DNA of 64,000 nt from Bacillota bacterium (GTDB lineage Bacteria; Bacillota; UBA4882; UBA10575): NCBI GenBank assembly GCA_012837715.1, contig DUQR01000039.1, forward strand, positions 62,001 to 126,000. The letters are read 5' to 3'. A model generated the notes under the pieces. The model was not told where the DNA came from, ran no database searches, and was given only the letters and a program-made list of their open reading frames with translations. A program made the translations under genes and the position numbers. Below, one piece after another: positions 1-64,000 of the stretch. Position 1 is the first letter of the stretch, and each line of letters starts with the position of its first letter.

Positions 1-704
1 GCGTCTCGGCGCTGGCCATCGTCGACCTCATGAAGCAGTACCAATTAACTTCAAAAATAAAGCCGGTTTACCTTGCTGATTATATCAAGACGCGGATCGA
101 AAAGACGACGGCCAACACCTTGCCGATCATCAGGATCTACGAGACCGCCGGAAAAAAGGAGTTACTCCTCGACGGGACCGCGATCTTGAAAGAGGATCGG
201 TTGGTGGGTTTCTTAGACCATAAAGAAACCCGCGGGTTATTATGGGTCTTAGGTGAAGTGCGCGGGGGTGTTATTACGGTCGATCTTCCCGGGGGCGGAA
301 AAGCCACCTTTGAAATCTTTGACGCTATCCCCAAAGTAAAAGTGGAGTTCAAGGAAGGAAGGGTACAGGTTAAAATTGAGATCAAAGAACGGGCCGGTCT
401 CGGCGCGCAGACTACATATGCCGATCTCTCAACCCCCGAGCAATTTAAAAAGTTAGAAAATCTCCAGACGAAGGCGATCGAGGACGAAATCCGGGCGGCA
501 TTGGCCAAAGCGAAAGCATATAAAGCGGATATTTTTGGTTTCGGCGAGTATCTGTATAAACACGACCACAGAACATGGCAGCGTTTGCAGAAGGAGTGGG
601 AACGCTATTTTGTCGATGCCCAGGTGGAGATTAAAATCGAAGCGATGGTGGAAGAACTGGGCTTGGTGACCAGACCGGCCACCTATCGAGAACTGAGGAA
701 GTGA
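1..704 (+). CDS. gerAC: GerAC-family spore germinant receptor subunit C (5' truncated)
   Basis: C-subunit lipoprotein of a GerA-type germinant receptor, which sits at the inner spore membrane and helps sense nutrients. The reading frame is already open at base 3, so the ATG at 30 is internal and the lipoprotein signal lies outside the window. The visible 230 or so residues match the C-terminal Ger(x)C domain, including the typical end region FGFGEYLYKHDHRTWQRL followed by a basic, beta-rich tail. It is followed after 6 bp by gerAB, the usual operon arrangement. The partial state is due only to the window edge. Family identity is confident; the germinant cannot be read from sequence. Confidence 0.9.
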   Translation, partial: VSALAIVDLMKQYQLTSKIKPVYLADYIKTRIEKTTANTLPIIRIYETAGKKELLLDGTAILKEDRLVGFLDHKETRGLLWVLGEVRGGVITVDLPGGGKATFEIFDAIPKVKVEFKEGRVQVKIEIKERAGLGAQTTYADLSTPEQFKKLENLQTKAIEDEIRAALAKAKAYKADIFGFGEYLYKHDHRTWQRLQKEWERYFVDAQVEIKIEAMVEELGLVTRPATYRELRK

Positions 705-710
705 TTAAAG

Positions 711-1802
711 ATGGACCAAGGAAGGATCTCCGCAGGGCAGTTGACCTTATTGGTCATGAGTTTTACCATCGGTAGTTGGATCGTGCTCCCGACGGGTCTC
801 CAAAGCGGACAGAATATATGGCTGATTATCCTTTTCGGTTTAGGTGGAGGAATGTTCTTTGCCTGCCTTGGTCTGCTGCTCTACCGTCGTTTTCCCGGAA
901 AAAACCTCTTTGAAATCCATGAACTGGTCTTCGGACCGGTCATCGGGAAGTTCTTTTCGCTGTTGTATTTATGGTTCTTTCTGCAGACCGGGGGGGGAAC
1001 CTTGGGGGTCTTTGTCACCATGCTGAAGTCCACAGTATTCACGGCCACCCCCGATTTGGCTTTATTAGTGCCTTGGGTCATCATTGTCATCTATGGTTGC
1101 CGCCGGGGGATCGAAGTGATTGCCCGGAGCAATCAACCGTTGATCCTTGCCACGGTGGGGCTGATTCTAATCTCCATTCTCTTGGTCCTCAACATCTTTG
1201 AAGCCGATAATTTATTACCCTTTCTGGACAAGCCTTTTTCGCGAATAGCATGGGACGCTCTGGGGGTCGCCGTCTTTCCCTTTGGCCAAGGTGTAATCTT
1301 TATGATGATCCTGCCCCGGGTAAACCGGCAGCAAAAAGTGGCCGGGGCGGTTTTTGGGGGGCTGATTGGCGCCGGTTTGGTTTTAATGATCATTCAGTCT
1401 TTGGCGGTGGGGGTTTTGGGAAAAGTGGCGGAAGTTTTGGTCTTTCCGACCTATGAATTTTACCGGATCATCGATATCGCCCAGGTCCTTACCCGGTTGG
1501 AGTTGATTCCCCTTCTTAACTTTCTGACTATGGGTTTTATCAAAATTATGCTTTGTTTATACGCACTGGCCTTCGGAACCGCCCAATTATTCAACCTGCG
1601 CACCTACCGCCCGCTGGCCATTCCCATCGGTGTGCTCCTTTTGGTGGTGGCACGCCGTATTTTTCCGAGTGTGAGTGAACACATGCGTTATTTTGAAGAG
1701 GTCCAGCCCTATTACGGTCTTTTCTTCTGCTTGGTATTGCCTTTAATCACACTGGGAACAGCGCTGTTGCGGGGCCGGGCGCGGAGGGAGATGGCGCCTT
1801 GA
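711..1802 (+). CDS. gerAB: GerAB-family germinant receptor permease-like subunit
   Basis: B subunit of a GerA-type germinant receptor, belonging to the APC-like transporter superfamily and thought to bind the germinant in the inner spore membrane. The 363-residue protein shows about ten hydrophobic segments, starts with the family-typical ISAGQLTLLVMSFTIGSW, and has the usual length for the family. The start is the ATG at 711, 6 bp after gerAC stops. Its last codons overlap a downstream small gene by 4 bp, so the three are very likely cotranscribed and translationally coupled. No A subunit is visible; it is expected upstream of the window. Confidence 0.92.
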   Translation: MDQGRISAGQLTLLVMSFTIGSWIVLPTGLQSGQNIWLIILFGLGGGMFFACLGLLLYRRFPGKNLFEIHELVFGPVIGKFFSLLYLWFFLQTGGGTLGVFVTMLKSTVFTATPDLALLVPWVIIVIYGCRRGIEVIARSNQPLILATVGLILISILLVLNIFEADNLLPFLDKPFSRIAWDALGVAVFPFGQGVIFMMILPRVNRQQKVAGAVFGGLIGAGLVLMIIQSLAVGVLGKVAEVLVFPTYEFYRIIDIAQVLTRLELIPLLNFLTMGFIKIMLCLYALAFGTAQLFNLRTYRPLAIPIGVLLLVVARRIFPSVSEHMRYFEEVQPYYGLFFCLVLPLITLGTALLRGRARREMAP

Positions 1803-2002
1803 TTGTCCTGATGATCCTCATCTTTCTCCTCCTCTTTCTCTGGGAAGCCCCCGGGCTCATGGCTCAAGAGTACTGGCGGGAATTGGCCGTCTTTACCATA
1901 CTCCTCATCGTGGGGTTAGTCTTGAGTCTCCTTTTACTAACTGGTGTCAAGTTGCCTTATATTGAAAGCTTTTGGCTAAACCTCTTTGAAAAGATCGTCT
2001 AA
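1799..2002 (+). CDS. Small two-helix membrane protein, GerA D-subunit-like
   Basis: A 67-residue protein starting at a TTG inside the gerAB stop region. It consists of two hydrophobic helices (about residues 1-17 and 27-47) joined by a short polar loop and ending in a short amphipathic tail. GerA operons in many spore formers carry a fourth small gene, called D, encoding a two-helix membrane protein of roughly 70-80 residues that modulates receptor function; position, size and topology fit that role. The sequence itself is too short for firm homology. The 4-bp overlap with gerAB argues that it is genuinely translated. Confidence 0.65.
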   Translation: MIVLMILIFLLLFLWEAPGLMAQEYWRELAVFTILLIVGLVLSLLLLTGVKLPYIESFWLNLFEKIV

Positions 2003-2086
2003 GGGTTAAAGAGAACAGCAACTTTTTTAGACTCCGCGCGTCAAATTAATAAAGTGTATATTTTGGCTACAAGAAGGAGGGGTTTT

Positions 2087-2947
2087 ATGAATAAAGTAAA
2101 AATAATAACTGATACAGCTTGCGATCTAACCATGGATTATCTCACGGCGCAGGGAATCGGGGTTGTTCCGATGACTATTAATTTCCCCGACTGCTCTTAC
2201 CGGGACGGGTTTGACTTGTCACGGGATGAGTTTTACCGTCTGCTGGTTGCCGCGGACAAGTTGCCGACCACCGCACAGCCGACTCCGGGTGATTTTTTAC
2301 AAGTGCTGCAAAAGGTGCTTGCGGACGGTGACGAAGCAGTGGTCATTACAATCTCTTCCGCCATGAGCGGCACTTACGAGAGTGCGTTACTCGCCCGGGA
2401 ACAGGTGGAGCAGAAGGAGAAGGTTGCGGTCTTTGATTCCCGTACCGCCTCTTTGGGTCAAGGGCTTTTGGTGATCAAGGCGCAAGAGCTGGCTGCCGCC
2501 GGTCTGGGGAAAAACGAAATTATCAAAGCCTTGACCAAGATCCGGACCCGTTTATGCTCCGTTTTTACCCTTGACACGCTGGAATATCTACAGAAGGGAG
2601 GACGCGTTAACCGGGTACAGGCGGTAATGGGTGATGTGTTAAACATAAAACCCATCCTCCAAGTAGATAAAGAAGGCCGGATCGTACCCCGGGAAAAAGT
2701 CCGCGGCCGGCGCCGCGCCATCAAGCGGCTTTTGGAGATTATGGCGGCCGAAGGCCGGGAATTATTTAACCAGCTGGTCACCGTGGGGCATTCCCGTTGT
2801 GAGGAAGAGGCGGTCGCCTTCGCCGAAGAGCTGAAAAAGCTTTACAATGTGAAAGAAGTCCGGATCGGGGAGATTTCTTCCACGGTCGGGACCCATACCG
2901 GTCCCGGCTGTCTAGTCGTCTTTTTCCAGGGAGAACGTCCATGCTAG
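2087..2947 (+). CDS. DegV family protein (fatty-acid binding, FakB-like)
   Basis: DegV proteins bind a fatty acid and, as FakB, present it to the fatty acid kinase FakA for incorporation into phospholipid. The 286-residue product has the family landmarks: KIITDTACDL at the N terminus, TAQPTPGDF near residue 65, the SSAMSGTYESA ligand loop near residue 97, and a C-terminal domain ending in HTGPGCLVVFF. The ORF track begins 33 bp upstream, but the ATG at 2087 is preceded by AGAAGGAGGGG at proper distance and is preferred. It stands apart from the ger genes by 84 bp. No fakA is in the window, so the kinase partner is unproven. Confidence 0.88.
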   Translation: MNKVKIITDTACDLTMDYLTAQGIGVVPMTINFPDCSYRDGFDLSRDEFYRLLVAADKLPTTAQPTPGDFLQVLQKVLADGDEAVVITISSAMSGTYESALLAREQVEQKEKVAVFDSRTASLGQGLLVIKAQELAAAGLGKNEIIKALTKIRTRLCSVFTLDTLEYLQKGGRVNRVQAVMGDVLNIKPILQVDKEGRIVPREKVRGRRRAIKRLLEIMAAEGRELFNQLVTVGHSRCEEEAVAFAEELKKLYNVKEVRIGEISSTVGTHTGPGCLVVFFQGERPC

Positions 2948-2993
2948 ACCGGGAAGCTGAATTTGAGGAGGAAAGGTTGGCGAAAGGAAGAAG

Positions 2994-4361
2994 ATGGGTA
3001 ATGGGGATGTTGTTTTAGATTACTACGGAGCATTGGACTTCTGTCACCGGGAAGAACTGGAGATGTTGGCGCCCCGGGTACGGCAGATCCATGGTGAGCT
3101 TGCTGAACGGAAGGGAGCCGGTAGTGACTTTCTGGGTTGGGTGGACCTACCCGCCAATTATGACCGGCAAGAGCTGGCCACGATTAAGACCGCGGCGGAG
3201 CAGATTAAAGAGCGTTCGGAAGTGCTGGTGGTTGCCGGGATCGGCGGTTCCTATCTGGGTGCCCGGGCGGCATTGGCCATGCTTACTCCTTATTTCCACA
3301 CCAAGGAGCAGTCCGCCATAGGGACACCGGAGATCATTTTTGCCGGTCACCAGCTCAGCGGGGCCTACCTTGAGCAACTTTTAAGCTATTTAAAGGAGAA
3401 GGAGTTCAGTATCAATGTGATCTCCAAATCGGGAACGACCACCGAGACGGCGGTCGCTTTCCGCTTGCTGAAACAACTGGCGGAGGAACGATACGGAAAA
3501 AAAGAAGCCGCGGCCAGGATTTACGCCACGACCGACCGCCGGCGGGGCGTCCTACGTCAGTTAGCGGAAGAAGAGGGCTACACCACTTTCGTGATCCCCG
3601 ACGATATTGGCGGCCGGTACTCGGTCCTTACTCCGGTCGGCTTACTCCCCATCGCCGTTGGCGGGTTTGACCTGGACCGGATTATGGCTGGTGCCGCCGC
3701 CGCTTATGAAGCCTGTTCCGTGCCGGATTTAGACCGGAACCAGGCCTATCTCTATGCCGCCTTCCGCCAGATCTTCTATAGCAAGGGAAAGAGTATTGAA
3801 TTGTTGGTCAATTACGAACCGGCTTTACATTATTTTACCGAATGGTGGAAACAACTTTTTGGCGAAAGTGAAGGGAAGGATGGTAAAGGACTCTTCCCCG
3901 CCGCCGTTGATTTCACCACCGATCTCCATTCTCTCGGCCAATACATCCAGGAAGGCCGCCGCCTATTCTTTGAGACCATTCTTCAGGTGGAAGCGGCCGG
4001 TTCCACCTTGGTTCTTCCTGCCGTGGAAGGGGATCCGGACGGGTTAAATTATCTGGCCGGGCGGCCGATTGATGAATTGAACCGCCAGGCGCAGCAGGGC
4101 ACCCTCTTAGCCCACCAGGATGGGGGTGTGCCTTGTCTGGTGGTGAAGATTCCGGCGCTCACCGCTTACTCCTTTGGTTACCTGGTCTATTTCTTTGAAA
4201 AGGCCTGCGCCATGAGTGGTTATTTGTTGGGGGTCAACCCTTTTAACCAGCCGGGGGTTGAAGCTTACAAAAAAAATATGTTTGCCCTCTTGGGGAAGGC
4301 CGGTTTTGAGGAACAACGCCGGCAATTATTAGCCCGGTTGGAAAAGGGAAAACAATCATAA
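2994..4361 (+). CDS. pgi: Glucose-6-phosphate isomerase
   Basis: Interconverts glucose 6-phosphate and fructose 6-phosphate in glycolysis and gluconeogenesis. The 455-residue length is that of the short Bacillota-type enzyme. Visible landmarks are the sugar-phosphate binding loop SKSGTTTET (about residue 144), the family signature region [15 protein letters not shown], and [12 protein letters not shown]. The ATG at 2994 follows GGAAGAAG; upstream alternatives run into stops. An intrinsic terminator follows directly, so this is probably the end of its transcript. Upstream degV ends 46 bp before and could be cotranscribed. Confidence 0.97.
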
Positions 4362-4384
4362 ACCGTCGTCAGACGGTTTTTTTG
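4361..4384 (+). terminator. Intrinsic terminator after pgi
   Basis: AACCGTCGTCAGACGG followed by a run of seven T. The stem begins at the pgi stop codon. Confidence 0.9.
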
Positions 4385-4412
4385 TAGCCGGCGCCGTAAA
4401 TACTGTTTTCCA

Positions 4413-4445
4413 GGCTTTTCGTGTTGTGACCAATTAAACGAACCC
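4413..4445 (+). repeat. Copy of the GCTTTTTGCGTTG dispersed repeat (single arm)
   Basis: GGCTTTTCGTGTTGTGACC followed by AATTAAACG resembles one arm of the dispersed repeat family described in the findings. It lies between the pgi terminator and the kinase-like gene. No convincing facing arm is visible. Confidence 0.4.
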
Positions 4446-4518
4446 AAAAACTAAATTGGCAAAATCCCTTTTTGGAGATGCTATGCTTGGAAAGACCACA
4501 TTCAGGCAGGAGGCGCCG

Positions 4519-5811
4519 ATGGAGGAATTGACCTTAACTACCGGGCACCAAGAGGATGGTGTTCCGGTTTATTATGGCCACCGCAGGACAGAAGCGAGAC
4601 TTTACCGCTGGGAGCCGCTGGCGACCAAGTTGCGTTGGTCAGAGGCGGGAGAGATCCGCCAGAAGGCGGCGCCGCGGGAAGCCTTGCGCGGAGGAGAATT
4701 GTGTCCCGGCGGGATTCTTCCGGTAACTGGTCCCCTTTCTTACCAAGGCTCAAAGTTTATTGGTTGGGAAGCCCGGCCAGGGGAACCTTTGTTTACTAAA
4801 GATCCGGCACTATTACCGTGGGTGGAAGGATTGGCCTTTTTTGCGCCGTTGCTCTCCTCCTACCAGCGTTATCATCAGCAAGGGCTGGTCGTAGGCTGTC
4901 CGGACTGGCGCCGGGTCTACCGGGGGGAAAAAGGGATCTTTATGCCCGATCCCCTGCTGCTCGCATATTTGGCAACCCCCGGGCGTCCGCTGCCGGCAGG
5001 TCTTACGGCTTGTCATCCACCGGAGATTTATACCGGCCGCCCACCGGACCGCAGGGGGGACCTTTTTTATTTAGGCCTTCTCCTCTACTTGGCGCTCACC
5101 GGACACCTCCCCTTTCCCTTAGTCCAAGGCTGGCCCACGGAGGCGCTCCGGCAAGGGTTGATCATTCCCCCGACCCGATACCGGCCGGAACTTCCCGCTC
5201 CGCTCTGCCGGTATCTGGTAGACCTGTTAGCGGTGGATCCGGAGAAAAGACCGGCCGTGGAAGAATTAATTGACCAATGGCCAAAGCTAAAAACCGGAAC
5301 CGATCTCCTTAATCAGCAAAAGAAGAAAAAACCCTGCTTTTCATGGGAAAAAGTCCGGATCTACTGCCGGCTCTACCGGCGCCGTTGGGTAAAAAACGCC
5401 CTTCTTCTGGGCGGCCTTCTTTTTCTTTGCAGTTGGTGGCTGGTGAAAGGAGGAGAAAGGAGTAAAGCCCCCTTCCTACAGGCCGAACGGGTAACCGCTC
5501 TCCTGGAGGAACTGGCGGCACCCGGTTTTCCCGATGCTCTCCTCCCCGGACAGCCGGAGCTATGGCTTGATTTAGTAGCCGCCAAGGAAGAAAGAAGGAC
5601 GGCTGCCACCGCTCTCCTGTCCCACCCTGTATTGGAAGTTAAGAAAGTGACCCTCCTCCGGCAGGAAGGTAATCGTGGCCAGGTGGAGGTTGATTTGCTC
5701 TGGCGCCGTTGGCAGGAAGGCCGTTGGCGGACGGAAAACACCCGGGAACGAATTAGCGTCGTCAGGCGGGGGAACCATTGGATAATTACCGGGCGTCAAC
5801 GTTTGGATTAG
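4519..5811 (+). CDS. Membrane-anchored kinase-like protein lacking catalytic motifs
   Basis: A 430-residue protein with three parts. Residues 1-260 resemble a Ser/Thr protein kinase fold: the C-lobe-like stretch RRGDLFYLGLLLYLALTGHLPF and the following DPEKRPAVEELI are typical of the end of kinase domains. However I see no glycine-rich loop, no HRD and no DFG, so it is probably a pseudokinase. A basic patch and a single membrane helix (about 291-313) follow, then an outside domain of about 115 residues with a TAATALLSHPVLEVKKV region and a beta-rich end, loosely like NTF2/ARC6-type domains (low confidence). The ATG at 4519 is preferred because GGCAGGAGG lies just upstream; TTG 4456 and ATG 4483 are alternatives. 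No clear partner gene is adjacent. Confidence 0.6.
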   Translation: MEELTLTTGHQEDGVPVYYGHRRTEARLYRWEPLATKLRWSEAGEIRQKAAPREALRGGELCPGGILPVTGPLSYQGSKFIGWEARPGEPLFTKDPALLPWVEGLAFFAPLLSSYQRYHQQGLVVGCPDWRRVYRGEKGIFMPDPLLLAYLATPGRPLPAGLTACHPPEIYTGRPPDRRGDLFYLGLLLYLALTGHLPFPLVQGWPTEALRQGLIIPPTRYRPELPAPLCRYLVDLLAVDPEKRPAVEELIDQWPKLKTGTDLLNQQKKKKPCFSWEKVRIYCRLYRRRWVKNALLLGGLLFLCSWWLVKGGERSKAPFLQAERVTALLEELAAPGFPDALLPGQPELWLDLVAAKEERRTAATALLSHPVLEVKKVTLLRQEGNRGQVEVDLLWRRWQEGRWRTENTRERISVVRRGNHWIITGRQRLD

Positions 5812-5953
5812 CGACTATTCCCGTAACGCTTTGTATGAATAGTTGCTATATAGATGCTTACAACGGAAAAAGCTTAACTAAGATCGCCCCAACCAAAATT
5901 ACGGCAGGATTCTTCCCTTCGGGCCCCGAATTAACAGGCTGGAGGGAATTGCG

Positions 5954-6208
5954 ATGGAGAAAAAATACCGGATTACAATAAAAGCCGGGGCTGTCATGGT
6001 CGGTTGTCTTATCCTTTACTGCAAGATGCTAACCGATCCGGCCCCTACGTTTTGGGCAATTGGATTGGCCCTTTCTCTAGCCGTTGTGGGGGTCCATCTA
6101 ACCGGTGGTCTTCGTTTACTTAATTTGCGACGAAAAATTACGTTGATCCCTAGCGGTTTAGGCAAGGGTAAAGGGACGGAAAAACCCCCTGCTGAGGGAG
6201 AAGGATAA
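5954..6208 (+). CDS. Small two-helix membrane protein of unknown function
   Basis: An 84-residue product with two hydrophobic helices (about residues 9-26 and 32-52) followed by a basic, proline- and glycine-rich tail. The ATG at 5954 is preceded by GGAGGGAATTGCG. It ends 17 bp before mtnP and could be the first gene of that operon. I do not recognise the family. Its frame is free of stops and the hydrophobic pattern is clean, which favours a real gene. Confidence 0.55.
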   Translation: MEKKYRITIKAGAVMVGCLILYCKMLTDPAPTFWAIGLALSLAVVGVHLTGGLRLLNLRRKITLIPSGLGKGKGTEKPPAEGEG

Positions 6209-6225
6209 GGAAAGGAGTGATCCGC

Positions 6226-7023
6226 ATGGAAGTGGCAATTATCGGCGGGACCGGCGTTTATGATCCAGGGATTTTAACCGATCGGAAGGAGATTAATGTG
6301 CAAACCCCCTATGGTCCCGTTAATGCAATGGCGGGTGTGTATAACGGGATTGAAGTGGTTTTCTTGCCCCGTCATGGCGTCGGCCATTCCGTTCCACCCC
6401 ACCGGATAAACTACCGGGCGAACATCTGGGGTTTACGCCGCCTGGGGGTGAAACGGATCATCGCGACCACGGCCGTGGGCAGTTTAAATCCGAAGATGCG
6501 GCCGGGAGAAATGGTCATTATTGATCAGTTTCTTGATTTTACTAAGGGGCGACCCAGTACTTTCTTTGAAGGTGGACCTCACGGTGTCGTCCACGTTGAT
6601 TATACGGAACCCTATTGCCCGGAGATCCGGGCGGAAATTCGCAAAGCAGCAGCCAGTTTTGGTTATCAAGCCCATGACGGCGGGGTTTACGTCTGTACGG
6701 AAGGACCGCGTTTCGAGACGCCGGCGGAGATCCGGATGTTTGCTAAACTCGGCGGCGATCTGGTGGGAATGACGAATGTGCCCGAGGTGGTGTTGGCACG
6801 GGAAGCCGGGATCTGTTACGCCACGATCTCGATGGTTACCAATTATGCGGCGGGAATGGCGACCGGACCATTAACCCATGAGGAAGTGGTAGCCTTAATG
6901 CAAGAGAATACCCAACGGTTACGCCAGGTGATCGTGGCGGTGCTCAAAACCCTGCCTAAAGCGCAGAACTGTTCTTGCCAATCCGCCGTCCCCAATGGTG
7001 ACCTTTTGTTTAAGGAGGATTAG
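6226..7023 (+). CDS. mtnP: S-methyl-5'-thioadenosine phosphorylase
   Basis: Phosphorolysis of methylthioadenosine (a by-product of S-adenosylmethionine use) to adenine and methylthioribose 1-phosphate. The 265-residue protein has IIGGTGVYDP at the N terminus, the phosphate-binding RHG, the NYRANIWGLRRLG segment, a TTAVGSL motif and TEGPRFETPAEIRM, all characteristic of the MTAP branch of purine phosphorylases. The ATG at 6226 with GGAAAGGAG upstream is chosen over the GTG at 6217. mtnA follows after 2 bp, so the pair acts in sequence in methionine salvage. A related 6-oxopurine phosphorylase is a less likely reading. Confidence 0.92.
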   Translation: MEVAIIGGTGVYDPGILTDRKEINVQTPYGPVNAMAGVYNGIEVVFLPRHGVGHSVPPHRINYRANIWGLRRLGVKRIIATTAVGSLNPKMRPGEMVIIDQFLDFTKGRPSTFFEGGPHGVVHVDYTEPYCPEIRAEIRKAAASFGYQAHDGGVYVCTEGPRFETPAEIRMFAKLGGDLVGMTNVPEVVLAREAGICYATISMVTNYAAGMATGPLTHEEVVALMQENTQRLRQVIVAVLKTLPKAQNCSCQSAVPNGDLLFKED

Positions 7024-7025
7024 CT

Positions 7026-8081
7026 TTGGCGGAGCCTTTTTTCACGATGCGTTGGGAAGACCGGCATTTAGTGCTTGTGGACCAGACCAAACTACCGCAG
7101 GAGGAAGTTTATCTGGTGTGCCGTGATCACCGGATGGTGGCGGAGGCCATTCGCCGTTTGGCAGTGCGGGGCGCGCCGGCCATCGGGGTTGCGGCCGCTT
7201 TCGGCGTGGTGTTGGGAGCGGAGGAGATTGTGCGGAAAAAAAACGACTTGGTTACCGGTTTGGAAGAGGTCTTTACCCTACTGGCCGCGACCAGACCTAC
7301 CGCAGTTAACCTTTTTTGGGCCTTGGCCCGCATGCGGAAAGTTGTTAGGGCGCAACAGGGAAGCGCCCCCGATCAATTGGTTGGGGCGCTGGAAGCAGAA
7401 GCCCTTCGTATCTACCAAGCGGATATTGAGACCAACCGCCGCCTGGGTCGGCAGGGTGCCGCCCTGCTCCCGGATGGGGCGACGGTCCTGACCATCTGTA
7501 ACGCGGGCGCTTTAGCCACGGTCGCCTATGGGACGGCGTTAGCGGTGATCCGCGCCGCCGTTGAGGCCGGAAAAAGGATTGCGGTGGTTGCTTGTGAAAC
7601 AAGGCCTTTACTGCAAGGGGCTAGACTGACCACCTGGGAGTTGAAGAAAGACGGGATTCCGGTCACGTTGATCACCGATCAAACGGCCGGTTACCTTATG
7701 CAACAGGGGAAAGTTAGCGCCGTGTTGACGGGAGCGGACCGGATTGCCGCCAACGGGGATGTGGTCAATAAGATTGGCACCTATACCTTGGCGGTCTTGG
7801 CCACCGCCCATGACCTCCCCTTTTATGTGGCGGCGCCGACGTCGACGATTGATCTGACCCAACCGGACGGGAAGGGGATCCCCATTGAGGAACGGGCGGC
7901 TGAAGAAGTGACCATGTTTGGTGGTAAGCAGATCGCCCCCGACGGGGTGCAAGTTTATAATCCGGCTTTTGATCTGACCCCCGCCCGCTTAATCGACGCG
8001 ATCATTACCGAAGAGGAGGTTTTCTGGGGTGAAGCGGGGAAATATAGTCTCCGGGACCGGTTATCTAAAGCTTCTAACTGA
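7026..8081 (+). CDS. mtnA: S-methyl-5-thioribose-1-phosphate isomerase
   Basis: Converts methylthioribose 1-phosphate, the product of mtnP, to methylthioribulose 1-phosphate. At 351 residues it has the eIF2B-like fold signature set: AVRGAPAIGVAAAFG near residue 45, the catalytic cysteine in TICNAGALATV near 155, and GADRIAANGDVVNKIGTY near 237 with the catalytic aspartate. It starts at a TTG preceded by AAGGAGGATT, 2 bp after mtnP. The rest of the methionine salvage pathway (mtnB, C, D, K) is not in the window. Its last 8 bp overlap the end of the convergent ImmA-like gene. Confidence 0.95.
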   Translation: MAEPFFTMRWEDRHLVLVDQTKLPQEEVYLVCRDHRMVAEAIRRLAVRGAPAIGVAAAFGVVLGAEEIVRKKNDLVTGLEEVFTLLAATRPTAVNLFWALARMRKVVRAQQGSAPDQLVGALEAEALRIYQADIETNRRLGRQGAALLPDGATVLTICNAGALATVAYGTALAVIRAAVEAGKRIAVVACETRPLLQGARLTTWELKKDGIPVTLITDQTAGYLMQQGKVSAVLTGADRIAANGDVVNKIGTYTLAVLATAHDLPFYVAAPTSTIDLTQPDGKGIPIEERAAEEVTMFGGKQIAPDGVQVYNPAFDLTPARLIDAIITEEEVFWGEAGKYSLRDRLSKASN

Positions 8082-8505
8082 GCTTAGCCAGGAGGCGATC
8101 CTTCGATAGCTTTAGCTTGAAGGCTAAAAATTCCGGGTCTACCCGGAAGAAGTCTATTAATTCCCAGGCCGGCATATGATTTAACGCCAGCTCCAATTCG
8201 TGGTCGGGAATGAGGTAATTAACCGCCCAAACCATGGCCTGGTACTCCTCACGGTAGGTTCGGATCCGGCTGCGGCAGTGGTAGTGGGTGATGATGCTCT
8301 CCCGCGGTGTTGTGAAAAAGTGGCCTAGCTCTTCCGCGAGAACACAGCGGAAATGGCTTTGGTCGTTAACGATGCGGTAATCAAGGCCAATGACCGGGTT
8401 TTTACCCGGATAGGAATAAAAGACAGCTTCAATCGGTGGTTTAAAATCCCAAAGCATGAGGATGATCTTGTTCTTTTTGGCTAGGGCTATTAAATTGTCA
8501 GGCAA
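8074..8505 (-). CDS. ImmA/IrrE-family metallopeptidase-like protein
   Basis: A 143-residue protein of the ImmA/IrrE type, often paired with an XRE repressor which it cleaves or antagonises. The metal-site helix reads AEELGHFF, so the usual HExxH begins with Glu rather than His; this variant recurs in the family as far as I know, but it leaves metal ligation uncertain. A second conserved region, EEYQAMVWAVNYLIP, fits the family. The start is a TTG with GGGGGA upstream. It lies 42 bp downstream of the XRE gene on the same strand, as expected for a regulator-protease pair, and ends tail to tail with mtnA. Confidence 0.82.
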   Translation of the reverse strand: MPDNLIALAKKNKIILMLWDFKPPIEAVFYSYPGKNPVIGLDYRIVNDQSHFRCVLAEELGHFFTTPRESIITHYHCRSRIRTYREEYQAMVWAVNYLIPDHELELALNHMPAWELIDFFRVDPEFLAFKLKLSKDRLLAKLS

Positions 8506-8547
8506 TAAAATCCCCCATTTTAATCCCCGATTCCAGCTAAAAAAGGG

Positions 8548-8880
8548 TTACTCGTCGTTGATCCCTAACTCCTCCTTAACCAGCTTAATGAAGCTAAGGA
8601 CCGATTGGCGGGCGCTTTCGGGTAGCTCCGTCATGGGATCGTCACTACGGTGGGCGGCGACGATCTCGATGGGAGCCCGGATTTTGGTGCGGCCAAGGAG
8701 GAAATCAATAGAAACATTGAACAAATCGGCGATTTTGTGCAATGTTTTTTGGTCGGGGAACCTTTCATTATTCTCATAATTACTGATTGTTTTCTGGGTT
8801 AAATCTAGTTTCTCGGCTAAATCTTTCTGATATAGCCCTTGTTCTTCACGTAAAGCGCGTAACCTTGCTCCAAAAGTCAC
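8548..8880 (-). CDS. XRE-family transcriptional regulator
   Basis: A 110-residue DNA-binding protein with an N-terminal helix-turn-helix (about residues 6-60; QKDLAEKLDLTQKTISNYE) and a short C-terminal region that probably mediates dimerisation or contact with the ImmA-like partner downstream. It starts at a GTG preceded by GGTGGTGATTAA. The divergent upstream region toward ahcY contains two 20-bp direct repeats that could be its operator. The phage-repressor-like pair sits alone among methyl-cycle genes; no other phage genes are visible. Confidence 0.88.
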   Translation of the reverse strand: MTFGARLRALREEQGLYQKDLAEKLDLTQKTISNYENNERFPDQKTLHKIADLFNVSIDFLLGRTKIRAPIEIVAAHRSDDPMTELPESARQSVLSFIKLVKEELGINDE

Positions 8881-8956
8881 TTAATCACCACCAATTTCCC
8901 TAAACCGATCCTTCTAAATATTTAATCGTAGTGGAAGCCAAAAAAATTAATACTTT

Positions 8957-8996
8957 TTTTAGCAGGTTCTTTCCGATTTTAGCAGGTTTCTTCGGC
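8957..8996. repeat. Two tandem 20-bp repeats, possible XRE operator
   Basis: TTTTAGCAGGTTCTTTCCGA is followed immediately by TTTTAGCAGGTTTCTTCGGC, a period of 20 bp, about two helix turns. It lies between the XRE gene and ahcY, with GGAAGCC (8933) and GGCTTCC (8994) as a flanking 7-bp inverted repeat. Position and spacing suit a regulator binding site. Confidence 0.45.
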
Positions 8997-9101
8997 TTCC
9001 TATTTCCGACCTATGCACACTGAGATATAGAAAGGTTACGATCATTCAGCCCATGCCCTTAAGATGGGCGGTGGAGGAGAAAAGAGAAAGAAAGGGGAAG
9101 A

Positions 9102-10361
9102 GTGATCCAATTGAACACCTACCAAATTCGGGATTTAAACCTTGCTCCCGCCGGCGAGCATAAGATTGATTGGGTAAGTCAACATATGCCGGTGCTCAAC
9201 CGGATTCGGGAGAAATACATCGCCCAGCGCCCCCTAGCCGACCGGCGGGTGGCGATATCTGTGCATTTAGAAGCAAAGACGGCCTATTTAGCCCTCACTT
9301 TAAAAGCATTAGGGGCCGAACTAGCTGTTACCGGCAGTAACCCCTTGTCCACCCAGGATGATGTGGCTGCGGCTCTGGTCAGGAGAGGAGTGCCGGTTTA
9401 TGCCTGGCATGGCGCAACCGAAGAAGAATATTTCGCCCACTTGACCGCTACCTTACAGTTCCAACCGGACTACATCATCGATGATGGTGGGGATCTGGTT
9501 AATTTGCTCCATACACAGGAACGACAATTGCTTTCTTTTATCAAAGGCGGGTGTGAAGAGACCACAACCGGAGTACACCGTCTCCGGGCAATGGCTGCTC
9601 AGAACCAGTTGGCCTTCCCGATGATCGCGGTTAATGATGGCCTTTGTAAACACCTCTTTGATAACCGGTACGGTACCGGTCAGTCAACTTGGGACGGGAT
9701 TATGCGCACCACCAATCTGGTGATTGCCGGGAAGACAGTGGTGGTTGCCGGTTATGGCTGGTGTGGTCGGGGCGTTGTTATGCGGGCGAAAGGCCTAGGT
9801 GCCCGTGTTGTCATCTGTGAGGTCGACCCGGTTAAGGCTTTGGAAGCATATATGGATGGTTTTATGGTGCTCCCGACGATGGAAGCGGCTAAGCTTGGCG
9901 ACATTTTTGTCACGGTGACCGGTTGTAAAGACGTTTTTTGCCAACCCCATTTCGCGCTGATGAAAGATGGGGCGCTGCTCGCCAATGCCGGCCATTTTGA
10001 TGTGGAGTTTAACAAGGAAGACCTGAAAAAAATGGCTACCCGGATTGAAGAAGTCCGGCCGAAGATTACCGCTTACCGGTTGCACGACGGACGGCGCTTA
10101 TACCTATTGGCTGAAGGCCGGTTGGTGAACTTAGCGGCTGGTGACGGTCATCCGGCGGAGATTATGGATCTCTCCTTTGCGCTACAGATCTTGTCTTTGG
10201 TTTACCTAGCGACGGAAAAGAAAGAAGGAGAACTAAAGGCAGGAGTTTACCCGGTTCCGCAGAAGATTGATCATTTGGTAGCTCACTTGGCGTTGGAAGC
10301 CAGGGGGATAAAGATAGATCATTTAACTGAAGAACAAAACACGTATCTGAACAGTTGGTAG
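9102..10361 (+). CDS. ahcY: Adenosylhomocysteinase (S-adenosylhomocysteine hydrolase)
   Basis: Reversibly splits S-adenosylhomocysteine into adenosine and homocysteine, using tightly bound NAD. The 419-residue protein has SVHLEAKTAYLALTL, the substrate-domain DDGGDLV, the NAD-binding VVAGYGWCGRGVVMRAKGLG near residue 213, and a C-terminal domain with NAGHFDVEF. It begins at a GTG with a purine-rich AAAGGGGAAG upstream; TTG 9111 is possible. The leader contains a short GCCCAT/ATGGGC hairpin. mtaD follows after about 24 bp, giving two routes for the same substrate in one transcript. Confidence 0.95.
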   Translation: MIQLNTYQIRDLNLAPAGEHKIDWVSQHMPVLNRIREKYIAQRPLADRRVAISVHLEAKTAYLALTLKALGAELAVTGSNPLSTQDDVAAALVRRGVPVYAWHGATEEEYFAHLTATLQFQPDYIIDDGGDLVNLLHTQERQLLSFIKGGCEETTTGVHRLRAMAAQNQLAFPMIAVNDGLCKHLFDNRYGTGQSTWDGIMRTTNLVIAGKTVVVAGYGWCGRGVVMRAKGLGARVVICEVDPVKALEAYMDGFMVLPTMEAAKLGDIFVTVTGCKDVFCQPHFALMKDGALLANAGHFDVEFNKEDLKKMATRIEEVRPKITAYRLHDGRRLYLLAEGRLVNLAAGDGHPAEIMDLSFALQILSLVYLATEKKEGELKAGVYPVPQKIDHLVAHLALEARGIKIDHLTEEQNTYLNSW

Positions 10362-10385
10362 CGGTATAGAAAGGAGATGGCCCTG

Positions 10386-11687
10386 ATGGGAACGGTGGTT
10401 ATTCACTGCGAATGGCTGCTTACGATGGCGGAGGGAGAAGAACCGATCCATGATGCTTATATAAAAATAGTGGATGACAAAATTGAAGCGGTTGGTCCTT
10501 GGCAAGAGTGGGCAACGGACACAGAGGCCGAAGTGCTCGAGGCCCGGTCGAAACTGGTGATGCCGGGGCTAGTCAATACGCATACGCATGCGGCAATGGT
10601 TCTTTTTCGCAGTCTTGGTGATGATTATCCGCTGTATACCTGGTTAAAGGAGAAAATATGGCCGCGGGAAGCCAAGTTGACGGCGGAGGACGTTTACATT
10701 GGAGCACGTTTGGCGATCAGCGAGATGCTTCGCTCGGGGACGACAACCTTCGCCGATCAATATTTTTTTATGGATGAAGTGGCCCAAGCAGTAGAGGAAG
10801 GCGGAATTCGCGCGGCTTTATCCCGTGGCTTGTTAGGCACCGATGAAGAGGTTGAGGCCAAACTGGAAGAGGCGGTTGAACAAGGGAAGAAATGGAAGGG
10901 GAAGGCAGACGGCAGAATTTCGCCCATGTTGGGGCCCCATGCTCCTTACACTTTATCGCCATCGGCTTTACGGCAGATTGTCACGGCGGCCCGCCACTAT
11001 CAGCTACCCTTACATATCCATGTGGCGGAAACCAGGGATGAGCTAGAGGAGATTGGAAAAAACTACGGGAAGCGGCCCATTGCCTATCTGGTTGACCAAG
11101 GAGTTTTTTCCCGGCCGGTTTTATTAGCCCATGGCGTGTGGTTGGACGAGGGCGAAATCTCCTTCCTGGCCAAACAGAAAGTGGCGGTCGCCCATAACCC
11201 TTCCAGCAACCTTAAACTAGCCAGTGGAATTGCCCCTGTTGCCCAGCTCCAAAAGGCCGGTGTCTTGGTCAGCCTTGGCACCGACGGAGCGGCCAGCAAC
11301 AACCGGCTTGATATGTTTACCGAGTTAAGAACGGCCTCCCTGATCCATAAAGTGACCAACCAAGATCCAACGGTGCTCTCGGCTGAAACCGCATTAAGGA
11401 TGGCGACGATCAACGGGGCGCGGGCTTTGGGCTTGGGTGACCAGATTGGTAGTTTAGAACCGGGAAAGAAAGCCGATTTAATCATGGTCGATCTGGAGCA
11501 GAGCCACTTGACGCCTTGCTTTAACCCGGTCTCCCTCATGGTCTACGCGGCCCGGGGCAGTGACGTGGCGGATGTGATGGTAAATGGAGAATGGTTAGTT
11601 CGAGAAAGAGAAATGGTCAAATGGGATGAAGCCCAGATCCGTTCTGCTGCAGCCCAGACCGCTTGGGATCTCTATCAGCGGGAATAG
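10386..11687 (+). CDS. mtaD: 5-methylthioadenosine/S-adenosylhomocysteine deaminase
   Basis: Amidohydrolase-superfamily enzyme that deaminates methylthioadenosine and S-adenosylhomocysteine to their inosyl forms. Metal-binding landmarks are visible: NTHTHAAM near residue 60, HIHVAET near 207, HGVWLD near 237 and LGTDGAASNNRLDMF near 295. The ORF track starts at ATG 10377, but AAGGAG abuts that codon, so the ATG at 10386 is the better start (433 residues). It follows ahcY closely. Other Trz/AtzA-type deaminases share the fold, but the context supports this assignment. Confidence 0.9.
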   Translation: MGTVVIHCEWLLTMAEGEEPIHDAYIKIVDDKIEAVGPWQEWATDTEAEVLEARSKLVMPGLVNTHTHAAMVLFRSLGDDYPLYTWLKEKIWPREAKLTAEDVYIGARLAISEMLRSGTTTFADQYFFMDEVAQAVEEGGIRAALSRGLLGTDEEVEAKLEEAVEQGKKWKGKADGRISPMLGPHAPYTLSPSALRQIVTAARHYQLPLHIHVAETRDELEEIGKNYGKRPIAYLVDQGVFSRPVLLAHGVWLDEGEISFLAKQKVAVAHNPSSNLKLASGIAPVAQLQKAGVLVSLGTDGAASNNRLDMFTELRTASLIHKVTNQDPTVLSAETALRMATINGARALGLGDQIGSLEPGKKADLIMVDLEQSHLTPCFNPVSLMVYAARGSDVADVMVNGEWLVREREMVKWDEAQIRSAAAQTAWDLYQRE

Positions 11688-11788
11688 GCTTTAAAAGTAA
11701 AGCGGACGAAAAAGCAAGGAATGAGGGCAAAAAACGAAAGAAAAGGAAGAAATAAGCCTTAAATCCTGATTATGGCTTACTGAGAAAA

Positions 11789-11817
11789 TTGCAGGGAGCA
11801 AGTTTATCTGCTATGAT
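11789..11817 (+). promoter_or_regulatory. Housekeeping-type promoter of the structured RNA
   Basis: TTGCAG, 17-bp spacer, TATGAT, preceded by TGC as an extended -10. The predicted start is near 11823, within the hairpin-rich stretch that ends in a terminator. Confidence 0.75.
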
Positions 11818-11822
11818 ATTAG

Positions 11823-12008
11823 TACAAACTCCTTGTGGATTCGTGTTCGCAAAGAGTTTGTAGAGCATCATTCTGATGTCAGGCGCCGGCTGAGGGGTGA
11901 AGCTCGCCCTGCCTCTGACCACGCCGGCAGTCGGGGTAGGTGATTTTCCTCGGTTAACTATTTAAGGTTGTTGTTCATTTGCCACCACCGGGTGGCGCTT
12001 TTTTTTTT
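11823..12008 (+). ncRNA. Independently transcribed structured RNA of about 185 nt, family unassigned
   Basis: There is no ORF here, but a strong promoter, three hairpins and a terminator are present. Hairpin 1 pairs ACAAACTC with GAGTTTGT, with further pairing of TTGTG and CGCAA inside. A small CATCA/TGATG hairpin follows. The third is long: GCCGGC arms enclose GAGG/CCTC and GGTGA/TCGCC. The 3' end is GCCACC-ACCG-GGTGGC followed by ten T. Length and isolation resemble 6S RNA, but I cannot draw the closed rod with central bubble with confidence. It does not match tmRNA, RNase P or SRP RNA motifs I know. Confidence 0.6.
11981..12008 (+). terminator. Intrinsic terminator of the structured RNA
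   Basis: GCCACCACCGGGTGGC plus GC and a run of ten T. Confidence 0.92.
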
Positions 12009-12024
12009 GGTTTTTTGATTGATT

Positions 12025-12057
12025 AAGCTTTTTCCGTTGTATTCCGTAAAAAGGATT
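12025..12057 (+). repeat. Possible copy of the dispersed repeat (single arm)
   Basis: AAGCTTTTTCCGTTGTATTCC followed by GTAAAAAGGATTC, similar to the repeat arm found intact near 41005, including the trailing AAAAAGGATT. No facing arm is seen. Confidence 0.35.
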
Positions 12058-12104
12058 CTAATACTATATATCGCGTTCACTAGGATTAAGCGATCCAAAG
12101 TGCG

Positions 12105-12176
12105 GACCCCATCTTGTACAGGGGACTAAGGCAAAGGATCATACGGAAAGCCCGTATGACAAGGGGCAGAGGGGTC
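12105..12176 (+). other. Structured element upstream of the FAD oxidoreductase gene
   Basis: Nested pairing is visible: GACCCC with GGGGTC, then CTTGT with ACAAG, then CATACGG with CCGTATG around a short AAAGC loop. An unpaired GGGGACTAAGGCAAAGG lies on one side. It ends about 75 bp before the gene start at 12250. It could be a cis-acting leader RNA, but I do not recognise a riboswitch class. Confidence 0.4.
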
Positions 12177-12249
12177 AGTAATTCCTTTGGCCAAGAGAAG
12201 AAAAGGCAAGCGAAGCAAAAAACCCGCAGCTGATGTGGAGGGATAAACC

Positions 12250-13473
12250 TTGACCAAGGACAGGGTTGTTGTCATCGGTGGTGGGCCGGCCGGGATGATG
12301 GCCGCCGGCGTAGCCGCACGCCAGGGACGGAGCGTGACGCTAATCGAAAAAAACAACCGGTTGGGCCGAAAATTATTGATCACCGGGAAAGGCCGGTGTA
12401 ATCTTACAAATATTACGGATTTGGAAGGTTTAATCGCCAACATTCCAGTTAACGGTAAATTTTTATACCATGCTTTTCACCGGTTTGGAAACCGGGATTT
12501 AATCGCCTTTTTCCAGGAATGGGGCCTTTCCACCAAAGTCGAAAGGGGTGGACGGGTTTTCCCCGTTACCGATCGTTCTGCCCATGTGGTGGCTGCTTTA
12601 GAACGGTTTATGTCCAGGTATCGTGTACAGATTACCCAAGGCGAAGGAAAGGAGATCCTGGTCACCGGAGCGCAAGTAGCCGGTGTTAAATTGGACAATG
12701 GAGAACAAATACCGGCTGAACGGGTAATCATTGCCACCGGTGGCTGCTCTTATCCGGCAACAGGTTCCACGGGGGATGGTTACCGGTTTGCCGCGGCGCT
12801 GGGGCATACGATTACTCCGTTAAAACCGGCTTTGGTTCCGCTGGAGTCACCCACCGCCTGGCTCCGGGAAGTGCAGGGCCTTACCCTCAAAAACGTGGCG
12901 ATTAAAGTTTTTAACCAGGAAGGGAAGGTTGTTTACAGCGATTTTGGCGAGATGCTCTTTACCCATTTTGGCGTTTCAGGACCGGTTATTCTGTCGGCCA
13001 GTGTCCATCTGGAGCAAGATCATCACTACCGGTTGGTCATTGATTTGAAACCGGCCCTTACCCCCGAACAGTTGGATTTGCGCCTGCAGAGGGATTTTAC
13101 CAAACACATCCGGAAGGCTTTCCGTAATGCGCTGGGCGACCTTTTACCGCGGGCCCTGATTCCGGTTGTGGTTAACCTGGCCACCATTCCTCCGGATAAA
13201 CCGGTTCACCAAATTACCAAAGCGGAACGGCAGCGGCTGGCAGCGCTCCTTAAAGGGTTGGAAGTGGAGATCACCAGTTTACGGCCGATCACGGAGGCGA
13301 TCGTTACGGCCGGTGGGGTTAGCGTGAAAGAAATCAATCCGGCGACGATGGAATCAAAACTAGTCAAAGGGTTGTTTTTTGCCGGAGAAGTGATGGATGT
13401 TAATGCGTATACCGGGGGTTTCAATTTGCAGATCGCTTTTTCCACCGGATATTTGGCCGGAAGTAGTTGCTAA
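12250..13473 (+). CDS. HI0933/YhiN-family FAD-dependent oxidoreductase
   Basis: A 407-residue flavoprotein of the HI0933-like group, whose cellular substrate is not established. The FAD-binding GGGPAGMMAAGVAARQG is at the N terminus, followed by the family-specific GRKLLITGKGRCNLTN, an ATGGCSYPATGSTGDGY motif near residue 162, and the C-terminal FAD contact GLFFAGEVMDVNAYTGGFNLQ. It starts at a TTG after GTGGAGGG. It stands alone between the structured RNA region and nrdR. Confidence 0.88.
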   Translation: MTKDRVVVIGGGPAGMMAAGVAARQGRSVTLIEKNNRLGRKLLITGKGRCNLTNITDLEGLIANIPVNGKFLYHAFHRFGNRDLIAFFQEWGLSTKVERGGRVFPVTDRSAHVVAALERFMSRYRVQITQGEGKEILVTGAQVAGVKLDNGEQIPAERVIIATGGCSYPATGSTGDGYRFAAALGHTITPLKPALVPLESPTAWLREVQGLTLKNVAIKVFNQEGKVVYSDFGEMLFTHFGVSGPVILSASVHLEQDHHYRLVIDLKPALTPEQLDLRLQRDFTKHIRKAFRNALGDLLPRALIPVVVNLATIPPDKPVHQITKAERQRLAALLKGLEVEITSLRPITEAIVTAGGVSVKEINPATMESKLVKGLFFAGEVMDVNAYTGGFNLQIAFSTGYLAGSSC

Positions 13474-13584
13474 TCCGGACCGGAGGGCAAGAAAGGAAAG
13501 TGTTGAAAAATGCCGTTTTCTAAATTAATCTTAAGAAAAGCGGGGAGAGGAAGCGAGAAGATAGAAAATCGGGCACGAAAACGG

Positions 13585-13614
13585 TTCGACAAAACAACAT
13601 ATTGGGGATATAAT
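13585..13614 (+). promoter_or_regulatory. Promoter of nrdR-nrdD
   Basis: TTCGAC, 18-bp spacer, TATAAT, about 60 bp before the nrdR start. A clear NrdR box was not identified, although AT-rich dyad-like sequence follows the -10. Confidence 0.6.
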
Positions 13615-13674
13615 ATACTGTGCCACAAAATGTAGGGGTAAAGTGGACGAATTGGACCGTAAGGAGGGAAAGTA

Positions 13675-14148
13675 GTGCGGTGTCCTTTCTGTCATCACCG
13701 GGACAGTAAAGTAGTTGACTCCCGTTCCTCCGAAGAGGGGGTAGCGATTCGGCGGCGGCGGGAGTGTTTGGCGTGTGAACGCCGGTTTACAACCTACGAG
13801 CGGATTGAAGAGGAGCCACTGATCATCATTAAGAAAGACGGGCGGAGAGAGCCGTTCAATCGGGAGAAGATCCTTAATGGGCTGCGGAAAGCCTGCGAGA
13901 AACGGCCGTTATCCGTTGAAGCCCTGGAAAAGATTACCGATGAGGTTGAACAGGCGGTCCGGAAAAGGAATGAAAACGAGACACCAAGCACGGTCATTGG
14001 TGAACTGATTATGGAGCGGCTGAAAGAGATCGACGAAGTAGCTTATGTCCGCTTTGCTTCGGTTTATCGGCAGTTTAAAGACCTGGATATTTTTATGCGG
14101 GAGCTCCAAAACCTCCTTGGGGACAGAAAAAGTTGGAATAGAGGGTGA
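13675..14148 (+). CDS. nrdR: Transcriptional repressor NrdR
   Basis: Nucleotide-responsive repressor of ribonucleotide reductase genes. The 157-residue protein has the N-terminal zinc ribbon ([11 protein letters not shown] and [12 protein letters not shown]) and an ATP-cone from about residue 47 onward. The start is a GTG with AAGGAGGG upstream. nrdD begins 6 bp after it, so regulator and target form one operon. Full family length. Confidence 0.97.
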
Positions 14149-14154
14149 AAGAGA

Positions 14155-16257
14155 ATGGCAAAGGTACAAGAAGAGTTGGAAAAAGAAGTCGGAAAAGGAC
14201 GGGTAGTGAATTTTCGGAACAGCATGGCTGCTCCGGAAAGGGTCTTTCGTTCTATTCAGAAACGGGACGGCCGAATCGTACCCTTTGCAATAGATAAAAT
14301 TACAGATGCCATCTTTAAGGCGGCGCGAGCGGTCGGGGGTGAAGACAAACAACTGGCGGAAGAACTGGCTCAGGTTGTGGTGAAGTATGTGGCTAAAACC
14401 AAAGCCAACGGGATTCCTACCGTGGAAGAGGTTCAGGATGCGGTCGAAAAGGTTCTGATCGAGACCGGGCATGCCAAGACCGCTAAAGCCTATATTCTTT
14501 ACCGGGACCGCCGCACCCGTCTTCGGGAGACCAAATCCGAATTAATGGATGTAGTCGAAGAGATTCTGGTGGAAACCAGCCGCGAAAATGCCAATGTTAG
14601 TAACTCTCCTTCCGCCAAAATGTTACAGATTGCTTCGGCTGCCAGTAAGCAGTTTTATCTTTACCGTTTAATCCCGGAAGAATTTTCCCAGGCCCATATT
14701 GAGGGGGACATACATATCCATGACCTGGATTTTTATGGGAAGACTCTTACTTGTGTTCAGATCCCTCTGGGCCGTCTTTTGACTGAAGGCTTTAATACCG
14801 GACATGGATACATCAGACCGCCGAAGCGGATTTCTTCGGCAGCGGCTTTGGCCGCCATTATTCTCCAGAGTTCCCAGAATGACATGCATGGTGGCCAATC
14901 GTTCGCCTTTTTTGACCGGGATATGGCGCCCTTCGCCAAGGGTAGCTCCGAAGATGAAGTTTATCAGGCGATGGAAGCGCTGATTTATAATTTAAACTCC
15001 ATGCATAGCCGTGCTGGCGCGCAAGTCCCTTTCAGCAGCATAAACCTGGGGACCGACACTTCACCGGAAGGGCGGTTAATCACCCGTTCCCTGCTCCTCG
15101 CCCACGAACGGGGTTTAGGACGGGGTGAAACCCCCATTTTCCCTAATATTCTGTTCCGGTTGAAGAAAGGGATTAATTTTGAGCCGGGCGATCCCAACTA
15201 TGACCTCTTTCAACTGGCAATGAAGGTTGCCGCCCAACGGCTCAATCCGACCTTTAGCTTTATGGACTCTTCTTTTAATACTCCGTACGGAACAGAAGTG
15301 GCCTATATGGGCTGCCGGACGCGGGTCATTGCCAACCGCCACGGCGAGGAAGTCTCCACCGGTCGGGGGAACCTTTCTTTTACCACGATTAATCTACCCC
15401 GGATTGCCATCAAAGCCCAGGGTAATTTAGAGTACTTCTATAACGAGCTGGACCGGATTGTCTTGTTGACCTGTCGCCAGCTATACCATCGTTTCCGGGT
15501 CCAAAGCAAATTGAAAGTGAAAGACATGCCCTTCTTAATGGGACAACACCTCTATCTTGATTCCGAAAAACTAAAGCCGGAAGATTCGATTGCTCCGGTC
15601 ATCAAACACGGGACCCTTTCCGTTGGTTTTATCGGATTGGCCGAAGCCTTAACCGCGCTGGTCGGGGTGAACCATGGGGAAGACTTTGGCGCTCAGCAGC
15701 TGGGATTGGAGATCGTCAGCCATATGCGTCAGCGCATCGATGAAATGGCCGAAGAATATGATCTGAACTACACCCTCCTTGCTACTCCAGCCGAAGGGCT
15801 CTCCGGACGGTTTATCGCGATTGACCGAAAAACCTTCGGGGTGATTCCGGGGATAACCGATAAAGATTATTACACCAATAGTTTTCATGTCCCCGTTGGT
15901 CAAGAGGTCAGTTGTTTTGACAAGATTAACTTAGAAGGGCCCTATCACCGGTTTACCAATGCGGGCCACATCAGTTATGTGGAGATTTCCGCCCCGCCGG
16001 TGGATAATATAGAGGCTTTTGAGAAGATCATCCGGCATATGGCGGCGGCCGATATGGGGTACGCCGGGATCAACTTCCCCATCGACGAGTGCCGGGGCTG
16101 TGGGAACCGGGGGATTTTCGAGGAAGAGTGTCCTTCCTGCCATTCCACTGATATACGGCGGGTGCGCCGGATTACGGGGTATTTATCCACCGTCGACCGG
16201 TTTAATGATGCCAAAAAGGCCGAACTGCAGGACCGGAGATCCCATCTCAAAGTCTAA
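14155..16257 (+). CDS. nrdD: Anaerobic ribonucleoside-triphosphate reductase (class III)
   Basis: Glycyl-radical enzyme reducing ribonucleoside triphosphates to deoxy forms without oxygen. The 700-residue protein has an N-terminal ATP-cone (about residues 28-120), the family-typical SNSPSAKMLQIASA near residue 148, a C-terminal four-cysteine zinc site (CRGCGNRG and CPSCHS), and the radical glycine in RRITGYL near residue 677. It is cotranscribed with nrdR. The activating radical-SAM protein NrdG is not next to it, where it often lies, and is not in this window. Confidence 0.96.
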   Translation: MAKVQEELEKEVGKGRVVNFRNSMAAPERVFRSIQKRDGRIVPFAIDKITDAIFKAARAVGGEDKQLAEELAQVVVKYVAKTKANGIPTVEEVQDAVEKVLIETGHAKTAKAYILYRDRRTRLRETKSELMDVVEEILVETSRENANVSNSPSAKMLQIASAASKQFYLYRLIPEEFSQAHIEGDIHIHDLDFYGKTLTCVQIPLGRLLTEGFNTGHGYIRPPKRISSAAALAAIILQSSQNDMHGGQSFAFFDRDMAPFAKGSSEDEVYQAMEALIYNLNSMHSRAGAQVPFSSINLGTDTSPEGRLITRSLLLAHERGLGRGETPIFPNILFRLKKGINFEPGDPNYDLFQLAMKVAAQRLNPTFSFMDSSFNTPYGTEVAYMGCRTRVIANRHGEEVSTGRGNLSFTTINLPRIAIKAQGNLEYFYNELDRIVLLTCRQLYHRFRVQSKLKVKDMPFLMGQHLYLDSEKLKPEDSIAPVIKHGTLSVGFIGLAEALTALVGVNHGEDFGAQQLGLEIVSHMRQRIDEMAEEYDLNYTLLATPAEGLSGRFIAIDRKTFGVIPGITDKDYYTNSFHVPVGQEVSCFDKINLEGPYHRFTNAGHISYVEISAPPVDNIEAFEKIIRHMAAADMGYAGINFPIDECRGCGNRGIFEEECPSCHSTDIRRVRRITGYLSTVDRFNDAKKAELQDRRSHLKV

Positions 16258-16311
16258 AAGGAAGGACGCCTGGGCGGTAGCTCGGCCAGGCGCTACATTA
16301 CAAAACCAGCC

Positions 16312-16340
16312 TTGAAAACCTTATAAAAATATGCTATAAT
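16312..16340 (+). promoter_or_regulatory. Promoter of tRNA-Thr
   Basis: TTGAAA, 17-bp spacer, TATAAT, ending 23 bp before the tRNA. Confidence 0.8.
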
Positions 16341-16363
16341 TAATCGTTGTTAAGCCCATTAAA

Positions 16364-16439
16364 GCCAGCGTAGCTCAATTGGCAGAGCAGCTGATTTGTA
16401 ATCAGCAGGTTATCGGTTCAAGTCCGATCGCTGGCTCCA
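16364..16439 (+). tRNA. tRNA-Thr (anticodon TGT)
   Basis: Full cloverleaf: acceptor GCCAGCG/CGCTGGC, D-arm with AGCTCAATTGGCAGAGC, anticodon arm CTGATTTGTAATCAG with TGT, and T-arm GGTTCAAGTCC. The 3' CCA is encoded. Confidence 0.97.
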
Positions 16440-16483
16440 GCTAGAACCCAAAACACCATCCATTTGAAGCTAATTTACTTATC

Positions 16484-16514
16484 AGCCTTCCTGGACAGAG
16501 GAAGGCTTTTTTCT
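16484..16514 (+). terminator. Intrinsic terminator after tRNA-Thr
   Basis: AGCCTTCC and GGAAGGCT arms around a short loop, followed by a T run. Confidence 0.88.
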
Positions 16515-16583
16515 ATTTAACACCTTGTTTAATGCTTTCAGACCGTCTTGGCGTGCAAAAAGTCATTACTGATCAGTGAATAG

Positions 16584-16757
16584 CAAAGAGGGTCAAGAAA
16601 AGGTAAAGTAACCTGTAAGGCCGGGCTGAATAAACTAAGAATCTTTGCGGTCAGCCCCGGTTTTGTCCTGGAGAAGCTGGTTATCTACCCGGCAGGCAAA
16701 CAACCGGCCGAGAGCTATCTGGGGCCGCCGGAGAGCTATTATGTGGGGAAGAAATGA
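16584..16757 (+). pseudogene. C-terminal fragment of a probable GH115 alpha-glucuronidase
   Basis: The frame 16584-16757 has no start and reads LNKLRIFAVSPGFVLEKL, then VIYPAGKQ and ESYLGPPESYYVGKK before a stop. SYLGPPES is, as I remember the family, the characteristic C-terminal end of GH115 xylan alpha-1,2-glucuronidases. The remainder of such a protein (normally over 800 residues) is absent; upstream is a stop codon and the tRNA-Thr transcription unit. I read it as the remnant of a deleted gene. It lies 3.5 kb from a GH120 beta-xylosidase. The ORF track's 16645-16923 is in another frame and looks spurious. The rest of 16758-16825 shows nothing. Confidence 0.55.
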
Positions 16758-16825
16758 ACATAAGCAGTGGTGCCCGTCTATTGATTATCCTCTTCTCATC
16801 ATTCAGGAAAACATGACCACCATAC

Positions 16826-16870
16826 AAAAAAAGCAGGCCGCCGCAAGTCAGGTCAATGACTTGCGCGGCC
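16826..16870 (-). terminator. Intrinsic terminator of the M1 peptidase gene
   Basis: On the minus strand GGCCGCGCAAGTCA pairs with TGACTTGCGGCGGCC, followed by TGC and seven T. It is about 55 bp past the gene's stop. Confidence 0.9.
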
Positions 16871-16924
16871 CGCAAGACCGGGAACCCGTGGACATGTTTT
16901 TCACAGTTGTCCGGCGGGTTTGAT

Positions 16925-19828
16925 TTAATAGGAGAAGACTGAAGCGAAAATCGTTAACGGTGTATCGAGCCGCAGGTAGAACTCGCCACCGTGACCGTTA
17001 AGATTATGGGCATAGCCCATGGTTATTGGCACAGTAAGATCAGTCAGGGCGGAGATGGTGAGAACCGGGCTGATCTCAACCCCGGCGTTCACCTTCAGAT
17101 CCCCGAAGAAGTTTTGACCTCCGGATCTGTTTTCCCAGACATCCCCGGCCTCAAGAAAAACCGACCCGGCCAAGCCACGGAAGACAACGCCTCTGATCAC
17201 TTCCACCTTTTTGCCGAAGGTAATGGGGAACATCAAGTCAACCGCCAGCGAGGCAAAGAGATCCCCTTCTTCTTTGCCGGTATACCCGCGCATCAGGGCG
17301 GCTTTATACTTTTTAAAGCTGGGCAATTCGTCTCCGGCGCCCGCCTTTAAAGTCGCCGCCCCGTACAACCCGGAAGTGACCTTGAAGATTTTCATTGTGG
17401 TATTGTCCGCCTTAAAGTACTGGTAGCTGTCGTATCCCGGGGCTTTTATTGCGCCTTCCAAAGTTAGGTCAGAGCTCAACCCTTTATCGGGAAAACGGTC
17501 GTAGGCTAAGCCGGCGGTGATCGCCAAAAGGGGTTTCCGGTCAGAGTGAAGGGCGGAGAATTCTTCCTGGGAAAGACCGGCTGTAAAAGTGTAAACCGGG
17601 TAATAATAATGGCCGTAGAAACCGGTTTCCACCGCTTTGTAGATGGGGTAGGAGAACTGCAGGCGGTTATTAAGCTTATTTTTGTCATAGGTAGTTGCCA
17701 GGGAGAGAGAGCCCCCGCGGGCGGTAAGGAAGTTGAACTCCCCAAAAAATCTGGTTGATGCAGCGTTTGTATTGCCGGCCGTGTTAAAGAGGGAGGCGGC
17801 GCCCAAACGCCAATTGTGTTTAAAGGCCTTCTCTCCGGCCAAGGTCAAACCGAGGCCCGCCTCTTCTGTACCAAGGTGCAAAGAAGGACCGAAACTGAGG
17901 AAATAGTTTTCCCAAGGCCTCCGTTCCAGCAGCTTGCGGGCATCGCCAAAGACGTAGAAGTCAATCCGGTCGATGTTCTTATTATTCGCCCGGTCGGTTT
18001 CCAGGACATTATAGTCGGGGTCCAGAACCACGCCACGAACCTTTTCACCAGTGACCACGGTCAGGGTCGTATCCCCATTCACCTCCGGGATGAACTCCCT
18101 TAATTTTTCCCCGCTCTCCAGGACAAATTCCACTTCCAGGGCGGTCAGGCCCTGGCCTTTTTTGCCGATTGCAAGTTCGGTAAGGTATTCTTCGCCCGTA
18201 CCCGCCTGTTCCGCTTTTGTTGATTTAACCTCCTTAATGTAATAATCAACATATTCCGTACCATAGATCCAGTCGGCAAAGAACCGCGCAAGAGATTTTC
18301 CGCTTTTCTCCTCAATGATCGCCCGCAGATCTTTGACGGTCGCCACCCGGCGCCGGTACAGGGTGAAAAACTCCTTGAGGGCCTCCGCCATTACTTCGCG
18401 GCCCACATAGGTTTCGAGCATCTTGAAGACCATGTAGCCTTTGTCGTAGTCCCTGACGGAAGAAACATGCAAGTAAGAGTCTTCAAAGCCGGTATAAAGC
18501 GGCTGATCCCAGCCATCTCTCCGGTAAGATATATAATCACCGTGGCTGATATCCCGGAAGGTCCAGGATGGGGCGGGTAAATACTCATAAAAAAGAACCA
18601 GGGACAGGGAGCCGAAGGGGATTGGTTCGTAGAGGTTTCCCGGATCGGGGAATCTCTCTTCCGTAAGGTTATAGGCAATAAGGTCGGCAAGGCCTTCAGA
18701 AAGAAAGTTTTCTTTATCAAAATCATAGCTGGTGCCCACACCGCACCAAAGGTGGGCCAGTTCGTGAGCGAGTGTATAATAATGGATGCGCCGGTAAAAA
18801 ACCAGGGCCGTGGAGAAAAAGCTGTCAGTCATCAGGACGGTACCGTTTCCCGCCATCGCGGAAAGCGTCGTATAAGGAGTATTAATTATGTTGATTCTGG
18901 GGTAATTCATCCCGTACCGCCGGTTATATGTTTCAACAATCTCCACCGCGGCATCCAACAGGTAAGCGACTTGCTCCGGCCGGGCCTCCGGCAAATGATA
19001 AAGGTTGATCTCCGTCCCGTCACCGGTAATGGTGGAGACTTTTTGGAAACGGGTGGAAAAAACCATGGTCGTTGGAATCACCGGGTTTTCATTGGTTACA
19101 GTGACTGTTTTTAAGTCACCCTCTACCCGTTCCGCACATTTCTCCCCGCCCACCGCCACGGTATATTCTTTGGGCAGGGTCAGTGTAAAGCGGTCCAGAA
19201 AATGGGGGGTGAAAATAAGCTTGTCAAAAACCCAGTCTTCAGCGGTTCTGTCCACTTCCACCGGGTACCAGACATGCCGCAGGATGAATATATCCTGATA
19301 GTACCATTTTTCTGACAGAGAAGGAGCTGTGACAACCTCCGGGATAATAACCTCGAAATCGATGCGGAGGACGATTTCCTCTCCGGGGGCGAGCGGGGTT
19401 GCCAGTTGCACATGGAAGACGGCCTCGTCCATGGAATACTTCTGGACTTTGACGAACTCCGTATGCGGTAAAAAGGAAAAAGCGAGTTCTTGCCCGTTCT
19501 CATCCGTAACCCTTTTAATTTCCGTATATCCGGGCTCAAAACTGTCGGCATAACCCACATCGTTTAGTATCTCCGGCAAGAAGGGGTTGGGTTCTTTTCC
19601 CGGGTTATACATAAAGAAGTAGACTTCGTCCAGCGGCCGGGGGAAGGTATTGACAAACCTCACCCGCTGTCTGCCGGTGAGTAACCGGTTGGCTGGGTCG
19701 GCATGAACTTCAAGCACATACCGGGAATATCCTTTATGCGGATCTTCACCGGCTACAGCGGCTTGGGAGAGACCCATTACTGCCGGCAACACCAAAAAGA
19801 CCGCAAACAAAGCCAGTATTCTTTTCAT
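16925..19828 (-). CDS. Secreted M1-family metallopeptidase with C-terminal outer-membrane barrel
   Basis: A 967-residue exported protein. The start is the ATG at 19828 (GGAGGAGG upstream), which begins a signal peptide ending near QAAVAGE; the ORF track start is too long. Residues 35-560 form an M1 aminopeptidase-like part: zinc site HELAH near 354, third ligand Glu after 18 residues (FLSEGLAD), and the catalytic-Tyr region YDKGYMVF. The exopeptidase motif GxMEN is replaced by SAMAGNG, so the free-amino-terminus requirement may be lost. Residues about 640-967 are alternating beta strands with RGYTGKEEGD and VFLEAGDVW, like Omp85-type barrels, ending in FSY, an outer-membrane signature. Peptidase assignment is firm; the barrel is inferred. 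Confidence 0.85.
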   Translation of the reverse strand: MKRILALFAVFLVLPAVMGLSQAAVAGEDPHKGYSRYVLEVHADPANRLLTGRQRVRFVNTFPRPLDEVYFFMYNPGKEPNPFLPEILNDVGYADSFEPGYTEIKRVTDENGQELAFSFLPHTEFVKVQKYSMDEAVFHVQLATPLAPGEEIVLRIDFEVIIPEVVTAPSLSEKWYYQDIFILRHVWYPVEVDRTAEDWVFDKLIFTPHFLDRFTLTLPKEYTVAVGGEKCAERVEGDLKTVTVTNENPVIPTTMVFSTRFQKVSTITGDGTEINLYHLPEARPEQVAYLLDAAVEIVETYNRRYGMNYPRINIINTPYTTLSAMAGNGTVLMTDSFFSTALVFYRRIHYYTLAHELAHLWCGVGTSYDFDKENFLSEGLADLIAYNLTEERFPDPGNLYEPIPFGSLSLVLFYEYLPAPSWTFRDISHGDYISYRRDGWDQPLYTGFEDSYLHVSSVRDYDKGYMVFKMLETYVGREVMAEALKEFFTLYRRRVATVKDLRAIIEEKSGKSLARFFADWIYGTEYVDYYIKEVKSTKAEQAGTGEEYLTELAIGKKGQGLTALEVEFVLESGEKLREFIPEVNGDTTLTVVTGEKVRGVVLDPDYNVLETDRANNKNIDRIDFYVFGDARKLLERRPWENYFLSFGPSLHLGTEEAGLGLTLAGEKAFKHNWRLGAASLFNTAGNTNAASTRFFGEFNFLTARGGSLSLATTYDKNKLNNRLQFSYPIYKAVETGFYGHYYYPVYTFTAGLSQEEFSALHSDRKPLLAITAGLAYDRFPDKGLSSDLTLEGAIKAPGYDSYQYFKADNTTMKIFKVTSGLYGAATLKAGAGDELPSFKKYKAALMRGYTGKEEGDLFASLAVDLMFPITFGKKVEVIRGVVFRGLAGSVFLEAGDVWENRSGGQNFFGDLKVNAGVEISPVLTISALTDLTVPITMGYAHNLNGHGGEFYLRLDTPLTIFASVFSY

Positions 19829-20016
19829 CACATAACCTCCTCCAAAGTGCTTTCCTATGCTGCCTGGCGGTTGCCGTGAAAAGCATAAAGGACCACTTAC
19901 TTCCCATTCTTGATATTTTATCAAAAAGTTGAACGTCTACAACACCATTGAAGGATATCTACCCGGCGGACAAAGTGTCCAGTTCTTCAATTTTGACGCA
20001 CCACTTATATTTTAGT

Positions 20017-20045
20017 ATTTTAGGTAATATAAACATTCCTGTCAA
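20017..20045 (-). promoter_or_regulatory. Promoter of the M1 peptidase gene
   Basis: On the minus strand TTGACA, 17-bp spacer, TAAAAT. It leaves a leader of about 180 nt. Confidence 0.65.
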
Positions 20046-20150
20046 TAGATTACTGTCATAATTTATCAATTTTTGTGTATAATTCTGCTTTTTATCCCTT
20101 AAGTTAAAAGAACCTGGTTATCTGTATTGAAAAGGAGTACCCAGAGATTC

Positions 20151-20190
20151 TTACCACGGGTGGTAAAATTTCATTACAAAGCGGTATAAT
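20151..20190 (+). promoter_or_regulatory. Candidate operator and -10 of the GH120 gene
   Basis: TTACCA-CGGG-TGGTAA is a palindrome at 20151-20166. A TATAAT follows at 20185-20190, so the palindrome covers the expected -35 region, where no good -35 hexamer is visible. This suits a sugar-responsive repressor or activator site. The gene's GGAGAGGAGG lies further downstream. The remaining gap to 19829 holds the divergent promoter. Confidence 0.5.
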
Positions 20191-20225
20191 AATATATGAA
20201 TTAAAATAAGGAGAGGAGGATCAAC

Positions 20226-22217
20226 ATGAAATACTATGTCAATGCCAAGGCCGTAAAGGACGGCGATGGTTCCAGGGAGAGACCATTCAAACGGATCAAT
20301 GATGCTGCGAAAGTGGCGCTTCCCGGTGACGAAGTGTTGGTCGCGCCCGGGATTTACCGGGAGTATGTGGATCCGGTTCATGCCGGCACGGAAGAGGCCC
20401 GGATCACTTATCTCAGTACAACACCGCTTGGGGCAGTAATCACCGGTGCGGAACAGGTAAAAACCTGGCAGCCTTATAAAGAAAAAGTCTGGGTCTGCCG
20501 GATCCCCAACAGTGTCTTCGGCGCTTACAATCCTTATACCACTTTGGTCTATGGCGACTGGTATTTCGCGACCCCCAACAAGCACACCGGCTGTGTTTTT
20601 CTGAACGACAAGGCAATGTACGAAGCAGTAACTTTGGAAGAATGCATCAAAGGTGAAGTTTATGCGTGTAGTTGGGTACCGGAAGATTCGATCTATAAAT
20701 GGTATCCTGAACAGGACCCGGAGACGGATGAAACAGTAATTTACGCCAACTTCCAGGGGCTGGATCCAAACAAGGAGAATGTGGAGCTCACGGTCCGCCG
20801 CCGCTGCTTTATGCCTTCCAAAACGGGCGTCAGTTATATTACAGTCAGCGGATTCAAGATCGATAAGGCGGCCACCACCTGGGTGCCGCCTGCCGCTTTC
20901 CAGGACGGTATGATCGGTCCCCACTGGAGTAAAGGCTGGATCATCGAAGATTGCGAGATTGCCAACAGCAAGTGCGCCGGCATTTCTTTGGGCAAATATC
21001 TTGATCCCGACAACGAGCACTATTTTACATATAAGCAGGTAAAGAGTCCCACCCAGATGGAACGGGATGCCATATGCCGTGGCCAGTATCACGGCTGGCT
21101 GAAAGAAAAGATCGGCAGCCATATCATTCGCCGTTGTAACATCCACCATTGTGAACAGGGCGGCATCATCGGCCGGATGGGCGGGGTGTTCAGTATCATC
21201 GAGGACAACCATATCCATCATATCAATAATATGCAGGAGCTTGGCGGAGCAGAAATCTCCGGGATCAAAATGCATGCGGCCATTGATGTCATCATCCGCC
21301 GCAATCATATCCACCATTGCACCATGGGAATCTGGTGTGACTGGGAAGCTCAGGGCACAAGGATTACGCAGAATCTGCTCCATGATAACCAGCGGCCGCC
21401 CTATGCCAAGAATCTGCCCGGCGGGATGATGTCCCAGGATATCTTTGTGGAAGTCAGCCATGGTCCAACCTTAATCGATAACAATATTCTCCTCTCCGAC
21501 GTCAGCCTGCGTTTTGCCACCCAAGGTGTGGCGATGGTTCATAACCTGATCTGCGGCGCCTTTACCAGCGTTGGCGATGGGACAACTTGGCGTTATACCC
21601 CATATCACATCCCGCACCGGACGGAAGTAATGGGCTTGATGACCATTCTTCACGGCGACAATCGTTTCTACAACAATATTTTTGTCCAGAAATGGCCGGC
21701 TGAAGACTATACGACCTATGATGACCAGGATGCCCAAAATACGATGCGGGAGAACAGGCTGGCCGGCACACACGTTTTCGATGGATACCCCACCTATCAG
21801 GAATGGATTTCCCAGTTCGATTTTACCCAGCGTCCGAACATGCGTGCTCTGGAGCCCGTTCATCTTGGTCATTTGCCAATCTGGAGTGAAGGAAATGTCT
21901 ATCTGCACGGGGCCAAACCGTGGGAAAAGGAAGGGAACGGCCTGGTGAGCGGGGAAAACGGGCAGGAAATTAAGGTTGAACTGGTGGAAAAAGACGGCCA
22001 TTATCATCTGGAGACAAATCTCTTCGATTACATCAAGGATTTCCGGGTCCGGATGATTAATACCGAAATCCTCGGCAAGGCTTTCGAACCGGAGCAATCC
22101 TTTGAGAACCCGGACGGGACACTAATCCGCTTTGATTCGGACTATTTCGGCAATCACCGGGGTGTGCATGTGATTCCGGGGCCGTTCACCTCACCTGCGG
22201 GCCGGATCAAACTTTGA
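20226..22217 (+). CDS. GH120 beta-xylosidase
   Basis: A 663-residue right-handed parallel beta-helix protein without a signal peptide, so cytoplasmic. It resembles what I remember of Thermoanaerobacterium XylC, the founding GH120 beta-xylosidase: YANFQG, VRRRCF, WSKGWIIEDCEI, KIGSHIIRRCNIHHC and AGIKMHAAIDVIIRRNHIHHC. The catalytic pair is conserved: nucleophile Asp in WCDWEAQGTR (about residue 371) and acid/base Glu in FVEVSHGP (about 409). About 15 extra residues (NQRPPYAKNLPGGMMSQ region) lie between the two. It would release xylose from imported xylo-oligosaccharides. A terminator follows, so it is a single-gene unit. Confidence 0.85.
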   Translation: MKYYVNAKAVKDGDGSRERPFKRINDAAKVALPGDEVLVAPGIYREYVDPVHAGTEEARITYLSTTPLGAVITGAEQVKTWQPYKEKVWVCRIPNSVFGAYNPYTTLVYGDWYFATPNKHTGCVFLNDKAMYEAVTLEECIKGEVYACSWVPEDSIYKWYPEQDPETDETVIYANFQGLDPNKENVELTVRRRCFMPSKTGVSYITVSGFKIDKAATTWVPPAAFQDGMIGPHWSKGWIIEDCEIANSKCAGISLGKYLDPDNEHYFTYKQVKSPTQMERDAICRGQYHGWLKEKIGSHIIRRCNIHHCEQGGIIGRMGGVFSIIEDNHIHHINNMQELGGAEISGIKMHAAIDVIIRRNHIHHCTMGIWCDWEAQGTRITQNLLHDNQRPPYAKNLPGGMMSQDIFVEVSHGPTLIDNNILLSDVSLRFATQGVAMVHNLICGAFTSVGDGTTWRYTPYHIPHRTEVMGLMTILHGDNRFYNNIFVQKWPAEDYTTYDDQDAQNTMRENRLAGTHVFDGYPTYQEWISQFDFTQRPNMRALEPVHLGHLPIWSEGNVYLHGAKPWEKEGNGLVSGENGQEIKVELVEKDGHYHLETNLFDYIKDFRVRMINTEILGKAFEPEQSFENPDGTLIRFDSDYFGNHRGVHVIPGPFTSPAGRIKL

Positions 22218-22289
22218 TGGCGTTTTTCCGGAGTCTGTTCAATCCCTTCTTTGCCAGTATTCAAATCCGGCAACAATGCCCTTCAGCAA

Positions 22290-22327
22290 AACACTCTACG
22301 TCATCACAACGTAGAGTGTTTTTTTCT
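22290..22327 (+). terminator. Intrinsic terminator after the GH120 gene
   Basis: ACACTCTACG and CGTAGAGTGT arms around TCATCACAA, followed by a T run. Confidence 0.93.
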
Positions 22328-22456
22328 TTGTCAAGATTGCCTTTAGTAAGGGGTCTGTCAAGAATTTAGTGCTTTTAGCCTTTCTGTTTGCCAGGACGGC
22401 CAGGGATTGATAGAATCAAATCGGGAAAAGAGAAACAAGGGGAAGGAGGCAGAAAG

Positions 22457-22681
22457 GTGCGGGTGATTATCGACCGTTTTGAGGGCGATTACGCCCTGGT
22501 TGAGATGGAGGATGGTTTGGTGGCGCCTATGTCGGCGCAGCTGTTGCCGGGCGCCAGGGAAGGGGATGTGGTTGAGATTAGGATCGACCGTGAAGAGACG
22601 GCAAGGCGGCGGCAACAGATCGAAGAGTTAAGGCTCAAGTTGACCCAGGGGAGAAAGGACCCGGGCAAGGAAAAGCGGTAG
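22457..22681 (+). CDS. DUF3006 domain protein
   Basis: A 74-residue protein matching the DUF3006 pattern: IIDRFEGDYALVEMEDG at the N terminus, a predicted small beta-barrel, and a charged helical tail. The ORF track starts 69 bp earlier, but the GTG at 22457 follows GGAAGGAGGC and gives the usual family start. DUF3006 genes often accompany competence-type or metallo-beta-lactamase-fold proteins; none is adjacent here. Function unknown. Confidence 0.8.
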   Translation: MRVIIDRFEGDYALVEMEDGLVAPMSAQLLPGAREGDVVEIRIDREETARRRQQIEELRLKLTQGRKDPGKEKR

Positions 22682-22693
22682 TTGTTGTTTTTA

Positions 22694-23416
22694 TTATTCC
22701 CGGATTAACTCGGCGGTGATTTGTTGTTCCAGTTGGAGAAGGGGAAGGGCGTCCGGTTCCCGTTGCTCCCGGGGTAAGGTAATTTGGTGGTAGCCTTTGA
22801 TCACTGCGGGTCTGGGCGAGAAGACATAGATTTCATCGGCAAGCAATAACGCTTCTTTTGGGTCATGGGTGACCAAGAGCACTGTCCGGGGCGCCGCGGC
22901 CCAAATTTGCCGGAAACGGGTTATTAAAGCCCACTTCAAACTCAAATCTAAAGATTTGAAGGGTTCATCCATCAACAGGAGCCGGGAAGGATAAGCCAAG
23001 GCCCGGGCCATGGCTACCCGTTGCCGTTGGCCTCCGCTCAGTTTCCGGGGATAAGTATCCCGGTAGGGGAGGATCTCCATCTGCGCTAAATAGTAGTCGA
23101 TTCTTTCCGTGAGTTGGACCGGGGGAATTTTGTTCTGTAAAACAAAGGATAGATTCTCGGCAACCGTCAACCAATCAAGGAGCCGCGGCTCTTGGAAGAG
23201 GTAACTAAGGGGTTTCCCCTCCAGTCCGGTGATCCGGCCTTGATCATGGGTCTTTAAACCGGAGATCAGGGCGAACAAAGTGGTTTTACCGCACCCCGAA
23301 GGACCGAGGAAAGCCACGATCCGGTTGGCCTTAACTTCCAGGGAGAGACCGGAGAAGACAAGGAGGTCCCCATAGGACTTGGCGATTCCTTCTAAAGTGA
23401 ATTCCGTTTCGTTCAT
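22694..23416 (-). CDS. NitT/TauT-family ABC transporter ATP-binding protein
   Basis: ATPase of a nitrate/sulfonate/aromatic-type importer. The 240-residue protein has Walker A (GPSGCGKTT, near residue 34), the signature KLSGGQRQRVAMARA and Walker B LLLMDEPFKSLD, all intact. It is the last gene of a three-gene minus-strand operon, starting 6 bp after the permease. Substrate cannot be told from the ATPase. Confidence 0.93.
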   Translation of the reverse strand: MNETEFTLEGIAKSYGDLLVFSGLSLEVKANRIVAFLGPSGCGKTTLFALISGLKTHDQGRITGLEGKPLSYLFQEPRLLDWLTVAENLSFVLQNKIPPVQLTERIDYYLAQMEILPYRDTYPRKLSGGQRQRVAMARALAYPSRLLLMDEPFKSLDLSLKWALITRFRQIWAAAPRTVLLVTHDPKEALLLADEIYVFSPRPAVIKGYHQITLPREQREPDALPLLQLEQQITAELIRE

Positions 23417-23422
23417 CGGCGT

Positions 23423-24178
23423 TTACTCCCAATATAGTAGTTTTTTCCTGATCAGCTGCTGGAGGAGGCGGTCGAAGAAAAAGCTGATGGCGATCACCAC
23501 GATCGTCCAGGCAAAGACTTCGGGGGTTTCCAGATAGGTGCGGGCCGTATCCATCCGGGCGCCAATCCCGAACTTGGGGTAAGCCAGGACTTCGGCGGCG
23601 ATCATCACCTTCCAGGTTAGCCCCAACCCGGCGGCGGCGCCGGTGGCCAGATAGGGCAAGATGGCCGGTAGATACATCCGCCGGAGGACGGTGGGGAAAG
23701 GAACCTGGTAAAGACGGGCCATTTCTTTGAGTTCCGGGTCAACCTGGCCCATCCCCTCGGTTACATTCTGGGTGATCAGTGGGAAAACCACCAGGAAAGT
23801 AACGAAAAGGGTGACCGTCTCCGCCGGAAACCAGATCAGCGCCAACAGGATCAGAGCCATTGACGGGGTGCTTCTAATTACGGTTAACCAAAGGTGAAAA
23901 AAGTGCTTAAAGGATCGGAACAATCCGGAAAGCAGGCCGCAGATCAAACCCGCCAGGTAAGAGAGGCCAAACCCGACTAATCCCCGGGAAAGGGTGGCTG
24001 CCAGGTGGGACCAAAACCCGCCGGAGATAATGAGCTGAACCAGTCGGCGGATGGTCAGGGCGGGGCTGGGAAGGATGATCTCCCTCCCAACCAAGGCCGC
24101 CGCTCCATGCCAGACCAGGAGCAAGGTCAAGAGCGAACCGAAGGTGGTTAGTTTATTCCGGTAAATAGAACCCGGCAT
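23423..24178 (-). CDS. NitT/TauT-family ABC transporter permease
   Basis: Inner-membrane permease with about six helices and the family's ATPase-coupling region near GLTWKVMIAAEVLA, typical of SsuC/TauC/ThiX-like proteins. The ATG at 24178 with GGGGG upstream is preferred over the TTG at 24196 (251 residues). It overlaps the end of the binding-protein gene by 26 bp, showing translational coupling. Middle gene of the operon. Confidence 0.93.
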   Translation of the reverse strand: MPGSIYRNKLTTFGSLLTLLLVWHGAAALVGREIILPSPALTIRRLVQLIISGGFWSHLAATLSRGLVGFGLSYLAGLICGLLSGLFRSFKHFFHLWLTVIRSTPSMALILLALIWFPAETVTLFVTFLVVFPLITQNVTEGMGQVDPELKEMARLYQVPFPTVLRRMYLPAILPYLATGAAAGLGLTWKVMIAAEVLAYPKFGIGARMDTARTYLETPEVFAWTIVVIAISFFFDRLLQQLIRKKLLYWE

Positions 24179-25124
24179 CGGGTATTTTACCCCCAATCGA
24201 CTGTGGTTGGAAAGAATAGAGTTTCTTCAGGAAATAATCGATTTCACTTTGGACTTGGTAAGCCCCGTTTAACCGTAAGTGACAACGGGGAATGGCTTGG
24301 GCCGCCGCGGTGGCGGAGATGAAAAGATGCTTCTCGGCTAAACGGCCGGCGGCCGCCGGATGTTCAACAACCCAGGTGCTCGCCGCCTCTGCCGCCTGTA
24401 AAAAGGTTTTGACTAAAGCCGGATTTGTGGTGGCCAATTCGGTTTTGACCACCAACGCGCTTTGGGGGTAGGATTCGTTCCGTTCCTCCAAACGTTTCCA
24501 CTCGGCCTGGTAATCCAGGAGGACTTGCAGGTCCGGGTTGCGGGCAAGGGCTTCGGTCACCCAGGGTTCGGGCAAGGTGGCCACCGCGACTTTACCGGCG
24601 ATCACCAATTGGGCCAGCTCGGCCGGGCTGGGGTAATACTGGATCTGGAGATCCTTTTCCGGATCAAGCCCGTTGGCGCTTAGAAAATAGCGGAACAACA
24701 GGTCCGGAGTGCTTCCTTTACCGGTGACGCCGATTTCCTGGCCTTTCAACTCCGGCCAGGAGGTGATCGCGGTGGAAGCACGGCCGATCACATACATCAC
24801 ACCCCAGTTGGTGATGGCGGCCAGTTGAATCGGGATCCCCCGGTTATATAGAATGGCGGCTAAGTTGGTCGGGACCGCGGCAATATCCGCTTCTCCGGCG
24901 ATGATCTTCGCGCTCATCTGGTCGGGGCTTTTAAGGACAGTGTAATTCAGCGTTACCCCGGGGAGGAGCGTCGGCTTCTCCTCTACCATTTTGACCAGGG
25001 ATAAACCAGTCGTTCCGGACAGAACCATCACCTCGATGGTGGTATTCTCCACCGCCGGGAGGGGCGTAGCAACCACGAGTAAAAAGAGTAATACCGCTGT
25101 ACTTAGGATTTTTTTTCTCATCAT
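24153..25124 (-). CDS. NitT/TauT-family ABC transporter substrate-binding protein
   Basis: A protein of about 323 residues with a signal peptide (MRKKILSTAVLLFLLVVATPLPA) and the periplasmic-binding fold of the SsuA/TauA/THI5-like group (PF-type NMT1/THI5), including GEADIAAVPTNLAAILYN. The start is one of two adjacent ATGs at 25124 or 25121 behind GGAGGG; the ORF track start is 114 bp too early. No lipobox is visible, so it is probably periplasmic. It heads the operon and is divergent from birA. The substrate is unknown; a biotin or thiamine precursor is possible only by context. Confidence 0.9.
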   Translation of the reverse strand: MMRKKILSTAVLLFLLVVATPLPAVENTTIEVMVLSGTTGLSLVKMVEEKPTLLPGVTLNYTVLKSPDQMSAKIIAGEADIAAVPTNLAAILYNRGIPIQLAAITNWGVMYVIGRASTAITSWPELKGQEIGVTGKGSTPDLLFRYFLSANGLDPEKDLQIQYYPSPAELAQLVIAGKVAVATLPEPWVTEALARNPDLQVLLDYQAEWKRLEERNESYPQSALVVKTELATTNPALVKTFLQAAEAASTWVVEHPAAAGRLAEKHLFISATAAAQAIPRCHLRLNGAYQVQSEIDYFLKKLYSFQPQSIGGKIPDAGFYLPE

Positions 25125-25195
25125 AATCCCTCCAATCTTGTTTTGGCCAAAGCCGCCACGGCCGAGGGTTGGGTTGAATTTCCCAGTTTGACAAG

Positions 25196-25222
25196 ACAAG
25201 CCTGTCTCCTGGACAGGCTTGT
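25196..25222 (-). other. Hairpin in the leader of the ABC transporter operon
   Basis: CAAGCCTGTC and GACAGGCTTG form a 10-bp perfect stem around a short loop, about 70 bp before the binding-protein start. There is no T run on either side, so it is not a classic terminator. Confidence 0.5.
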
Positions 25223-25270
25223 TGAATAGGCGGTTCAATCAATAAGAACTCCCTTTGCTTCAGGACAAAA

Positions 25271-25337
25271 GCTTTTGACGTTGTAACCATGGGGTAAATT
25301 CATTGGGATGCTCGAACAAAGGTCAACGCTAAAAGCC
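25271..25337. repeat. Short inverted-repeat element (dispersed family, facing pair)
   Basis: The left arm GCTTTTGACGTTGTAACC faces the right arm GGTCAACGCTAAAAGCC; the 13 outer bases pair with two mismatches. The element is about 67 bp, close in length to the copy at 41005. Flanks CAGGACAA and CCTGACAA are similar. A minus-strand ORF (25235-25573) runs through it and is probably spurious. Confidence 0.6.
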
Positions 25338-25463
25338 TGACAAGCCTTGGCCTCAGGATAAATAATCTGTTTCTTTGGGGTAAGGCGCACCTTTCCCCTT
25401 AGAAGCTTCATTCCTATTTTATCCTTCTTTCCGCAGAAAGGCAAGGTGTGAAATGGACTACTA

Positions 25464-25518
25464 TTGTTAACTTTAAACAAAAACAAGGTTGACATTGCCC
25501 GCCGGTTTGCTTTAGAAT
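25464..25518 (+). promoter_or_regulatory. BirA operator overlapping the birA-bioY promoter
   Basis: TTGTTAAC (25464-25471), 16-bp gap, GTTGACAT (25488-25495), matching the known BirA operator form TTGTTAAC-N15/16-GTTAACAA with small changes. The right half-site contains the -35 TTGACA; an 18-bp spacer and TAGAAT (25513-25518) follow. Biotin-bound BirA would therefore block this promoter. The site lies between divergent genes, so the ABC operon on the other side could also be affected. Confidence 0.8.
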
Positions 25519-25554
25519 GAAAAAATAAAGCTCGAAAGTGAAGAAGGCGGTTAG

Positions 25555-26535
25555 ATGTTACATTTAGGGACATTGGTTAATCTACTCGCTTCCGCCCCCT
25601 TTGTTTCGGGGGAAGAATTGGCCAGCCGTTTAGGGGTAACCCGGACGGCCATCTGGAAGCAAGTGGGGATTCTGCGGGAGCTTGGTTATCAAATTACGGC
25701 CCACCCCCGGCGGGGTTATCATCTCGTAGCCCGACCCGATAAACTCTACCCGTGGGAGGTTGGGCGAGACCTGCATACAGAGCTGATCGGAAAGACCATT
25801 GAGTATTACGAAGAATTACCTTCAACCAACCGGCGGGCGAAAGAGCTGTTGGGGTCGGCAACCGAAGGGACGCTTATCTTAGCGGAAACCCAGCAGCAAG
25901 GCCGGGGACGGTTAGGCCGGAGCTGGTTTTCCCCGCCGGGAACCGGGATCTGGTTAAGCTTGATCCTCTACCCTTCCTTTCCCCCGGCGGAGTTAGCAAA
26001 GCTTAATTTGTTGGCGGCCGTCGCCCTCTCCCGGGCCGTCCTGGCCACGCTCGCTTTCCGCCCTTTGGTAAAATGGCCTAATGATCTCTATTACCAAGGA
26101 CGCAAACTCTCCGGCATCCTGACGGAAGTTGGAGGAGAGCTGGGACGCCTCGAGTATGTTATTTTAGGGGCGGGAATTAATGTCAACCAAAAGAAGAGTG
26201 ATTTTCCGGAAGAGTTAAGAACGAAGGCCGGATCTTTACGGATGATCAAGGGAAGACCGGTAAACCGCCGGTTGCTCCTGTGTAGTTTTTTAGAATGTTT
26301 TGAAGAAGAGTATTTCTATGCTTTAGGGCAAGGCTTTGACCGTTGCTTGGCCTACTGCCGGGAACATACGGCGACCCTGGGACGACCGGTGGAAGTGGAT
26401 AACGGCCAGAAGGTTTACCGGGGACAAGCCGTTGCCATTGCTGAAGACGGCGCCCTCATTGTTGAAGACGGCGGCGAGCGTTTCCGGGTAATTACTGGGG
26501 ATGTCCAGCTTCTCGCCGGTCCCGACCTTGCTTAA
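25555..26535 (+). CDS. birA: Bifunctional biotin ligase / biotin operon repressor
   Basis: Attaches biotin to carboxylase carrier domains and represses biotin genes when loaded with biotinyl-AMP. The 326-residue protein has an N-terminal winged helix (residues 1-65; SRLGVTRTAIWKQVGIL), the ligase loop GRGRLGRSW near residue 122, KWPNDLYY near 175, and a C-terminal SH3-like domain. The presence of the helix-turn-helix agrees with the BirA operator in front of the gene. bioY follows 22 bp downstream in the same transcript. Confidence 0.95.
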   Translation: MLHLGTLVNLLASAPFVSGEELASRLGVTRTAIWKQVGILRELGYQITAHPRRGYHLVARPDKLYPWEVGRDLHTELIGKTIEYYEELPSTNRRAKELLGSATEGTLILAETQQQGRGRLGRSWFSPPGTGIWLSLILYPSFPPAELAKLNLLAAVALSRAVLATLAFRPLVKWPNDLYYQGRKLSGILTEVGGELGRLEYVILGAGINVNQKKSDFPEELRTKAGSLRMIKGRPVNRRLLLCSFLECFEEEYFYALGQGFDRCLAYCREHTATLGRPVEVDNGQKVYRGQAVAIAEDGALIVEDGGERFRVITGDVQLLAGPDLA

Positions 26536-26557
26536 AGCTTGTCTAAGGAGGAGTTTG

Positions 26558-27118
26558 ATGGATTGGATCAAAAAAAGGAAGACCACCGAACGCCTGGTTT
26601 TGGTGGCACTCTTTTCCACCCTGACCTGGATCGGCGCTTACCTACGGATTGAACTGATTCCTCCCCTTCCTTTTACCCTACAGAACTTCATGGTGATTGT
26701 GGCCGGGATTCTGCTTGGCCCGCGCGACGGCGCCCTCAGTCAGCTGCTTTATCTGCTCCTTGGTTTGGTAGGGATTCCGGTCTTTAGCCAAGGTGGTGGC
26801 CTTAGTTATCTCTTGCGGCCCGGGTTCGGCTTTATTCTTGGCTTTGTCGGGGCGGCGGCGGTGGTTGGCGGGTTAAGTAGATTGCTGCGGAAGATCAACT
26901 TCTGGGCATGTTTTGGCTTAGCCTTAACCGGGATGGCTGTGATTTATCTGATCGCCCTCCCCTATCTTTATCTCCTTAACAATCTGGTCTTAGCGGCGCC
27001 GGTAGGCTTTGGTCACCTCGCTTTGGCGATGGTCCCCTTTTTTTTGGGTGATCTGATCAAGGTGGTGGTGATTGCCGGTCTGCTCCCGCCCCTCTGGGCC
27101 CGTCTGCAGCAGTTTTGA
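26558..27118 (+). CDS. bioY: BioY biotin transporter (ECF substrate-binding component)
   Basis: Membrane protein that binds and imports biotin, alone or with a shared ECF energizing module. About 186 residues, six helices, with the BioY hallmarks PFTLQNFMVIVAGILLGPRDG and GGGLSYLLRPGFGFILGF. The ATG at 26558 behind AAGGAGGAG is the proper start; the ORF track extends into birA. Coupled to birA under the same operator, giving biotin-controlled uptake. The energizing module is not in the window. Confidence 0.93.
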   Translation: MDWIKKRKTTERLVLVALFSTLTWIGAYLRIELIPPLPFTLQNFMVIVAGILLGPRDGALSQLLYLLLGLVGIPVFSQGGGLSYLLRPGFGFILGFVGAAAVVGGLSRLLRKINFWACFGLALTGMAVIYLIALPYLYLLNNLVLAAPVGFGHLALAMVPFFLGDLIKVVVIAGLLPPLWARLQQF

Positions 27119-27131
27119 GGGGGCACAGGGT

Positions 27132-28565
27132 TCAAAACATCCAGCCGAGACCGGCATACCAGTGCTGAGCGGGGGAAGCAAGATTACGGAGGCCGATTTT
27201 CAGGGTAAGGGGGGCCAGTTGGTACCGGGCATAAAGGTCCAGGACCGGCTGGTTGGGCTGCCAAAGATCGGCTTGGAGGCTAAAATTCCGGGTTTGGTAA
27301 TTAAGGCCGAAACCCAACCAATTGTGGAGGATACCCAGACGGTACTGCCATGGATTGCGGTCAACCCCGAATTGCAGGGAAAACCGGTTCTGGTCCCCCA
27401 GGTCCTCCCAGCCGAAAAGGAGAAATTGCTCCTTTTTCCAGTTGAGTTTTGCTTCGTAATCAACCCCCCATTCTTGGGGCGTGACCGATAAGGACAATTG
27501 GTTGGTCAGGGAGAGACTTTCATAGGCTTTCAGAAAGTCATCGGCCAGATTCAGGACGCGCCCGGCTTTTTGCATGGAACTTTTAAAGAGGTCGGCGCTA
27601 TCCTCGGTGGCAGCCTCCTCGATTAATTGGTTGAGGCCGGTTGTAATCATCTGGACCGACGTCAGCATCTCCGCGGTGGCGGTCATCAGATCGGCTAAGT
27701 TAGGGTCACCTGTGGTCAGCTGGGCGGAAAGATGGGCCAAATTTTCAGCCGCTGGTTCCAGGGCGCTTAGAATATTGGCTACCGCGGTGGCGGTTCGCCC
27801 GTCCGCCCGGAGTTCCGTCAGGAAGCGGTTGAGTTCCTGTTGAAAAGGTTCAAAGGCGCCTACCAACTCATTTAACTGGGCAAGAAAGACAGGCAGATCC
27901 TCCGCTGCAGTTAGGATCGCGTTGATTCCGTCGTAGTTCAGAGTGGTCAACCGGGTGGTGATCACCTTTAAAGCAGCCAGAAGGTCGCTGGGGTCGCTCA
28001 TGGCCAGTTTCCTACTGAAGGCGGCCAAATTTCCGGCGATTGTTTCCAGGTCGGTTGTGGTTTGCCTTAACCGGTCGAGGAGGGCTTGGTCGGAAAGAAG
28101 TTGGTCTAAGGAGATGGTGATCCGTTTTAAAGTGGTCATTACTTCCCCGGTCTCCCGAAAAAGGTCTTCCGGAGAAAAGGGTTCTTTTCCTTGTAGTCTG
28201 GTTCCCGGTGGTATCCGATCGGGGCCGGGACCGGGGATGATCTCGATTATCTTTTCGCCGAGGAGACCGGCGGTATTAATGGTGACCAAGGCGCCTGTTT
28301 TTAAGATAACCTCCGGGGCCAATTTAAGGACAACTAAAACCTGGCCTTCCGGGGTGAGGGTAACCCGACTGACGCGGCCAATATCGACGCCGGCCATTTG
28401 CACCGGCGCCCCCGGCCGTAAGCCACCCACATGGATAAAGATTACTTCCAACTGATAATTCCGGTCTAGAAATTGATGACCGTTAAGCCAGAGTAAACCG
28501 GAGATTAAGATCACTAAACTGATGAGGGTAAAGAGGCCGACTTTTGTTTCGAAACGTGAAATCAA
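27132..28565 (-). CDS. mlaD: MCE-domain protein MlaD with C-terminal beta-barrel
   Basis: Lipid-transport protein anchored by one N-terminal helix (residues 9-27), followed by an MCE domain (about 35-115; GLRPGAPVQMAGVDIGRV), a long helical region (about 130-355), and a C-terminal region of some 115 residues with alternating beta strands ending in GLGWMF. That end fits an outer-membrane barrel. The same layout is known from diderm Bacillota such as Veillonella, where MlaD bridges both membranes and no MlaA/B/C is needed. It starts at a TTG just after mlaF and completes the mlaE-F-D operon. Confidence 0.85.
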   Translation of the reverse strand: MISRFETKVGLFTLISLVILISGLLWLNGHQFLDRNYQLEVIFIHVGGLRPGAPVQMAGVDIGRVSRVTLTPEGQVLVVLKLAPEVILKTGALVTINTAGLLGEKIIEIIPGPGPDRIPPGTRLQGKEPFSPEDLFRETGEVMTTLKRITISLDQLLSDQALLDRLRQTTTDLETIAGNLAAFSRKLAMSDPSDLLAALKVITTRLTTLNYDGINAILTAAEDLPVFLAQLNELVGAFEPFQQELNRFLTELRADGRTATAVANILSALEPAAENLAHLSAQLTTGDPNLADLMTATAEMLTSVQMITTGLNQLIEEAATEDSADLFKSSMQKAGRVLNLADDFLKAYESLSLTNQLSLSVTPQEWGVDYEAKLNWKKEQFLLFGWEDLGDQNRFSLQFGVDRNPWQYRLGILHNWLGFGLNYQTRNFSLQADLWQPNQPVLDLYARYQLAPLTLKIGLRNLASPAQHWYAGLGWMF

Positions 28566-28571
28566 AGGCGC

Positions 28572-29327
28572 TCACCATCCTCCGTTTATTCTGATAGGGC
28601 CGGCCAAACAGCCCGTTATGAACTGGCGGAGGAGGGGACCGGCTTCTTCCAGAATCTTTTGGGCGGATCCACTTTCCCGGATTTTCCCTTGGTAAAGGAA
28701 GCCGATTTCATCGGCCACCCGTAACGCCGTGGTGAGGTCATGGGTCACCAGGAGGGAAGTGACGTTTAGTCGGCGGTGGACCCGGAGAATCAGATCATGG
28801 ATCAGTTCGGCCATGATTGGATCCAGTCCGGTGGTGGGTTCATCGTAGAGGATAATCTCCGGATCCAGGGCTAAGGTGCGGGCGATGGCTACCCGTTTCC
28901 GCATCCCGCCCGACAACTGACCCGGGGTTTTAGTAAGCAAGTCTGGATCATCCCCCAGCCCCACATGGTCCAGCTCTTGCTGGACGCGGTTTTTAATTTC
29001 CTGTTCCGTAAAGACTCCTTTTTTACGTAGACCTAACGCAATGTTTTCGTAAACGGTAAGAAAATCGAAGAGGGCCGAAGATTGAAAGATCATTCCCCGG
29101 GTGGGCCCACCCGGGTTTTTTTTCCGCCCGTCCAAGGGGACGCCGTTAATCAGGATCCGTCCAGCCGTGGGCTGGATTAACCCCATTACTAAACGGAGGA
29201 CGGTGCTTTTTCCGCAACCGCTGGGTCCAAGGAGGACATAAGTCCGCCCGGCCGGGACGGTAAAGGATAATGCAGAGAGGATTGCCCGTCCCGCCAGGGT
29301 GTAACCGACATTTTCCAGTTGAATCAT
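28572..29327 (-). CDS. mlaF: MlaF-like ABC transporter ATPase
   Basis: ATPase powering the Mla phospholipid transport complex at the inner membrane. The 251-residue protein has Walker A (GPSGCGKST), signature QLSGGMRKRVAIARTLAL and Walker B IILYDEPTTGLDP, with the GLDP form usual in the MlaF/Mkl group. It lies between mlaE and mlaD with gaps of 22 and 6 bp. No MlaB-type STAS gene accompanies it. Confidence 0.93.
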   Translation of the reverse strand: MIQLENVGYTLAGRAILSALSFTVPAGRTYVLLGPSGCGKSTVLRLVMGLIQPTAGRILINGVPLDGRKKNPGGPTRGMIFQSSALFDFLTVYENIALGLRKKGVFTEQEIKNRVQQELDHVGLGDDPDLLTKTPGQLSGGMRKRVAIARTLALDPEIILYDEPTTGLDPIMAELIHDLILRVHRRLNVTSLLVTHDLTTALRVADEIGFLYQGKIRESGSAQKILEEAGPLLRQFITGCLAGPIRINGGW

Positions 29328-29349
29328 GGCCGACTCCTTTAATCAAGCC

Positions 29350-30120
29350 CTAATAGAAAAGGACAGTGAGGAGAAGATTAAAAATAAACAAGGCGATGAT
29401 TGCCGAAACCACGGCTTGCGTGGCAGCTGTGCCAACACCGGTGGCGCCGTCTTTGGTCTGGAGGCCGTAGTAAACACCAATACCGGCGACCAACAGACCG
29501 AAGAAAAGACCTTTGGCCAACCCGCCCAGGAAATCCCAAGGCTGAATATGGGTTAAGATGGAATCAACGAAGGTCTGCACGGTAACGTGTTTGAAGTAAA
29601 CGGCAAGACCCATCCCGCCCAATAAACCGGTTAGGTTAGCGATGATGATCAAGAAGGGCAACATTAAAGAGACACCCAGGATCTTAGGGGCAATCAAATA
29701 AGCCTGGGGATCTATATCTAAAGATTTAAGGGCATCGATCTGTTCCGAGACGGCCATCGCTCCGATCTCGGCGGCAATTGCTGAGCTGGCTCGGCCGGCA
29801 ACGATGATTCCGGTCAAAACCGGCGCCAGTTCCCGGGAAAAAGCGATTGTCAACAAGTGTCCCATTTGGCCGACCAGGCCAAAATCCACAAAGGAGCTGC
29901 TCAAATGGAGAGAGATGACCATTCCGGCGAAGGCGTTAATAATGATGACAATCGGTAAGGAGTTAACACCTAAGCGCTCCATCGCCAAAAGGGTTTGCGC
30001 CCAGTCCAGCTTACCACGGAAGATTGCAGCCAAACTTGCCCCGTAATACAAAGTGATCTCGCCGAGGGCGGAAAGAAAAGCGGTCACTTTCTCCCCTATT
30101 TTTGTAATCTGTTCTACCAT
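29350..30120 (-). CDS. mlaE: MlaE-like permease
   Basis: Inner-membrane permease of the MCE transport complex. About 256 residues with five to six helices and the family stretch FSRELAPVLTGIIVAGRASSAIAAEIGAMAVSEQIDAL. The ATG at 30120 has GGGGAT seven bases upstream and is preferred to that at 30132. First gene of the mla operon. A foldable leader sits directly upstream. Confidence 0.93.
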   Translation of the reverse strand: MVEQITKIGEKVTAFLSALGEITLYYGASLAAIFRGKLDWAQTLLAMERLGVNSLPIVIIINAFAGMVISLHLSSSFVDFGLVGQMGHLLTIAFSRELAPVLTGIIVAGRASSAIAAEIGAMAVSEQIDALKSLDIDPQAYLIAPKILGVSLMLPFLIIIANLTGLLGGMGLAVYFKHVTVQTFVDSILTHIQPWDFLGGLAKGLFFGLLVAGIGVYYGLQTKDGATGVGTAATQAVVSAIIALFIFNLLLTVLFY

Positions 30121-30150
30121 TTTTATCCCCATTAATGTTATGGTCTTAAT

Positions 30151-30222
30151 CTAGTCAGTTGCAAACGCTGTACGCTGGCTTCCGCCTGTACCGAAGGGCT
30201 TAAAAAGTGGAAGCCAAACTAG
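30151..30222 (-). other. Foldable leader upstream of mlaE
   Basis: CTAGT and ACTAG arms enclose an 8-bp stem TGGCTTCC/GGAAGCCA and a smaller GC-rich region. The structure ends about 30 nt before the mlaE start. No riboswitch class is recognised; it may be only a stable leader. No clear promoter for mlaE is visible. Confidence 0.35.
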
Positions 30223-30288
30223 ACCCAGCAAATTAGGCAACTCCTTAAATATATATGGATGGGGGGATAAGCCTATGAATAAAAAGGT

Positions 30289-30316
30289 AAAAAAAAGGCC
30301 TCCATGGCGGGAGGCG
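30289..30316 (-). terminator. Intrinsic terminator after the 27-residue ORF
   Basis: On the minus strand GCCTCC-CGCCAT-GGAGGC followed by CTTTTTTTT. It begins about 10 bp past the small ORF's stop and lies about 170 bp before mlaE. Confidence 0.85.
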
Positions 30317-30325
30317 CTCCGAGGA

Positions 30326-30409
30326 TTAAGACCGTTGTTTGATGATAATCACCGTTTTTCCCTTCTTTTTAAGAAACGGGTTAAAAAGCGCGGCTAAAAG
30401 GCGGCACAT
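30326..30409 (-). CDS. Candidate 27-residue basic peptide gene
   Basis: Too short for the ORF track. Reads MCRLLAALFNPFLKKK then GKTVIIIKQRS and a TAA. It has a near-perfect ribosome binding site (AAAAGGAGGG, seven bases before ATG), a TATAAT on the minus strand about 55 bp upstream (weak -35), and a strong terminator just after the stop, so it has all parts of an independent small gene. The peptide has an amphipathic hydrophobic start, a lysine cluster and a hydrophobic-basic end. Function unknown. A 40-residue basic ORF on the opposite strand (30275-30397) overlaps it; I favour the minus strand because of the signals. Confidence 0.5.
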   Translation of the reverse strand: MCRLLAALFNPFLKKKGKTVIIIKQRS

Positions 30410-30535
30410 AAAACACCCTCCTTTTGGGAAAAATCTTTGCTAGCTCTTTACAAGTTATGCCCTTCATTATATGATAAACTTGAAAGTCTGGTACATAGTC
30501 CGGGGTAGGAATATGGAAAAATGGGGGTTGGGAAA

Positions 30536-30916
30536 ATGGTGCCGTTCGAATTGAAGTATACTGCGGAACACGAATGGGTTAAGGTCGAAGGTGAACGGGT
30601 GACGGTAGGGATTACGGAATATGCCCAGAAAGAACTGGGCGATGTCGTTTATGTGGAACTACCGGCGGTGGGCGAAAAAGTCAAAGCTAAAGCCGGGATG
30701 GGTAGTATTGAATCAGTGAAGGCGGTTTCCGATGTGTATGCTCCGTTGACCGGTGAGATTGTAGAAGTCAATGATGAATTGCAGTTTAGCCCCGAACTGG
30801 TAAACCAGGATCCCTACGGAAAAGGTTGGATTGCCGTGATTGAAGTCGCCGATACCGAAGAACTTAAAAATCTACTGAGCGCAGAAGCGTACCAGAAATT
30901 AATCGGTGGAAATTGA
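30536..30916 (+). CDS. gcvH: Glycine cleavage system H protein (lipoyl carrier)
   Basis: Carrier protein bearing lipoyl-lysine for the glycine cleavage system, and in some bacteria a lipoyl relay for other enzymes. The 126-residue product has the lipoylation region ESVKAVSDVYAPLTGEI with the lysine near residue 64. The ATG at 30536 (GGGGGTTGGG upstream) is chosen over 30521. lplA overlaps its stop, tying the carrier to its ligase. gcvT and gcvP are not nearby. Confidence 0.95.
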   Translation: MVPFELKYTAEHEWVKVEGERVTVGITEYAQKELGDVVYVELPAVGEKVKAKAGMGSIESVKAVSDVYAPLTGEIVEVNDELQFSPELVNQDPYGKGWIAVIEVADTEELKNLLSAEAYQKLIGGN

Positions 30917-31779
30917 TCGGGCGCCTACTCCCTTGGTCGACCGGGACAGCCGCGTGGAATATGGCCCTTGATGAAGCCTTGCTACGTAGCTATGAACAGG
31001 GGAAAGCCCCGCTTACCCTCCGTTTTTACGGATGGACTCCCCCGGCGCTTTCCTTGGGCTGTTTTCAACAGCCTTTGACCGCGGAACAGCAAGCGTGGTG
31101 CCGCCAAGCAGGTGTGGATTGGGTGAAGCGACCGACCGGCGGCCGCGCTGTTTTTCATGATGACGAGTTAACCTATGCCTTGGTCGCCGGTGCGCGGGAC
31201 GGCTTTGCCGGACCGGTTCTTGCCGACTACCAAAAGATCGCTTTGGGGTTGAAGCGTGGTTTTGCCCTGCTGGGGTTGGCGGTTGAACTGGCCTCGGGGC
31301 CCCGGCAAACCGAAGGTTACCCGTCCCAGCTTTGTTTTGCGGCTTCGTCCTGGTATGAGATTACTTACCAAGGGCGAAAACTGGTCGGTAGTGCGCAGCT
31401 TCGTCAGGACAAAGCCCTGCTTCAACACGGTTCTATTCTCCTTACCTTTAATCCCCTGTTTTGGGTGGAAGGAGGGGAGAAAGCCCCGACCACGGGAAGC
31501 AAAAACACCATCACCAAGCAGGTAATTGGACTGGAAGAAGCTTTAGGCTACCGTCCGCCACGGTCGGCTATCCTCTCCGCATTACAGCAAGGATTAGGCG
31601 AAGTTTTAGGGATCCGGTGGCAAGCAGGAAGCCTTAGCGCGGAGGAGCTTAGTGTGGCCACACAACTGATGGAAGAGAAGTATACCAAGGCCGACTGGAA
31701 CAACCGGCGGGGGCGGAAAAGCCTGACCGGGGGCGAAGGGCGCCGACAGAGGAGGCGAGCGCATGAAAGAACCCCTTAA
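30913..31779 (+). CDS. lplA: Lipoate-protein ligase A family protein
   Basis: Attaches lipoate or octanoate to carrier domains. The 288-residue protein has the substrate loop [16 protein letters not shown] near residue 76 and the catalytic lysine region GRKLVGSAQ near 157. It begins at a TTG overlapping the gcvH stop by 4 bp. The assignment to LplA rather than LipM or LipL (octanoyltransferase or amidotransferase) relies on overall pattern and the adjacent gcvH; the LipM-type reaction is a real alternative. Confidence 0.82.
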
Positions 31780-31957
31780 ACTTTCCATTGGTGATCAGGT
31801 TCAATTGCGGAAACCCCACCCCTGTGGTGGAACAGAATGGGAAGTCTTGCGGGTGGGAATGGATTTTCGGCTGAAGTGTCTGACTTGCGGACGGTTAGTT
31901 TTGGTTCCCCGTGTTAAACTGGAGAAAGGGATTAAAAAGATTATTTCCTCACCATAA
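31763..31957 (+). CDS. DUF951 family protein
   Basis: A 64-residue protein with the DUF951 signature: [28 protein letters not shown] and [12 protein letters not shown]. Three cysteines and the basic C terminus suggest a small metal- or nucleic-acid-binding protein, but function is unproven. It overlaps lplA by 17 bp with GAGGCGAGC upstream. Commonly found just before rpsF in Bacillota, as here. Confidence 0.92.
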
Positions 31958-31989
31958 GGTAACAACGGGATTTGCTGGTATGATTCTTA

Positions 31990-32021
31990 TTCCTTTTAAT
32001 GGGCGCATCACAAAAAGCTTG
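31990..32021 (-). repeat. Copy of the dispersed repeat (single arm)
   Basis: On the minus strand CAAGCTTTTTGTGATGCGCC followed by CATTAAAAGGAA. It lies just upstream of the rpsF promoter. Confidence 0.4.
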
Positions 32022-32034
32022 TTCGGTCTAAACC

Positions 32035-32063
32035 TTGTTAATTTAAATATTAAATGGTATAAT
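32035..32063 (+). promoter_or_regulatory. Promoter of the rpsF-ssb-rpsR operon
   Basis: TTGTTA, 17-bp spacer, TATAAT. The start is expected near 32070, giving a leader of about 60 nt. Confidence 0.8.
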
Positions 32064-32075
32064 TAAATCCGTGTA

Positions 32076-32113
32076 CTTCCCTGCCTCGTTGTCGCGAGGC
32101 CGTAAGTCCAGAG
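32076..32113 (+). promoter_or_regulatory. Candidate S6:S18-binding leader of rpsF
   Basis: GCCTCG and CGAGGC form a hairpin followed by CCGTAAG. rpsF leaders in many bacteria carry a hairpin with a conserved CCG that binds the S6:S18 pair and represses the operon. Position and CCG fit, but the alignment is by eye. Confidence 0.5.
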
Positions 32114-32131
32114 GGAGGAGGTGTCTACCGC

Positions 32132-32416
32132 ATGAAATATGAAAGCGTCATCGTTTTTTCTCCTCAATTAGATGAGGAAGCTTTGGAAAACGCCATTAAC
32201 CGTGTGCAAGAAGTGCTGACCAACGGTGGAGGCGAAGTGACCAAGGTTGACCGGTGGGGCAAACGTCGACTGGCTTATGAGATCAAAGACTTAACCGAAG
32301 GCTATTATTTGTTGGTCGAGACGGAAGCCCCCAGTTCGGCCGTACAAGAACTGGACCGGGTGCTTAGGATCTCCGATGATGTTCTTCGTCATTTGATTAT
32401 CCGCGCCAACACCTGA
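32132..32416 (+). CDS. rpsF: 30S ribosomal protein S6
   Basis: Ribosomal protein of the small-subunit platform that pairs with S18. The 94-residue product starts MKYESVIVF and contains [22 protein letters not shown], diagnostic of S6. GAGGGAGGAGG lies upstream. First gene of the conserved rpsF-ssb-rpsR operon, with the presumed autoregulatory leader in front. Confidence 0.97.
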
Positions 32417-32453
32417 TCAACCGGACCATAAAGGTGAAGGTGGTGTGTTTTTA

Positions 32454-32876
32454 ATGAATCATGTCATTATAATTGGCAGATTAACTAGAGATCCGGAATT
32501 AAGGTATACCCCCAATGGGATCGCGGTCGCCAATTTTACGGTGGCGGTTGACCGTCCCTATACTAATCAGGCCGGCGAGCGGGAGACGGATTTTATTCCC
32601 GTTGTCGTTTGGCAAAAACTGGCAGAAACTTGCGCCAATCACTTGCATAAAGGAAGGCTGGTGGCGGTGGACGGCCGGTTACAAATCCGGAGTTATGAAA
32701 CACAAGATGGTCAAAGACGAAGAGTAGCGGAAGTAGTAGCCGCCAATGTCCAATTTTTGGACCGGGCCAATGAAGCCCGGCGGAACGTCTCGGTTAATGA
32801 AGGCGGGGGTGAAACTTCCCAGGATCAAGCGGCCGATGATTTCGGCGAGATTAATTTGGATGATTTACCCTTTTAG
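32454..32876 (+). CDS. ssb: Single-stranded DNA-binding protein
   Basis: Binds single-stranded DNA during replication and repair. Residues 1-105 form the OB fold ([26 protein letters not shown]), followed by a short acidic linker and the partner-binding tip INLDDLPF, which recruits other replication proteins. The ATG at 32454 is preferred to GTG 32445 because of spacing from AAGGTGAAGG. Total 140 residues, with a rather short linker. Confidence 0.96.
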
Positions 32877-32908
32877 TTCAGAACGAAGGCCGGATGGAGG
32901 TGAAAGCT

Positions 32909-33136
32909 TTGGTACGCGAAAGAGGTAAGAAAAAAAGACGCGTCTGTTCATTCTGTGTTGATAAGATCGAACACGTTGACTATAAAGAGGTTGGTAAGCT
33001 ACGGAAGTATCTTTCCGAACGGGGTAAGATCCTTCCCCGGCGGATCTCCGGCAACTGTGCCCATCACCAACGGCAGTTAACCGTGGCGATTAAACGGGCC
33101 AGGCAATTAGCGATGTTACCCTATTCCAGCGATTAA
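32909..33136 (+). CDS. rpsR: 30S ribosomal protein S18
   Basis: Partner of S6 on the small subunit. Starts at the TTG at 32909, spaced seven bases from GGAGGTG; the ORF track's ATG includes the binding site. The 75-residue protein has [10 protein letters not shown], with two cysteines retained, then [26 protein letters not shown], the S18 signature. Last gene of the operon, followed by a terminator. Confidence 0.96.
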
Positions 33137-33155
33137 AAGGCAAACAAAGGGAACA

Positions 33156-33188
33156 AAAGGAGGAGGCGTAAAAGCCTCCTTTCTTTTT
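33156..33188 (+). terminator. Intrinsic terminator after rpsR
   Basis: AGGAGGC-GTAAAA-GCCTCCT followed by TTCTTTTT. Confidence 0.88.
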
Positions 33189-33255
33189 CCAAAAGAAGCC
33201 CGGAAGGAAAATCAGGTCTAGTGTGGAATAGAAGTGGTGACGAGGAGGGATGCGG

Positions 33256-33576
33256 ATGACCCGTCCCCATCAAGAAGTTGATATAGCCCGTAAACTGCGG
33301 ACCATTGAGTGGCTCAAAAGTGAGTTGCTGGAAGGGGTTTCCCTCTTTTTCAAAGCGTTAATCAGTAGTAACGGCCAAGCGATCTCCAAAGCCTTGGCTG
33401 CTATTATTCTCACCTGTTATTTTTTAGGTCGCCGCTTAGGACTAGGTTTCCATCAGGTGGACGAGGAAATCGAGGATCAACTGCAGACACATTTAGCCGC
33501 CAATCATCAACTGGAGAAGTGGTATGGGGATATTTCCGCGTTTTTACATTATGTGGAGGGAAAAAAGCACCGTTAA
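33256..33576 (+). CDS. MazG-like family protein
   Basis: A 106-residue all-helical protein resembling the MazG-like family near ribosomal genes of Bacillota: an N-terminal IARKLRTIEWLKSELLEGV helix and a central hydrophobic helix IILTCYFLGRRLG. It lacks a clear EExxE/D metal-binding set of active NTP pyrophosphatases, so catalysis is doubtful. ATG 33256 is spaced properly from GAGGAGGG. It precedes rplI by 40 bp. Confidence 0.75.
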   Translation: MTRPHQEVDIARKLRTIEWLKSELLEGVSLFFKALISSNGQAISKALAAIILTCYFLGRRLGLGFHQVDEEIEDQLQTHLAANHQLEKWYGDISAFLHYVEGKKHR

Positions 33577-33616
33577 GCGGGGCTTAGGTAACGTTTGGTA
33601 GGAGGTGGTGTTAGCG

Positions 33617-34066
33617 ATGAAAGTAATTCTTTTAAACGATGTGAAGTCTTTAGGAAAAAAAGGAGACTTAAAAGAGGTAAGCGATGGTTATGCCCGGAAT
33701 TTTTTGTTTCCCAAGAAATTGGCGGTCGAAGCAACCCCCGGGAACCTAAAGAAATTGGAAGCAGAACGGGCCCATCAGGCACTAAGACAAGCGCGGGATG
33801 AAAGCAGCGCGCGGGAGCTGGCCAAGAAACTGGATGGTTTATCCCTGACCTTTGTCACCAAAGTTGGCGAAGGCGGTAAACTTTTCGGTTCGATTACCAG
33901 CAAAGATATTGTCGATCGGATTCAGCAGGAAACCAAGATTGAACTTGATAAAAAACAACTTAACCTGCCGGAAACAATTAAAACCATGGGTGAGCACGAG
34001 GTTACCGTGACCCTTTATCGTGGGGTTACGGCCACGGTGAAGATCCGGGTGACGGCGGAAGGCTAA
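33617..34066 (+). CDS. rplI: 50S ribosomal protein L9
   Basis: Two-domain large-subunit protein. The N-terminal domain [30 protein letters not shown] is unmistakable, followed by a long connecting helix and the C-terminal domain with [14 protein letters not shown]. The ATG at 33617 follows GGAGGTGG; the ORF track start is 12 bp early. 149 residues, normal length. It sits in the usual neighbourhood between rpsR and dnaB. Confidence 0.97.
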
Positions 34067-34090
34067 GGGATAAGGTCTAGGGAGGAATTA

Positions 34091-36025
34091 ATGGTGAAAA
34101 GTGTGCTCAGAGGGGTCGGCGAGGAAAAACCAGGACCGGGAGTGGCCTGGAGGGATCGGTTTCCCCAGGAGGATCAGCTGCAACGACAAGTAACAGCCCT
34201 TTATACCCTCCTGGCTAATCTCTACGGGTCGGATAAACTGGTGATGAAAGCAGGGAAACTTGATGCTCTTAAACTGATGCGTTCCAAAGTCCTCACCGAA
34301 CGGGTGTTAGCTTTGCAACGGTTAGTTTATGAGGATCCTACCTTGGACAAGGTGCCCCAGGAAGCTGAGTTATTAGCGGTTTTAAGTGAAATTGAAGATG
34401 AGATCGCCGATTTAATCGCCCGCAAAACTGTAGAAGAGAAGATTGAGCAGAAGATTGCCGAACGGATGCAGACCAGACACGAAGAGTATGTTAAAGACAT
34501 CAAGCTGCAGGTCCTCAAAGAAGTGGCTGGTCCGGACAATCCTAATACGTTAAAAAAATACGCTGAGCTTGAAAAACTGGAGCAAGTTACGTTATCCCGT
34601 TCCGCTCTGGAGAAGCTGCGGCCTTCCTCGTTGGAGCAAGTGGTGGGCCAGGATCGGGCGATCCGGGTCCTCCTTTCCAAATTGGTCTCCCCTTACCCCC
34701 AGCATGTGATCGTTTATGGTCCGCCCGGGGTGGGGAAAACCACCGTAGCCCGTTTGGTTTTGGAAGAAGCCAAGAAGATCGGTTACACTCCCTTTACCCA
34801 AAACGCGCCCTTTATTGAAGTGGACGGGACCACTTTGCGTTGGGATCCGCGGGAAGTAACCAATCCTTTGTTGGGTTCGGTCCATGATCCCATCTATCAA
34901 GGGGCCCGCCGGGATTTGGCCGAGAGCGCCATCCCCGAACCCAAACCCGGGTTGGTCACGGATGCCCACGGCGGAATCCTTTTTATCGATGAAATCGGTG
35001 ATATGGATCCGATTCTAATGAACAAGTTGCTAAAGGTTTTAGAGGATAAAAGGGTTAAATTTGATTCGGCCTATTACGATCCGGATGACCCGGGTGTGCC
35101 CAAGTATATCAAAAAACTGTTTGAAGAGGGCGCCCCTGCCGATTTTATTCTCGTAGCCGCCACGACCAGAGATCCGGCAGAGATCAGTCCGGCCTTACGT
35201 TCCCGTTGCGCCGAAGTCTTTTTTGAACCATTGACGAAAAAGGCGGTAGAACAGATCGTCTGTGATGCCGCGCAGCGGCTGGATGCCCAGTTGGCGCCGG
35301 AGGTTCCGGGGTTGATCAGTGATTACTCGATCGAAGGCCGTAAAGCGGTGGGAATGTTGGCCGATGCCTATGGCCTGGCCCTCTACGAACAATATACCTC
35401 CCGCCCGCAAGCGGCGGTGCGCATCGGGAAGGAACATTTATTGGAAGTGATCCGCACCAGCCGTCTGATCCCCTTTACGAAAACAAAAAGCAAAGCCCAG
35501 GGGGAGATCGGGAAGATCTACGGGCTGGGAGTCCATGGTTTTGTCGGTTCGATTATTGAGATCGAAGCGGTAAGTTTTCCGGCGGAAAAAGGCAAAGGAA
35601 AACTCCGTTTCAACGAGACCGCCGGTTCGATGGCGAAAGACTCGGTTTTTAATGCCGCTTCGGTGGTCCGCCTTTTGACCGGTCTGGATCTGGCCGACTA
35701 TGATCTCCATGTTAATGTGGTCGGCGGCGGAAAGATCGACGGACCATCAGCCGGGACAGCGATTACCTTAGCGATTATCAGTTGCCTGTTACAGCGGCCG
35801 ATCCGCCAGGATATTGCGGTTACCGGTGAAGTTTCCATCCAAGGCAAAGTGAAAGAGGTTGGTGGGATCTTCGAAAAAATTTATGGCGCGAAACAAGCCG
35901 GGATTAAGGAAGTCTTTATTCCGCAAGACAATGAGAACGAAATCCCCTCGGATTTAGCCGAGATCAAAGTTCATCCCGTGGCTACGGTTAAAGAACTGAT
36001 GGATCAGGTTCTAATCACCCATTAG
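34091..36025 (+). CDS. Lon-family ATP-dependent protease, LonC type
   Basis: A 644-residue AAA+ serine protease. There is a helical N-terminal part of about 190 residues without the standard Lon substrate domain, then an AAA+ module (Walker A GPPGVGKTT near residue 210; Walker B GGILFIDEIGDM near 296) and a Lon protease domain with catalytic Ser in DGPSAGTA (about 552) and Lys in KIYGAKQAG (about 597). Size and layout fit the LonC/LonB-like proteins found in thermophilic and clostridial Bacillota beside rplI and dnaB. GGGAGGAATTA precedes the ATG. A terminator follows. Confidence 0.88.
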   Translation: MVKSVLRGVGEEKPGPGVAWRDRFPQEDQLQRQVTALYTLLANLYGSDKLVMKAGKLDALKLMRSKVLTERVLALQRLVYEDPTLDKVPQEAELLAVLSEIEDEIADLIARKTVEEKIEQKIAERMQTRHEEYVKDIKLQVLKEVAGPDNPNTLKKYAELEKLEQVTLSRSALEKLRPSSLEQVVGQDRAIRVLLSKLVSPYPQHVIVYGPPGVGKTTVARLVLEEAKKIGYTPFTQNAPFIEVDGTTLRWDPREVTNPLLGSVHDPIYQGARRDLAESAIPEPKPGLVTDAHGGILFIDEIGDMDPILMNKLLKVLEDKRVKFDSAYYDPDDPGVPKYIKKLFEEGAPADFILVAATTRDPAEISPALRSRCAEVFFEPLTKKAVEQIVCDAAQRLDAQLAPEVPGLISDYSIEGRKAVGMLADAYGLALYEQYTSRPQAAVRIGKEHLLEVIRTSRLIPFTKTKSKAQGEIGKIYGLGVHGFVGSIIEIEAVSFPAEKGKGKLRFNETAGSMAKDSVFNAASVVRLLTGLDLADYDLHVNVVGGGKIDGPSAGTAITLAIISCLLQRPIRQDIAVTGEVSIQGKVKEVGGIFEKIYGAKQAGIKEVFIPQDNENEIPSDLAEIKVHPVATVKELMDQVLITH

Positions 36026-36055
36026 CGCATTGATTCGGAAGAACAGCTTACCCAG

Positions 36056-36079
36056 GCCGCAGTTTCCTGCGGCTTTTTT
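36056..36079 (+). terminator. Intrinsic terminator after the LonC-type gene
   Basis: GCCGCA-GTTTCC-TGCGGC followed by TTTTTT. Confidence 0.92.
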
Positions 36080-36111
36080 AAAGAATACTTTAGCGCAAGG
36101 AGGGGCAGAAA

Positions 36112-37461
36112 GTGAGTGCTGACCAAATTTTGGACCGCCTCCCTCCCCAGAATCTAGACGCGGAGCGTTCAACGCTCGGGGCGATGTTTTTAGAGAAAGA
36201 GTCTATTTTTCGGGCCATGGAGATTTTGCGCCCCGGGGATTTCTATAAGGATGCCCACCGCCTTATTTACCAGACAGTGCTTGATCTGACGAACCGGGGG
36301 GAACCGGTGGATTTAGTCACGGTTACGGAAGAACTACGCCAGAAAAACCAGCTGGAGAAGATTGGTGGGATTACTTACCTGACGGAACTGGCCGGTTCGG
36401 TTCCCACCGCCGCCCACGTCGAATTCTATGCCCGGATTGTGGAGGAGAAATCACTGCTCCGGCAGTTAATTCGGGCGGCGACGGAGATTGTGACCTTAGG
36501 TTACGACAGTCAAGATGAAGTGAACAACATTATTGACCAAGCGGAACACCTCATCTTCTCCATTGCCAACCGCCGTGCCGGACGGACGGTGGTTAACCTC
36601 AAGAATATTTTAATCGAAACTTTTGAACAGATTGAGAAATTATACGAATCCCGGGGCGCCGTCACCGGTGTGCCGACCGGGTTCAATGATTTGGACCGGT
36701 TGACGGCCGGGTTTCAACCTTCGGACCTTATTATTCTGGCGGCCCGCCCCAGCATGGGGAAGACAACTTTTGCTTTGAATATTGCCGAATACGCCGCGGT
36801 GAACCTGAAGTTACCGGTGGTTGTCTTTAGTTTGGAGATGTCCAAGGAACAGTTGGCGATGAAACTCCTTTGTTCCGAGGCGGGGGTTGATAACCAAAGG
36901 ATCCGCACCGGGAATCTCCAAGAAGAAGACTGGCCCCGACTTTCCCATGCTTTAGGCCGCTTGAGCGAATCCGTGATGTTCATCGACGACTCCCCCAGCC
37001 TCTCGGTGCTGGATGTCCGGGCGAAAGCCCGCCGGATTAAAGCCGATTCCGGTTTAAGCCTGATTATCGTAGACTATCTCCAGCTGATGCAGGGGCCGAA
37101 ACGGATCGAAAACCGCCAACAGGAAGTTTCCGAGATCTCCCGGGGTTTAAAAGCTTTAGCCCGGGAACTTTCGGTGCCGGTGATTGCCCTTTCCCAGTTG
37201 TCCCGGGCGGTGGAACAGAGACAGAACAAACGCCCCACACTGTCCGATCTACGGGAATCCGGTTCACTGGAGCAAGACGCGGACCTGGTTTGTTTCTTGT
37301 ACCGGGAGGATTATTATGAGCCGGAGACCGAAAAGAAGAATATTACCGAATTTATTATCGCCAAACACCGGAATGGCCCCCTGGGGACCGTTGAATTCCT
37401 CTTCCAAAAAGAGTATAGTAAATTTTTGAGTTTAGAAAGATTCCGTAAACCCGAGAACTAA
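36112..37461 (+). CDS. dnaB: Replicative DNA helicase
   Basis: Hexameric helicase at the replication fork. The 449-residue protein has the N-terminal helical domain (PPQNLDAERSTLGAMFLE), Walker A in ARPSMGKTTFALNIA near residue 212, Walker B/DYLQLMQG near 322, and the ELSVPVIALSQLSRAVEQR region. It begins at a GTG preceded by AAGGAGGGG. No intein is present. Normal length. Confidence 0.98.
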   Translation: MSADQILDRLPPQNLDAERSTLGAMFLEKESIFRAMEILRPGDFYKDAHRLIYQTVLDLTNRGEPVDLVTVTEELRQKNQLEKIGGITYLTELAGSVPTAAHVEFYARIVEEKSLLRQLIRAATEIVTLGYDSQDEVNNIIDQAEHLIFSIANRRAGRTVVNLKNILIETFEQIEKLYESRGAVTGVPTGFNDLDRLTAGFQPSDLIILAARPSMGKTTFALNIAEYAAVNLKLPVVVFSLEMSKEQLAMKLLCSEAGVDNQRIRTGNLQEEDWPRLSHALGRLSESVMFIDDSPSLSVLDVRAKARRIKADSGLSLIIVDYLQLMQGPKRIENRQQEVSEISRGLKALARELSVPVIALSQLSRAVEQRQNKRPTLSDLRESGSLEQDADLVCFLYREDYYEPETEKKNITEFIIAKHRNGPLGTVEFLFQKEYSKFLSLERFRKPEN

Positions 37462-37463
37462 AG

Positions 37464-37495
37464 AAGCTTTTTGCGCTGTAACCGATCAAAGGAGG
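37464..37495 (+). repeat. Copy of the dispersed repeat overlapping a ribosome binding site
   Basis: AAGCTTTTTGCGCTGTAACC followed by GATCAAAGGAGG. The repeat end supplies the GGAGG for the next gene, starting at 37505. No facing arm is visible. Confidence 0.45.
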
Positions 37496-37504
37496 CGTCC
37501 GGTT

Positions 37505-37828
37505 TTGAACCCTGCCGAAATTATTATTATTGCCGACGGAGAAGCGACGGCTTGTTGTACGGAAGCACCGGATTTACACACGCAAATTAGATACTTGGCA
37601 CAAGGGCTAAGCTTAGCCTATGGCGATCAATTGACCGTCGAGTTTCTTGATCTGCGCCAAGCTCCGGACCACCCCTTAGTCCGGCAAGTTCAAGCGGAAG
37701 GGCGAAGATTACCGCTCCTTATTTTCAACCGGGAAGTCAAATTCGAGGGCGGGATTCCCCTGCTGGCGTTAAAGACCATGCTGGAACGGGCGGGCATCTT
37801 CCCTCGGAATGGAGGGGAAAGTCGATAA
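37505..37828 (+). CDS. Thioredoxin-fold small protein (YuzD-like)
   Basis: A 107-residue protein with a predicted thioredoxin/glutaredoxin-like order of elements: N-terminal strand EIIIIADG, a cysteine pair as ATACC, a helix, a strand LTVEFLDLRQAPDHP, and the cis-Pro-like RRLPLLIF. It loosely resembles the YuzD/DUF1462 group of unknown function. The CC pair replaces a CxxC, so redox activity is uncertain. Starts at a TTG behind AAAGGAGG that comes from a repeat copy. Confidence 0.55.
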   Translation: MNPAEIIIIADGEATACCTEAPDLHTQIRYLAQGLSLAYGDQLTVEFLDLRQAPDHPLVRQVQAEGRRLPLLIFNREVKFEGGIPLLALKTMLERAGIFPRNGGESR

Positions 37829-37925
37829 AATTTACCGGCACGGGTAAAATAAGCTTCAAGAAGGACCGGTTTTCGTCGGATCCAAGTTGGATCCAGCGTT
37901 TATTACATGAAGGAGGGGATGAGGG

Positions 37926-38483
37926 ATGAGAAGAAAAACCCCTTTCATCTGGATCGTACTTCTGCTGGGACTGGTCGTCCTTTTCTTGTTATTGATTTAT
38001 CCGGGAGTTCTGCGGCGGAACGAGAACCCGTCCGAACCGGCCCCTGATTCTGCCGCTCGCCAACGGGAACACGAAGTGACCTTATTCTTTCCCAACCAGG
38101 AATATATCCAGACCGGGCGGGCCGATCTACCGATGTTAAAGGAGATTACCCGGAAGGTGGAAGCCAGTGACGAGGAGCTGATCGCAAAGGTCCTGGACGA
38201 GCTGAGGAAGCCTCCGGCGGAGGAAGGCTATACGACCGCGCTCCATGATGAACTAAAGGTGCTGGCCAGCCGGCGGGAGGACCGCCGGGCTTATGTTGAT
38301 TTTTCCAGTCAAAACCTATATGGGGGTTCCCTCCAGGAAACTCTGCTGGTCCATCAGATTGTGCAGACCTTAACTGCCCTGCCCGGGATCGATGAGGTCC
38401 AATTCCTAGTGGACGGGGAGAAACGGGAGAGTTTGATGGGGCATATCTCCACCGATGAACCCCTCAGCCCTAGCCAACTATAA
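37926..38483 (+). CDS. GerMN-domain protein
   Basis: A 185-residue protein with one N-terminal membrane helix (about 7-25), a short linker, and a GerMN domain (about residues 48-170; VTLFFPNQEYI, DFSSQNLYGGSLQETLLVHQIVQTL, IDEVQFLVDGEK). GerMN domains occur in the sporulation protein GerM and in envelope proteins. It is likely inner-membrane-anchored facing outward. There is no lipobox cysteine. AAGGAGGGG is upstream and a terminator follows. Confidence 0.87.
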   Translation: MRRKTPFIWIVLLLGLVVLFLLLIYPGVLRRNENPSEPAPDSAARQREHEVTLFFPNQEYIQTGRADLPMLKEITRKVEASDEELIAKVLDELRKPPAEEGYTTALHDELKVLASRREDRRAYVDFSSQNLYGGSLQETLLVHQIVQTLTALPGIDEVQFLVDGEKRESLMGHISTDEPLSPSQL

Positions 38484-38502
38484 AGCCAGCCCCTGTTGCC
38501 AA

Positions 38503-38533
38503 GGCCTCTTTCCTAACGGGAGGAGGCTTTTTC
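38503..38533 (+). terminator. Intrinsic terminator after the GerMN gene
   Basis: GCCTCTTTCC-TAAC-GGGAGGAGGC followed by a T run. Confidence 0.82.
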
Positions 38534-38677
38534 TTTGTCCGGAAAAGCAATCTGTTCAAAGGGGAGATTTTCCGCTATAATTATAGGCAGTTACTATTAA
38601 GAGTTGCTCATAAGCAAGTATTACTTATTGGCTCCGCCGCGTGTCTTTGCCTGATTTCAGAGAAAAGGGATGAGAAG

Positions 38678-39307
38678 ATGAGTGGAAAACGACTGAACAA
38701 ACAAGCGCGCCACCAGACTTTGCTCCGCAAGTTAGAGGAGAATCCGCTCCTCACCGATGAACAACTGGCGAAAGAATTAGGCGTCAGTATTCAGACGATC
38801 CGCTTGGATCGGTTAGCTTTGGGTCTGCCCGAAATGAAAGAAAGGGCCAAAAGCATCGCTTCGCGCGCCTTGGGCGGGGAGAACCACCCGGCCAGTCTAG
38901 AAGTCGTCGGCGAGCTGCTTTATTGTGAACCGGGGGTCGGTGGCCTCTCGCGCATGGTGGCCGAACCGGCCATGAGTCTGACCCGCTATAACGTCATCCG
39001 GGGCCATTACCTTTTTGCCCAGGCCAATTCCTTAGCCGTGGCCGTGGCGGATGCGCCCCATGCCCTAACCGGATCAGCCCGGGTCGATTTTTCCCGCCCG
39101 GTCCAAGCGGGACATGTTCTCCTGGCGCGGGCCCGGGTTCTCGAAAAAAGGGGGCGCCGTTTTATCGTGGAAGTCGTCACCCGCGTTGATGAGCATGAGG
39201 TGTTTAAAGGAAAATTCCTGATTCTGGCCTTGGATGAGAAATATCTAACCGAAGAAAGTCTTAGCTTGGAAGGAAATGATACCGATAGGAGGGAAAAGAA
39301 TGATTAA
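38678..39307 (+). CDS. fapR: Fatty acid and phospholipid biosynthesis regulator FapR
   Basis: Malonyl-CoA-responsive repressor of fatty acid synthesis. The 209-residue protein has an N-terminal helix-turn-helix (LLTDEQLAKELGVSIQTIRLDRLALGLPE) and a C-terminal hot-dog domain (about 85-190) with HALTGSARVDFSRPVQAGHVLLARARV. The upstream gap has TTGCT-CATA-AGCAA and AT-rich sequence but no clear match to the Bacillus FapR box. fabK overlaps its 3' end, so the regulator is cotranscribed with a probable target. Confidence 0.93.
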   Translation: MSGKRLNKQARHQTLLRKLEENPLLTDEQLAKELGVSIQTIRLDRLALGLPEMKERAKSIASRALGGENHPASLEVVGELLYCEPGVGGLSRMVAEPAMSLTRYNVIRGHYLFAQANSLAVAVADAPHALTGSARVDFSRPVQAGHVLLARARVLEKRGRRFIVEVVTRVDEHEVFKGKFLILALDEKYLTEESLSLEGNDTDRREKND

Positions 39308-40238
39308 GTCACGAATTACCAAGTTATTAGGGATAAAATACCCGGTGATCCAAGGAGGGATGGCTTGGCTCGCCACCGCCGAACTGGCCGCCGCGGTGGC
39401 GAACGGGGGTGGGCTCGGCTTGATTGCGGCCGGGAGCGCTCCCGGAGACTGGGTACGGGAACAAGTAAGGAAAGCACGGAGCCTGACGAGCAAACCCTTC
39501 GGGGTGAACGTGATGTTGCTTTCTCCCTACGCCGATGAAGTAATGAAAGTGGTCATCGAGGAAAAGGTCCCGGTGGTGACCACCGGTGCGGGAAACCCGG
39601 GTAAATATATGGCGGCGTTAAAGGAGGCCGGAACCAAGGTGATTCCGGTGGTTAATTCGGTCTCCCTGGCGAAAAGGTTGGAGAAATCCGGTGTCGACGC
39701 GGTGATCGGGGAAGGAATGGAAGCCGGGGGCCATATCGGCACCGAGACGACCCTGGTCCTGATCCCGCAGTTGGCGGATGCGTTGCAAGTGCCGGTTATT
39801 GCGGCGGGGGGGATTGCCGATGGCCGGGGCATGGCCGCCGCCTTAATCTTGGGCGCGGAAGGGGTGCAAATCGGCACCCGGTTTATTTGCGCCGAAGAAT
39901 GTGTTGTCGATGAAGCCTATAAAGCAATGGTCTTGAAGGCGACTGACCGGTCGACGGTGGTTACCGGCCAGCGGACAGGACATCCGGTCCGGGTGCTTAA
40001 AAATAAGTTTAGCCGGAAATTCTTGGCCGCCGAAGAGGAAGGTCTGGCTCCGAACGAGCTGGAAGCAATGGGGGCCGGCCGGTTGGCTGCCGCTTTCCAC
40101 GGCGACGTGGAAGAAGGTTCGGTTATGGCGGGACAGGCGGCGGCTTTGGTCAACCAAATCACCCCGGCGGCAGCGATTATTGAAGAGATGATCGGCCAAT
40201 GCCAAGCTTTGCTTGGTGACAGTTTCAGCGAAGGATAA
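39300..40238 (+). CDS. fabK: Enoyl-ACP reductase II (FabK)
   Basis: FMN-dependent last step of the fatty acid elongation cycle. The 312-residue protein has IKYPVIQGGMAWLATAELAAAVANGGGLGLIAAG at the N terminus, the phosphate-binding AAGGIADGRGMAAALILGAEGVQIGTRF near residue 174, and MEAGGHIG. These fit FabK; nitronate monooxygenases share the fold. The ATG at 39300 is behind AGGAGGG and overlaps the fapR end. The fapR pairing supports the fatty acid role. Confidence 0.92.
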   Translation: MIKSRITKLLGIKYPVIQGGMAWLATAELAAAVANGGGLGLIAAGSAPGDWVREQVRKARSLTSKPFGVNVMLLSPYADEVMKVVIEEKVPVVTTGAGNPGKYMAALKEAGTKVIPVVNSVSLAKRLEKSGVDAVIGEGMEAGGHIGTETTLVLIPQLADALQVPVIAAGGIADGRGMAAALILGAEGVQIGTRFICAEECVVDEAYKAMVLKATDRSTVVTGQRTGHPVRVLKNKFSRKFLAAEEEGLAPNELEAMGAGRLAAAFHGDVEEGSVMAGQAAALVNQITPAAAIIEEMIGQCQALLGDSFSEG

Positions 40239-40254
40239 GGGGGAAGATGAAAAA

Positions 40255-40920
40255 GTGGGTAAAAGCGATCCAATTATTTATACTCTGGAACAAGCATTAG
40301 ATAAAGGTAAGTGTCCGGTTTGCTGTTGTTTAGCGACGGCGACCACCCGGTCCTTGGCCAACTTGCTTTATGAATTTGTCAATGATCCGACGACCAGAGA
40401 CCATCTGCGTGCTTCCGGCGGGTTTTGCCGGGAACATTCCTGGGCCCTCCAGCAGATGGGCGATCCTTTAGCCCACTCTATCATCTATGCTGACCTGATT
40501 GACGGCTTCTGCGTCAAACTTCAGGAAAACATGAAGGAATCCCGGAGCGGACCGGCTTTTCTTGCGGAGAAAGAAGAGCCCTGCCCGGTTTGTCTTGATG
40601 AAGCGGAAACCGAGAAACGTTATCTTGATGGGTTGCTGAAGGCCATCCACACCAGCGCCTTTCAGGAAAAATATCGGAAGCTGGGTTTTTTATGCCGACC
40701 CCACTTTCAAGCGGTTTACAGTCAAACCCGGGACGGTAAAGTCCGTTCTTTCCTTACCGAGGTCCAGCTGGAAGAATTATCCCGGTTAAGTGCCGAGTTA
40801 AAGGAGTTTATCCGGAAATCCGATTACCGTTATGCGGGAGAATTACCGGGGACTGAACGGGATGCGTGGATTCGCGCTGTCCGTTCCTGGGTTGGTCCCA
40901 ACGATTTAAAGACAAACTAA
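40255..40920 (+). CDS. DUF6062 family cysteine-rich protein
   Basis: A 221-residue protein with two similar halves. Each has a CPVC motif (KCPVCCCLA; PCPVCLDEA) followed later by a cysteine-histidine pair in a helical context (GFCREHSW; GFLCRPHF), suggesting two metal sites. It matches the DUF6062 family of unknown function. The start is the GTG at 40255 behind AAGGGGGA; the ORF track start at 40213 lies inside fabK. Likely cotranscribed with fabK. A terminator follows. Confidence 0.8.
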   Translation: MGKSDPIIYTLEQALDKGKCPVCCCLATATTRSLANLLYEFVNDPTTRDHLRASGGFCREHSWALQQMGDPLAHSIIYADLIDGFCVKLQENMKESRSGPAFLAEKEEPCPVCLDEAETEKRYLDGLLKAIHTSAFQEKYRKLGFLCRPHFQAVYSQTRDGKVRSFLTEVQLEELSRLSAELKEFIRKSDYRYAGELPGTERDAWIRAVRSWVGPNDLKTN

Positions 40921-40928
40921 GATCCAAA

Positions 40929-40960
40929 AAAACGGCCTCGTTACACGAGGCCGTTTGGTT
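40929..40960. terminator. Bidirectional terminator between DUF6062 gene and hppA
   Basis: AACGGCCTCG and CGAGGCCGTT arms around TTACA. The minus strand has a seven-T run, the plus strand TTTGGTTT. Confidence 0.85.
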
Positions 40961-41004
40961 TGATCAGTTTCGGGCTAAAGAATGGTCCGAAACTTAATTT
41001 GACA

Positions 41005-41075
41005 GCTTTTTGCGTTGTAACCAATAAAAAGGATTTTTATTGGAAACGTTAGTTCAAAGAATAACGCAAAAGGCC
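41005..41075. mobile_element. 71-bp inverted-repeat element with flanking TTGACA (MITE-like)
   Basis: The left arm GCTTTTTGCGTTGTAACC and right arm AACGCAAAAGGC face each other (12 outer bases, one mismatch). Inside is a perfect CCAATAAAAA-GGA-TTTTTATTGG palindrome. TTGACA occurs immediately on both sides (40999-41004 and 41076-41081), as a target duplication would. Best-preserved copy of the dispersed family in this window. No coding capacity. Confidence 0.55.
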
Positions 41076-41088
41076 TTGACAACTCCGC

Positions 41089-43068
41089 TTAACGAATGAG
41101 CAGCGGCGCAATCGTCAGGGCAACGATCTCCACCAGCTTAAAGAGGATATTCAAGCTGGGTCCGGCCGTATCTTTACAGGGATCCCCCACGGTGTCGCCA
41201 ATGACTGCGGCGGCATGGGCCGGGGAATTTTTCCCACCAAAGTTACCGGCTTCGATATATTTTTTTGCGTTATCCCAGGCGCCACCGGAATTGGCCAGGA
41301 AGAGGGCCATCAACATTCCGGTTAAGAGGGAACCGCCCAGGACACCAGCGAGCGCTTCCTTACCTAAGGTAAAACCGATGACAACGGGAACAAGCAAAGC
41401 GATCACACTAGGCAAGATCATCTCTTTCAGCGCCACACGGGTAGAAATATCCACACACCGGGCATAATCGGGCTTGGCTTTACCTTCGCGCAGACCGGGA
41501 ATCTCCCGCAATTGCCGGCGGACTTCTTCAATCATAAAACCGGCGGCCCGGCCGACCGCGTCCAGGGCTTGGGCAGAGAAGAAGAAGGGTAAGACCCCGC
41601 CGATAAAGAGCCCGATGATGACGTAGGGTGACAAGAGATCAATCTCAGTGAGCCGGGCGGCGCTGGCGTAAGCGGCAAAGAGGGAGAGCGCGGTGAGCGC
41701 GGCTGCGGAAATATCAAACCCTTTCGTGACCGCCGCCATCGAGTTACCGACAGAGTCGAGGGTATCGGTTACTTCCCGGACATCATCAGGAAGACCGGAC
41801 ATCTCCGCGATCCCGCCGGCGTTATCGGCCACCGGGCCGTAGGCGTCGACGGCAATGGTAATTCCGGAAATCGACAGCATCGAGACGGCGCTAAGGGCCA
41901 AACCAAAGAAGCCGCCAAACTTGTAGGAGATGAGGACGGCCGCAGCGGTAATCAGGATCGGCAAAACCGTCGATTTCATTCCGATCGCCATCCCGTCGAT
42001 AATCGTGGTCGCCGCGCCGGTTTGGGCGGAAGCAGCCAGGAAGCGGACGGGCTTTTTCTCATCGGAGGTATAATACTCCGAAGCAAGACCAACCAATAAA
42101 CCGGCGACCGGACCAACCATGACCGCCCAGAAGAGAGAGAGGTCTTTCAAATAAAACTTGGTAAAGAAGAAACCACCTAGCACCGCTAAGGCGCAGGTCA
42201 CATAGTTTCCGTTGTTAATCGCTTGGTACACATTGCTGTTTCTCCGCATTTTGATGAAATAGATGCCGAACACGGAAGCAAGAACCCCGATGGCGAAAAG
42301 AAGCACCGGACCGACAACGGCTTTTATACCATAACGGGCGGTTAACGTCGCGCCGATCGCCATGGCCGCCACCATCACTTCGGATTCGCTTTCGAAAAGA
42401 TCGCCGCCCATACCGCAAACATCACCGACGTTATCACCGACATTATCGGCGATGACCGCCGGGTTGCGCGGATCGTCTTCGGGGATTCCTTCCTCAATTT
42501 TACCGACCAGATCCGCACCGACATCGGCAGCTTTCGTATAGATACCGCCCCCAAAACGGGCAAACAAAGCAACCAAGGATGAACCCAAGCCATACCCGGT
42601 TAGGAGTTCAGGATCGGGAAAGATTAAATACAAGAGCGTAATACCGATTAAGTTGAGACCGACAACGGTCAAACCCATAATTGCCCCGGCAGGAAAGGCA
42701 ATTTGCAGGGCCTCGACGGCGCCTGTTCGCGCGGCTTGCGTGGTACGCACGTTAGCTAGCGTGGCGGCGTTCATCCCAATAAGCCCCGCCAACAGGGAAA
42801 GGAGCGCGCCGATTAAGAAAGTGACTACCGTCGGGAGGCCGAGCGTGAAATAAAGGATGGGGCTAGCGATAAGTAAAACCCAGGCGACACTGGTATATTC
42901 CCGGCGGATGAAGGCAAAAGCTCCGGTCCGGATGGCTTGATGGATCTCAAGCATCTTTCCGTCGCCGGGATCAGCCTTCTTGATACTACGGTAATAGGAC
43001 CAGACAACCAATAAGGTGACAATACCCACCAGGGGGACGACCCAAAACAAGTCAGACCAAAACGACAT
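41089..43068 (-). CDS. hppA: Membrane-bound ion-translocating pyrophosphatase
   Basis: Hydrolyses pyrophosphate and pumps H+ or Na+ across the membrane. The 659-residue protein has about 16 helices and the catalytic signature [36 protein letters not shown]. The segment [11 protein letters not shown] has Ala where potassium-independent enzymes have Lys, so it is probably the K+-dependent type. H+ versus Na+ cannot be decided safely. GGAGGTGG precedes the ATG. It has its own promoter and ends at a shared terminator. Confidence 0.96.
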
Positions 43069-43137
43069 TATTCCACCTCCAGAATTATTGCTGTACTGCT
43101 AAATAAGGCCATGGGTTCCAGGGTTAGTACATTCTTG

Positions 43138-43166
43138 ATAATAAGAGAAAATCCTACAAAAACCAA
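43138..43166 (-). promoter_or_regulatory. Promoter of hppA
   Basis: Minus strand TTGGTT, 17-bp spacer, TATTAT, about 70 bp before the start codon. Confidence 0.6.
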
Positions 43167-43224
43167 GTTTCTAAAGGGTTAACATGAAAAGGGCCGGTTT
43201 AGGTATAGGATTGCCGAAAAGGAC

Positions 43225-43250
43225 ATAAAAAAGCCCCCGCATAATGGGGG
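43225..43250 (-). terminator. Intrinsic terminator after tRNA-Leu
   Basis: Minus strand CCCCC-ATTATGC-GGGGG followed by CTTTTTT. Confidence 0.88.
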
Positions 43251-43261
43251 ATAATTTTTTT

Positions 43262-43348
43262 TGGTGCCGAAGGCCGGACTCGAACCGGCACACTCTTGCG
43301 AGCGGTAGATTTTGAGTCTACTGCGTCTGCCAATTCCGCCACTTCGGC
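43262..43348 (-). tRNA. tRNA-Leu (anticodon CAA)
   Basis: 87-nt class II tRNA: acceptor GCCGAAG/CTTCGGC, D-arm with GGCAGACGC, anticodon arm GTAGACTCAAAATCTAC with CAA, long variable arm CGCTCGCAAGAGTG, T-arm GGTTCGAGTCC, encoded CCA. Confidence 0.96.
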
Positions 43349-43364
43349 AGCGATCTACTTTTTA

Positions 43365-43393
43365 ATTCTAACAAAGAAGGTGGTAGATGTCAA
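43365..43393 (-). promoter_or_regulatory. Promoter of tRNA-Leu
   Basis: Minus strand TTGACA, 17-bp spacer, TAGAAT, ending about 17 bp before the tRNA. Confidence 0.85.
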
Positions 43394-43442
43394 GGAGTTA
43401 AATTGTTCCCCCGCACTGGGCAAAAGTACCGGTCGGAACTGC

Positions 43443-43467
43443 TAAAAAAAGGCGGGTTGGCCGCCTT
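43443..43467 (-). terminator. Intrinsic terminator downstream of the YigZ-family gene
   Basis: Minus strand GGCGG-CCAAC-CCGCC followed by seven T. It lies about 155 bp past the gene's stop. Confidence 0.78.
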
Positions 43468-43534
43468 ATGGTCAATGTAGTATAGAGATAGGATGGCCTT
43501 TGGTGCGGAAAAGGCCGAAGAAAGTTTTGGTCCT

Positions 43535-43578
43535 CTAAAGAAATGAGGTTTAATCGGTGGTAAAACTCATTTCTTTAG
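43535..43578. repeat. Perfect 13-bp inverted repeat
   Basis: CTAAAGAAATGAG, 18-bp loop, CTCATTTCTTTAG. It lies downstream of the YigZ-family gene with no T run after it. Weak arms resembling the dispersed family (GGCCTTTGGTGCGG at 43495, GGTCCCAAGCCAAAAGCC at 43606) surround it. Confidence 0.7.
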
Positions 43579-43622
43579 TATTAGCATATTCTGTTGGCCA
43601 AAAAAGGTCCCAAGCCAAAAGC

Positions 43623-44231
43623 CTATTTTGTGACTCGCCATTTTACAGCGGGGAGACCGCTTAAAGCCTGGGTTAGGGCTTCTTGGTGGGCTTCGGGAGC
43701 TTGTGCTTCCAGATGGACGGTGGCTCCGTACTCCTCTTTAACCACCTTCCCTTCATAGGTCTGCAGCAGATGCTGGACGAGAGAGGATTGGGCATAGGGC
43801 AGTTCCAGGCTAATGGTAAAAAGGCGTTGGAACCGATGGCGACCGGCGGCGATCAGGGTTTGGAGCGCCGTTGAATGGTACGCGTCAATGAGACCGCGGA
43901 TCCCCAGTTTTTTCCCGCCGAAATAGCGGGTCACCACTACCACCGTATTGGTTAAGTCTTGCTGCAAGAGGGCGTTTAAGATGGGCCGTCCAGCGGTTCC
44001 CGATGGTTCGCCCTGATCGCTATAGTAAGTCAGGGGGTTTTCTCCCAAGCCGATCCGGTAGGCAAAGCAATTATGGGTGGCTTGGGGGTGGACCTCGGTT
44101 TTAATCCGGTTGACAAAAGCTTGGGCTTCCCCAATGTCCACCACCGGGGCTGCTTGACCAATAAAACGGGAACGTTCAATCTTCTGTTCCCAAATTGTTG
44201 CTTGGCCGATGGTAAAGTAGGTTAGCTCCAT
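43623..44231 (-). CDS. YigZ/IMPACT family protein
   Basis: A 202-residue protein of the IMPACT/YigZ family, whose bacterial role is not settled (link to translation suspected). The N-terminal domain has GEPSGTAGRPILNALLQQDLTNTVVVVTRYFGGKKLG, the conserved core, and a C-terminal alpha-beta domain follows (about 135-200). It starts at an ATG behind GGAGGAACC. It stands alone on the minus strand. Confidence 0.92.
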   Translation of the reverse strand: MELTYFTIGQATIWEQKIERSRFIGQAAPVVDIGEAQAFVNRIKTEVHPQATHNCFAYRIGLGENPLTYYSDQGEPSGTAGRPILNALLQQDLTNTVVVVTRYFGGKKLGIRGLIDAYHSTALQTLIAAGRHRFQRLFTISLELPYAQSSLVQHLLQTYEGKVVKEEYGATVHLEAQAPEAHQEALTQALSGLPAVKWRVTK

Positions 44232-44241
44232 GGTTCCTCCT

Positions 44242-44349
44242 TGGCTTTTGCGTTCCTTTCCTTATGATTGAACAATTCCAATAACTATATTGATAGCCCA
44301 ATCTTGTACTGGAAGGTCCTTTTTAAGTGGTTATACGCAAAAAGCTTCC
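44242..44349. repeat. Facing pair of dispersed repeat arms
   Basis: The left arm GGCTTTTGCGTTCC faces the right arm GGTTATACGCAAAAAGCTTCC, about 108 bp in all. It lies between the YigZ-family start and the ileS promoter. The remaining stretch to 44489 shows nothing I can name. Confidence 0.5.
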
Positions 44350-44489
44350 ATAAATACATTCTCCTCAACAGTATTCTCTATTCTGACCAGGGATTCCTCT
44401 ACCTACAAAATACATACTCTCCCCAAAACTTGCCTTGACAACAGAAAAGGTTATGGGTAACAATGCAAATCGCTTCTTCCGGTTAGCCA

Positions 44490-44518
44490 TTGACTTTCCC
44501 GCAAATGTGGGCTAAAAT
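44490..44518 (+). promoter_or_regulatory. Promoter of the ileS T-box transcript
   Basis: TTGACT, 17-bp spacer, TAAAAT, 20-25 bp before the T-box leader. Confidence 0.8.
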
Positions 44519-44539
44519 ATAATTTAATTATCGATTTGG

Positions 44540-44792
44540 AACAGGCAAAGAAAGGACGAGTAGTGCGGATCCGGGTTATAGAGAGTCCCCGGCGGGTGAA
44601 AAGGGGATAACTACGGCCGACATGAAGATCAGCCTGGAGCCCCCGGACCGAAAGGGCAGTAAGTTCGGGCGGATAGCCACCGTTAACGGCAAGAAGTGGG
44701 TCGGATTCCGATCAAGATCTGAGGCGATTGATCCGGCCAAATTGGGTGGTACCACGGTTTAAACCGTCCCTTTGCGGGCGGTTTTTTTGTTT
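44540..44792 (+). promoter_or_regulatory. T-box leader controlling ileS
   Basis: Leader RNA that senses uncharged tRNA. Visible parts are the stem I start AAAGGACGAGTAG, the AGAGAG...GGTGAAA region, TGAAGATCAGCCTGGAGC with ATC (Ile) as probable specifier codon, and the T-box GGGTGGTACCACGG that pairs with the tRNA 3' end. The terminator CCGTCC-CTTTGC-GGGCGG plus seven T follows at 44764-44788. Low Ile-tRNA charging would favour antitermination. Confidence 0.93.
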
Positions 44793-44834
44793 TTATAAAA
44801 GATCGGGTTCATTTTGGGGAAAGGAGTTTTACCG

Positions 44835-47800
44835 ATGGGTGGAAAATTTCGCGAAGTTGATGTGAAGAGTCCCGCCAGTCAACGGGAAGAAGCGATCTTA
44901 GCGCAATGGTCAGCCCAAGACATGGTTAAACTTAGCGTCAAGGAACGGGAGGGCGCCCCGCCGTTTATCTTTTATGAAGGGCCGCCGACCGCCAACGGCC
45001 GACCGGGAATTCATCATGTGCTGTCCCGCACGATCAAGGATTCGGTTTGCCGTTACAAGACAATGGAGGGCTACCAGGTGAACCGGAAAGCCGGCTGGGA
45101 CACCCACGGTTTACCGGTGGAGATTGAAGTCGAAAAGAAGTTAGGTCTCTCTTCAAAACAGGGGATTGAAGAGTACGGGATTGAACGATTTAACCAGCAG
45201 TGTCGGGAGTCGGTCTTCACCTACGAAAAAGAATGGCGGCGGATGACCGAACGGATTGGTTACTGGATCGATCTGGACGACCCTTATATCACGTTGAACA
45301 ACGATTATATCGAGACCGTCTGGTGGATTCTGAAAAAATACTTCGAGGCCGGGTTGATCTATGAAGGCCATAAGATCATGCCCTACTGTCCCCGGTGCGG
45401 TACGCCCCTGGCTTCCCATGAGGTGTCCTTGGGTTATAAGGAGGAGACGATTAACTCGATCTACGTGCGGATGAAAGTAGTCGGGAAAGAAAACGAGTAT
45501 TTCCTGGTCTGGACGACCACTCCCTGGACGCTCCCGTCCAACGTAGCGCTGGCGATTAATCCGGCTTCGACCTACGTGCGCGCCCAACGCCCCGACGATG
45601 ATCGGGTTTACATCTTGGTCCGGGAACGGGTTCCGGCCGTCTTGGGGAAAGGGGCCAAGATCATTGCCGAGTTTAAAGGGGAGGCCCTTCTGAACCTGGA
45701 GTATGAACAGCTGCTTCCTTTCCTGAAGGCCGAAGCGCCTGCTTTTCGGGTCTACGGGGCCGATTTTGTCTCCACGGAAGACGGGACCGGCATTGTCCAT
45801 ATTGCCCCCGCCTTCGGGGAAGACGACTATCAATTAGGGCGTAAGCATAAGTTGCCCGTCCTCCAACCGGTGGATATCACGGGCAAATTCACCCCCGAAG
45901 TATCTCTTTGGGCGGGCCGTTTTGTCCGGGATACGGATGACGACATCACCGACCACCTGAAAGCCGAAGGGAAACTCCTCAAGAAAGAGCGGATTACCCA
46001 CTCCTATCCCTACTGTTGGCGGTGTGATACGCCCTTACTCTATTACGCCCGGAAATCCTGGTATATTGAAGTAACCAAGTATAAAGACCGCTTAATCGCC
46101 AATAACAACAAGATCAAATGGTATCCGGAGCATGTGGGGAAAGGCCGCTTTGGCAACTGGCTGGAGAACCTGATCGACTGGTCCTTGTCGCGGGATCGCT
46201 ACTGGGGCACCCCCTTGAATATCTGGCGTTGTGACCGTTGCGGACGGCTGACCACGATCGGTTCCCGGCAGGAACTGGCGGAACGGGCCATCGAACCGGT
46301 GGATCCGGCCACCATTGACCTCCACCGCCCCCATATTGATCAACTGCATCTGGAATGTGAATGCGGCGGACGGATGGCGAGAACCCCGGAGGTGATCGAT
46401 TGCTGGTTTGATTCCGGTTCCATGCCCTATGCCCAGTGGCATTACCCCTTTGAGCATAAAGATGATTTTGACCAGTTATTCCCGGCGGATTTTATCTGTG
46501 AAGGAATCGACCAGACTAGGGGTTGGTTCTATTCACTCCTCTCCATCTCGACCTTCCTCTTTGACCAACCGGCCTACAAGAGTGTGGTCGTGAATGACTT
46601 GGTTCTGGATAAAAACGGACAAAAAATGTCCAAATCCCGGGGTAACACGGTGGAACCATGGAACCTGTTTGATCAGTATGGCGCCGATGCGACCCGTTGG
46701 TATCTCTTGGCGGTTTCCCCGCCTTGGATGCCGACCCGCTTTGACGAGGAAGGACTGAAAGAAGTTTATTCCCGCTTCTTTGGCACGCTTCTAAACGTCT
46801 ATTCCTTTTTCACCCTCTATGCTAATATTGACGGCGCCGACCCGGAAGCCTACCCGATTCCGGTTGCGGCGCGGGAAGAGATCGACCGTTGGCTGATCTC
46901 CCGTTTCAATTCGGTGATCAAACAGATCCGGGAAGACATGGCCGCTTACGAATTAACCAAAGTGGTCCGGGCGATCCAAACCTTTGTGGTTGATGATGTA
47001 TCCAACTGGTACGTCCGGCGTACCCGGGAACGGTTTTGGGGCCCGGAGATGAACGAAAATAAAAAGGCGGTCTACCGCACCTTATGGGAAGTACTGGTCG
47101 GAGTGGCCAAATTAATGGCGCCCTTCGCCCCCTTCCTGGCGGAAGAGATCTATCAGAACCTGGTCCAGGGCGACGGGAAGAAACCCACCGTCCATGTGGA
47201 GCTCTATCCGGAGGCGGATCCCGTTTTGATCGATCCGGAACTGGAGAAGCATATGGGCTTAGTCATCGATCTGGTTTCCTTAGGCCGGGCCGCCCGGAAT
47301 AAAGTCCAGATCAAAGTAAGGCAACCGCTGGCGGCGCTCCGGGTGGACCGAACCCTTGAAGCGCTGTTAAAGCCCATGGAAGGACTGGTTAAAGAGGAAC
47401 TGAACGTCAAGGAGATCATCTATGTGGAGGCTCCCGATGAATACGTCAACTATACCATTAAACCTAACTTTGCGGTCTTGGGGCCCAAATACGGGCATTT
47501 GATGAAAGCGATCAGCCGGGCTTTGGCCACCGGGGAAACGACGGCTTTGGTCCGGACCCTTCGGCAAGAAGGAAAACTCCTTTTCACCCTGGAGGGCAGT
47601 GGGGTGGAACTGACTACGGAAGATCTGGAGATCCGGACGAAGGACCGTCCCGGCTATACCTTGGAGGCCAATCGGGACCATTATGTCGTCCTCGACACCA
47701 CCCTTACGCCAAAGCTGATTCAGGAAGGATTAGCCCGGGAGATCGTCTCCAAGGTGCAGAATATGCGGAAAACCGCCCAGTTTGAATTGACCGACCGGAT

Positions 47801-47975
47801 TAAACTCACCTACTGGGCCGGTCCGGAAGTCACCGCGGCCATTGCGGCTTTTCAGGATTATATTCTCGACGAAACCTTGGCGGTGACGATCGAGCAGGCG
47901 GAAAACCGGGAAGAAGCCTTCACCGAATGGGAGATTAACGGGTATCCGGCCGGATTGAAAGTGGAAAAAATCTAA
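44835..47975 (+). CDS. ileS: Isoleucine-tRNA ligase, type 2 (IleRS2) with GXHH motif
   Basis: Charges tRNA-Ile. At 1046 residues with RKAGWDTHGLPVEIEVEKKLG and a long C-terminal part, it fits type 2 (eukaryote-like) IleRS, which is naturally insensitive to mupirocin. The usual HIGH (HXGH) motif is swapped to GIHH (residues 58-61, in PPTANGRPGIHHVL). This swap is known from a subset of bacterial IleRS2 and is associated with extreme mupirocin resistance. KMSKS is intact near residue 597; the editing domain is present. The ATG at 44835 follows AAAGGAG. The T-box upstream controls it. Confidence 0.95.
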   Translation: MGGKFREVDVKSPASQREEAILAQWSAQDMVKLSVKEREGAPPFIFYEGPPTANGRPGIHHVLSRTIKDSVCRYKTMEGYQVNRKAGWDTHGLPVEIEVEKKLGLSSKQGIEEYGIERFNQQCRESVFTYEKEWRRMTERIGYWIDLDDPYITLNNDYIETVWWILKKYFEAGLIYEGHKIMPYCPRCGTPLASHEVSLGYKEETINSIYVRMKVVGKENEYFLVWTTTPWTLPSNVALAINPASTYVRAQRPDDDRVYILVRERVPAVLGKGAKIIAEFKGEALLNLEYEQLLPFLKAEAPAFRVYGADFVSTEDGTGIVHIAPAFGEDDYQLGRKHKLPVLQPVDITGKFTPEVSLWAGRFVRDTDDDITDHLKAEGKLLKKERITHSYPYCWRCDTPLLYYARKSWYIEVTKYKDRLIANNNKIKWYPEHVGKGRFGNWLENLIDWSLSRDRYWGTPLNIWRCDRCGRLTTIGSRQELAERAIEPVDPATIDLHRPHIDQLHLECECGGRMARTPEVIDCWFDSGSMPYAQWHYPFEHKDDFDQLFPADFICEGIDQTRGWFYSLLSISTFLFDQPAYKSVVVNDLVLDKNGQKMSKSRGNTVEPWNLFDQYGADATRWYLLAVSPPWMPTRFDEEGLKEVYSRFFGTLLNVYSFFTLYANIDGADPEAYPIPVAAREEIDRWLISRFNSVIKQIREDMAAYELTKVVRAIQTFVVDDVSNWYVRRTRERFWGPEMNENKKAVYRTLWEVLVGVAKLMAPFAPFLAEEIYQNLVQGDGKKPTVHVELYPEADPVLIDPELEKHMGLVIDLVSLGRAARNKVQIKVRQPLAALRVDRTLEALLKPMEGLVKEELNVKEIIYVEAPDEYVNYTIKPNFAVLGPKYGHLMKAISRALATGETTALVRTLRQEGKLLFTLEGSGVELTTEDLEIRTKDRPGYTLEANRDHYVVLDTTLTPKLIQEGLAREIVSKVQNMRKTAQFELTDRIKLTYWAGPEVTAAIAAFQDYILDETLAVTIEQAENREEAFTEWEINGYPAGLKVEKI

Positions 47976-48066
47976 AGCAATGGCTCAAGCTGGCTCCCGC
48001 AGCTTAGTCCAGAAGCATCGGCGGCATATAGAACTGGCTGTTCGCAGCCGCGTTTCAATGCTAAGA

Positions 48067-48102
48067 AAGGATCTCTCTCCCGGTAGAGGGGTCCTTTTTA
48101 CC
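48067..48102 (+). terminator. Probable terminator after ileS
   Basis: AGGATCTCTCT-CCCGG-TAGAGGGGTCCT followed by TTTT. The stem has mismatches. Confidence 0.65.
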
Positions 48103-48154
48103 TTTAGTTGCTTTTTTACGAAAAATGATCCTATAATAAAGAGAATTAAATCAG

Positions 48155-48268
48155 ATCGGCTTTTCGTGTTGGCTTTTAAATAAACCTCATCCACTCTATT
48201 GCGCGCCGAATACAAGCTAAACACCATATATTGCATGGAAAGCCCTTTAGTGGCACCCAAAAGCGATT
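48155..48268. repeat. Facing pair of dispersed repeat arms (diverged)
   Basis: The left arm ATCGGCTTTTCGTGTTGGC faces TGGCACCCAAAAGCGATT. It lies between ileS and trkA. No trkA promoter stands out in this gap. Confidence 0.4.
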
Positions 48269-48295
48269 AATAACTTTATATTGGGGGAAGGAAAG

Positions 48296-49642
48296 GTGCG
48301 GATTGTCGTTGTCGGCCTTGGCCAGGTCGGTTATAACATTTCCAAAACCCTCTCGGAAGAAGGGCATGATGTAATTATTATCGATCAAGACCCGGAAGTA
48401 TTAAAATGGGCCGCAGCCACTTTAGATGTGATGACGGTGGTTGGGAACGGCGCCAGCGCGCGGATACTGGAAGCGGCGGAGATTAAGACCGTCGATCTGA
48501 TTCTGGCTGTGACCGAAAACGATGAGCTGAACATGATTGCTTGCATGACGGCAAAACAGAGTGGTGTCCCGATGACTGTCGCCCGGATTCGTAATCCTGA
48601 CTATACTTCCTACCATCCCTATCTCCTTTCCTATTCCCATTATGGTATCGACCGGATCATCAATCCCGAACATTTGGCCGCCCAAGAGATCTTCCGTTTA
48701 ATTGCCGTGCCGATGGCCACCGATGTGGAGTATTTTTACGATGGAAAACTGAGTTTGGTCGGGCTTAAGATCAACCAGGAGATGGAGATTGCGGGACAAC
48801 CGATTGCCAACCTTAACCTGGAGCGGTTTACCATTGTCGCTGTCGCCCGTGAGGGGAAAGCCCTGATCCCGCGGGGGGAAACCCGTCTCTTACCCAACGA
48901 CAAAATCCTGGTCCTGGGGGAGACTCTGGGGTTCCAACATTTAAACGGGTTGACGAAGAAGAAAACACCGGTGTTCCGGCGGGTGGTGATTGCCGGCGGA
49001 GGTTTAATCGCCCAGTATTTTATCCGTTTGTTGTTACAAAAGAAGAAAAGCCCGGAGATTATCGTCCTCGAACCCAACCCGGAACTCTGCGCGACCATCG
49101 CCACTGAACTACCCGGCTGCGAGATTATCTGTGCCAATCCGACCCAGAAGGAGACTTTGGAGGAGCTGGATTTGGGACCGGATGATGTCTTCGTTTCCCT
49201 CCTGGGAACGGAGAGCAATGATCTGATGGCCAGTCTCCTGGCGCGCAAACTTGGGGTGGAAGAGGTAATCTGTGAAATTGGCCGGGAGGATTACATCCCC
49301 TTGGCCGACACGGTAGGGGTGACGGCGGCCATTACCCCGCGGCTCTTGACCGTGAACACCGTCCTGAAACTGGTCCGGAAGAGCAATATTGTCCATATCA
49401 ATCTTTTGCAATCGGGGGACGCCGAGATCCTGGAGGTGATCCCGGAACCCAATTCACCGGTGATCAAGGCCAGACTGCGGGATTTGGGGCTTCCGCCCGG
49501 GATTCTGATCGGCGCTGTAATCCATGAGGGAGAGGTCATCGTGCCCCGGGGCGACACCTGGATTCACCCTTCGGATCATGTGATTGTTTTTGCCCTGAAA
49601 AAGCTGGTCCCAGAGGTGGAGAAGCTGTTTTACCACTCATAG
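48296..49642 (+). CDS. trkA: Trk potassium uptake regulatory protein TrkA
   Basis: Cytoplasmic NAD(H)-binding regulator of the TrkH potassium channel. The 448-residue protein has two RCK_N/RCK_C repeats: Rossmann VVVGLGQVGYNISKTL at the N terminus and VIAGGGLIAQYFIRLLL near residue 227, with RCK_C ending regions VPRGDTWIHPSDHVIVF. The GTG at 48296 behind GGGGAAGGAA is preferred to TTG 48281. trkH starts 15 bp after it, so both form a potassium uptake operon. Confidence 0.95.
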   Translation: MRIVVVGLGQVGYNISKTLSEEGHDVIIIDQDPEVLKWAAATLDVMTVVGNGASARILEAAEIKTVDLILAVTENDELNMIACMTAKQSGVPMTVARIRNPDYTSYHPYLLSYSHYGIDRIINPEHLAAQEIFRLIAVPMATDVEYFYDGKLSLVGLKINQEMEIAGQPIANLNLERFTIVAVAREGKALIPRGETRLLPNDKILVLGETLGFQHLNGLTKKKTPVFRRVVIAGGGLIAQYFIRLLLQKKKSPEIIVLEPNPELCATIATELPGCEIICANPTQKETLEELDLGPDDVFVSLLGTESNDLMASLLARKLGVEEVICEIGREDYIPLADTVGVTAAITPRLLTVNTVLKLVRKSNIVHINLLQSGDAEILEVIPEPNSPVIKARLRDLGLPPGILIGAVIHEGEVIVPRGDTWIHPSDHVIVFALKKLVPEVEKLFYHS

Positions 49643-49657
49643 AGGAGCAGGATAAGC

Positions 49658-51097
49658 ATGAGGTTAAGGTTGGTTCTTAATACAGTGGGCAAAATCTTGA
49701 TTTTATTGGCCATCATTATGCTGGTTCCTTTGGGAGTTGCCCTTTGCTACCGGGGAACCGACAGCCTGGCTTTTGCCAAAAGCATCATTGTTACTTTTTT
49801 GGCCGGGGGAATATTTGCTTTGATCAAACCGGAGGGTAATTTCCGGCGGCGGGAAGGACTGGCGGTGGTGGGCCTGGGCTGGATTCTGGTGACCATCTTT
49901 GGCGCGCTCCCCTTTCTGTGGTCGGGAACAACCCAAACCTATACCGATGCCTTTTTTGAAGCCATGTCCGGGTTTACTACCACCGGCGCCACGATCTTAG
50001 CCGATGTGGAGGGAACCGCCAGAGGCATTCTCTTTTGGCGGAGTTTAACCCAGTGGCTGGGCGGGATGGGGATCATCGTCCTCTCCCTGGCCCTTTTTCC
50101 CGCTTTACGGCAAGGGGTTTTTCTCTATGAGGCGGAGGTGCCCAGTCCCTTCCCGGACAAAGTCACGCCCCGCCTGCGGACAACCTCGGTCGTGCTCTGG
50201 TTGATTTATAGCGGGCTTACCCTTCTTGAGGTCCTTATGCTGCGCGGGGTGGGAATGTCCTGGTACGAAGGGACGGTCCATGCCCTTGGCACCCTGGCGA
50301 CCGGGGGCTATTCCACCCGTAACATTAGTGCGGAAGCCTTTCATAGTTTCCCGGTCGAACTGGTTCTAACGGTGTTCATGTTTTTGGCCGGACTAAATTT
50401 TTCCCTTTACTACCGGGTACTGAAAAAGAGAAGTCTCAAACCGCTCTGGCGGAGTACGGAAGTCCGGGTTTTTTGCGGCGTGATTCTGGTCGCATCCCTT
50501 TTGATCGCCATGACCCTCGTTCGTACGGATCGTATGCCCTGGGGGGAAGCCGGCCGCCGGGCCCTATTTCAGGTGGTTTCGGTCATGACAACTACCGGGT
50601 TTTCCAGCGACAATTTTGACCGGTGGCCGGACTTGGCCCGTGCCCTCCTTTTGGTGCTAATGTTTTTTGGGGCGTGCACCGGTTCGACCAGCGGTGCCAT
50701 GAAAATTGGACGCCTGGTCGTCCTCTTCCGGTATTCGTGCCGGCAAGTTAATAAAGCCTTTAATCCGCGGCAAGTGATCCCAACCAAACTGGACGGGGGG
50801 GTTATACCGGCGATCACGATCCACAGTATGGCGGCCTTCTTCTTTATATACATCACCCTTTTTGCCGTGGGGGCCATATGTGTGGCGGCAACCGGGGTGG
50901 ATCTGGTGACCGCGCTGACCGCCGCGGCTTCTTGTCTTGGCAATATTGGTCCCGGTTTGGCGGTGGTGGGCCCGTGGGGAAACTTCGGAAGTTTGCCCCC
51001 GTTGACCAAATGGGTGTTAAGCCTGTTGATGCTGGCGGGAAGACTGGAGCTTTTACCGCTTTTAGTGTTATTTTCACCCCGTTTTTGGCATAAATAA
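49658..51097 (+). CDS. trkH: Trk potassium transporter membrane subunit TrkH
   Basis: Pore-forming subunit for K+ uptake. The 479-residue protein has about ten helices plus four pore loops, visible as GFTTTGATI, LATGGYSTRN, MTTTGFSSDNF and ASCLGNIGPGL; the glycines form the selectivity filter. It is directly downstream of trkA. Na+-coupled KtrB relatives are shorter, so TrkH is preferred. Confidence 0.95.
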   Translation: MRLRLVLNTVGKILILLAIIMLVPLGVALCYRGTDSLAFAKSIIVTFLAGGIFALIKPEGNFRRREGLAVVGLGWILVTIFGALPFLWSGTTQTYTDAFFEAMSGFTTTGATILADVEGTARGILFWRSLTQWLGGMGIIVLSLALFPALRQGVFLYEAEVPSPFPDKVTPRLRTTSVVLWLIYSGLTLLEVLMLRGVGMSWYEGTVHALGTLATGGYSTRNISAEAFHSFPVELVLTVFMFLAGLNFSLYYRVLKKRSLKPLWRSTEVRVFCGVILVASLLIAMTLVRTDRMPWGEAGRRALFQVVSVMTTTGFSSDNFDRWPDLARALLLVLMFFGACTGSTSGAMKIGRLVVLFRYSCRQVNKAFNPRQVIPTKLDGGVIPAITIHSMAAFFFIYITLFAVGAICVAATGVDLVTALTAAASCLGNIGPGLAVVGPWGNFGSLPPLTKWVLSLLMLAGRLELLPLLVLFSPRFWHK

Positions 51098-51121
51098 AAG
51101 CGACGGAGGGAAGGTGGTCCC

Positions 51122-52507
51122 ATGACCAAAGCGTATGATGTGATTATTATCGGGGGCGGACCGGCTGGAATCTTTGCCGCCTTAGAACTGGTGGAACGGA
51201 CCGGAAAAGTATTGATTATTGAAAAAGGGAAGAGTCTGGCCGACCGGGGTTGCCCTTCAAAGCAACAACATATTCCCTGTGTAAAATGTAAACCCTGCTC
51301 CATTGTTTGTGGTTGGGGGGGCGCCGGGGCGTTCAGTGACGGGAAATTGACCCTCTCGACGGAAGTCGGCGGTTTTTTGGATGAATACATCTCCAAAGAG
51401 CGGCTCCATAAGATGATCCGGTATGTGGACGATCTTTATCTCCGCTTTGGGGCGCCCGGGGAAGTATACGGTGATGATGAGGAGAAAGTGGCCGCGATTG
51501 CGAAGAAAGCGGTCCTGGCCGACTTGCGGTTGATCCCTTCGCGGATCCGTCATTTAGGTTCCGGACGGACCCTGGAAGTTCTCCAAGCGATGAAAGAGTA
51601 TTTGGAGGAAAAAGGGGTCGAAGTGGCGCTGAACCATACCTGTGCCGAACTGCTCGTGGAAAACGGCGCCGCCGTCGGGGTCCGTTTAAAAGATGGCCAG
51701 GAGTACCGGGCGCAATATATTATTGTCGGCCCGGGGCGGGAAGGTTCCGAATGGCTGGTTGCGGAAGGCCGCCGGTTAGGACTGGAGACAACGGTCAACC
51801 CGGTGGACATCGGCGTCCGGGTGGAGCTCCCGGCGGAAGTGATGGAACCCTTGACTTCGGTGGTGTATGAAAGTAAGTTCATCTATTATTCCCGTTCTTT
51901 CGAAGATCGGGTCCGGACCTTTTGCATGTGCCCCTATGGGGAAGTAGTGGTGGAGAATAACGACGGACTGATGACGGTGAACGGCCATAGCCATGCCCAT
52001 AAGAAGACCGCCAACACCAACTTTGCCTTGCTGGTCAGTAAGAGTTTCACCGAGCCCTTTAAAGAACCCATTACCTATGGTCAATACGTGGCCGGTTTAG
52101 CGAACCTGCTGGGCGGAGGCGTCATGGTTCAACGCCTTGGCGACTTACAATTGGGACGGCGCTCCACGCCCGAACGGATGAAAAAGGGCTTGGTCGTGCC
52201 TACGCTCCGGGAAGCCACCCCGGGCGATTTAAGCCTGGTCCTGCCCTACCGGCACCTGTTGGCCATCATGGAGATGCTGGAGGCGCTGGATACGATTGCC
52301 CCGGGGGTTAACTCCCGGAACACTCTTCTTTACGGGGTTGAGGTGAAGTTCTACTCTTCCCGGCTCCACCTCAGCGCCGATCTGGAAACGGAAATACCGG
52401 GCCTCTTTGCCGTCGGGGACGGCGCCGGGGTGACCAGGGGATTGATGCAAGCCTCTATTTCTGGGGTAATTGTGGGTAAAGAGATCAAAAAACGGCTGGG
52501 CGCATAA
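51122..52507 (+). CDS. COG2509-type FAD-dependent dehydrogenase
   Basis: A 461-residue flavoprotein with N-terminal IIIGGGPAGIFAALELVERTG, followed by a cysteine-rich segment (RGCPSKQQHIPCVKCKPCSIVCGWGG, conserved in this group), and a C-terminal FAD contact GLFAVGDGAGVTRGLMQASISG. Substrate unknown in the family. The cysteine cluster could bind an iron-sulfur cluster, which is inference. It follows trkH by 24 bp and ends at a terminator whose stem overlaps the stop. Confidence 0.88.
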   Translation: MTKAYDVIIIGGGPAGIFAALELVERTGKVLIIEKGKSLADRGCPSKQQHIPCVKCKPCSIVCGWGGAGAFSDGKLTLSTEVGGFLDEYISKERLHKMIRYVDDLYLRFGAPGEVYGDDEEKVAAIAKKAVLADLRLIPSRIRHLGSGRTLEVLQAMKEYLEEKGVEVALNHTCAELLVENGAAVGVRLKDGQEYRAQYIIVGPGREGSEWLVAEGRRLGLETTVNPVDIGVRVELPAEVMEPLTSVVYESKFIYYSRSFEDRVRTFCMCPYGEVVVENNDGLMTVNGHSHAHKKTANTNFALLVSKSFTEPFKEPITYGQYVAGLANLLGGGVMVQRLGDLQLGRRSTPERMKKGLVVPTLREATPGDLSLVLPYRHLLAIMEMLEALDTIAPGVNSRNTLLYGVEVKFYSSRLHLSADLETEIPGLFAVGDGAGVTRGLMQASISGVIVGKEIKKRLGA

Positions 52508-52522
52508 CCCGGCCGTTTCTGT
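52491..52522 (+). terminator. Terminator overlapping the FAD dehydrogenase stop
   Basis: AACGGCTGGG-CGCATAA-CCCGGCCGTT followed by TCTGTT; the T run is weak. Confidence 0.6.
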
Positions 52523-52613
52523 TGGCGGATCCGGCATGGGCTGATCTTTGCGGTGAAAATATCGGCTGCCTTCGGCTTTGGGGAAGGAGGAACCCTGCGG
52601 CCAAAGGGTGTTT

Positions 52614-53120
52614 TTAAAAAAAGTAAAAATGGATTCCACCACCATAGACCAGACCGGGTCCGGGCGGACCCCACGGGACGCCGGCGGTGGAATACCCGAT
52701 CTCCAGGTTATACTTTAAATTGGCGATAAAGCTACCACTGGTGAACTCCAAGCCCAGTCCGCCGATGAAACCGGGGGTGGAGACCAAAGCGAAGTGTTCG
52801 TCATAAAAGGCAAAATAACCGCCAAGCCCATAGGCGTAAATATTATGGGTGGGACGGAGCAGGAAGCGGTGGAGGTATTTACCGCCCCAGATTACGGCAT
52901 AATCATTATAAATGAAGAGACCCTGCAACCCCGAACGGTCGGTTAGATTCAAGACCGCGCTAAAACCGACTTCGGGAAAGACCCCCTGGCAACCGAGGCC
53001 CAACCGGAAAAGGTAGGGTTCCGGCTCAGCGGCCACGGCCGGGGCGGGTCGGATTGAGAGCAAACCCAGGATGAGCAGGAAAAGGGCCAGACGCGGCCAG
53101 CTTTTAAGGAATAAAGTCAT
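52614..53120 (-). CDS. Small secreted beta-barrel-like outer-membrane protein
   Basis: A 168-residue protein with a signal peptide (hydrophobic LALFLLILGLLSIRPAPAVAA, cleaved near residue 31), then alternating aromatic and glycine beta strands ending in GGGIHFYFF. The terminal Phe and strand pattern are typical of small (about 8-strand) outer-membrane barrels. No specific family recognised. It lies 9 bp downstream of the SdpI-like gene and shares its transcript. It supports the presence of an outer membrane. Confidence 0.65.
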   Translation of the reverse strand: MTLFLKSWPRLALFLLILGLLSIRPAPAVAAEPEPYLFRLGLGCQGVFPEVGFSAVLNLTDRSGLQGLFIYNDYAVIWGGKYLHRFLLRPTHNIYAYGLGGYFAFYDEHFALVSTPGFIGGLGLEFTSGSFIANLKYNLEIGYSTAGVPWGPPGPGLVYGGGIHFYFF

Positions 53121-53129
53121 GGCCTTACC

Positions 53130-53804
53130 TCATTCCGTGGTTTTATTTTCTGCGCGGAAGTACAAATACGAAGCCACGCCAGCCACGAGCGTGCTCCCCA
53201 ACAACACGGCCATCATTAACCAAAAACGGGGACGGTCGGGAAGAAGCGTGCCGAAGACCATGCTCAGACCGCTCCAGAAAAAGAGCTTCCCGCCTAATTG
53301 GTGCGTTTGGGCCCAAACCTTTGGACTGGCTAAAGTCCAAGGGGTCCGGATCCCCACAAAATAATTATGGCGAATCCGGGGCAAGCCCCATCCTAATAAG
53401 GTAAAGAGAATCCCGGTAAACAGGTTGACGTAGCGGCCGAGATTAATTTTGTAGCCAAGATTAAAAACTAACGTTAACAGATGCAAACTGACCATAAACA
53501 AGACAAAGCCTAGTTTTATTAAACGATAAGTCTTAATAAACTTAGGGTAATTTCTCCGGCGGGGATCAATCAGCGGTAAGAAAAGAAAGAACAAATAAAG
53601 GCCCGAAACAAGCAGGGGAATGGCAAAAGCACCGGTAAAACGGCTGCCGAAATCATCGGGCTGACCTTCCAGGTTCCAATGGATGGCAGTCTCCTCCGGA
53701 AGCGAAGGATAGACCACCCAACTGATGAGGAAAACAACCAACAAAAGCAGGAGAATATACCATTCATGTTTTAATTCCGTTTTGACACTGTACTTTTCCG
53801 TCAT
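53130..53804 (-). CDS. SdpI-like membrane protein (DUF1648/SdpI)
   Basis: A 224-residue membrane protein with six helices. The first part has the DUF1648 pattern (PSLPEETAIHWNLEGQPDDFGSR), and the C-terminal part the SdpI pattern (RIRHNYFVGIRTPWTLASPKVWAQTHQLGGK). SdpI confers immunity to the SdpC toxin in Bacillus, but most homologues lie apart from any toxin, as here. AAAAGGAGG precedes the ATG. The upstream 53805-54105 gap holds a repeat copy and nothing else I can name. Confidence 0.92.
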   Translation of the reverse strand: MTEKYSVKTELKHEWYILLLLLVVFLISWVVYPSLPEETAIHWNLEGQPDDFGSRFTGAFAIPLLVSGLYLFFLFLPLIDPRRRNYPKFIKTYRLIKLGFVLFMVSLHLLTLVFNLGYKINLGRYVNLFTGILFTLLGWGLPRIRHNYFVGIRTPWTLASPKVWAQTHQLGGKLFFWSGLSMVFGTLLPDRPRFWLMMAVLLGSTLVAGVASYLYFRAENKTTE

Positions 53805-53984
53805 TAAAACAACCTCCTTTTTAAGTTTACTCTCTAACCATATTCTACCGCCAACCAGTCCAATTCTTTAACAAATTAACTTTTTTTAAAGCGGTTTGCC
53901 TTGTTTCTTTAATTTGAGGTCGCGCCAGATCTGGAGAGGAGTATGGATCTTACCGAACGGCGCTCGATCAATTATTGTGGGGTC

Positions 53985-54019
53985 ACGGTTTAATGGGAGG
54001 ACAACGCAAAAAGCCAATG
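53985..54019 (-). repeat. Copy of the dispersed repeat
   Basis: Minus strand CATTGGCTTTTTGCGTTGTC followed by CTCCCATTAAACCG. It lies in the gap between the SdpI-like gene and lepA. A facing arm near 53890 is doubtful. Confidence 0.45.
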
Positions 54020-54105
54020 AATAAACGGCCTCTGCTACTGGGGCTAAAATCATTATAGCATAAAGGGAATCCGGTGCGCATCACTTTTTCGGGGCTCCGG
54101 CTCCC

Positions 54106-54134
54106 TTGCGTCAAAGGAAGGAAAATGCTATAAT
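54106..54134 (+). promoter_or_regulatory. Promoter of lepA
   Basis: TTGCGT, 17-bp spacer, TATAAT, about 65 bp before the start. Confidence 0.78.
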
Positions 54135-54201
54135 CGTTACGAATTAGCATCAAGCCCGAAGATCGCTTCGGGTCAATTTTTTCCAGCAGAGGAGGAGCAC
54201 C

Positions 54202-56001
54202 GTGGAGCAGAGCCGGATTCGTAATTTTTGTATTATTGCCCATATTGACCACGGCAAATCCACCCTAGCCGATCGGTTGTTGGAGTATACGGGAGCCGTT
54301 TCTGAACGGGAAATGACCGCCCAGCTCCTGGACTCTATGGATTTGGAACGAGAAAGAGGGATTACCATTAAGGCCCGTTCCGTCCGGCTGAAATACCAAG
54401 CCGCCGATGGGAACGGATATATTCTCAATCTGATCGATACCCCCGGTCATGTGGATTTTACCTATGAAGTATCCCGCGCCTTAGCCGCTTGTGAGGGGGC
54501 GATCTTGGTCGTGGACGCGACCCAAGGGGTGGAAGCGCAAACCATTGCCAACCTGTACTTGGCTTTGGAACATGATCTGGAGATTATTCCGGTCATTAAC
54601 AAAGTGGATTTGCCCAGTGCGGAACCGGAGCGGATCACAAAACAGATCAGCGAGATCTTTGGTTTTCAGGAAAAAGAGGTTATTTTAGCCAGCGCGAAAA
54701 CGGGACAAGGCACGGCCGAACTCTTGGAGGCGATTGTCCAACGGATTCCGCCCCCGCAAGGCGCCAAAGAAGAACCGACCCAAGCTTTAATCTTCGACTC
54801 CCAATATAACTCGTATAAAGGCGTGATCGCCTACATCCGGATGTTTAATGGCCGGTTAACGGTGGGCGATCAGATCAAAATGATGGCGACCGGTAAGGAA
54901 TTTGAAATAACGGAATTGGGGGTTTTTGCGCCGGAGATGACCCCGGTGGATCGTTTGGAAACGGGAGAAGTCGGTTTCTTAGTGGCCAGCATCAAAAACG
55001 TCAGCGATACCCAAGTTGGCGATACGATTACCCTTTGTAACCGTCCGGCGGCTGCTCCCCTCCCCGGTTACCGTCCGGCCAAACCGATGGTTTACTGTGG
55101 TTTATACCCGGTGGACAACGTGGATTATACCGATTTGCGGGATGCCTTGGAACGGCTACAGTTGAACGATGCGGCGTTGACTTTTGAACCGGAGACCTCC
55201 AACGCTTTGGGTTTTGGTTTCCGTTGTGGTTTCCTTGGCCTGCTCCACATGGAGATTATCCAGGAGCGGCTGGAAAGGGAGTACAACCTGAATCTAATCG
55301 CGACCGCGCCCAGTGTGGTCTATAAAGTATACCGGACCGATGGCGAGATGGCTGAGGTTCGCAACCCGGCCGATCTGCCCGCGGCCGGCGTCATTACCTA
55401 CGTGGAGGAGCCTTATGTCAAAGCCAATATTATCCTGCCCAACGATTTTGTCGGCCCCATTATGGAGCTCTGTCAGGAGAAAAGGGGAATCTACAAAACT
55501 ATGGAGTACCTGACGACGGACCGGGTTCTCCTCAACTACGAGCTACCCCTCGCGGAGATTCTCGTTGATTTCTATGATAAATTAAAATCCCGCTCCAAAG
55601 GATACGCCTCCTTCGACTACGAATACCTTGGTTATCAGGAAGCGGATCTGGTCAAACTGGACATCCTCCTGAACGGAAAGCCGGTAGATGCCCTTTCCGC
55701 CATTGTCCATAAGGAACGGGCCTACTACCAGGGGCGGCTCCTAGCCCGGAAGTTGAAGGATCTGATTCCCAGGCAGTTGTTTGAAGTACCCATCCAAGCG
55801 GTGGTCAATAATAAAGTGGTTGCCCGCGAGACGGTGAAGGCTTTACGCAAAGATGTGCTGGCTAAATGTTACGGGGGCGATATTTCGCGGAAAAGGAAAC
55901 TTCTTGAGAAGCAGAAAGAGGGTAAGAAACGCATGAAGCAACTGGGTTCGGTGGAAATACCCCAAGAAGCTTTCTTGGCCGTTTTAAAAATTGAAGAGTA
56001 G
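54202..56001 (+). CDS. lepA: Elongation factor 4 (LepA)
   Basis: Translational GTPase acting in ribosome biogenesis or back-translocation. The 599-residue protein has G1 [17 protein letters not shown]3 DTPGHVDF, G4 NKVD, and the LepA-specific C-terminal domain ([28 protein letters not shown]). It starts at a GTG behind GAGGAGG. Monocistronic; it ends 7 bp from the end of the convergent DUF2179 gene. hemW follows at some distance, a common neighbourhood. Confidence 0.98.
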
Positions 56002-56008
56002 GGGGCGA

Positions 56009-56563
56009 CTATTTCTTCTTAATCCCTTGAATATAACCGCCTTTCGTCCCTCGGGCGTCAAGGATGGCATAAAAGGCATCAGGATCAACCTGGTCAACTA
56101 TTGTACGGAACCGGGGCAGATCTTTACGCCGGAGGATAAGGGTTAGGATATAACGGGGGCCGGTCCGTCCTTCCCCTTCCAGCACGGTCACGCCAAAATT
56201 TTGATCGCGGAGGGCAGTGATCAGCTCGGGAGGGTTGTTTTTCGGGACCAGTTCCACAAAGGTGTATCCTAACGCCATTTTTTCTTCCAAAAAGCCGCCG
56301 ACCAGTGTTCCGCAGGAGAAACCCAACGCATAGACGAGAATCTTCCAGGGATTGTCTAAATGGCCTACCACTTGACTGAGGGCGGTAATGTAAATACTAA
56401 CTTCAAAAAAACCGAGAAAAGCAGCGACCAACCGTTTACCCCGGGTGAGCATCAAAATCCGGACCGTACTTATACTAACATCAGCAATCCGGGCGAAAAA
56501 AATAAAACAGAGGGATCCAAACAATAAGGTCAACCCCTTTCTTCTCGACGCACCTGACTTCAA
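56009..56563 (-). CDS. UPF0316/DUF2179 membrane protein (YebE-like)
   Basis: A 184-residue protein with three helices in residues 10-90 (DUF5698: IADVSISTVRILMLTRGKRLVAAFLGFFEVSIYI) and a soluble C-terminal DUF2179 domain (about 95-175; GYTFVELV, YILTLILRRKDLPRF). DUF2179 domains may bind nucleotides or other ligands; function unknown. The start is uncertain: TTG 56563 has a weak binding site; TTG 56524 with AGAAAGGGG is an alternative but would remove part of the first helix. Confidence 0.88.
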   Translation of the reverse strand: MKSGASRRKGLTLLFGSLCFIFFARIADVSISTVRILMLTRGKRLVAAFLGFFEVSIYITALSQVVGHLDNPWKILVYALGFSCGTLVGGFLEEKMALGYTFVELVPKNNPPELITALRDQNFGVTVLEGEGRTGPRYILTLILRRKDLPRFRTIVDQVDPDAFYAILDARGTKGGYIQGIKKK

Positions 56564-56750
56564 AATTACAGAAAAACCTCAAAGCGAATTGCCTAAACTC
56601 TCCCCGCCCACTCTCTCTGAAGTAAAAAATAACATAAACGGAGGAAAGATCCCTTTCCCGTCACCTGTTTGAGAACTCTCTCTTGAATTAAAAATACCAT
56701 AAAACCAGGAAGAAGGCAAATAAATCCCATGGTCAATTCGGTTGTAGGTG

Positions 56751-56866
56751 GGATTTTTGTGTTGTTCTTCGTTTTATCGACTCCTATCCAATAGATCGCC
56801 TAATTTAAGTTAAACACTAGATCTTGTTTGGGAAATCTTTTTGTTGGTTACAAGCCCAAAAAGCCG
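56751..56866. repeat. Facing pair of dispersed repeat arms (diverged)
   Basis: The left arm GGATTTTTGTGTTGTTC faces GGTTACAAGCCCAAAAAGCC. Just before it, AAATCCCA and TGGGATTT form a terminator-like stem (56723-56757). The rest of the gap 56564-56887 shows nothing I can name. Confidence 0.4.
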
Positions 56867-56887
56867 ATGTGAAAGGGGGACTCCTGC

Positions 56888-58069
56888 TTGAAACCAATGG
56901 CGCTTTATCTACACATCCCCTTTTGCCGAAGAAAATGCCACTATTGTGATTTTCCTTCCTTTCCCGGACGGCCGGCCGACTTTGGCCCTTACCTGGCTGC
57001 GCTCAAAGAGGAGTTGAGAAGAAGATGGAGGCGGGAATGGGAGATCACCACCCTTTATCTTGGGGGCGGGACGCCGACCATCCTTCCCTCCAGGGAGCTA
57101 GCCGGACTGATCAAAGCGATCAAGCGGACCGTCCCCTTCCGGCCTGGTGCGGAAGTGACGGTTGAGGCTAATCCGGGCACCGTCACCGGGGAAGGACTGG
57201 ACCGATTATTGGCCGCCGGGGTGAACCGTTTGAGTCTGGGGGCTCAGTCCGGAGAGGACCGGTTTTTAAAACTGCTCGGCCGGTGCCATACCACGGCGGA
57301 GGTGGAGAAGACCGTCGCTTTAGCCCGACAAGTTGGTTTTACGAATCTAAATTTAGATCTGATCTTTGGTCTACCGGGGGAGACCCCCGATGATTGGCGG
57401 CGGACGCTCGAGTGGGCCACCGCCCTCCACCCGGAGCATCTCTCTTGTTATGGACTACAATTGGAAGCGGACACCCCTCTTTTCCGGATGGTGGAGACGG
57501 GAGAACGATCCTTGCCCGACGAGGAAGAAGTCAGGGCGATGTTTCTGACCAATACCACCTTTTTACCGACGGCCGGTTATGAACAATACGAGATTTCAAA
57601 TTTTGCCTACCGCCCTCGGACCGGAACCGGGACCACTAGCCCGGAGGGGGAGGTCGATTACCGGTGTCGGCATAACTTGATCTACTGGCAATACGATGAT
57701 TATCTTGGTTTGGGCTTGGCGGCCGTCTCGACCGTGGACGGACGCCGCTTAACCAACCTGGCGAAACTGGAAGACTACTTGCGCGCTGTGCGTACCGGCG
57801 CGGCGCCGACCGGGACGGAAGAGATCCTCACCCGCCGGCAAAGGATGGCGGAGATGTTAATGCTCGGCTTTCGGCTGCGGACGGGTCCGGATCCGGTGGC
57901 TTTTCACGCCCGGTGGGGAGTGACCATCGACCAAGTGCTGGGGGAGGCGGTTGCTCCCCTCCTGGACGCCGGATTACTCCGGAGCGAGGCGGAGACTTAC
58001 CGTTTAACCCCCCAGGGGATGTTACTCAGCAACCAAGTCTTACACAAGCTGTTGTCCCCCCTATTATAA
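56888..58069 (+). CDS. hemW: Radical SAM heme chaperone HemW
   Basis: Radical SAM protein that delivers heme, formerly annotated as coproporphyrinogen oxidase. The 393-residue protein has the cluster motif CRRKCHYCDF (residues 13-22), the SAM-binding LYLGGGTPTILP, SLGAQSGEDRFLKLLGR, and the C-terminal HemW domain with RHNLIYWQYDDYLGLG. Lack of a second conserved cysteine after the cluster motif (CDF, not CxF) agrees with HemW rather than HemN. It starts at a TTG behind AAAGGGGGA; ATG 56897 is possible. Confidence 0.93.
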   Translation: MKPMALYLHIPFCRRKCHYCDFPSFPGRPADFGPYLAALKEELRRRWRREWEITTLYLGGGTPTILPSRELAGLIKAIKRTVPFRPGAEVTVEANPGTVTGEGLDRLLAAGVNRLSLGAQSGEDRFLKLLGRCHTTAEVEKTVALARQVGFTNLNLDLIFGLPGETPDDWRRTLEWATALHPEHLSCYGLQLEADTPLFRMVETGERSLPDEEEVRAMFLTNTTFLPTAGYEQYEISNFAYRPRTGTGTTSPEGEVDYRCRHNLIYWQYDDYLGLGLAAVSTVDGRRLTNLAKLEDYLRAVRTGAAPTGTEEILTRRQRMAEMLMLGFRLRTGPDPVAFHARWGVTIDQVLGEAVAPLLDAGLLRSEAETYRLTPQGMLLSNQVLHKLLSPLL

Positions 58070-58113
58070 AAAGCTGTTATTTGCATCTTATTAACTTTGT
58101 AACCTCTTTGCTC

Positions 58114-58178
58114 TTGACAAAGGATAAGGATGGTGATATTTTTTTATTAGCTTAGCACTCGCCTTTCGGGAGTGCTAA
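58114..58178 (+). promoter_or_regulatory. Heat-shock promoter with CIRCE operator
   Basis: TTGACA (58114), 17-bp spacer, TATTTT, then the CIRCE element TTAGCACTC-N9-GAGTGCTAA at 58152-58178. HrcA, encoded next, binds CIRCE and represses its own operon. Confidence 0.95.
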
Positions 58179-58239
58179 CAATAGCGATTCGTGCCTCGTT
58201 GATGACCGAGGGACAAGAAACTATAGAAGGTGAGCAGCG

Positions 58240-59271
58240 ATGAGCCGAAGGGAGCTGGATCCGAGAAAGGAGTTAATTTTAAAGGTTGTCACCGATGACT
58301 ATATCGAGTCGGCGGAACCGGTCGGCTCCAGGACGATTGCCCGTAAATATAATTTGGGGCTCAGTCCGGCGACAATCCGTAATGAAATGGCCGATCTGGA
58401 GGAAGGCGGTTATCTGAAACAGCCCCATGTTTCAGCCGGCCGGATCCCGTCTCAGCAGGGCTACCGCTATTATGTCGATGCCTTGATGCCCCAAAAGGAA
58501 TTGACCGAGGAGGAACTAACCTTAATCCGGTCCTATTTTGAAGACCGGTCCCGGGAGATTGATTCGATCCTCCAACAAACGGTCAAGATTCTGGCCCAGT
58601 TAACCCGGTACCCTTCAATCATGCTTGGCCCGACCTTAAAACCGGCAGTCTTTAAACATGTACAATTAATTCCCCTCAGCGCCCGCGATCTGTTGATCCT
58701 GATCGTGACCGATATGGGAATTATCGAGAACAGAGTAATCGCCCTTGATTCTCCGGTCGCCCAGGGCGATTTGGACCGCGTCTCCTATATTCTGAATAAA
58801 AGATTACGGGGGCGGCCCTTTATCGATTTTAAATCTTCGGTCTTGCGGGAATTAAGGGAGGAAATAAAGGCGAATAACGGTATCTTTCAAAAAGCCGTTA
58901 ATCTAATCCTGAATACGCTGGAAACCCGGGATAAGGAACGAATCTACCTGGATGGGATAATTAACATCTTAGATCACCCCGAGTTTAAACAGGTTGAAAA
59001 GTTTAAACTATTAATGGAGTTAATGGAGGAAGAAGAAAAGCTGTACCGGCTTCTTTCTTCCCGCCAGCAGGGACTGAAGATTTCCATCGGCGAGGAGAAC
59101 CAGGAGGAAGCGGCCCAAGAATGCAGCCTGATTACGGCCAATTACGAAGTCGGTGGCCAGGTGGTTGGGACGATTGGAGTGTTAGGTCCGACCCGGATGG
59201 AATATGCCCACGTGGTTTCGGTTGTCGATTATATTGCCCAGAAGTTAAGTGAGTTTTTATCCAGTTTATAG
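58240..59271 (+). CDS. hrcA: Heat-inducible transcription repressor HrcA
   Basis: Repressor of class I heat-shock genes through CIRCE. The 343-residue protein has an N-terminal winged helix (LILKVVTDDYIESAEPVGSRTIARKYNLGLSPATIRNEMADLEEGGYL) and a C-terminal regulatory domain ending in IGVLGPTRMEYAHVVSVVDYIAQKL. It is the first gene of hrcA-grpE-dnaK-dnaJ and lies under its own operator. Confidence 0.97.
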   Translation: MSRRELDPRKELILKVVTDDYIESAEPVGSRTIARKYNLGLSPATIRNEMADLEEGGYLKQPHVSAGRIPSQQGYRYYVDALMPQKELTEEELTLIRSYFEDRSREIDSILQQTVKILAQLTRYPSIMLGPTLKPAVFKHVQLIPLSARDLLILIVTDMGIIENRVIALDSPVAQGDLDRVSYILNKRLRGRPFIDFKSSVLRELREEIKANNGIFQKAVNLILNTLETRDKERIYLDGIINILDHPEFKQVEKFKLLMELMEEEEKLYRLLSSRQQGLKISIGEENQEEAAQECSLITANYEVGGQVVGTIGVLGPTRMEYAHVVSVVDYIAQKLSEFLSSL

Positions 59272-59487
59272 TAGTAAGTAGTCGCTTACCCTAGCTACCG
59301 TTAGGGCAACGAAGTGAATGAAACCAAAGGAGGGTGACCAGCCCCAGCGGCCGCAGAAGCTGGTCGTTGGGAGCGGCATCACTAACCAGATTTCCGGAAA
59401 CGGGAAGAAGCAACTTTAAGTAGGCGGAAGGCGGAGCGACTGCTCCGCCCTGGCCTTCTCCTTTTTTAATTTATTGGAGGTGGTGGG
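59272..59487 (+). other. hrcA-grpE intergenic region with hairpins
   Basis: No gene is seen. GACCAGC and GCTGGTC form one possible hairpin (59337-59364), and GGCGGAGC-GACT-GCTCCGCC forms a strong one (59430-59449) followed at some distance by CCTTTTTT. The second could act as a partial terminator or an mRNA-processing site, lowering grpE-dnaK-dnaJ expression relative to hrcA. Confidence 0.45.
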
Positions 59488-60135
59488 TTGGTGGAAGTGA
59501 ACAAAGTAAACGACGGGACTGACCAAATGCCGGAAAATGGAGTAGAAGAAAAAAAAGAGACCATGGAACAAGCAACCGAAAAGGAAGCGAAAGGCAAAGC
59601 AAAGATCGGGAAAAAGAAAAAGGAGACCCCTCCGCAAGAAACGGAAGCCATCCAAGCCTTAAATATGAAATTAGCCCAGCTGGAGCAGGAGAAAGAAGAG
59701 TATCTGCAGAGTTATCTACGTTTACGGGCCGATTTTGAAAACTATAAAAGGCGGACCAGACAAGAATTGCAACAGGCCGCCGCTGGCGGTAAGGAAGAAT
59801 TACTTTTAGAGCTCCTGCCAGTGTTAGATAACCTGGAACGCGCGCTGGCGAGCACCGGTGACCCGGAGCAGTGGCGGTCCGGAGTGGAGATGATCTTCCG
59901 TCAGTTCCTAAACATATTGGCGCAGACCGGGTTAAAGCCCATCCCGGCGGTCGGCGAAAGCTTCGATCCCCAACGCCACGAGGCAATGCTGCGGGAACCT
60001 TCTTCCCAACCGGAAAACACCATCTTGGAAGAGTTAAAGAAAGGGTACCTGTTTGGGGAAAAAACCCTGCGTCCGAGTTTGGTGAAGGTAGCAGCTTTCG
60101 ATCCGGATTTAGTTGGGGCGAAAGAGAAAGAATAA
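59488..60135 (+). CDS. grpE: Nucleotide exchange factor GrpE
   Basis: Releases ADP from DnaK. The 215-residue protein has a low-complexity charged N terminus (about 1-55), a coiled-coil helix (LNMKLAQLEQEKEEYLQSYLRLRADFENYKRR) and the C-terminal beta domain with AVGESFDPQRHEAM and TILEELKKGYLFGEKTLRPSLVKVA. It starts at TTG or the next GTG behind GGAGGTGG. dnaK starts 42 bp later. Confidence 0.96.
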   Translation: MVEVNKVNDGTDQMPENGVEEKKETMEQATEKEAKGKAKIGKKKKETPPQETEAIQALNMKLAQLEQEKEEYLQSYLRLRADFENYKRRTRQELQQAAAGGKEELLLELLPVLDNLERALASTGDPEQWRSGVEMIFRQFLNILAQTGLKPIPAVGESFDPQRHEAMLREPSSQPENTILEELKKGYLFGEKTLRPSLVKVAAFDPDLVGAKEKE

Positions 60136-60177
60136 AAAACTAGAAAAGTTTTGGAGATAGTAGGAGGTAAAAAGGGA

Positions 60178-62016
60178 ATGAGTAAAGTAATTGGGATTGA
60201 CCTTGGAACAACAAACTCATGCGCGGCCGTCATGGAAGGCGGTGAAGCAGTAATTATTCCTAGCGCGGAAGGGGGCCGCACCGTTCCTTCCGTGGTGGGT
60301 TTTTCAAAGAACGGCGAACGGTTGGTCGGTCAAATTGCCAAACGGCAAGCGGTCGCCAATCCGGACCGGACGGTAGTCTCGATCAAGCGGCATATGGGCA
60401 CCAATTATAAAGTGGAGATCGACGAGAAAACTTACACCCCCCCGGAACTTTCGGCGATGATTCTGCGGAAGATTAAAACCGACGCCGAAGCCTATCTTGG
60501 GGAAAAGGTGGAAAAAGCGGTCATTACCGTGCCCGCTTATTTTACCGATGCCCAAAGGCAAGCGACGAAAGACGCCGGCGCCATTGCCGGTCTGGAAGTG
60601 CTCCGGATCATCAATGAGCCGACGGCGGCAGCCCTCGCTTACGGTTTAGATAAATCCGACGCCCATACGGTGCTCGTTTTTGACCTGGGTGGTGGGACCT
60701 TCGACGTATCCATTTTGGAGCTGGGCGATGGTGTCTTTGAGGTGAAAGCGACCAGCGGCAATAACCAGCTGGGCGGGGATGATTTTGACGAAAGGATTAT
60801 CCGCTGGATGGTGGATAACTTCCGGAAAGAACAGGGGGTCGATCTTTCCAAAGACCGGATGGCCATGCAACGGTTGAAGGAAGCGGCGGAAAAAGCCAAG
60901 ATTGAACTCTCCGGGGTGGTATCGACCAACATCAACCTCCCCTTTATCACCGCTGTGGACGGTCAGCCGGTCCACCTGGATATGAATCTCACCCGGGCTA
61001 AATTTGAGGAATTAACCGCTGATCTGATTGAGGCGACGGCGGGTCCGACCAAACGGGCGTTAGCCGATGCTGGCCTTGAACTGGGACAAGTGGATAAAGT
61101 CATCTTAGTCGGTGGTTCAACCCGGATCCCGGCCGTTCAGGAACTGGTGAAACGGCTGACCGGAAAAGAACCCTTCAAAGGGGTCAACCCCGATGAGGTC
61201 GTCGCCATCGGCGCCGCGATCCAAGCCGGAGTGTTGACCGGGGAAGTTAAAGACATTGTGCTTCTGGATGTTACTCCCCTTTCCCTGGGGATCGAAACTT
61301 TGGGTGGGGTGTTCACGCGGATTATCGACCGGAATACCACGATTCCCACTTCGAAGAAGCAGATCTTCTCCACCGCTGCCGACAACCAAACCGCCGTGGA
61401 CATTCATGTGCTCCAAGGGGAACGGGAATTTGCCGCCGATAATGTTACCCTTGGCCAGTTCCGGTTGGATGGGATTCCACCGGCGCCCCGTGGTATCCCC
61501 CAGATTGAAGTGGCCTTTGATATTGACGCCAACGGTATTGTCAATGTTTCCGCCAAAGATCTGGGCACCGGGAAAGAGCAGAAAGTAACGATCACCTCTT
61601 CCAGTGGCTTAAGTAAAGATCAGGTCCAACGGATGATGCAAGAAGCGGAGAAGCACGCGGAAGAGGATAAAAAACGCCGCGAACAGGTGGAGCTGAAGAA
61701 CGAGGCCGATAGTCTGGTCTATTCGGTCGAGAAGACTATTAAAGATCTAGGCGATAAAGCCCCGGCCGACCGGGTGGAAAAGATCAATAAGGCCAAGGAA
61801 GAGCTGACCTCCGCGTTGGCAGGCAATGATTATGATCTAATCAAAGAGAAGAAAGAAAACCTCCAACGGGAACTCCATGAACTTTCCGCCACCGTTTACC
61901 AACAGACGGCCCAAGCGGGAGCCAACCAGGCCCAGGGACAGCCGGGACCAGAGGCCCCGAAGGATGATGAAGGACCGACCATCGATGCCGAATATGAGGT
62001 AAAGGATGATAAGTAG
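60178..62016 (+). CDS. dnaK: Chaperone DnaK (Hsp70)
   Basis: ATP-dependent chaperone. The 612-residue protein starts [15 protein letters not shown], has [15 protein letters not shown] and [13 protein letters not shown] in the ATPase domain, the [14 protein letters not shown] substrate-domain start, and ends in an acidic EVKDDK-type tail. The ATG at 60178 follows GTAGGAGG; the ORF track start is nine codons early. Gram-positive type, lacking the loop in the ATPase domain. Confidence 0.98.
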
Positions 62017-62064
62017 GGAGCGGCCGTCTAGGATACTGATATTATTGCGGAAGAGTGGTTAACC

Positions 62065-63198
62065 ATGGCGAAAAGAGATTATTACGAAGTCCTAGGGGTC
62101 CCAAAAGGGGCCAGCGACGAAGAGATCAAAAAGGCTTACCGGCGTCTGGCCCGCCAGTATCACCCCGATGTGAATAAAGATGATCCAAAGGCGGAAGAGA
62201 AGTTTAAAGAGATCAACGAAGCCCATGAAGTGTTGAGTGATCCGCAGAAACGCGCCGCCTATGACCGATTCGGCCACGCCGGGACCGATCCCAACTTTGG
62301 GGGCGGGACCGGTGGTTTTGGCGACTTTAGTTTTGGTGGCTTTGACGGTTTTGGTGATATTTTTGACATGTTCTTCGGGGGCGGCGGACGTCAGCGGCGG
62401 GCCGGTCCGAAACGGGGGGCCGACCTTCGGTACGAGTTACGGATCGAATTTGAGGAAGCCGTTTTCGGGAAAAAGACAACGATCCGGATTCCCCGGACGG
62501 AAGTGTGTTCTACTTGCCATGGCAACCGCGCCAAACCCGGCACGCCGATCAAAACCTGCCCGGTTTGTGGCGGCACCGGGCAGGTCCAATCGGTGCAGAA
62601 CACTGTTTTTGGCCGTTTTTCCACAGTTCGTCCTTGTGACCGCTGCCAAGGAGAAGGCAAGATTATCGAAACACCCTGTCCGACCTGCGCCGGCCGTGGA
62701 CGGATCCGGCAGGAACGGGAGATCGAGGTCACAATTCCCGCCGGGATCGACAATGGACATCGTTTGCGTCTGAGCGGGGAAGGGGAAGCGGGCGAACGGG
62801 GCGGAATGCCGGGCGACCTTTACGTCCATTTTTCGGTCAAACCCCACCCGCTCTTTAAACGGAACGGGAACGATCTCCTGCTCGAACAGCCGATCAGTTT
62901 TGCCCAGGCGGCTTTGGGCGCAACCATCGAAGTCCCCACTTTAGAAGGGACCGCTACGTTAAAGATCCCCGAAGGAACCCAACCGGGAACCCAGTTCCGC
63001 CTCCGTGGGAAAGGCGTTCCCTATCTACGGGGGAGCGGGCGCGGGGATGAGTTGGTCCGGGTCCGGATCGAGGTTCCGTCGAAGCTTACCGCCGCCCAGC
63101 GGGAAGCCATTGAACAGTTGGCCGAGGCCTTCGGTGAAGAGGTGGCCCCTGAGGAGAAAAAGTTTATTAACAAACTAAAAGAGGCCTTTGGCAAATAA
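62065..63198 (+). CDS. dnaJ: Chaperone DnaJ (Hsp40)
   Basis: Co-chaperone stimulating DnaK. The 377-residue protein has an N-terminal J domain with [10 protein letters not shown], a Gly/Phe-rich region, four zinc-binding repeats (CSTCHG, CPVCGG, CDRCQG, CPTCAG; all cysteines present) and C-terminal substrate domains. It closes the heat-shock operon 48 bp after dnaK; a terminator follows. Confidence 0.98.
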
Positions 63199-63239
63199 AT
63201 CGGAAAAAATCACCAATTTAGAATAATATTTTGTATACA

Positions 63240-63268
63240 GAAACCCGCACATAGTGGCGGGTTTTTTC
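63240..63268 (+). terminator. Intrinsic terminator after dnaJ
   Basis: AACCCGC-ACATAGTG-GCGGGTT followed by a T run. Confidence 0.9.
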
Positions 63269-63338
63269 ATATTTTATCCTAAGATATCCGCCCTTGGGGT
63301 AAGCAAAGGAATCAATTGATGAGGAGGAACGGTTGTCG

Positions 63339-64000
63339 ATGCGAAAGGTTGTCTTGGTCTTCTTATCCACCCTTCTGGTCATCGGCGGCGTTTTGGGCCC
63401 CTTGGTCCAGGCTGCGCCGATGGAAGAACTAAAAATCGCCGGCCAGTTTGGTCTGGTGTATGCCCCTTTAATGGTGGCAAAAGCGCGGGGGATCTTTGAA
63501 CGCCACGGATTAAAACCGGTTTGGAAGGAGTATGGCTCCGGAGGGGCGGTGCGGGAAGCACTCATCTCCGGAGAGGTTGATGTCGGCTTCATGGGGATCC
63601 CTCCTTTCCTGATCGGTTGGGATAAAGGTTGCGAATGGAAAATAGCCTGTGGATTCGTCATTGTTCCCATCGGTTTAGTGACGTACGATCCGAATATCAA
63701 AAGTCTCAAAGACTTTAAACCGGAAGACAAAATTGCAGTCCCCTCTCCCGGTAGTATCCAACATATTTTACTGGCGATGGCCGCCGAAAAAGAACTGGGT
63801 GACCCGAATGCGTTAGACAACAATATCGTCGCCATGGCCCATCCCGATGGGGCGGCGGCGCTCATCTCGAAAAAAGGAATAAAAGCGCACTTTACCACAC
63901 CCCCCTACTTGTTCGAAGAATTGTCCCAGCCCGGTTTCCACTTGATCGTCGACGATGTCACCATCTTCGGCCATCCATTTAACTTCAATGTGGGAGTCGC
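63339..64000 (+). CDS. NitT/TauT-family ABC transporter substrate-binding protein (3' truncated)
   Basis: Runs off the window, so it is missing from the ORF track. The 220 visible residues begin with a signal peptide (MRKVVLVFLSTLLVIGGVLG, cut near VQAAP) and continue as a SsuA/THI5-like binding protein: KIAGQFGLVYAPLMVAKARGIFERHGL, ALISGEVDVGFMGIPPFLIGW. GAGGAGGAAC precedes the ATG. It is a different protein from the one at 24153. A permease and ATPase are expected beyond the window. The minus-strand ORF at 63218-63898 is its shadow. Confidence 0.88.
   Translation, partial: MRKVVLVFLSTLLVIGGVLGPLVQAAPMEELKIAGQFGLVYAPLMVAKARGIFERHGLKPVWKEYGSGGAVREALISGEVDVGFMGIPPFLIGWDKGCEWKIACGFVIVPIGLVTYDPNIKSLKDFKPEDKIAVPSPGSIQHILLAMAAEKELGDPNALDNNIVAMAHPDGAAALISKKGIKAHFTTPPYLFEELSQPGFHLIVDDVTIFGHPFNFNVGV

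Follow-up and report, generated by a model that had tools for sequence, protein, structure and literature searches.

Does the stretch at positions 11789-12008 of the 64,000-nucleotide DNA segment analysed here (the window) encode a structured RNA, is that RNA a known one, and what might it do? The initial annotation had described an orphan RNA of about 185 nt with three hairpins, a promoter, a ten-T terminator and no open reading frame. It had offered 6S RNA as the best guess and a new small RNA as the other possibility, and had proposed a search against Rfam and a look for covariance in relatives. Taken together, the sequence comparisons below indicate that the locus is a real, free-standing gene for a small non-coding RNA.

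Organization of the RNA gene

The promoter sequence, TTGCAG followed after 17 nt by an extended -10, reads as had been claimed, and the features assigned to the locus are collected in Table 1. A simple sigma-70 scan left the segment 11789-11817 of the window unscored. The pattern TTGCA..17..T(C/T)TGnTAtnAT recurs ahead of relatives of both types, A and B (described below), and its -35/-10 arrangement precedes nearly all relatives. We therefore base the promoter call on this recurrence, which is better evidence than the sigma-70 scan; the promoter and both transcript ends are nevertheless predictions inferred from sequence. A GC-rich hairpin at 11980-11997 with ten T residues at 11999-12008 confirmed the terminator, and its CCACC/GGTGG stem is seen in most members of the family. 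The absence of a coding region was also borne out, since no open reading frame of at least 60 amino acids is present at 11789-12008 and the frames that span it are only 22-50 amino acids long. The same region in relatives carries compensatory changes and indels, a pattern fitting structure and not a reading frame.

The window RNA is predicted to fold with an energy of -68.4 kcal/mol, compared to a mean of -56.6 kcal/mol for shuffled sequences (z = -2.9). It contains four hairpins, namely P1, P2, P3 and the terminator, so that the size given earlier holds but the count of three hairpins does not. The linker between P3 and the terminator is rich in G and U, as are those of L016, L072, L208 and L210; in several relatives it contains repeats of GGTTTT or of units resembling GGTATCTC.

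Table 1. Features assigned to the RNA locus (positions in the window)
Feature	Positions	Strand	Description and basis
Predicted promoter	11789-11817	+	-35 TTGCAG (11789-11794), 17-nt spacer, extended -10 TGC-TATGAT (TATGAT 11812-11817)
Predicted transcript	11824 to ~12007	+	~183 nt; start inferred 6-7 nt past the -10, end within the T run
P1	11824-11861	+	5' hairpin ACAAACTC...GAGTTTGT; predicted fold; relatives keep the hairpin, sequence varies
P2	11863-11905	+	Imperfect hairpin with GAGC/GCTC closing, extended by covarying pairs; structure-free consensus fold, pair counts
P2 loop palindrome	11882-11887	+	GGCGCC; type B has GGGCCC, and three genera of the most distant family GACGTC
P3	11908-11940	+	Conserved bulged U at 11916; 10-nt loop CACGCCGGCA (11920-11929); pair counts
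P3 loop palindrome	11923-11928	+	GCCGGC; in 40/40 members
Linker	11941-11979	+	Variable, mostly unstructured; sequence and relatives
Intrinsic terminator	11980-12008	+	GCCACC..GGTGGC and ten T; terminator-like match, relatives

Comparison with catalogued RNAs

Scans with the Rfam library returned nothing at the gathering threshold for region 11789-12008 and only chance matches at E<=10, and thus no 6S, SRP or other family was placed at the locus. Whole-library scans also gave no match of the window RNA to the OLE, ROOL or GOLLD models. We excluded 6S RNA (RF00013) and bacterial SRP RNA (RF01854) as identities because neither model matches here, 6S not even at E<=10 and SRP nowhere in the window, and because the genuine genes lie elsewhere in the same genome: two for 6S, which exceed the gathering cut-off, and one for SRP RNA, at 199 bits. 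The window RNA resembles 6S RNA in size and in being a free-standing gene, but it lacks the long stem with a central bubble, and the initial guess was therefore abandoned.

6S RNA is present in 27 of the 29 genomes of the class. On four contigs a 6S gene lies about 7-9 kb from the RNA described here (G022:C62, G019:C76, G026:C183, G024:C418; distant family). Elsewhere in the window, the Rfam scan detected a good T-box leader at 44539-44774 (117.7 bits), and ARAGORN reported a tmRNA* at 52279-52598 with the odd tag VGKEIKKRLGA; the latter is probably a false positive, since the Rfam scan gave no tmRNA anywhere in the window.

Distribution of the family and covariation of its core

A DNA search of 61 genomes recovered the RNA in 17, its own included; all 16 other searched genomes of the order were positive and none beyond it. 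The search also exposed a paralogous copy at another locus of the window's genome (type B), and most genomes in the window's family have two copies, at unrelated loci. A covariance model of the P2-P3 core (R1) detected the RNA in 23 of the 29 class genomes; with a second model (R2) the number rose to 26. Among 399 genomes sampled from the phylum, only 2 weak matches were obtained outside the class. The outside-class matches L206 and L207, and a third match in G008 (L211), were rejected as GC-rich chance matches without the loops or the P2 hairpin. Weak matches in G017 (within an apparent mreC coding sequence) and G028 were put down to chance. The outside-class distribution rests on some 380 genomes sampled from the phylum, and most genomes are metagenome-assembled drafts. 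In a pattern scan of public genome contigs at least 117 stretches were found and, among the matches listed, those above 40 bits occurred only in this clade. A similar scan of viral contigs yielded six chance matches only, and no match to the RNA was seen in phages or plasmids. Member contigs are labelled Hydrogenispora sp., 'Bacillota bacterium' or UBA5486, which points to hosts that are Hydrogenispora-like Bacillota, known mainly as metagenome-assembled genomes. A literature search on non-coding RNA in Hydrogenispora or Limnochordia found nothing relevant. We conclude from these sequence searches that this is a new, previously uncatalogued RNA family, limited as far as sampled to one class of Hydrogenispora-like Bacillota. 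The description as an orphan fails on one point, given the type B paralogue in the same genome and a family that spans the class.

Covariation in these relatives, the second of the comparisons proposed at the outset, was measured over 22 core pairs in 37 sequences. Standard pairs occupied 93.7% of the cells and both sides had changed in 17 of the 22 pairs; double changes were found in 140 cells as against 45 in shuffles, and the covariation score was 0.49, compared to 0.22 for shuffles and at most 0.11 for controls in which the pairing partner was slid. Within P3 alone, 10 of 11 pairs showed changes on both sides, with 95.8% of cells paired. The alignment was fitted to model R1, and the pair counts consequently lean towards the R1 structure. 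This bias is limited because of three observations: RNAalifold, given an alignment without any structure, returned the same helices (double changes in 15 of 20 pairs); the slid controls scored low; and the P2-P3 cores of distant members, folded individually, were more stable than shuffles (z from -2.2 to -5.1). The window's own P2-P3 core folded alone was no better than shuffles (z = -0.87). Hairpin P1 and the terminator are found in most members with changing sequence. The structure is thus beyond chance, being conserved in 26 of 29 class genomes and covarying far more than the shuffled and slid controls, and the suggestion of a new small RNA is well founded, for an RNA that is free-standing, conserved, covarying and without an Rfam match.

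Within P2, a local hairpin GCnTC/GAnGC also covaries, with 96.8% of cells paired among type A and type B sequences of the window's family (alignment A2). It was rejected as a general structure, being missing in the distant family, and it possibly competes with the GAGC/GCTC helix, which would give two alternative folds in the window's family. A possible long-range helix between 11890-11896 on the 3' side of P2 (CTGAGG) and 11948-11954 in the linker (CCTCGG) can be drawn in some type A members but is not general; it forms part of the lowest-energy fold of the window RNA.

Two palindromic hairpin loops

The loops of P2 and P3 are the most conserved sequences of the family, and each carries a 6-nt palindrome (in P2, with one exception). 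The P3 loop is usually 10 nt, with three unpaired bases before GCCGGC and an A after it. As this loop is invariant, it gives no covariation. The P2 loop is self-complementary in 39 of 40 members, in which it reads GGCGCC, GGGCCC (type B, two genera), GACGUC (three genera of the distant family) or, in one member, GGUGCC, which is self-complementary through G-U pairs. The sole exception, the second copy in G018 (L064), has the non-palindromic loop GACGCC and counts against self-association. A random loop would contain a 6-nt palindrome with a chance of about 0.03 if 7 nt long and about 0.08 if 10 nt long.

Two kinds of paired substitution occur in the P2 loop: neighbouring bases change from CG to GC, and a G and C separated by two bases become A and U; 99.1% of cells are paired when the loop is matched to itself. 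Such changes cannot reflect pairing within the hairpin, because bases that are adjacent or have two others between them cannot form hairpin pairs in one chain. Self-complementarity is thus kept by covarying bases that cannot pair within one chain, as in RNAs with symmetric kissing loops. With the loop columns left out of the tree, the P2 loop can be explained by four changes, of which three keep the palindrome, but only two are independent compensated double changes. By our own count about 11% of random double substitutions would keep a palindrome, so that two of two has a chance of about 1%. An alternative for the GACGTC members is a local hairpin, GACG-CAGA-CGTC, which would explain one of the two double changes. 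The covariation of the P2 loop is therefore suggestive, and not strong, evidence for self-association.

No other conserved 6-nt partner for the P2 loop was found inside the RNA. Intramolecular pairing of the P2 and P3 loops (GGCG/CGCC) was considered and rejected, as it comprises only 3-4 bp and is lost in GACGTC members. As free six-mers, the palindromic duplexes of the family were computed at -7.2 to -12.5 kcal/mol. GCGCGC and GUGCAC, the six-mers known from the HIV-1 dimerisation initiation site (DIS), gave comparable stabilities in the same computation. Pairing of a type A with a type B P2 loop leaves a central mismatch (-6.4 kcal/mol).

Possible functions of the RNA

We put at about even the chance that this is a free-standing RNA of a new family whose copies pair through symmetric kissing loops at both P2 and P3. 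Pairing would be homotypic, P3 with P3 through GCCGGC and P2 with P2 through GGCGCC, GGGCCC or GACGUC. Because one molecule carries two self-complementary loops, the product could be an open chain or a dimer of two-fold symmetry held by two kisses. In the window's genus the mismatch between type A and type B would confine P2 contacts to one type, and P3 could still link the two. The assembled RNA would act as a scaffold or a protein-binding platform, although this role is a guess.

The conserved loops may instead be the site of an RNA-binding protein that recognises the invariant, GC-rich loops together with the U bulge of P3, the palindromes being incidental. The stems vary across the family, whereas hardly any change is seen in the P3 loop or at the bulged position, as is typical of protein sites, and protein binding and dimerisation are combined in OLE (PMC12286853). 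Two palindromic loops together are nevertheless unlikely by chance, and the P2 loop changes in sequence yet stays palindromic; we regard this explanation as unlikely, but one that deserves serious consideration. An antisense regulator acting in trans, whose P2 and P3 loops would seed pairing with mRNAs, appears improbable. Many bacterial regulatory RNAs are small, have their own promoter and terminator and expose conserved sequence in loops, and the size, signals and loops of this RNA fit that description. The exact complement of the P3-loop 10-mer, however, occurs at six other sites in the genome, a number close to the four of a reversed-pattern control; each of the six falls within an open frame, and none is clearly at a start site. 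With one exact 10-mer, this is a weak test.

The genes flanking the RNA bear on a further possibility. In the window's family, type A copies have the same upstream gene in 15 of 15 genomes, an amidohydrolase resembling an SAH/MTA deaminase, and the downstream gene varies. In most genomes type B precedes a PHP-domain gene, and in several relatives its opposite flank resembles the beginning of a ychF-like GTPase (named by eye). Most members of the most distant family follow a sigK-like sigma gene (also named by eye). An intrinsic terminator ahead of a same-strand gene could suggest a cis-acting leader, such as a riboswitch or attenuator, of the downstream gene. That gene, however, differs between loci and genera (examples are an HI0933-like oxidoreductase, nrdR and the PHP gene), and the paralogue occupies a locus unrelated to the first, so that a cis-regulatory role is unlikely and a leader of this kind highly so. 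A diverged 6S, SRP or other known housekeeping RNA, suggested by the size near 185 nt and the free-standing gene, can be dismissed almost entirely in view of the strongly scoring 6S and SRP genes elsewhere and the lack of any credible Rfam match at E<=10.

Relation to known self-associating RNAs

The HIV-1 DIS is a 6-nt GC-rich palindrome in a loop with unpaired flanking bases, and both loops described here resemble it in this respect. It lies in a viral genomic RNA and comprises one loop, whereas the present RNA is the product of a cellular gene and has two palindromic loops. Outside viruses, to our knowledge, there are few natural RNA-only homo-oligomers of demonstrated relevance, and very few small cellular examples. 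OLE, ROOL and GOLLD are large bacterial RNAs that form RNA-only homo-oligomers, and for L9.3 of OLE and L21a of GOLLD the argument for symmetric kissing loops drew on covariation between adjacent bases (PMC12286853). The RNA family described here is like them in that its stems covary strongly and adjacent bases in a palindromic loop covary while staying self-complementary. It differs in its size and simplicity, about 183 nt with three simple hairpins against 577 nt for OLE (PMC12286853), in having no Rfam match, in the small number of independent events, and in that an oligomer is here only proposed, from sequence. That a compact cellular RNA of about 183 nt self-assembles through two palindromic loops into a small RNA-only oligomer, with orthogonal P2 loops in its paralogues, is a tentative reading whose chances we would place somewhat short of even.

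Even without self-assembly, this is a family of RNA carried by almost all genomes of a class and missing from Rfam. If the copies do pair, a short RNA with two such loops, along with paralogues mismatched at P2, would be far easier to test biochemically than the large RNAs, and would suggest that self-assembly is commoner among small bacterial RNAs.
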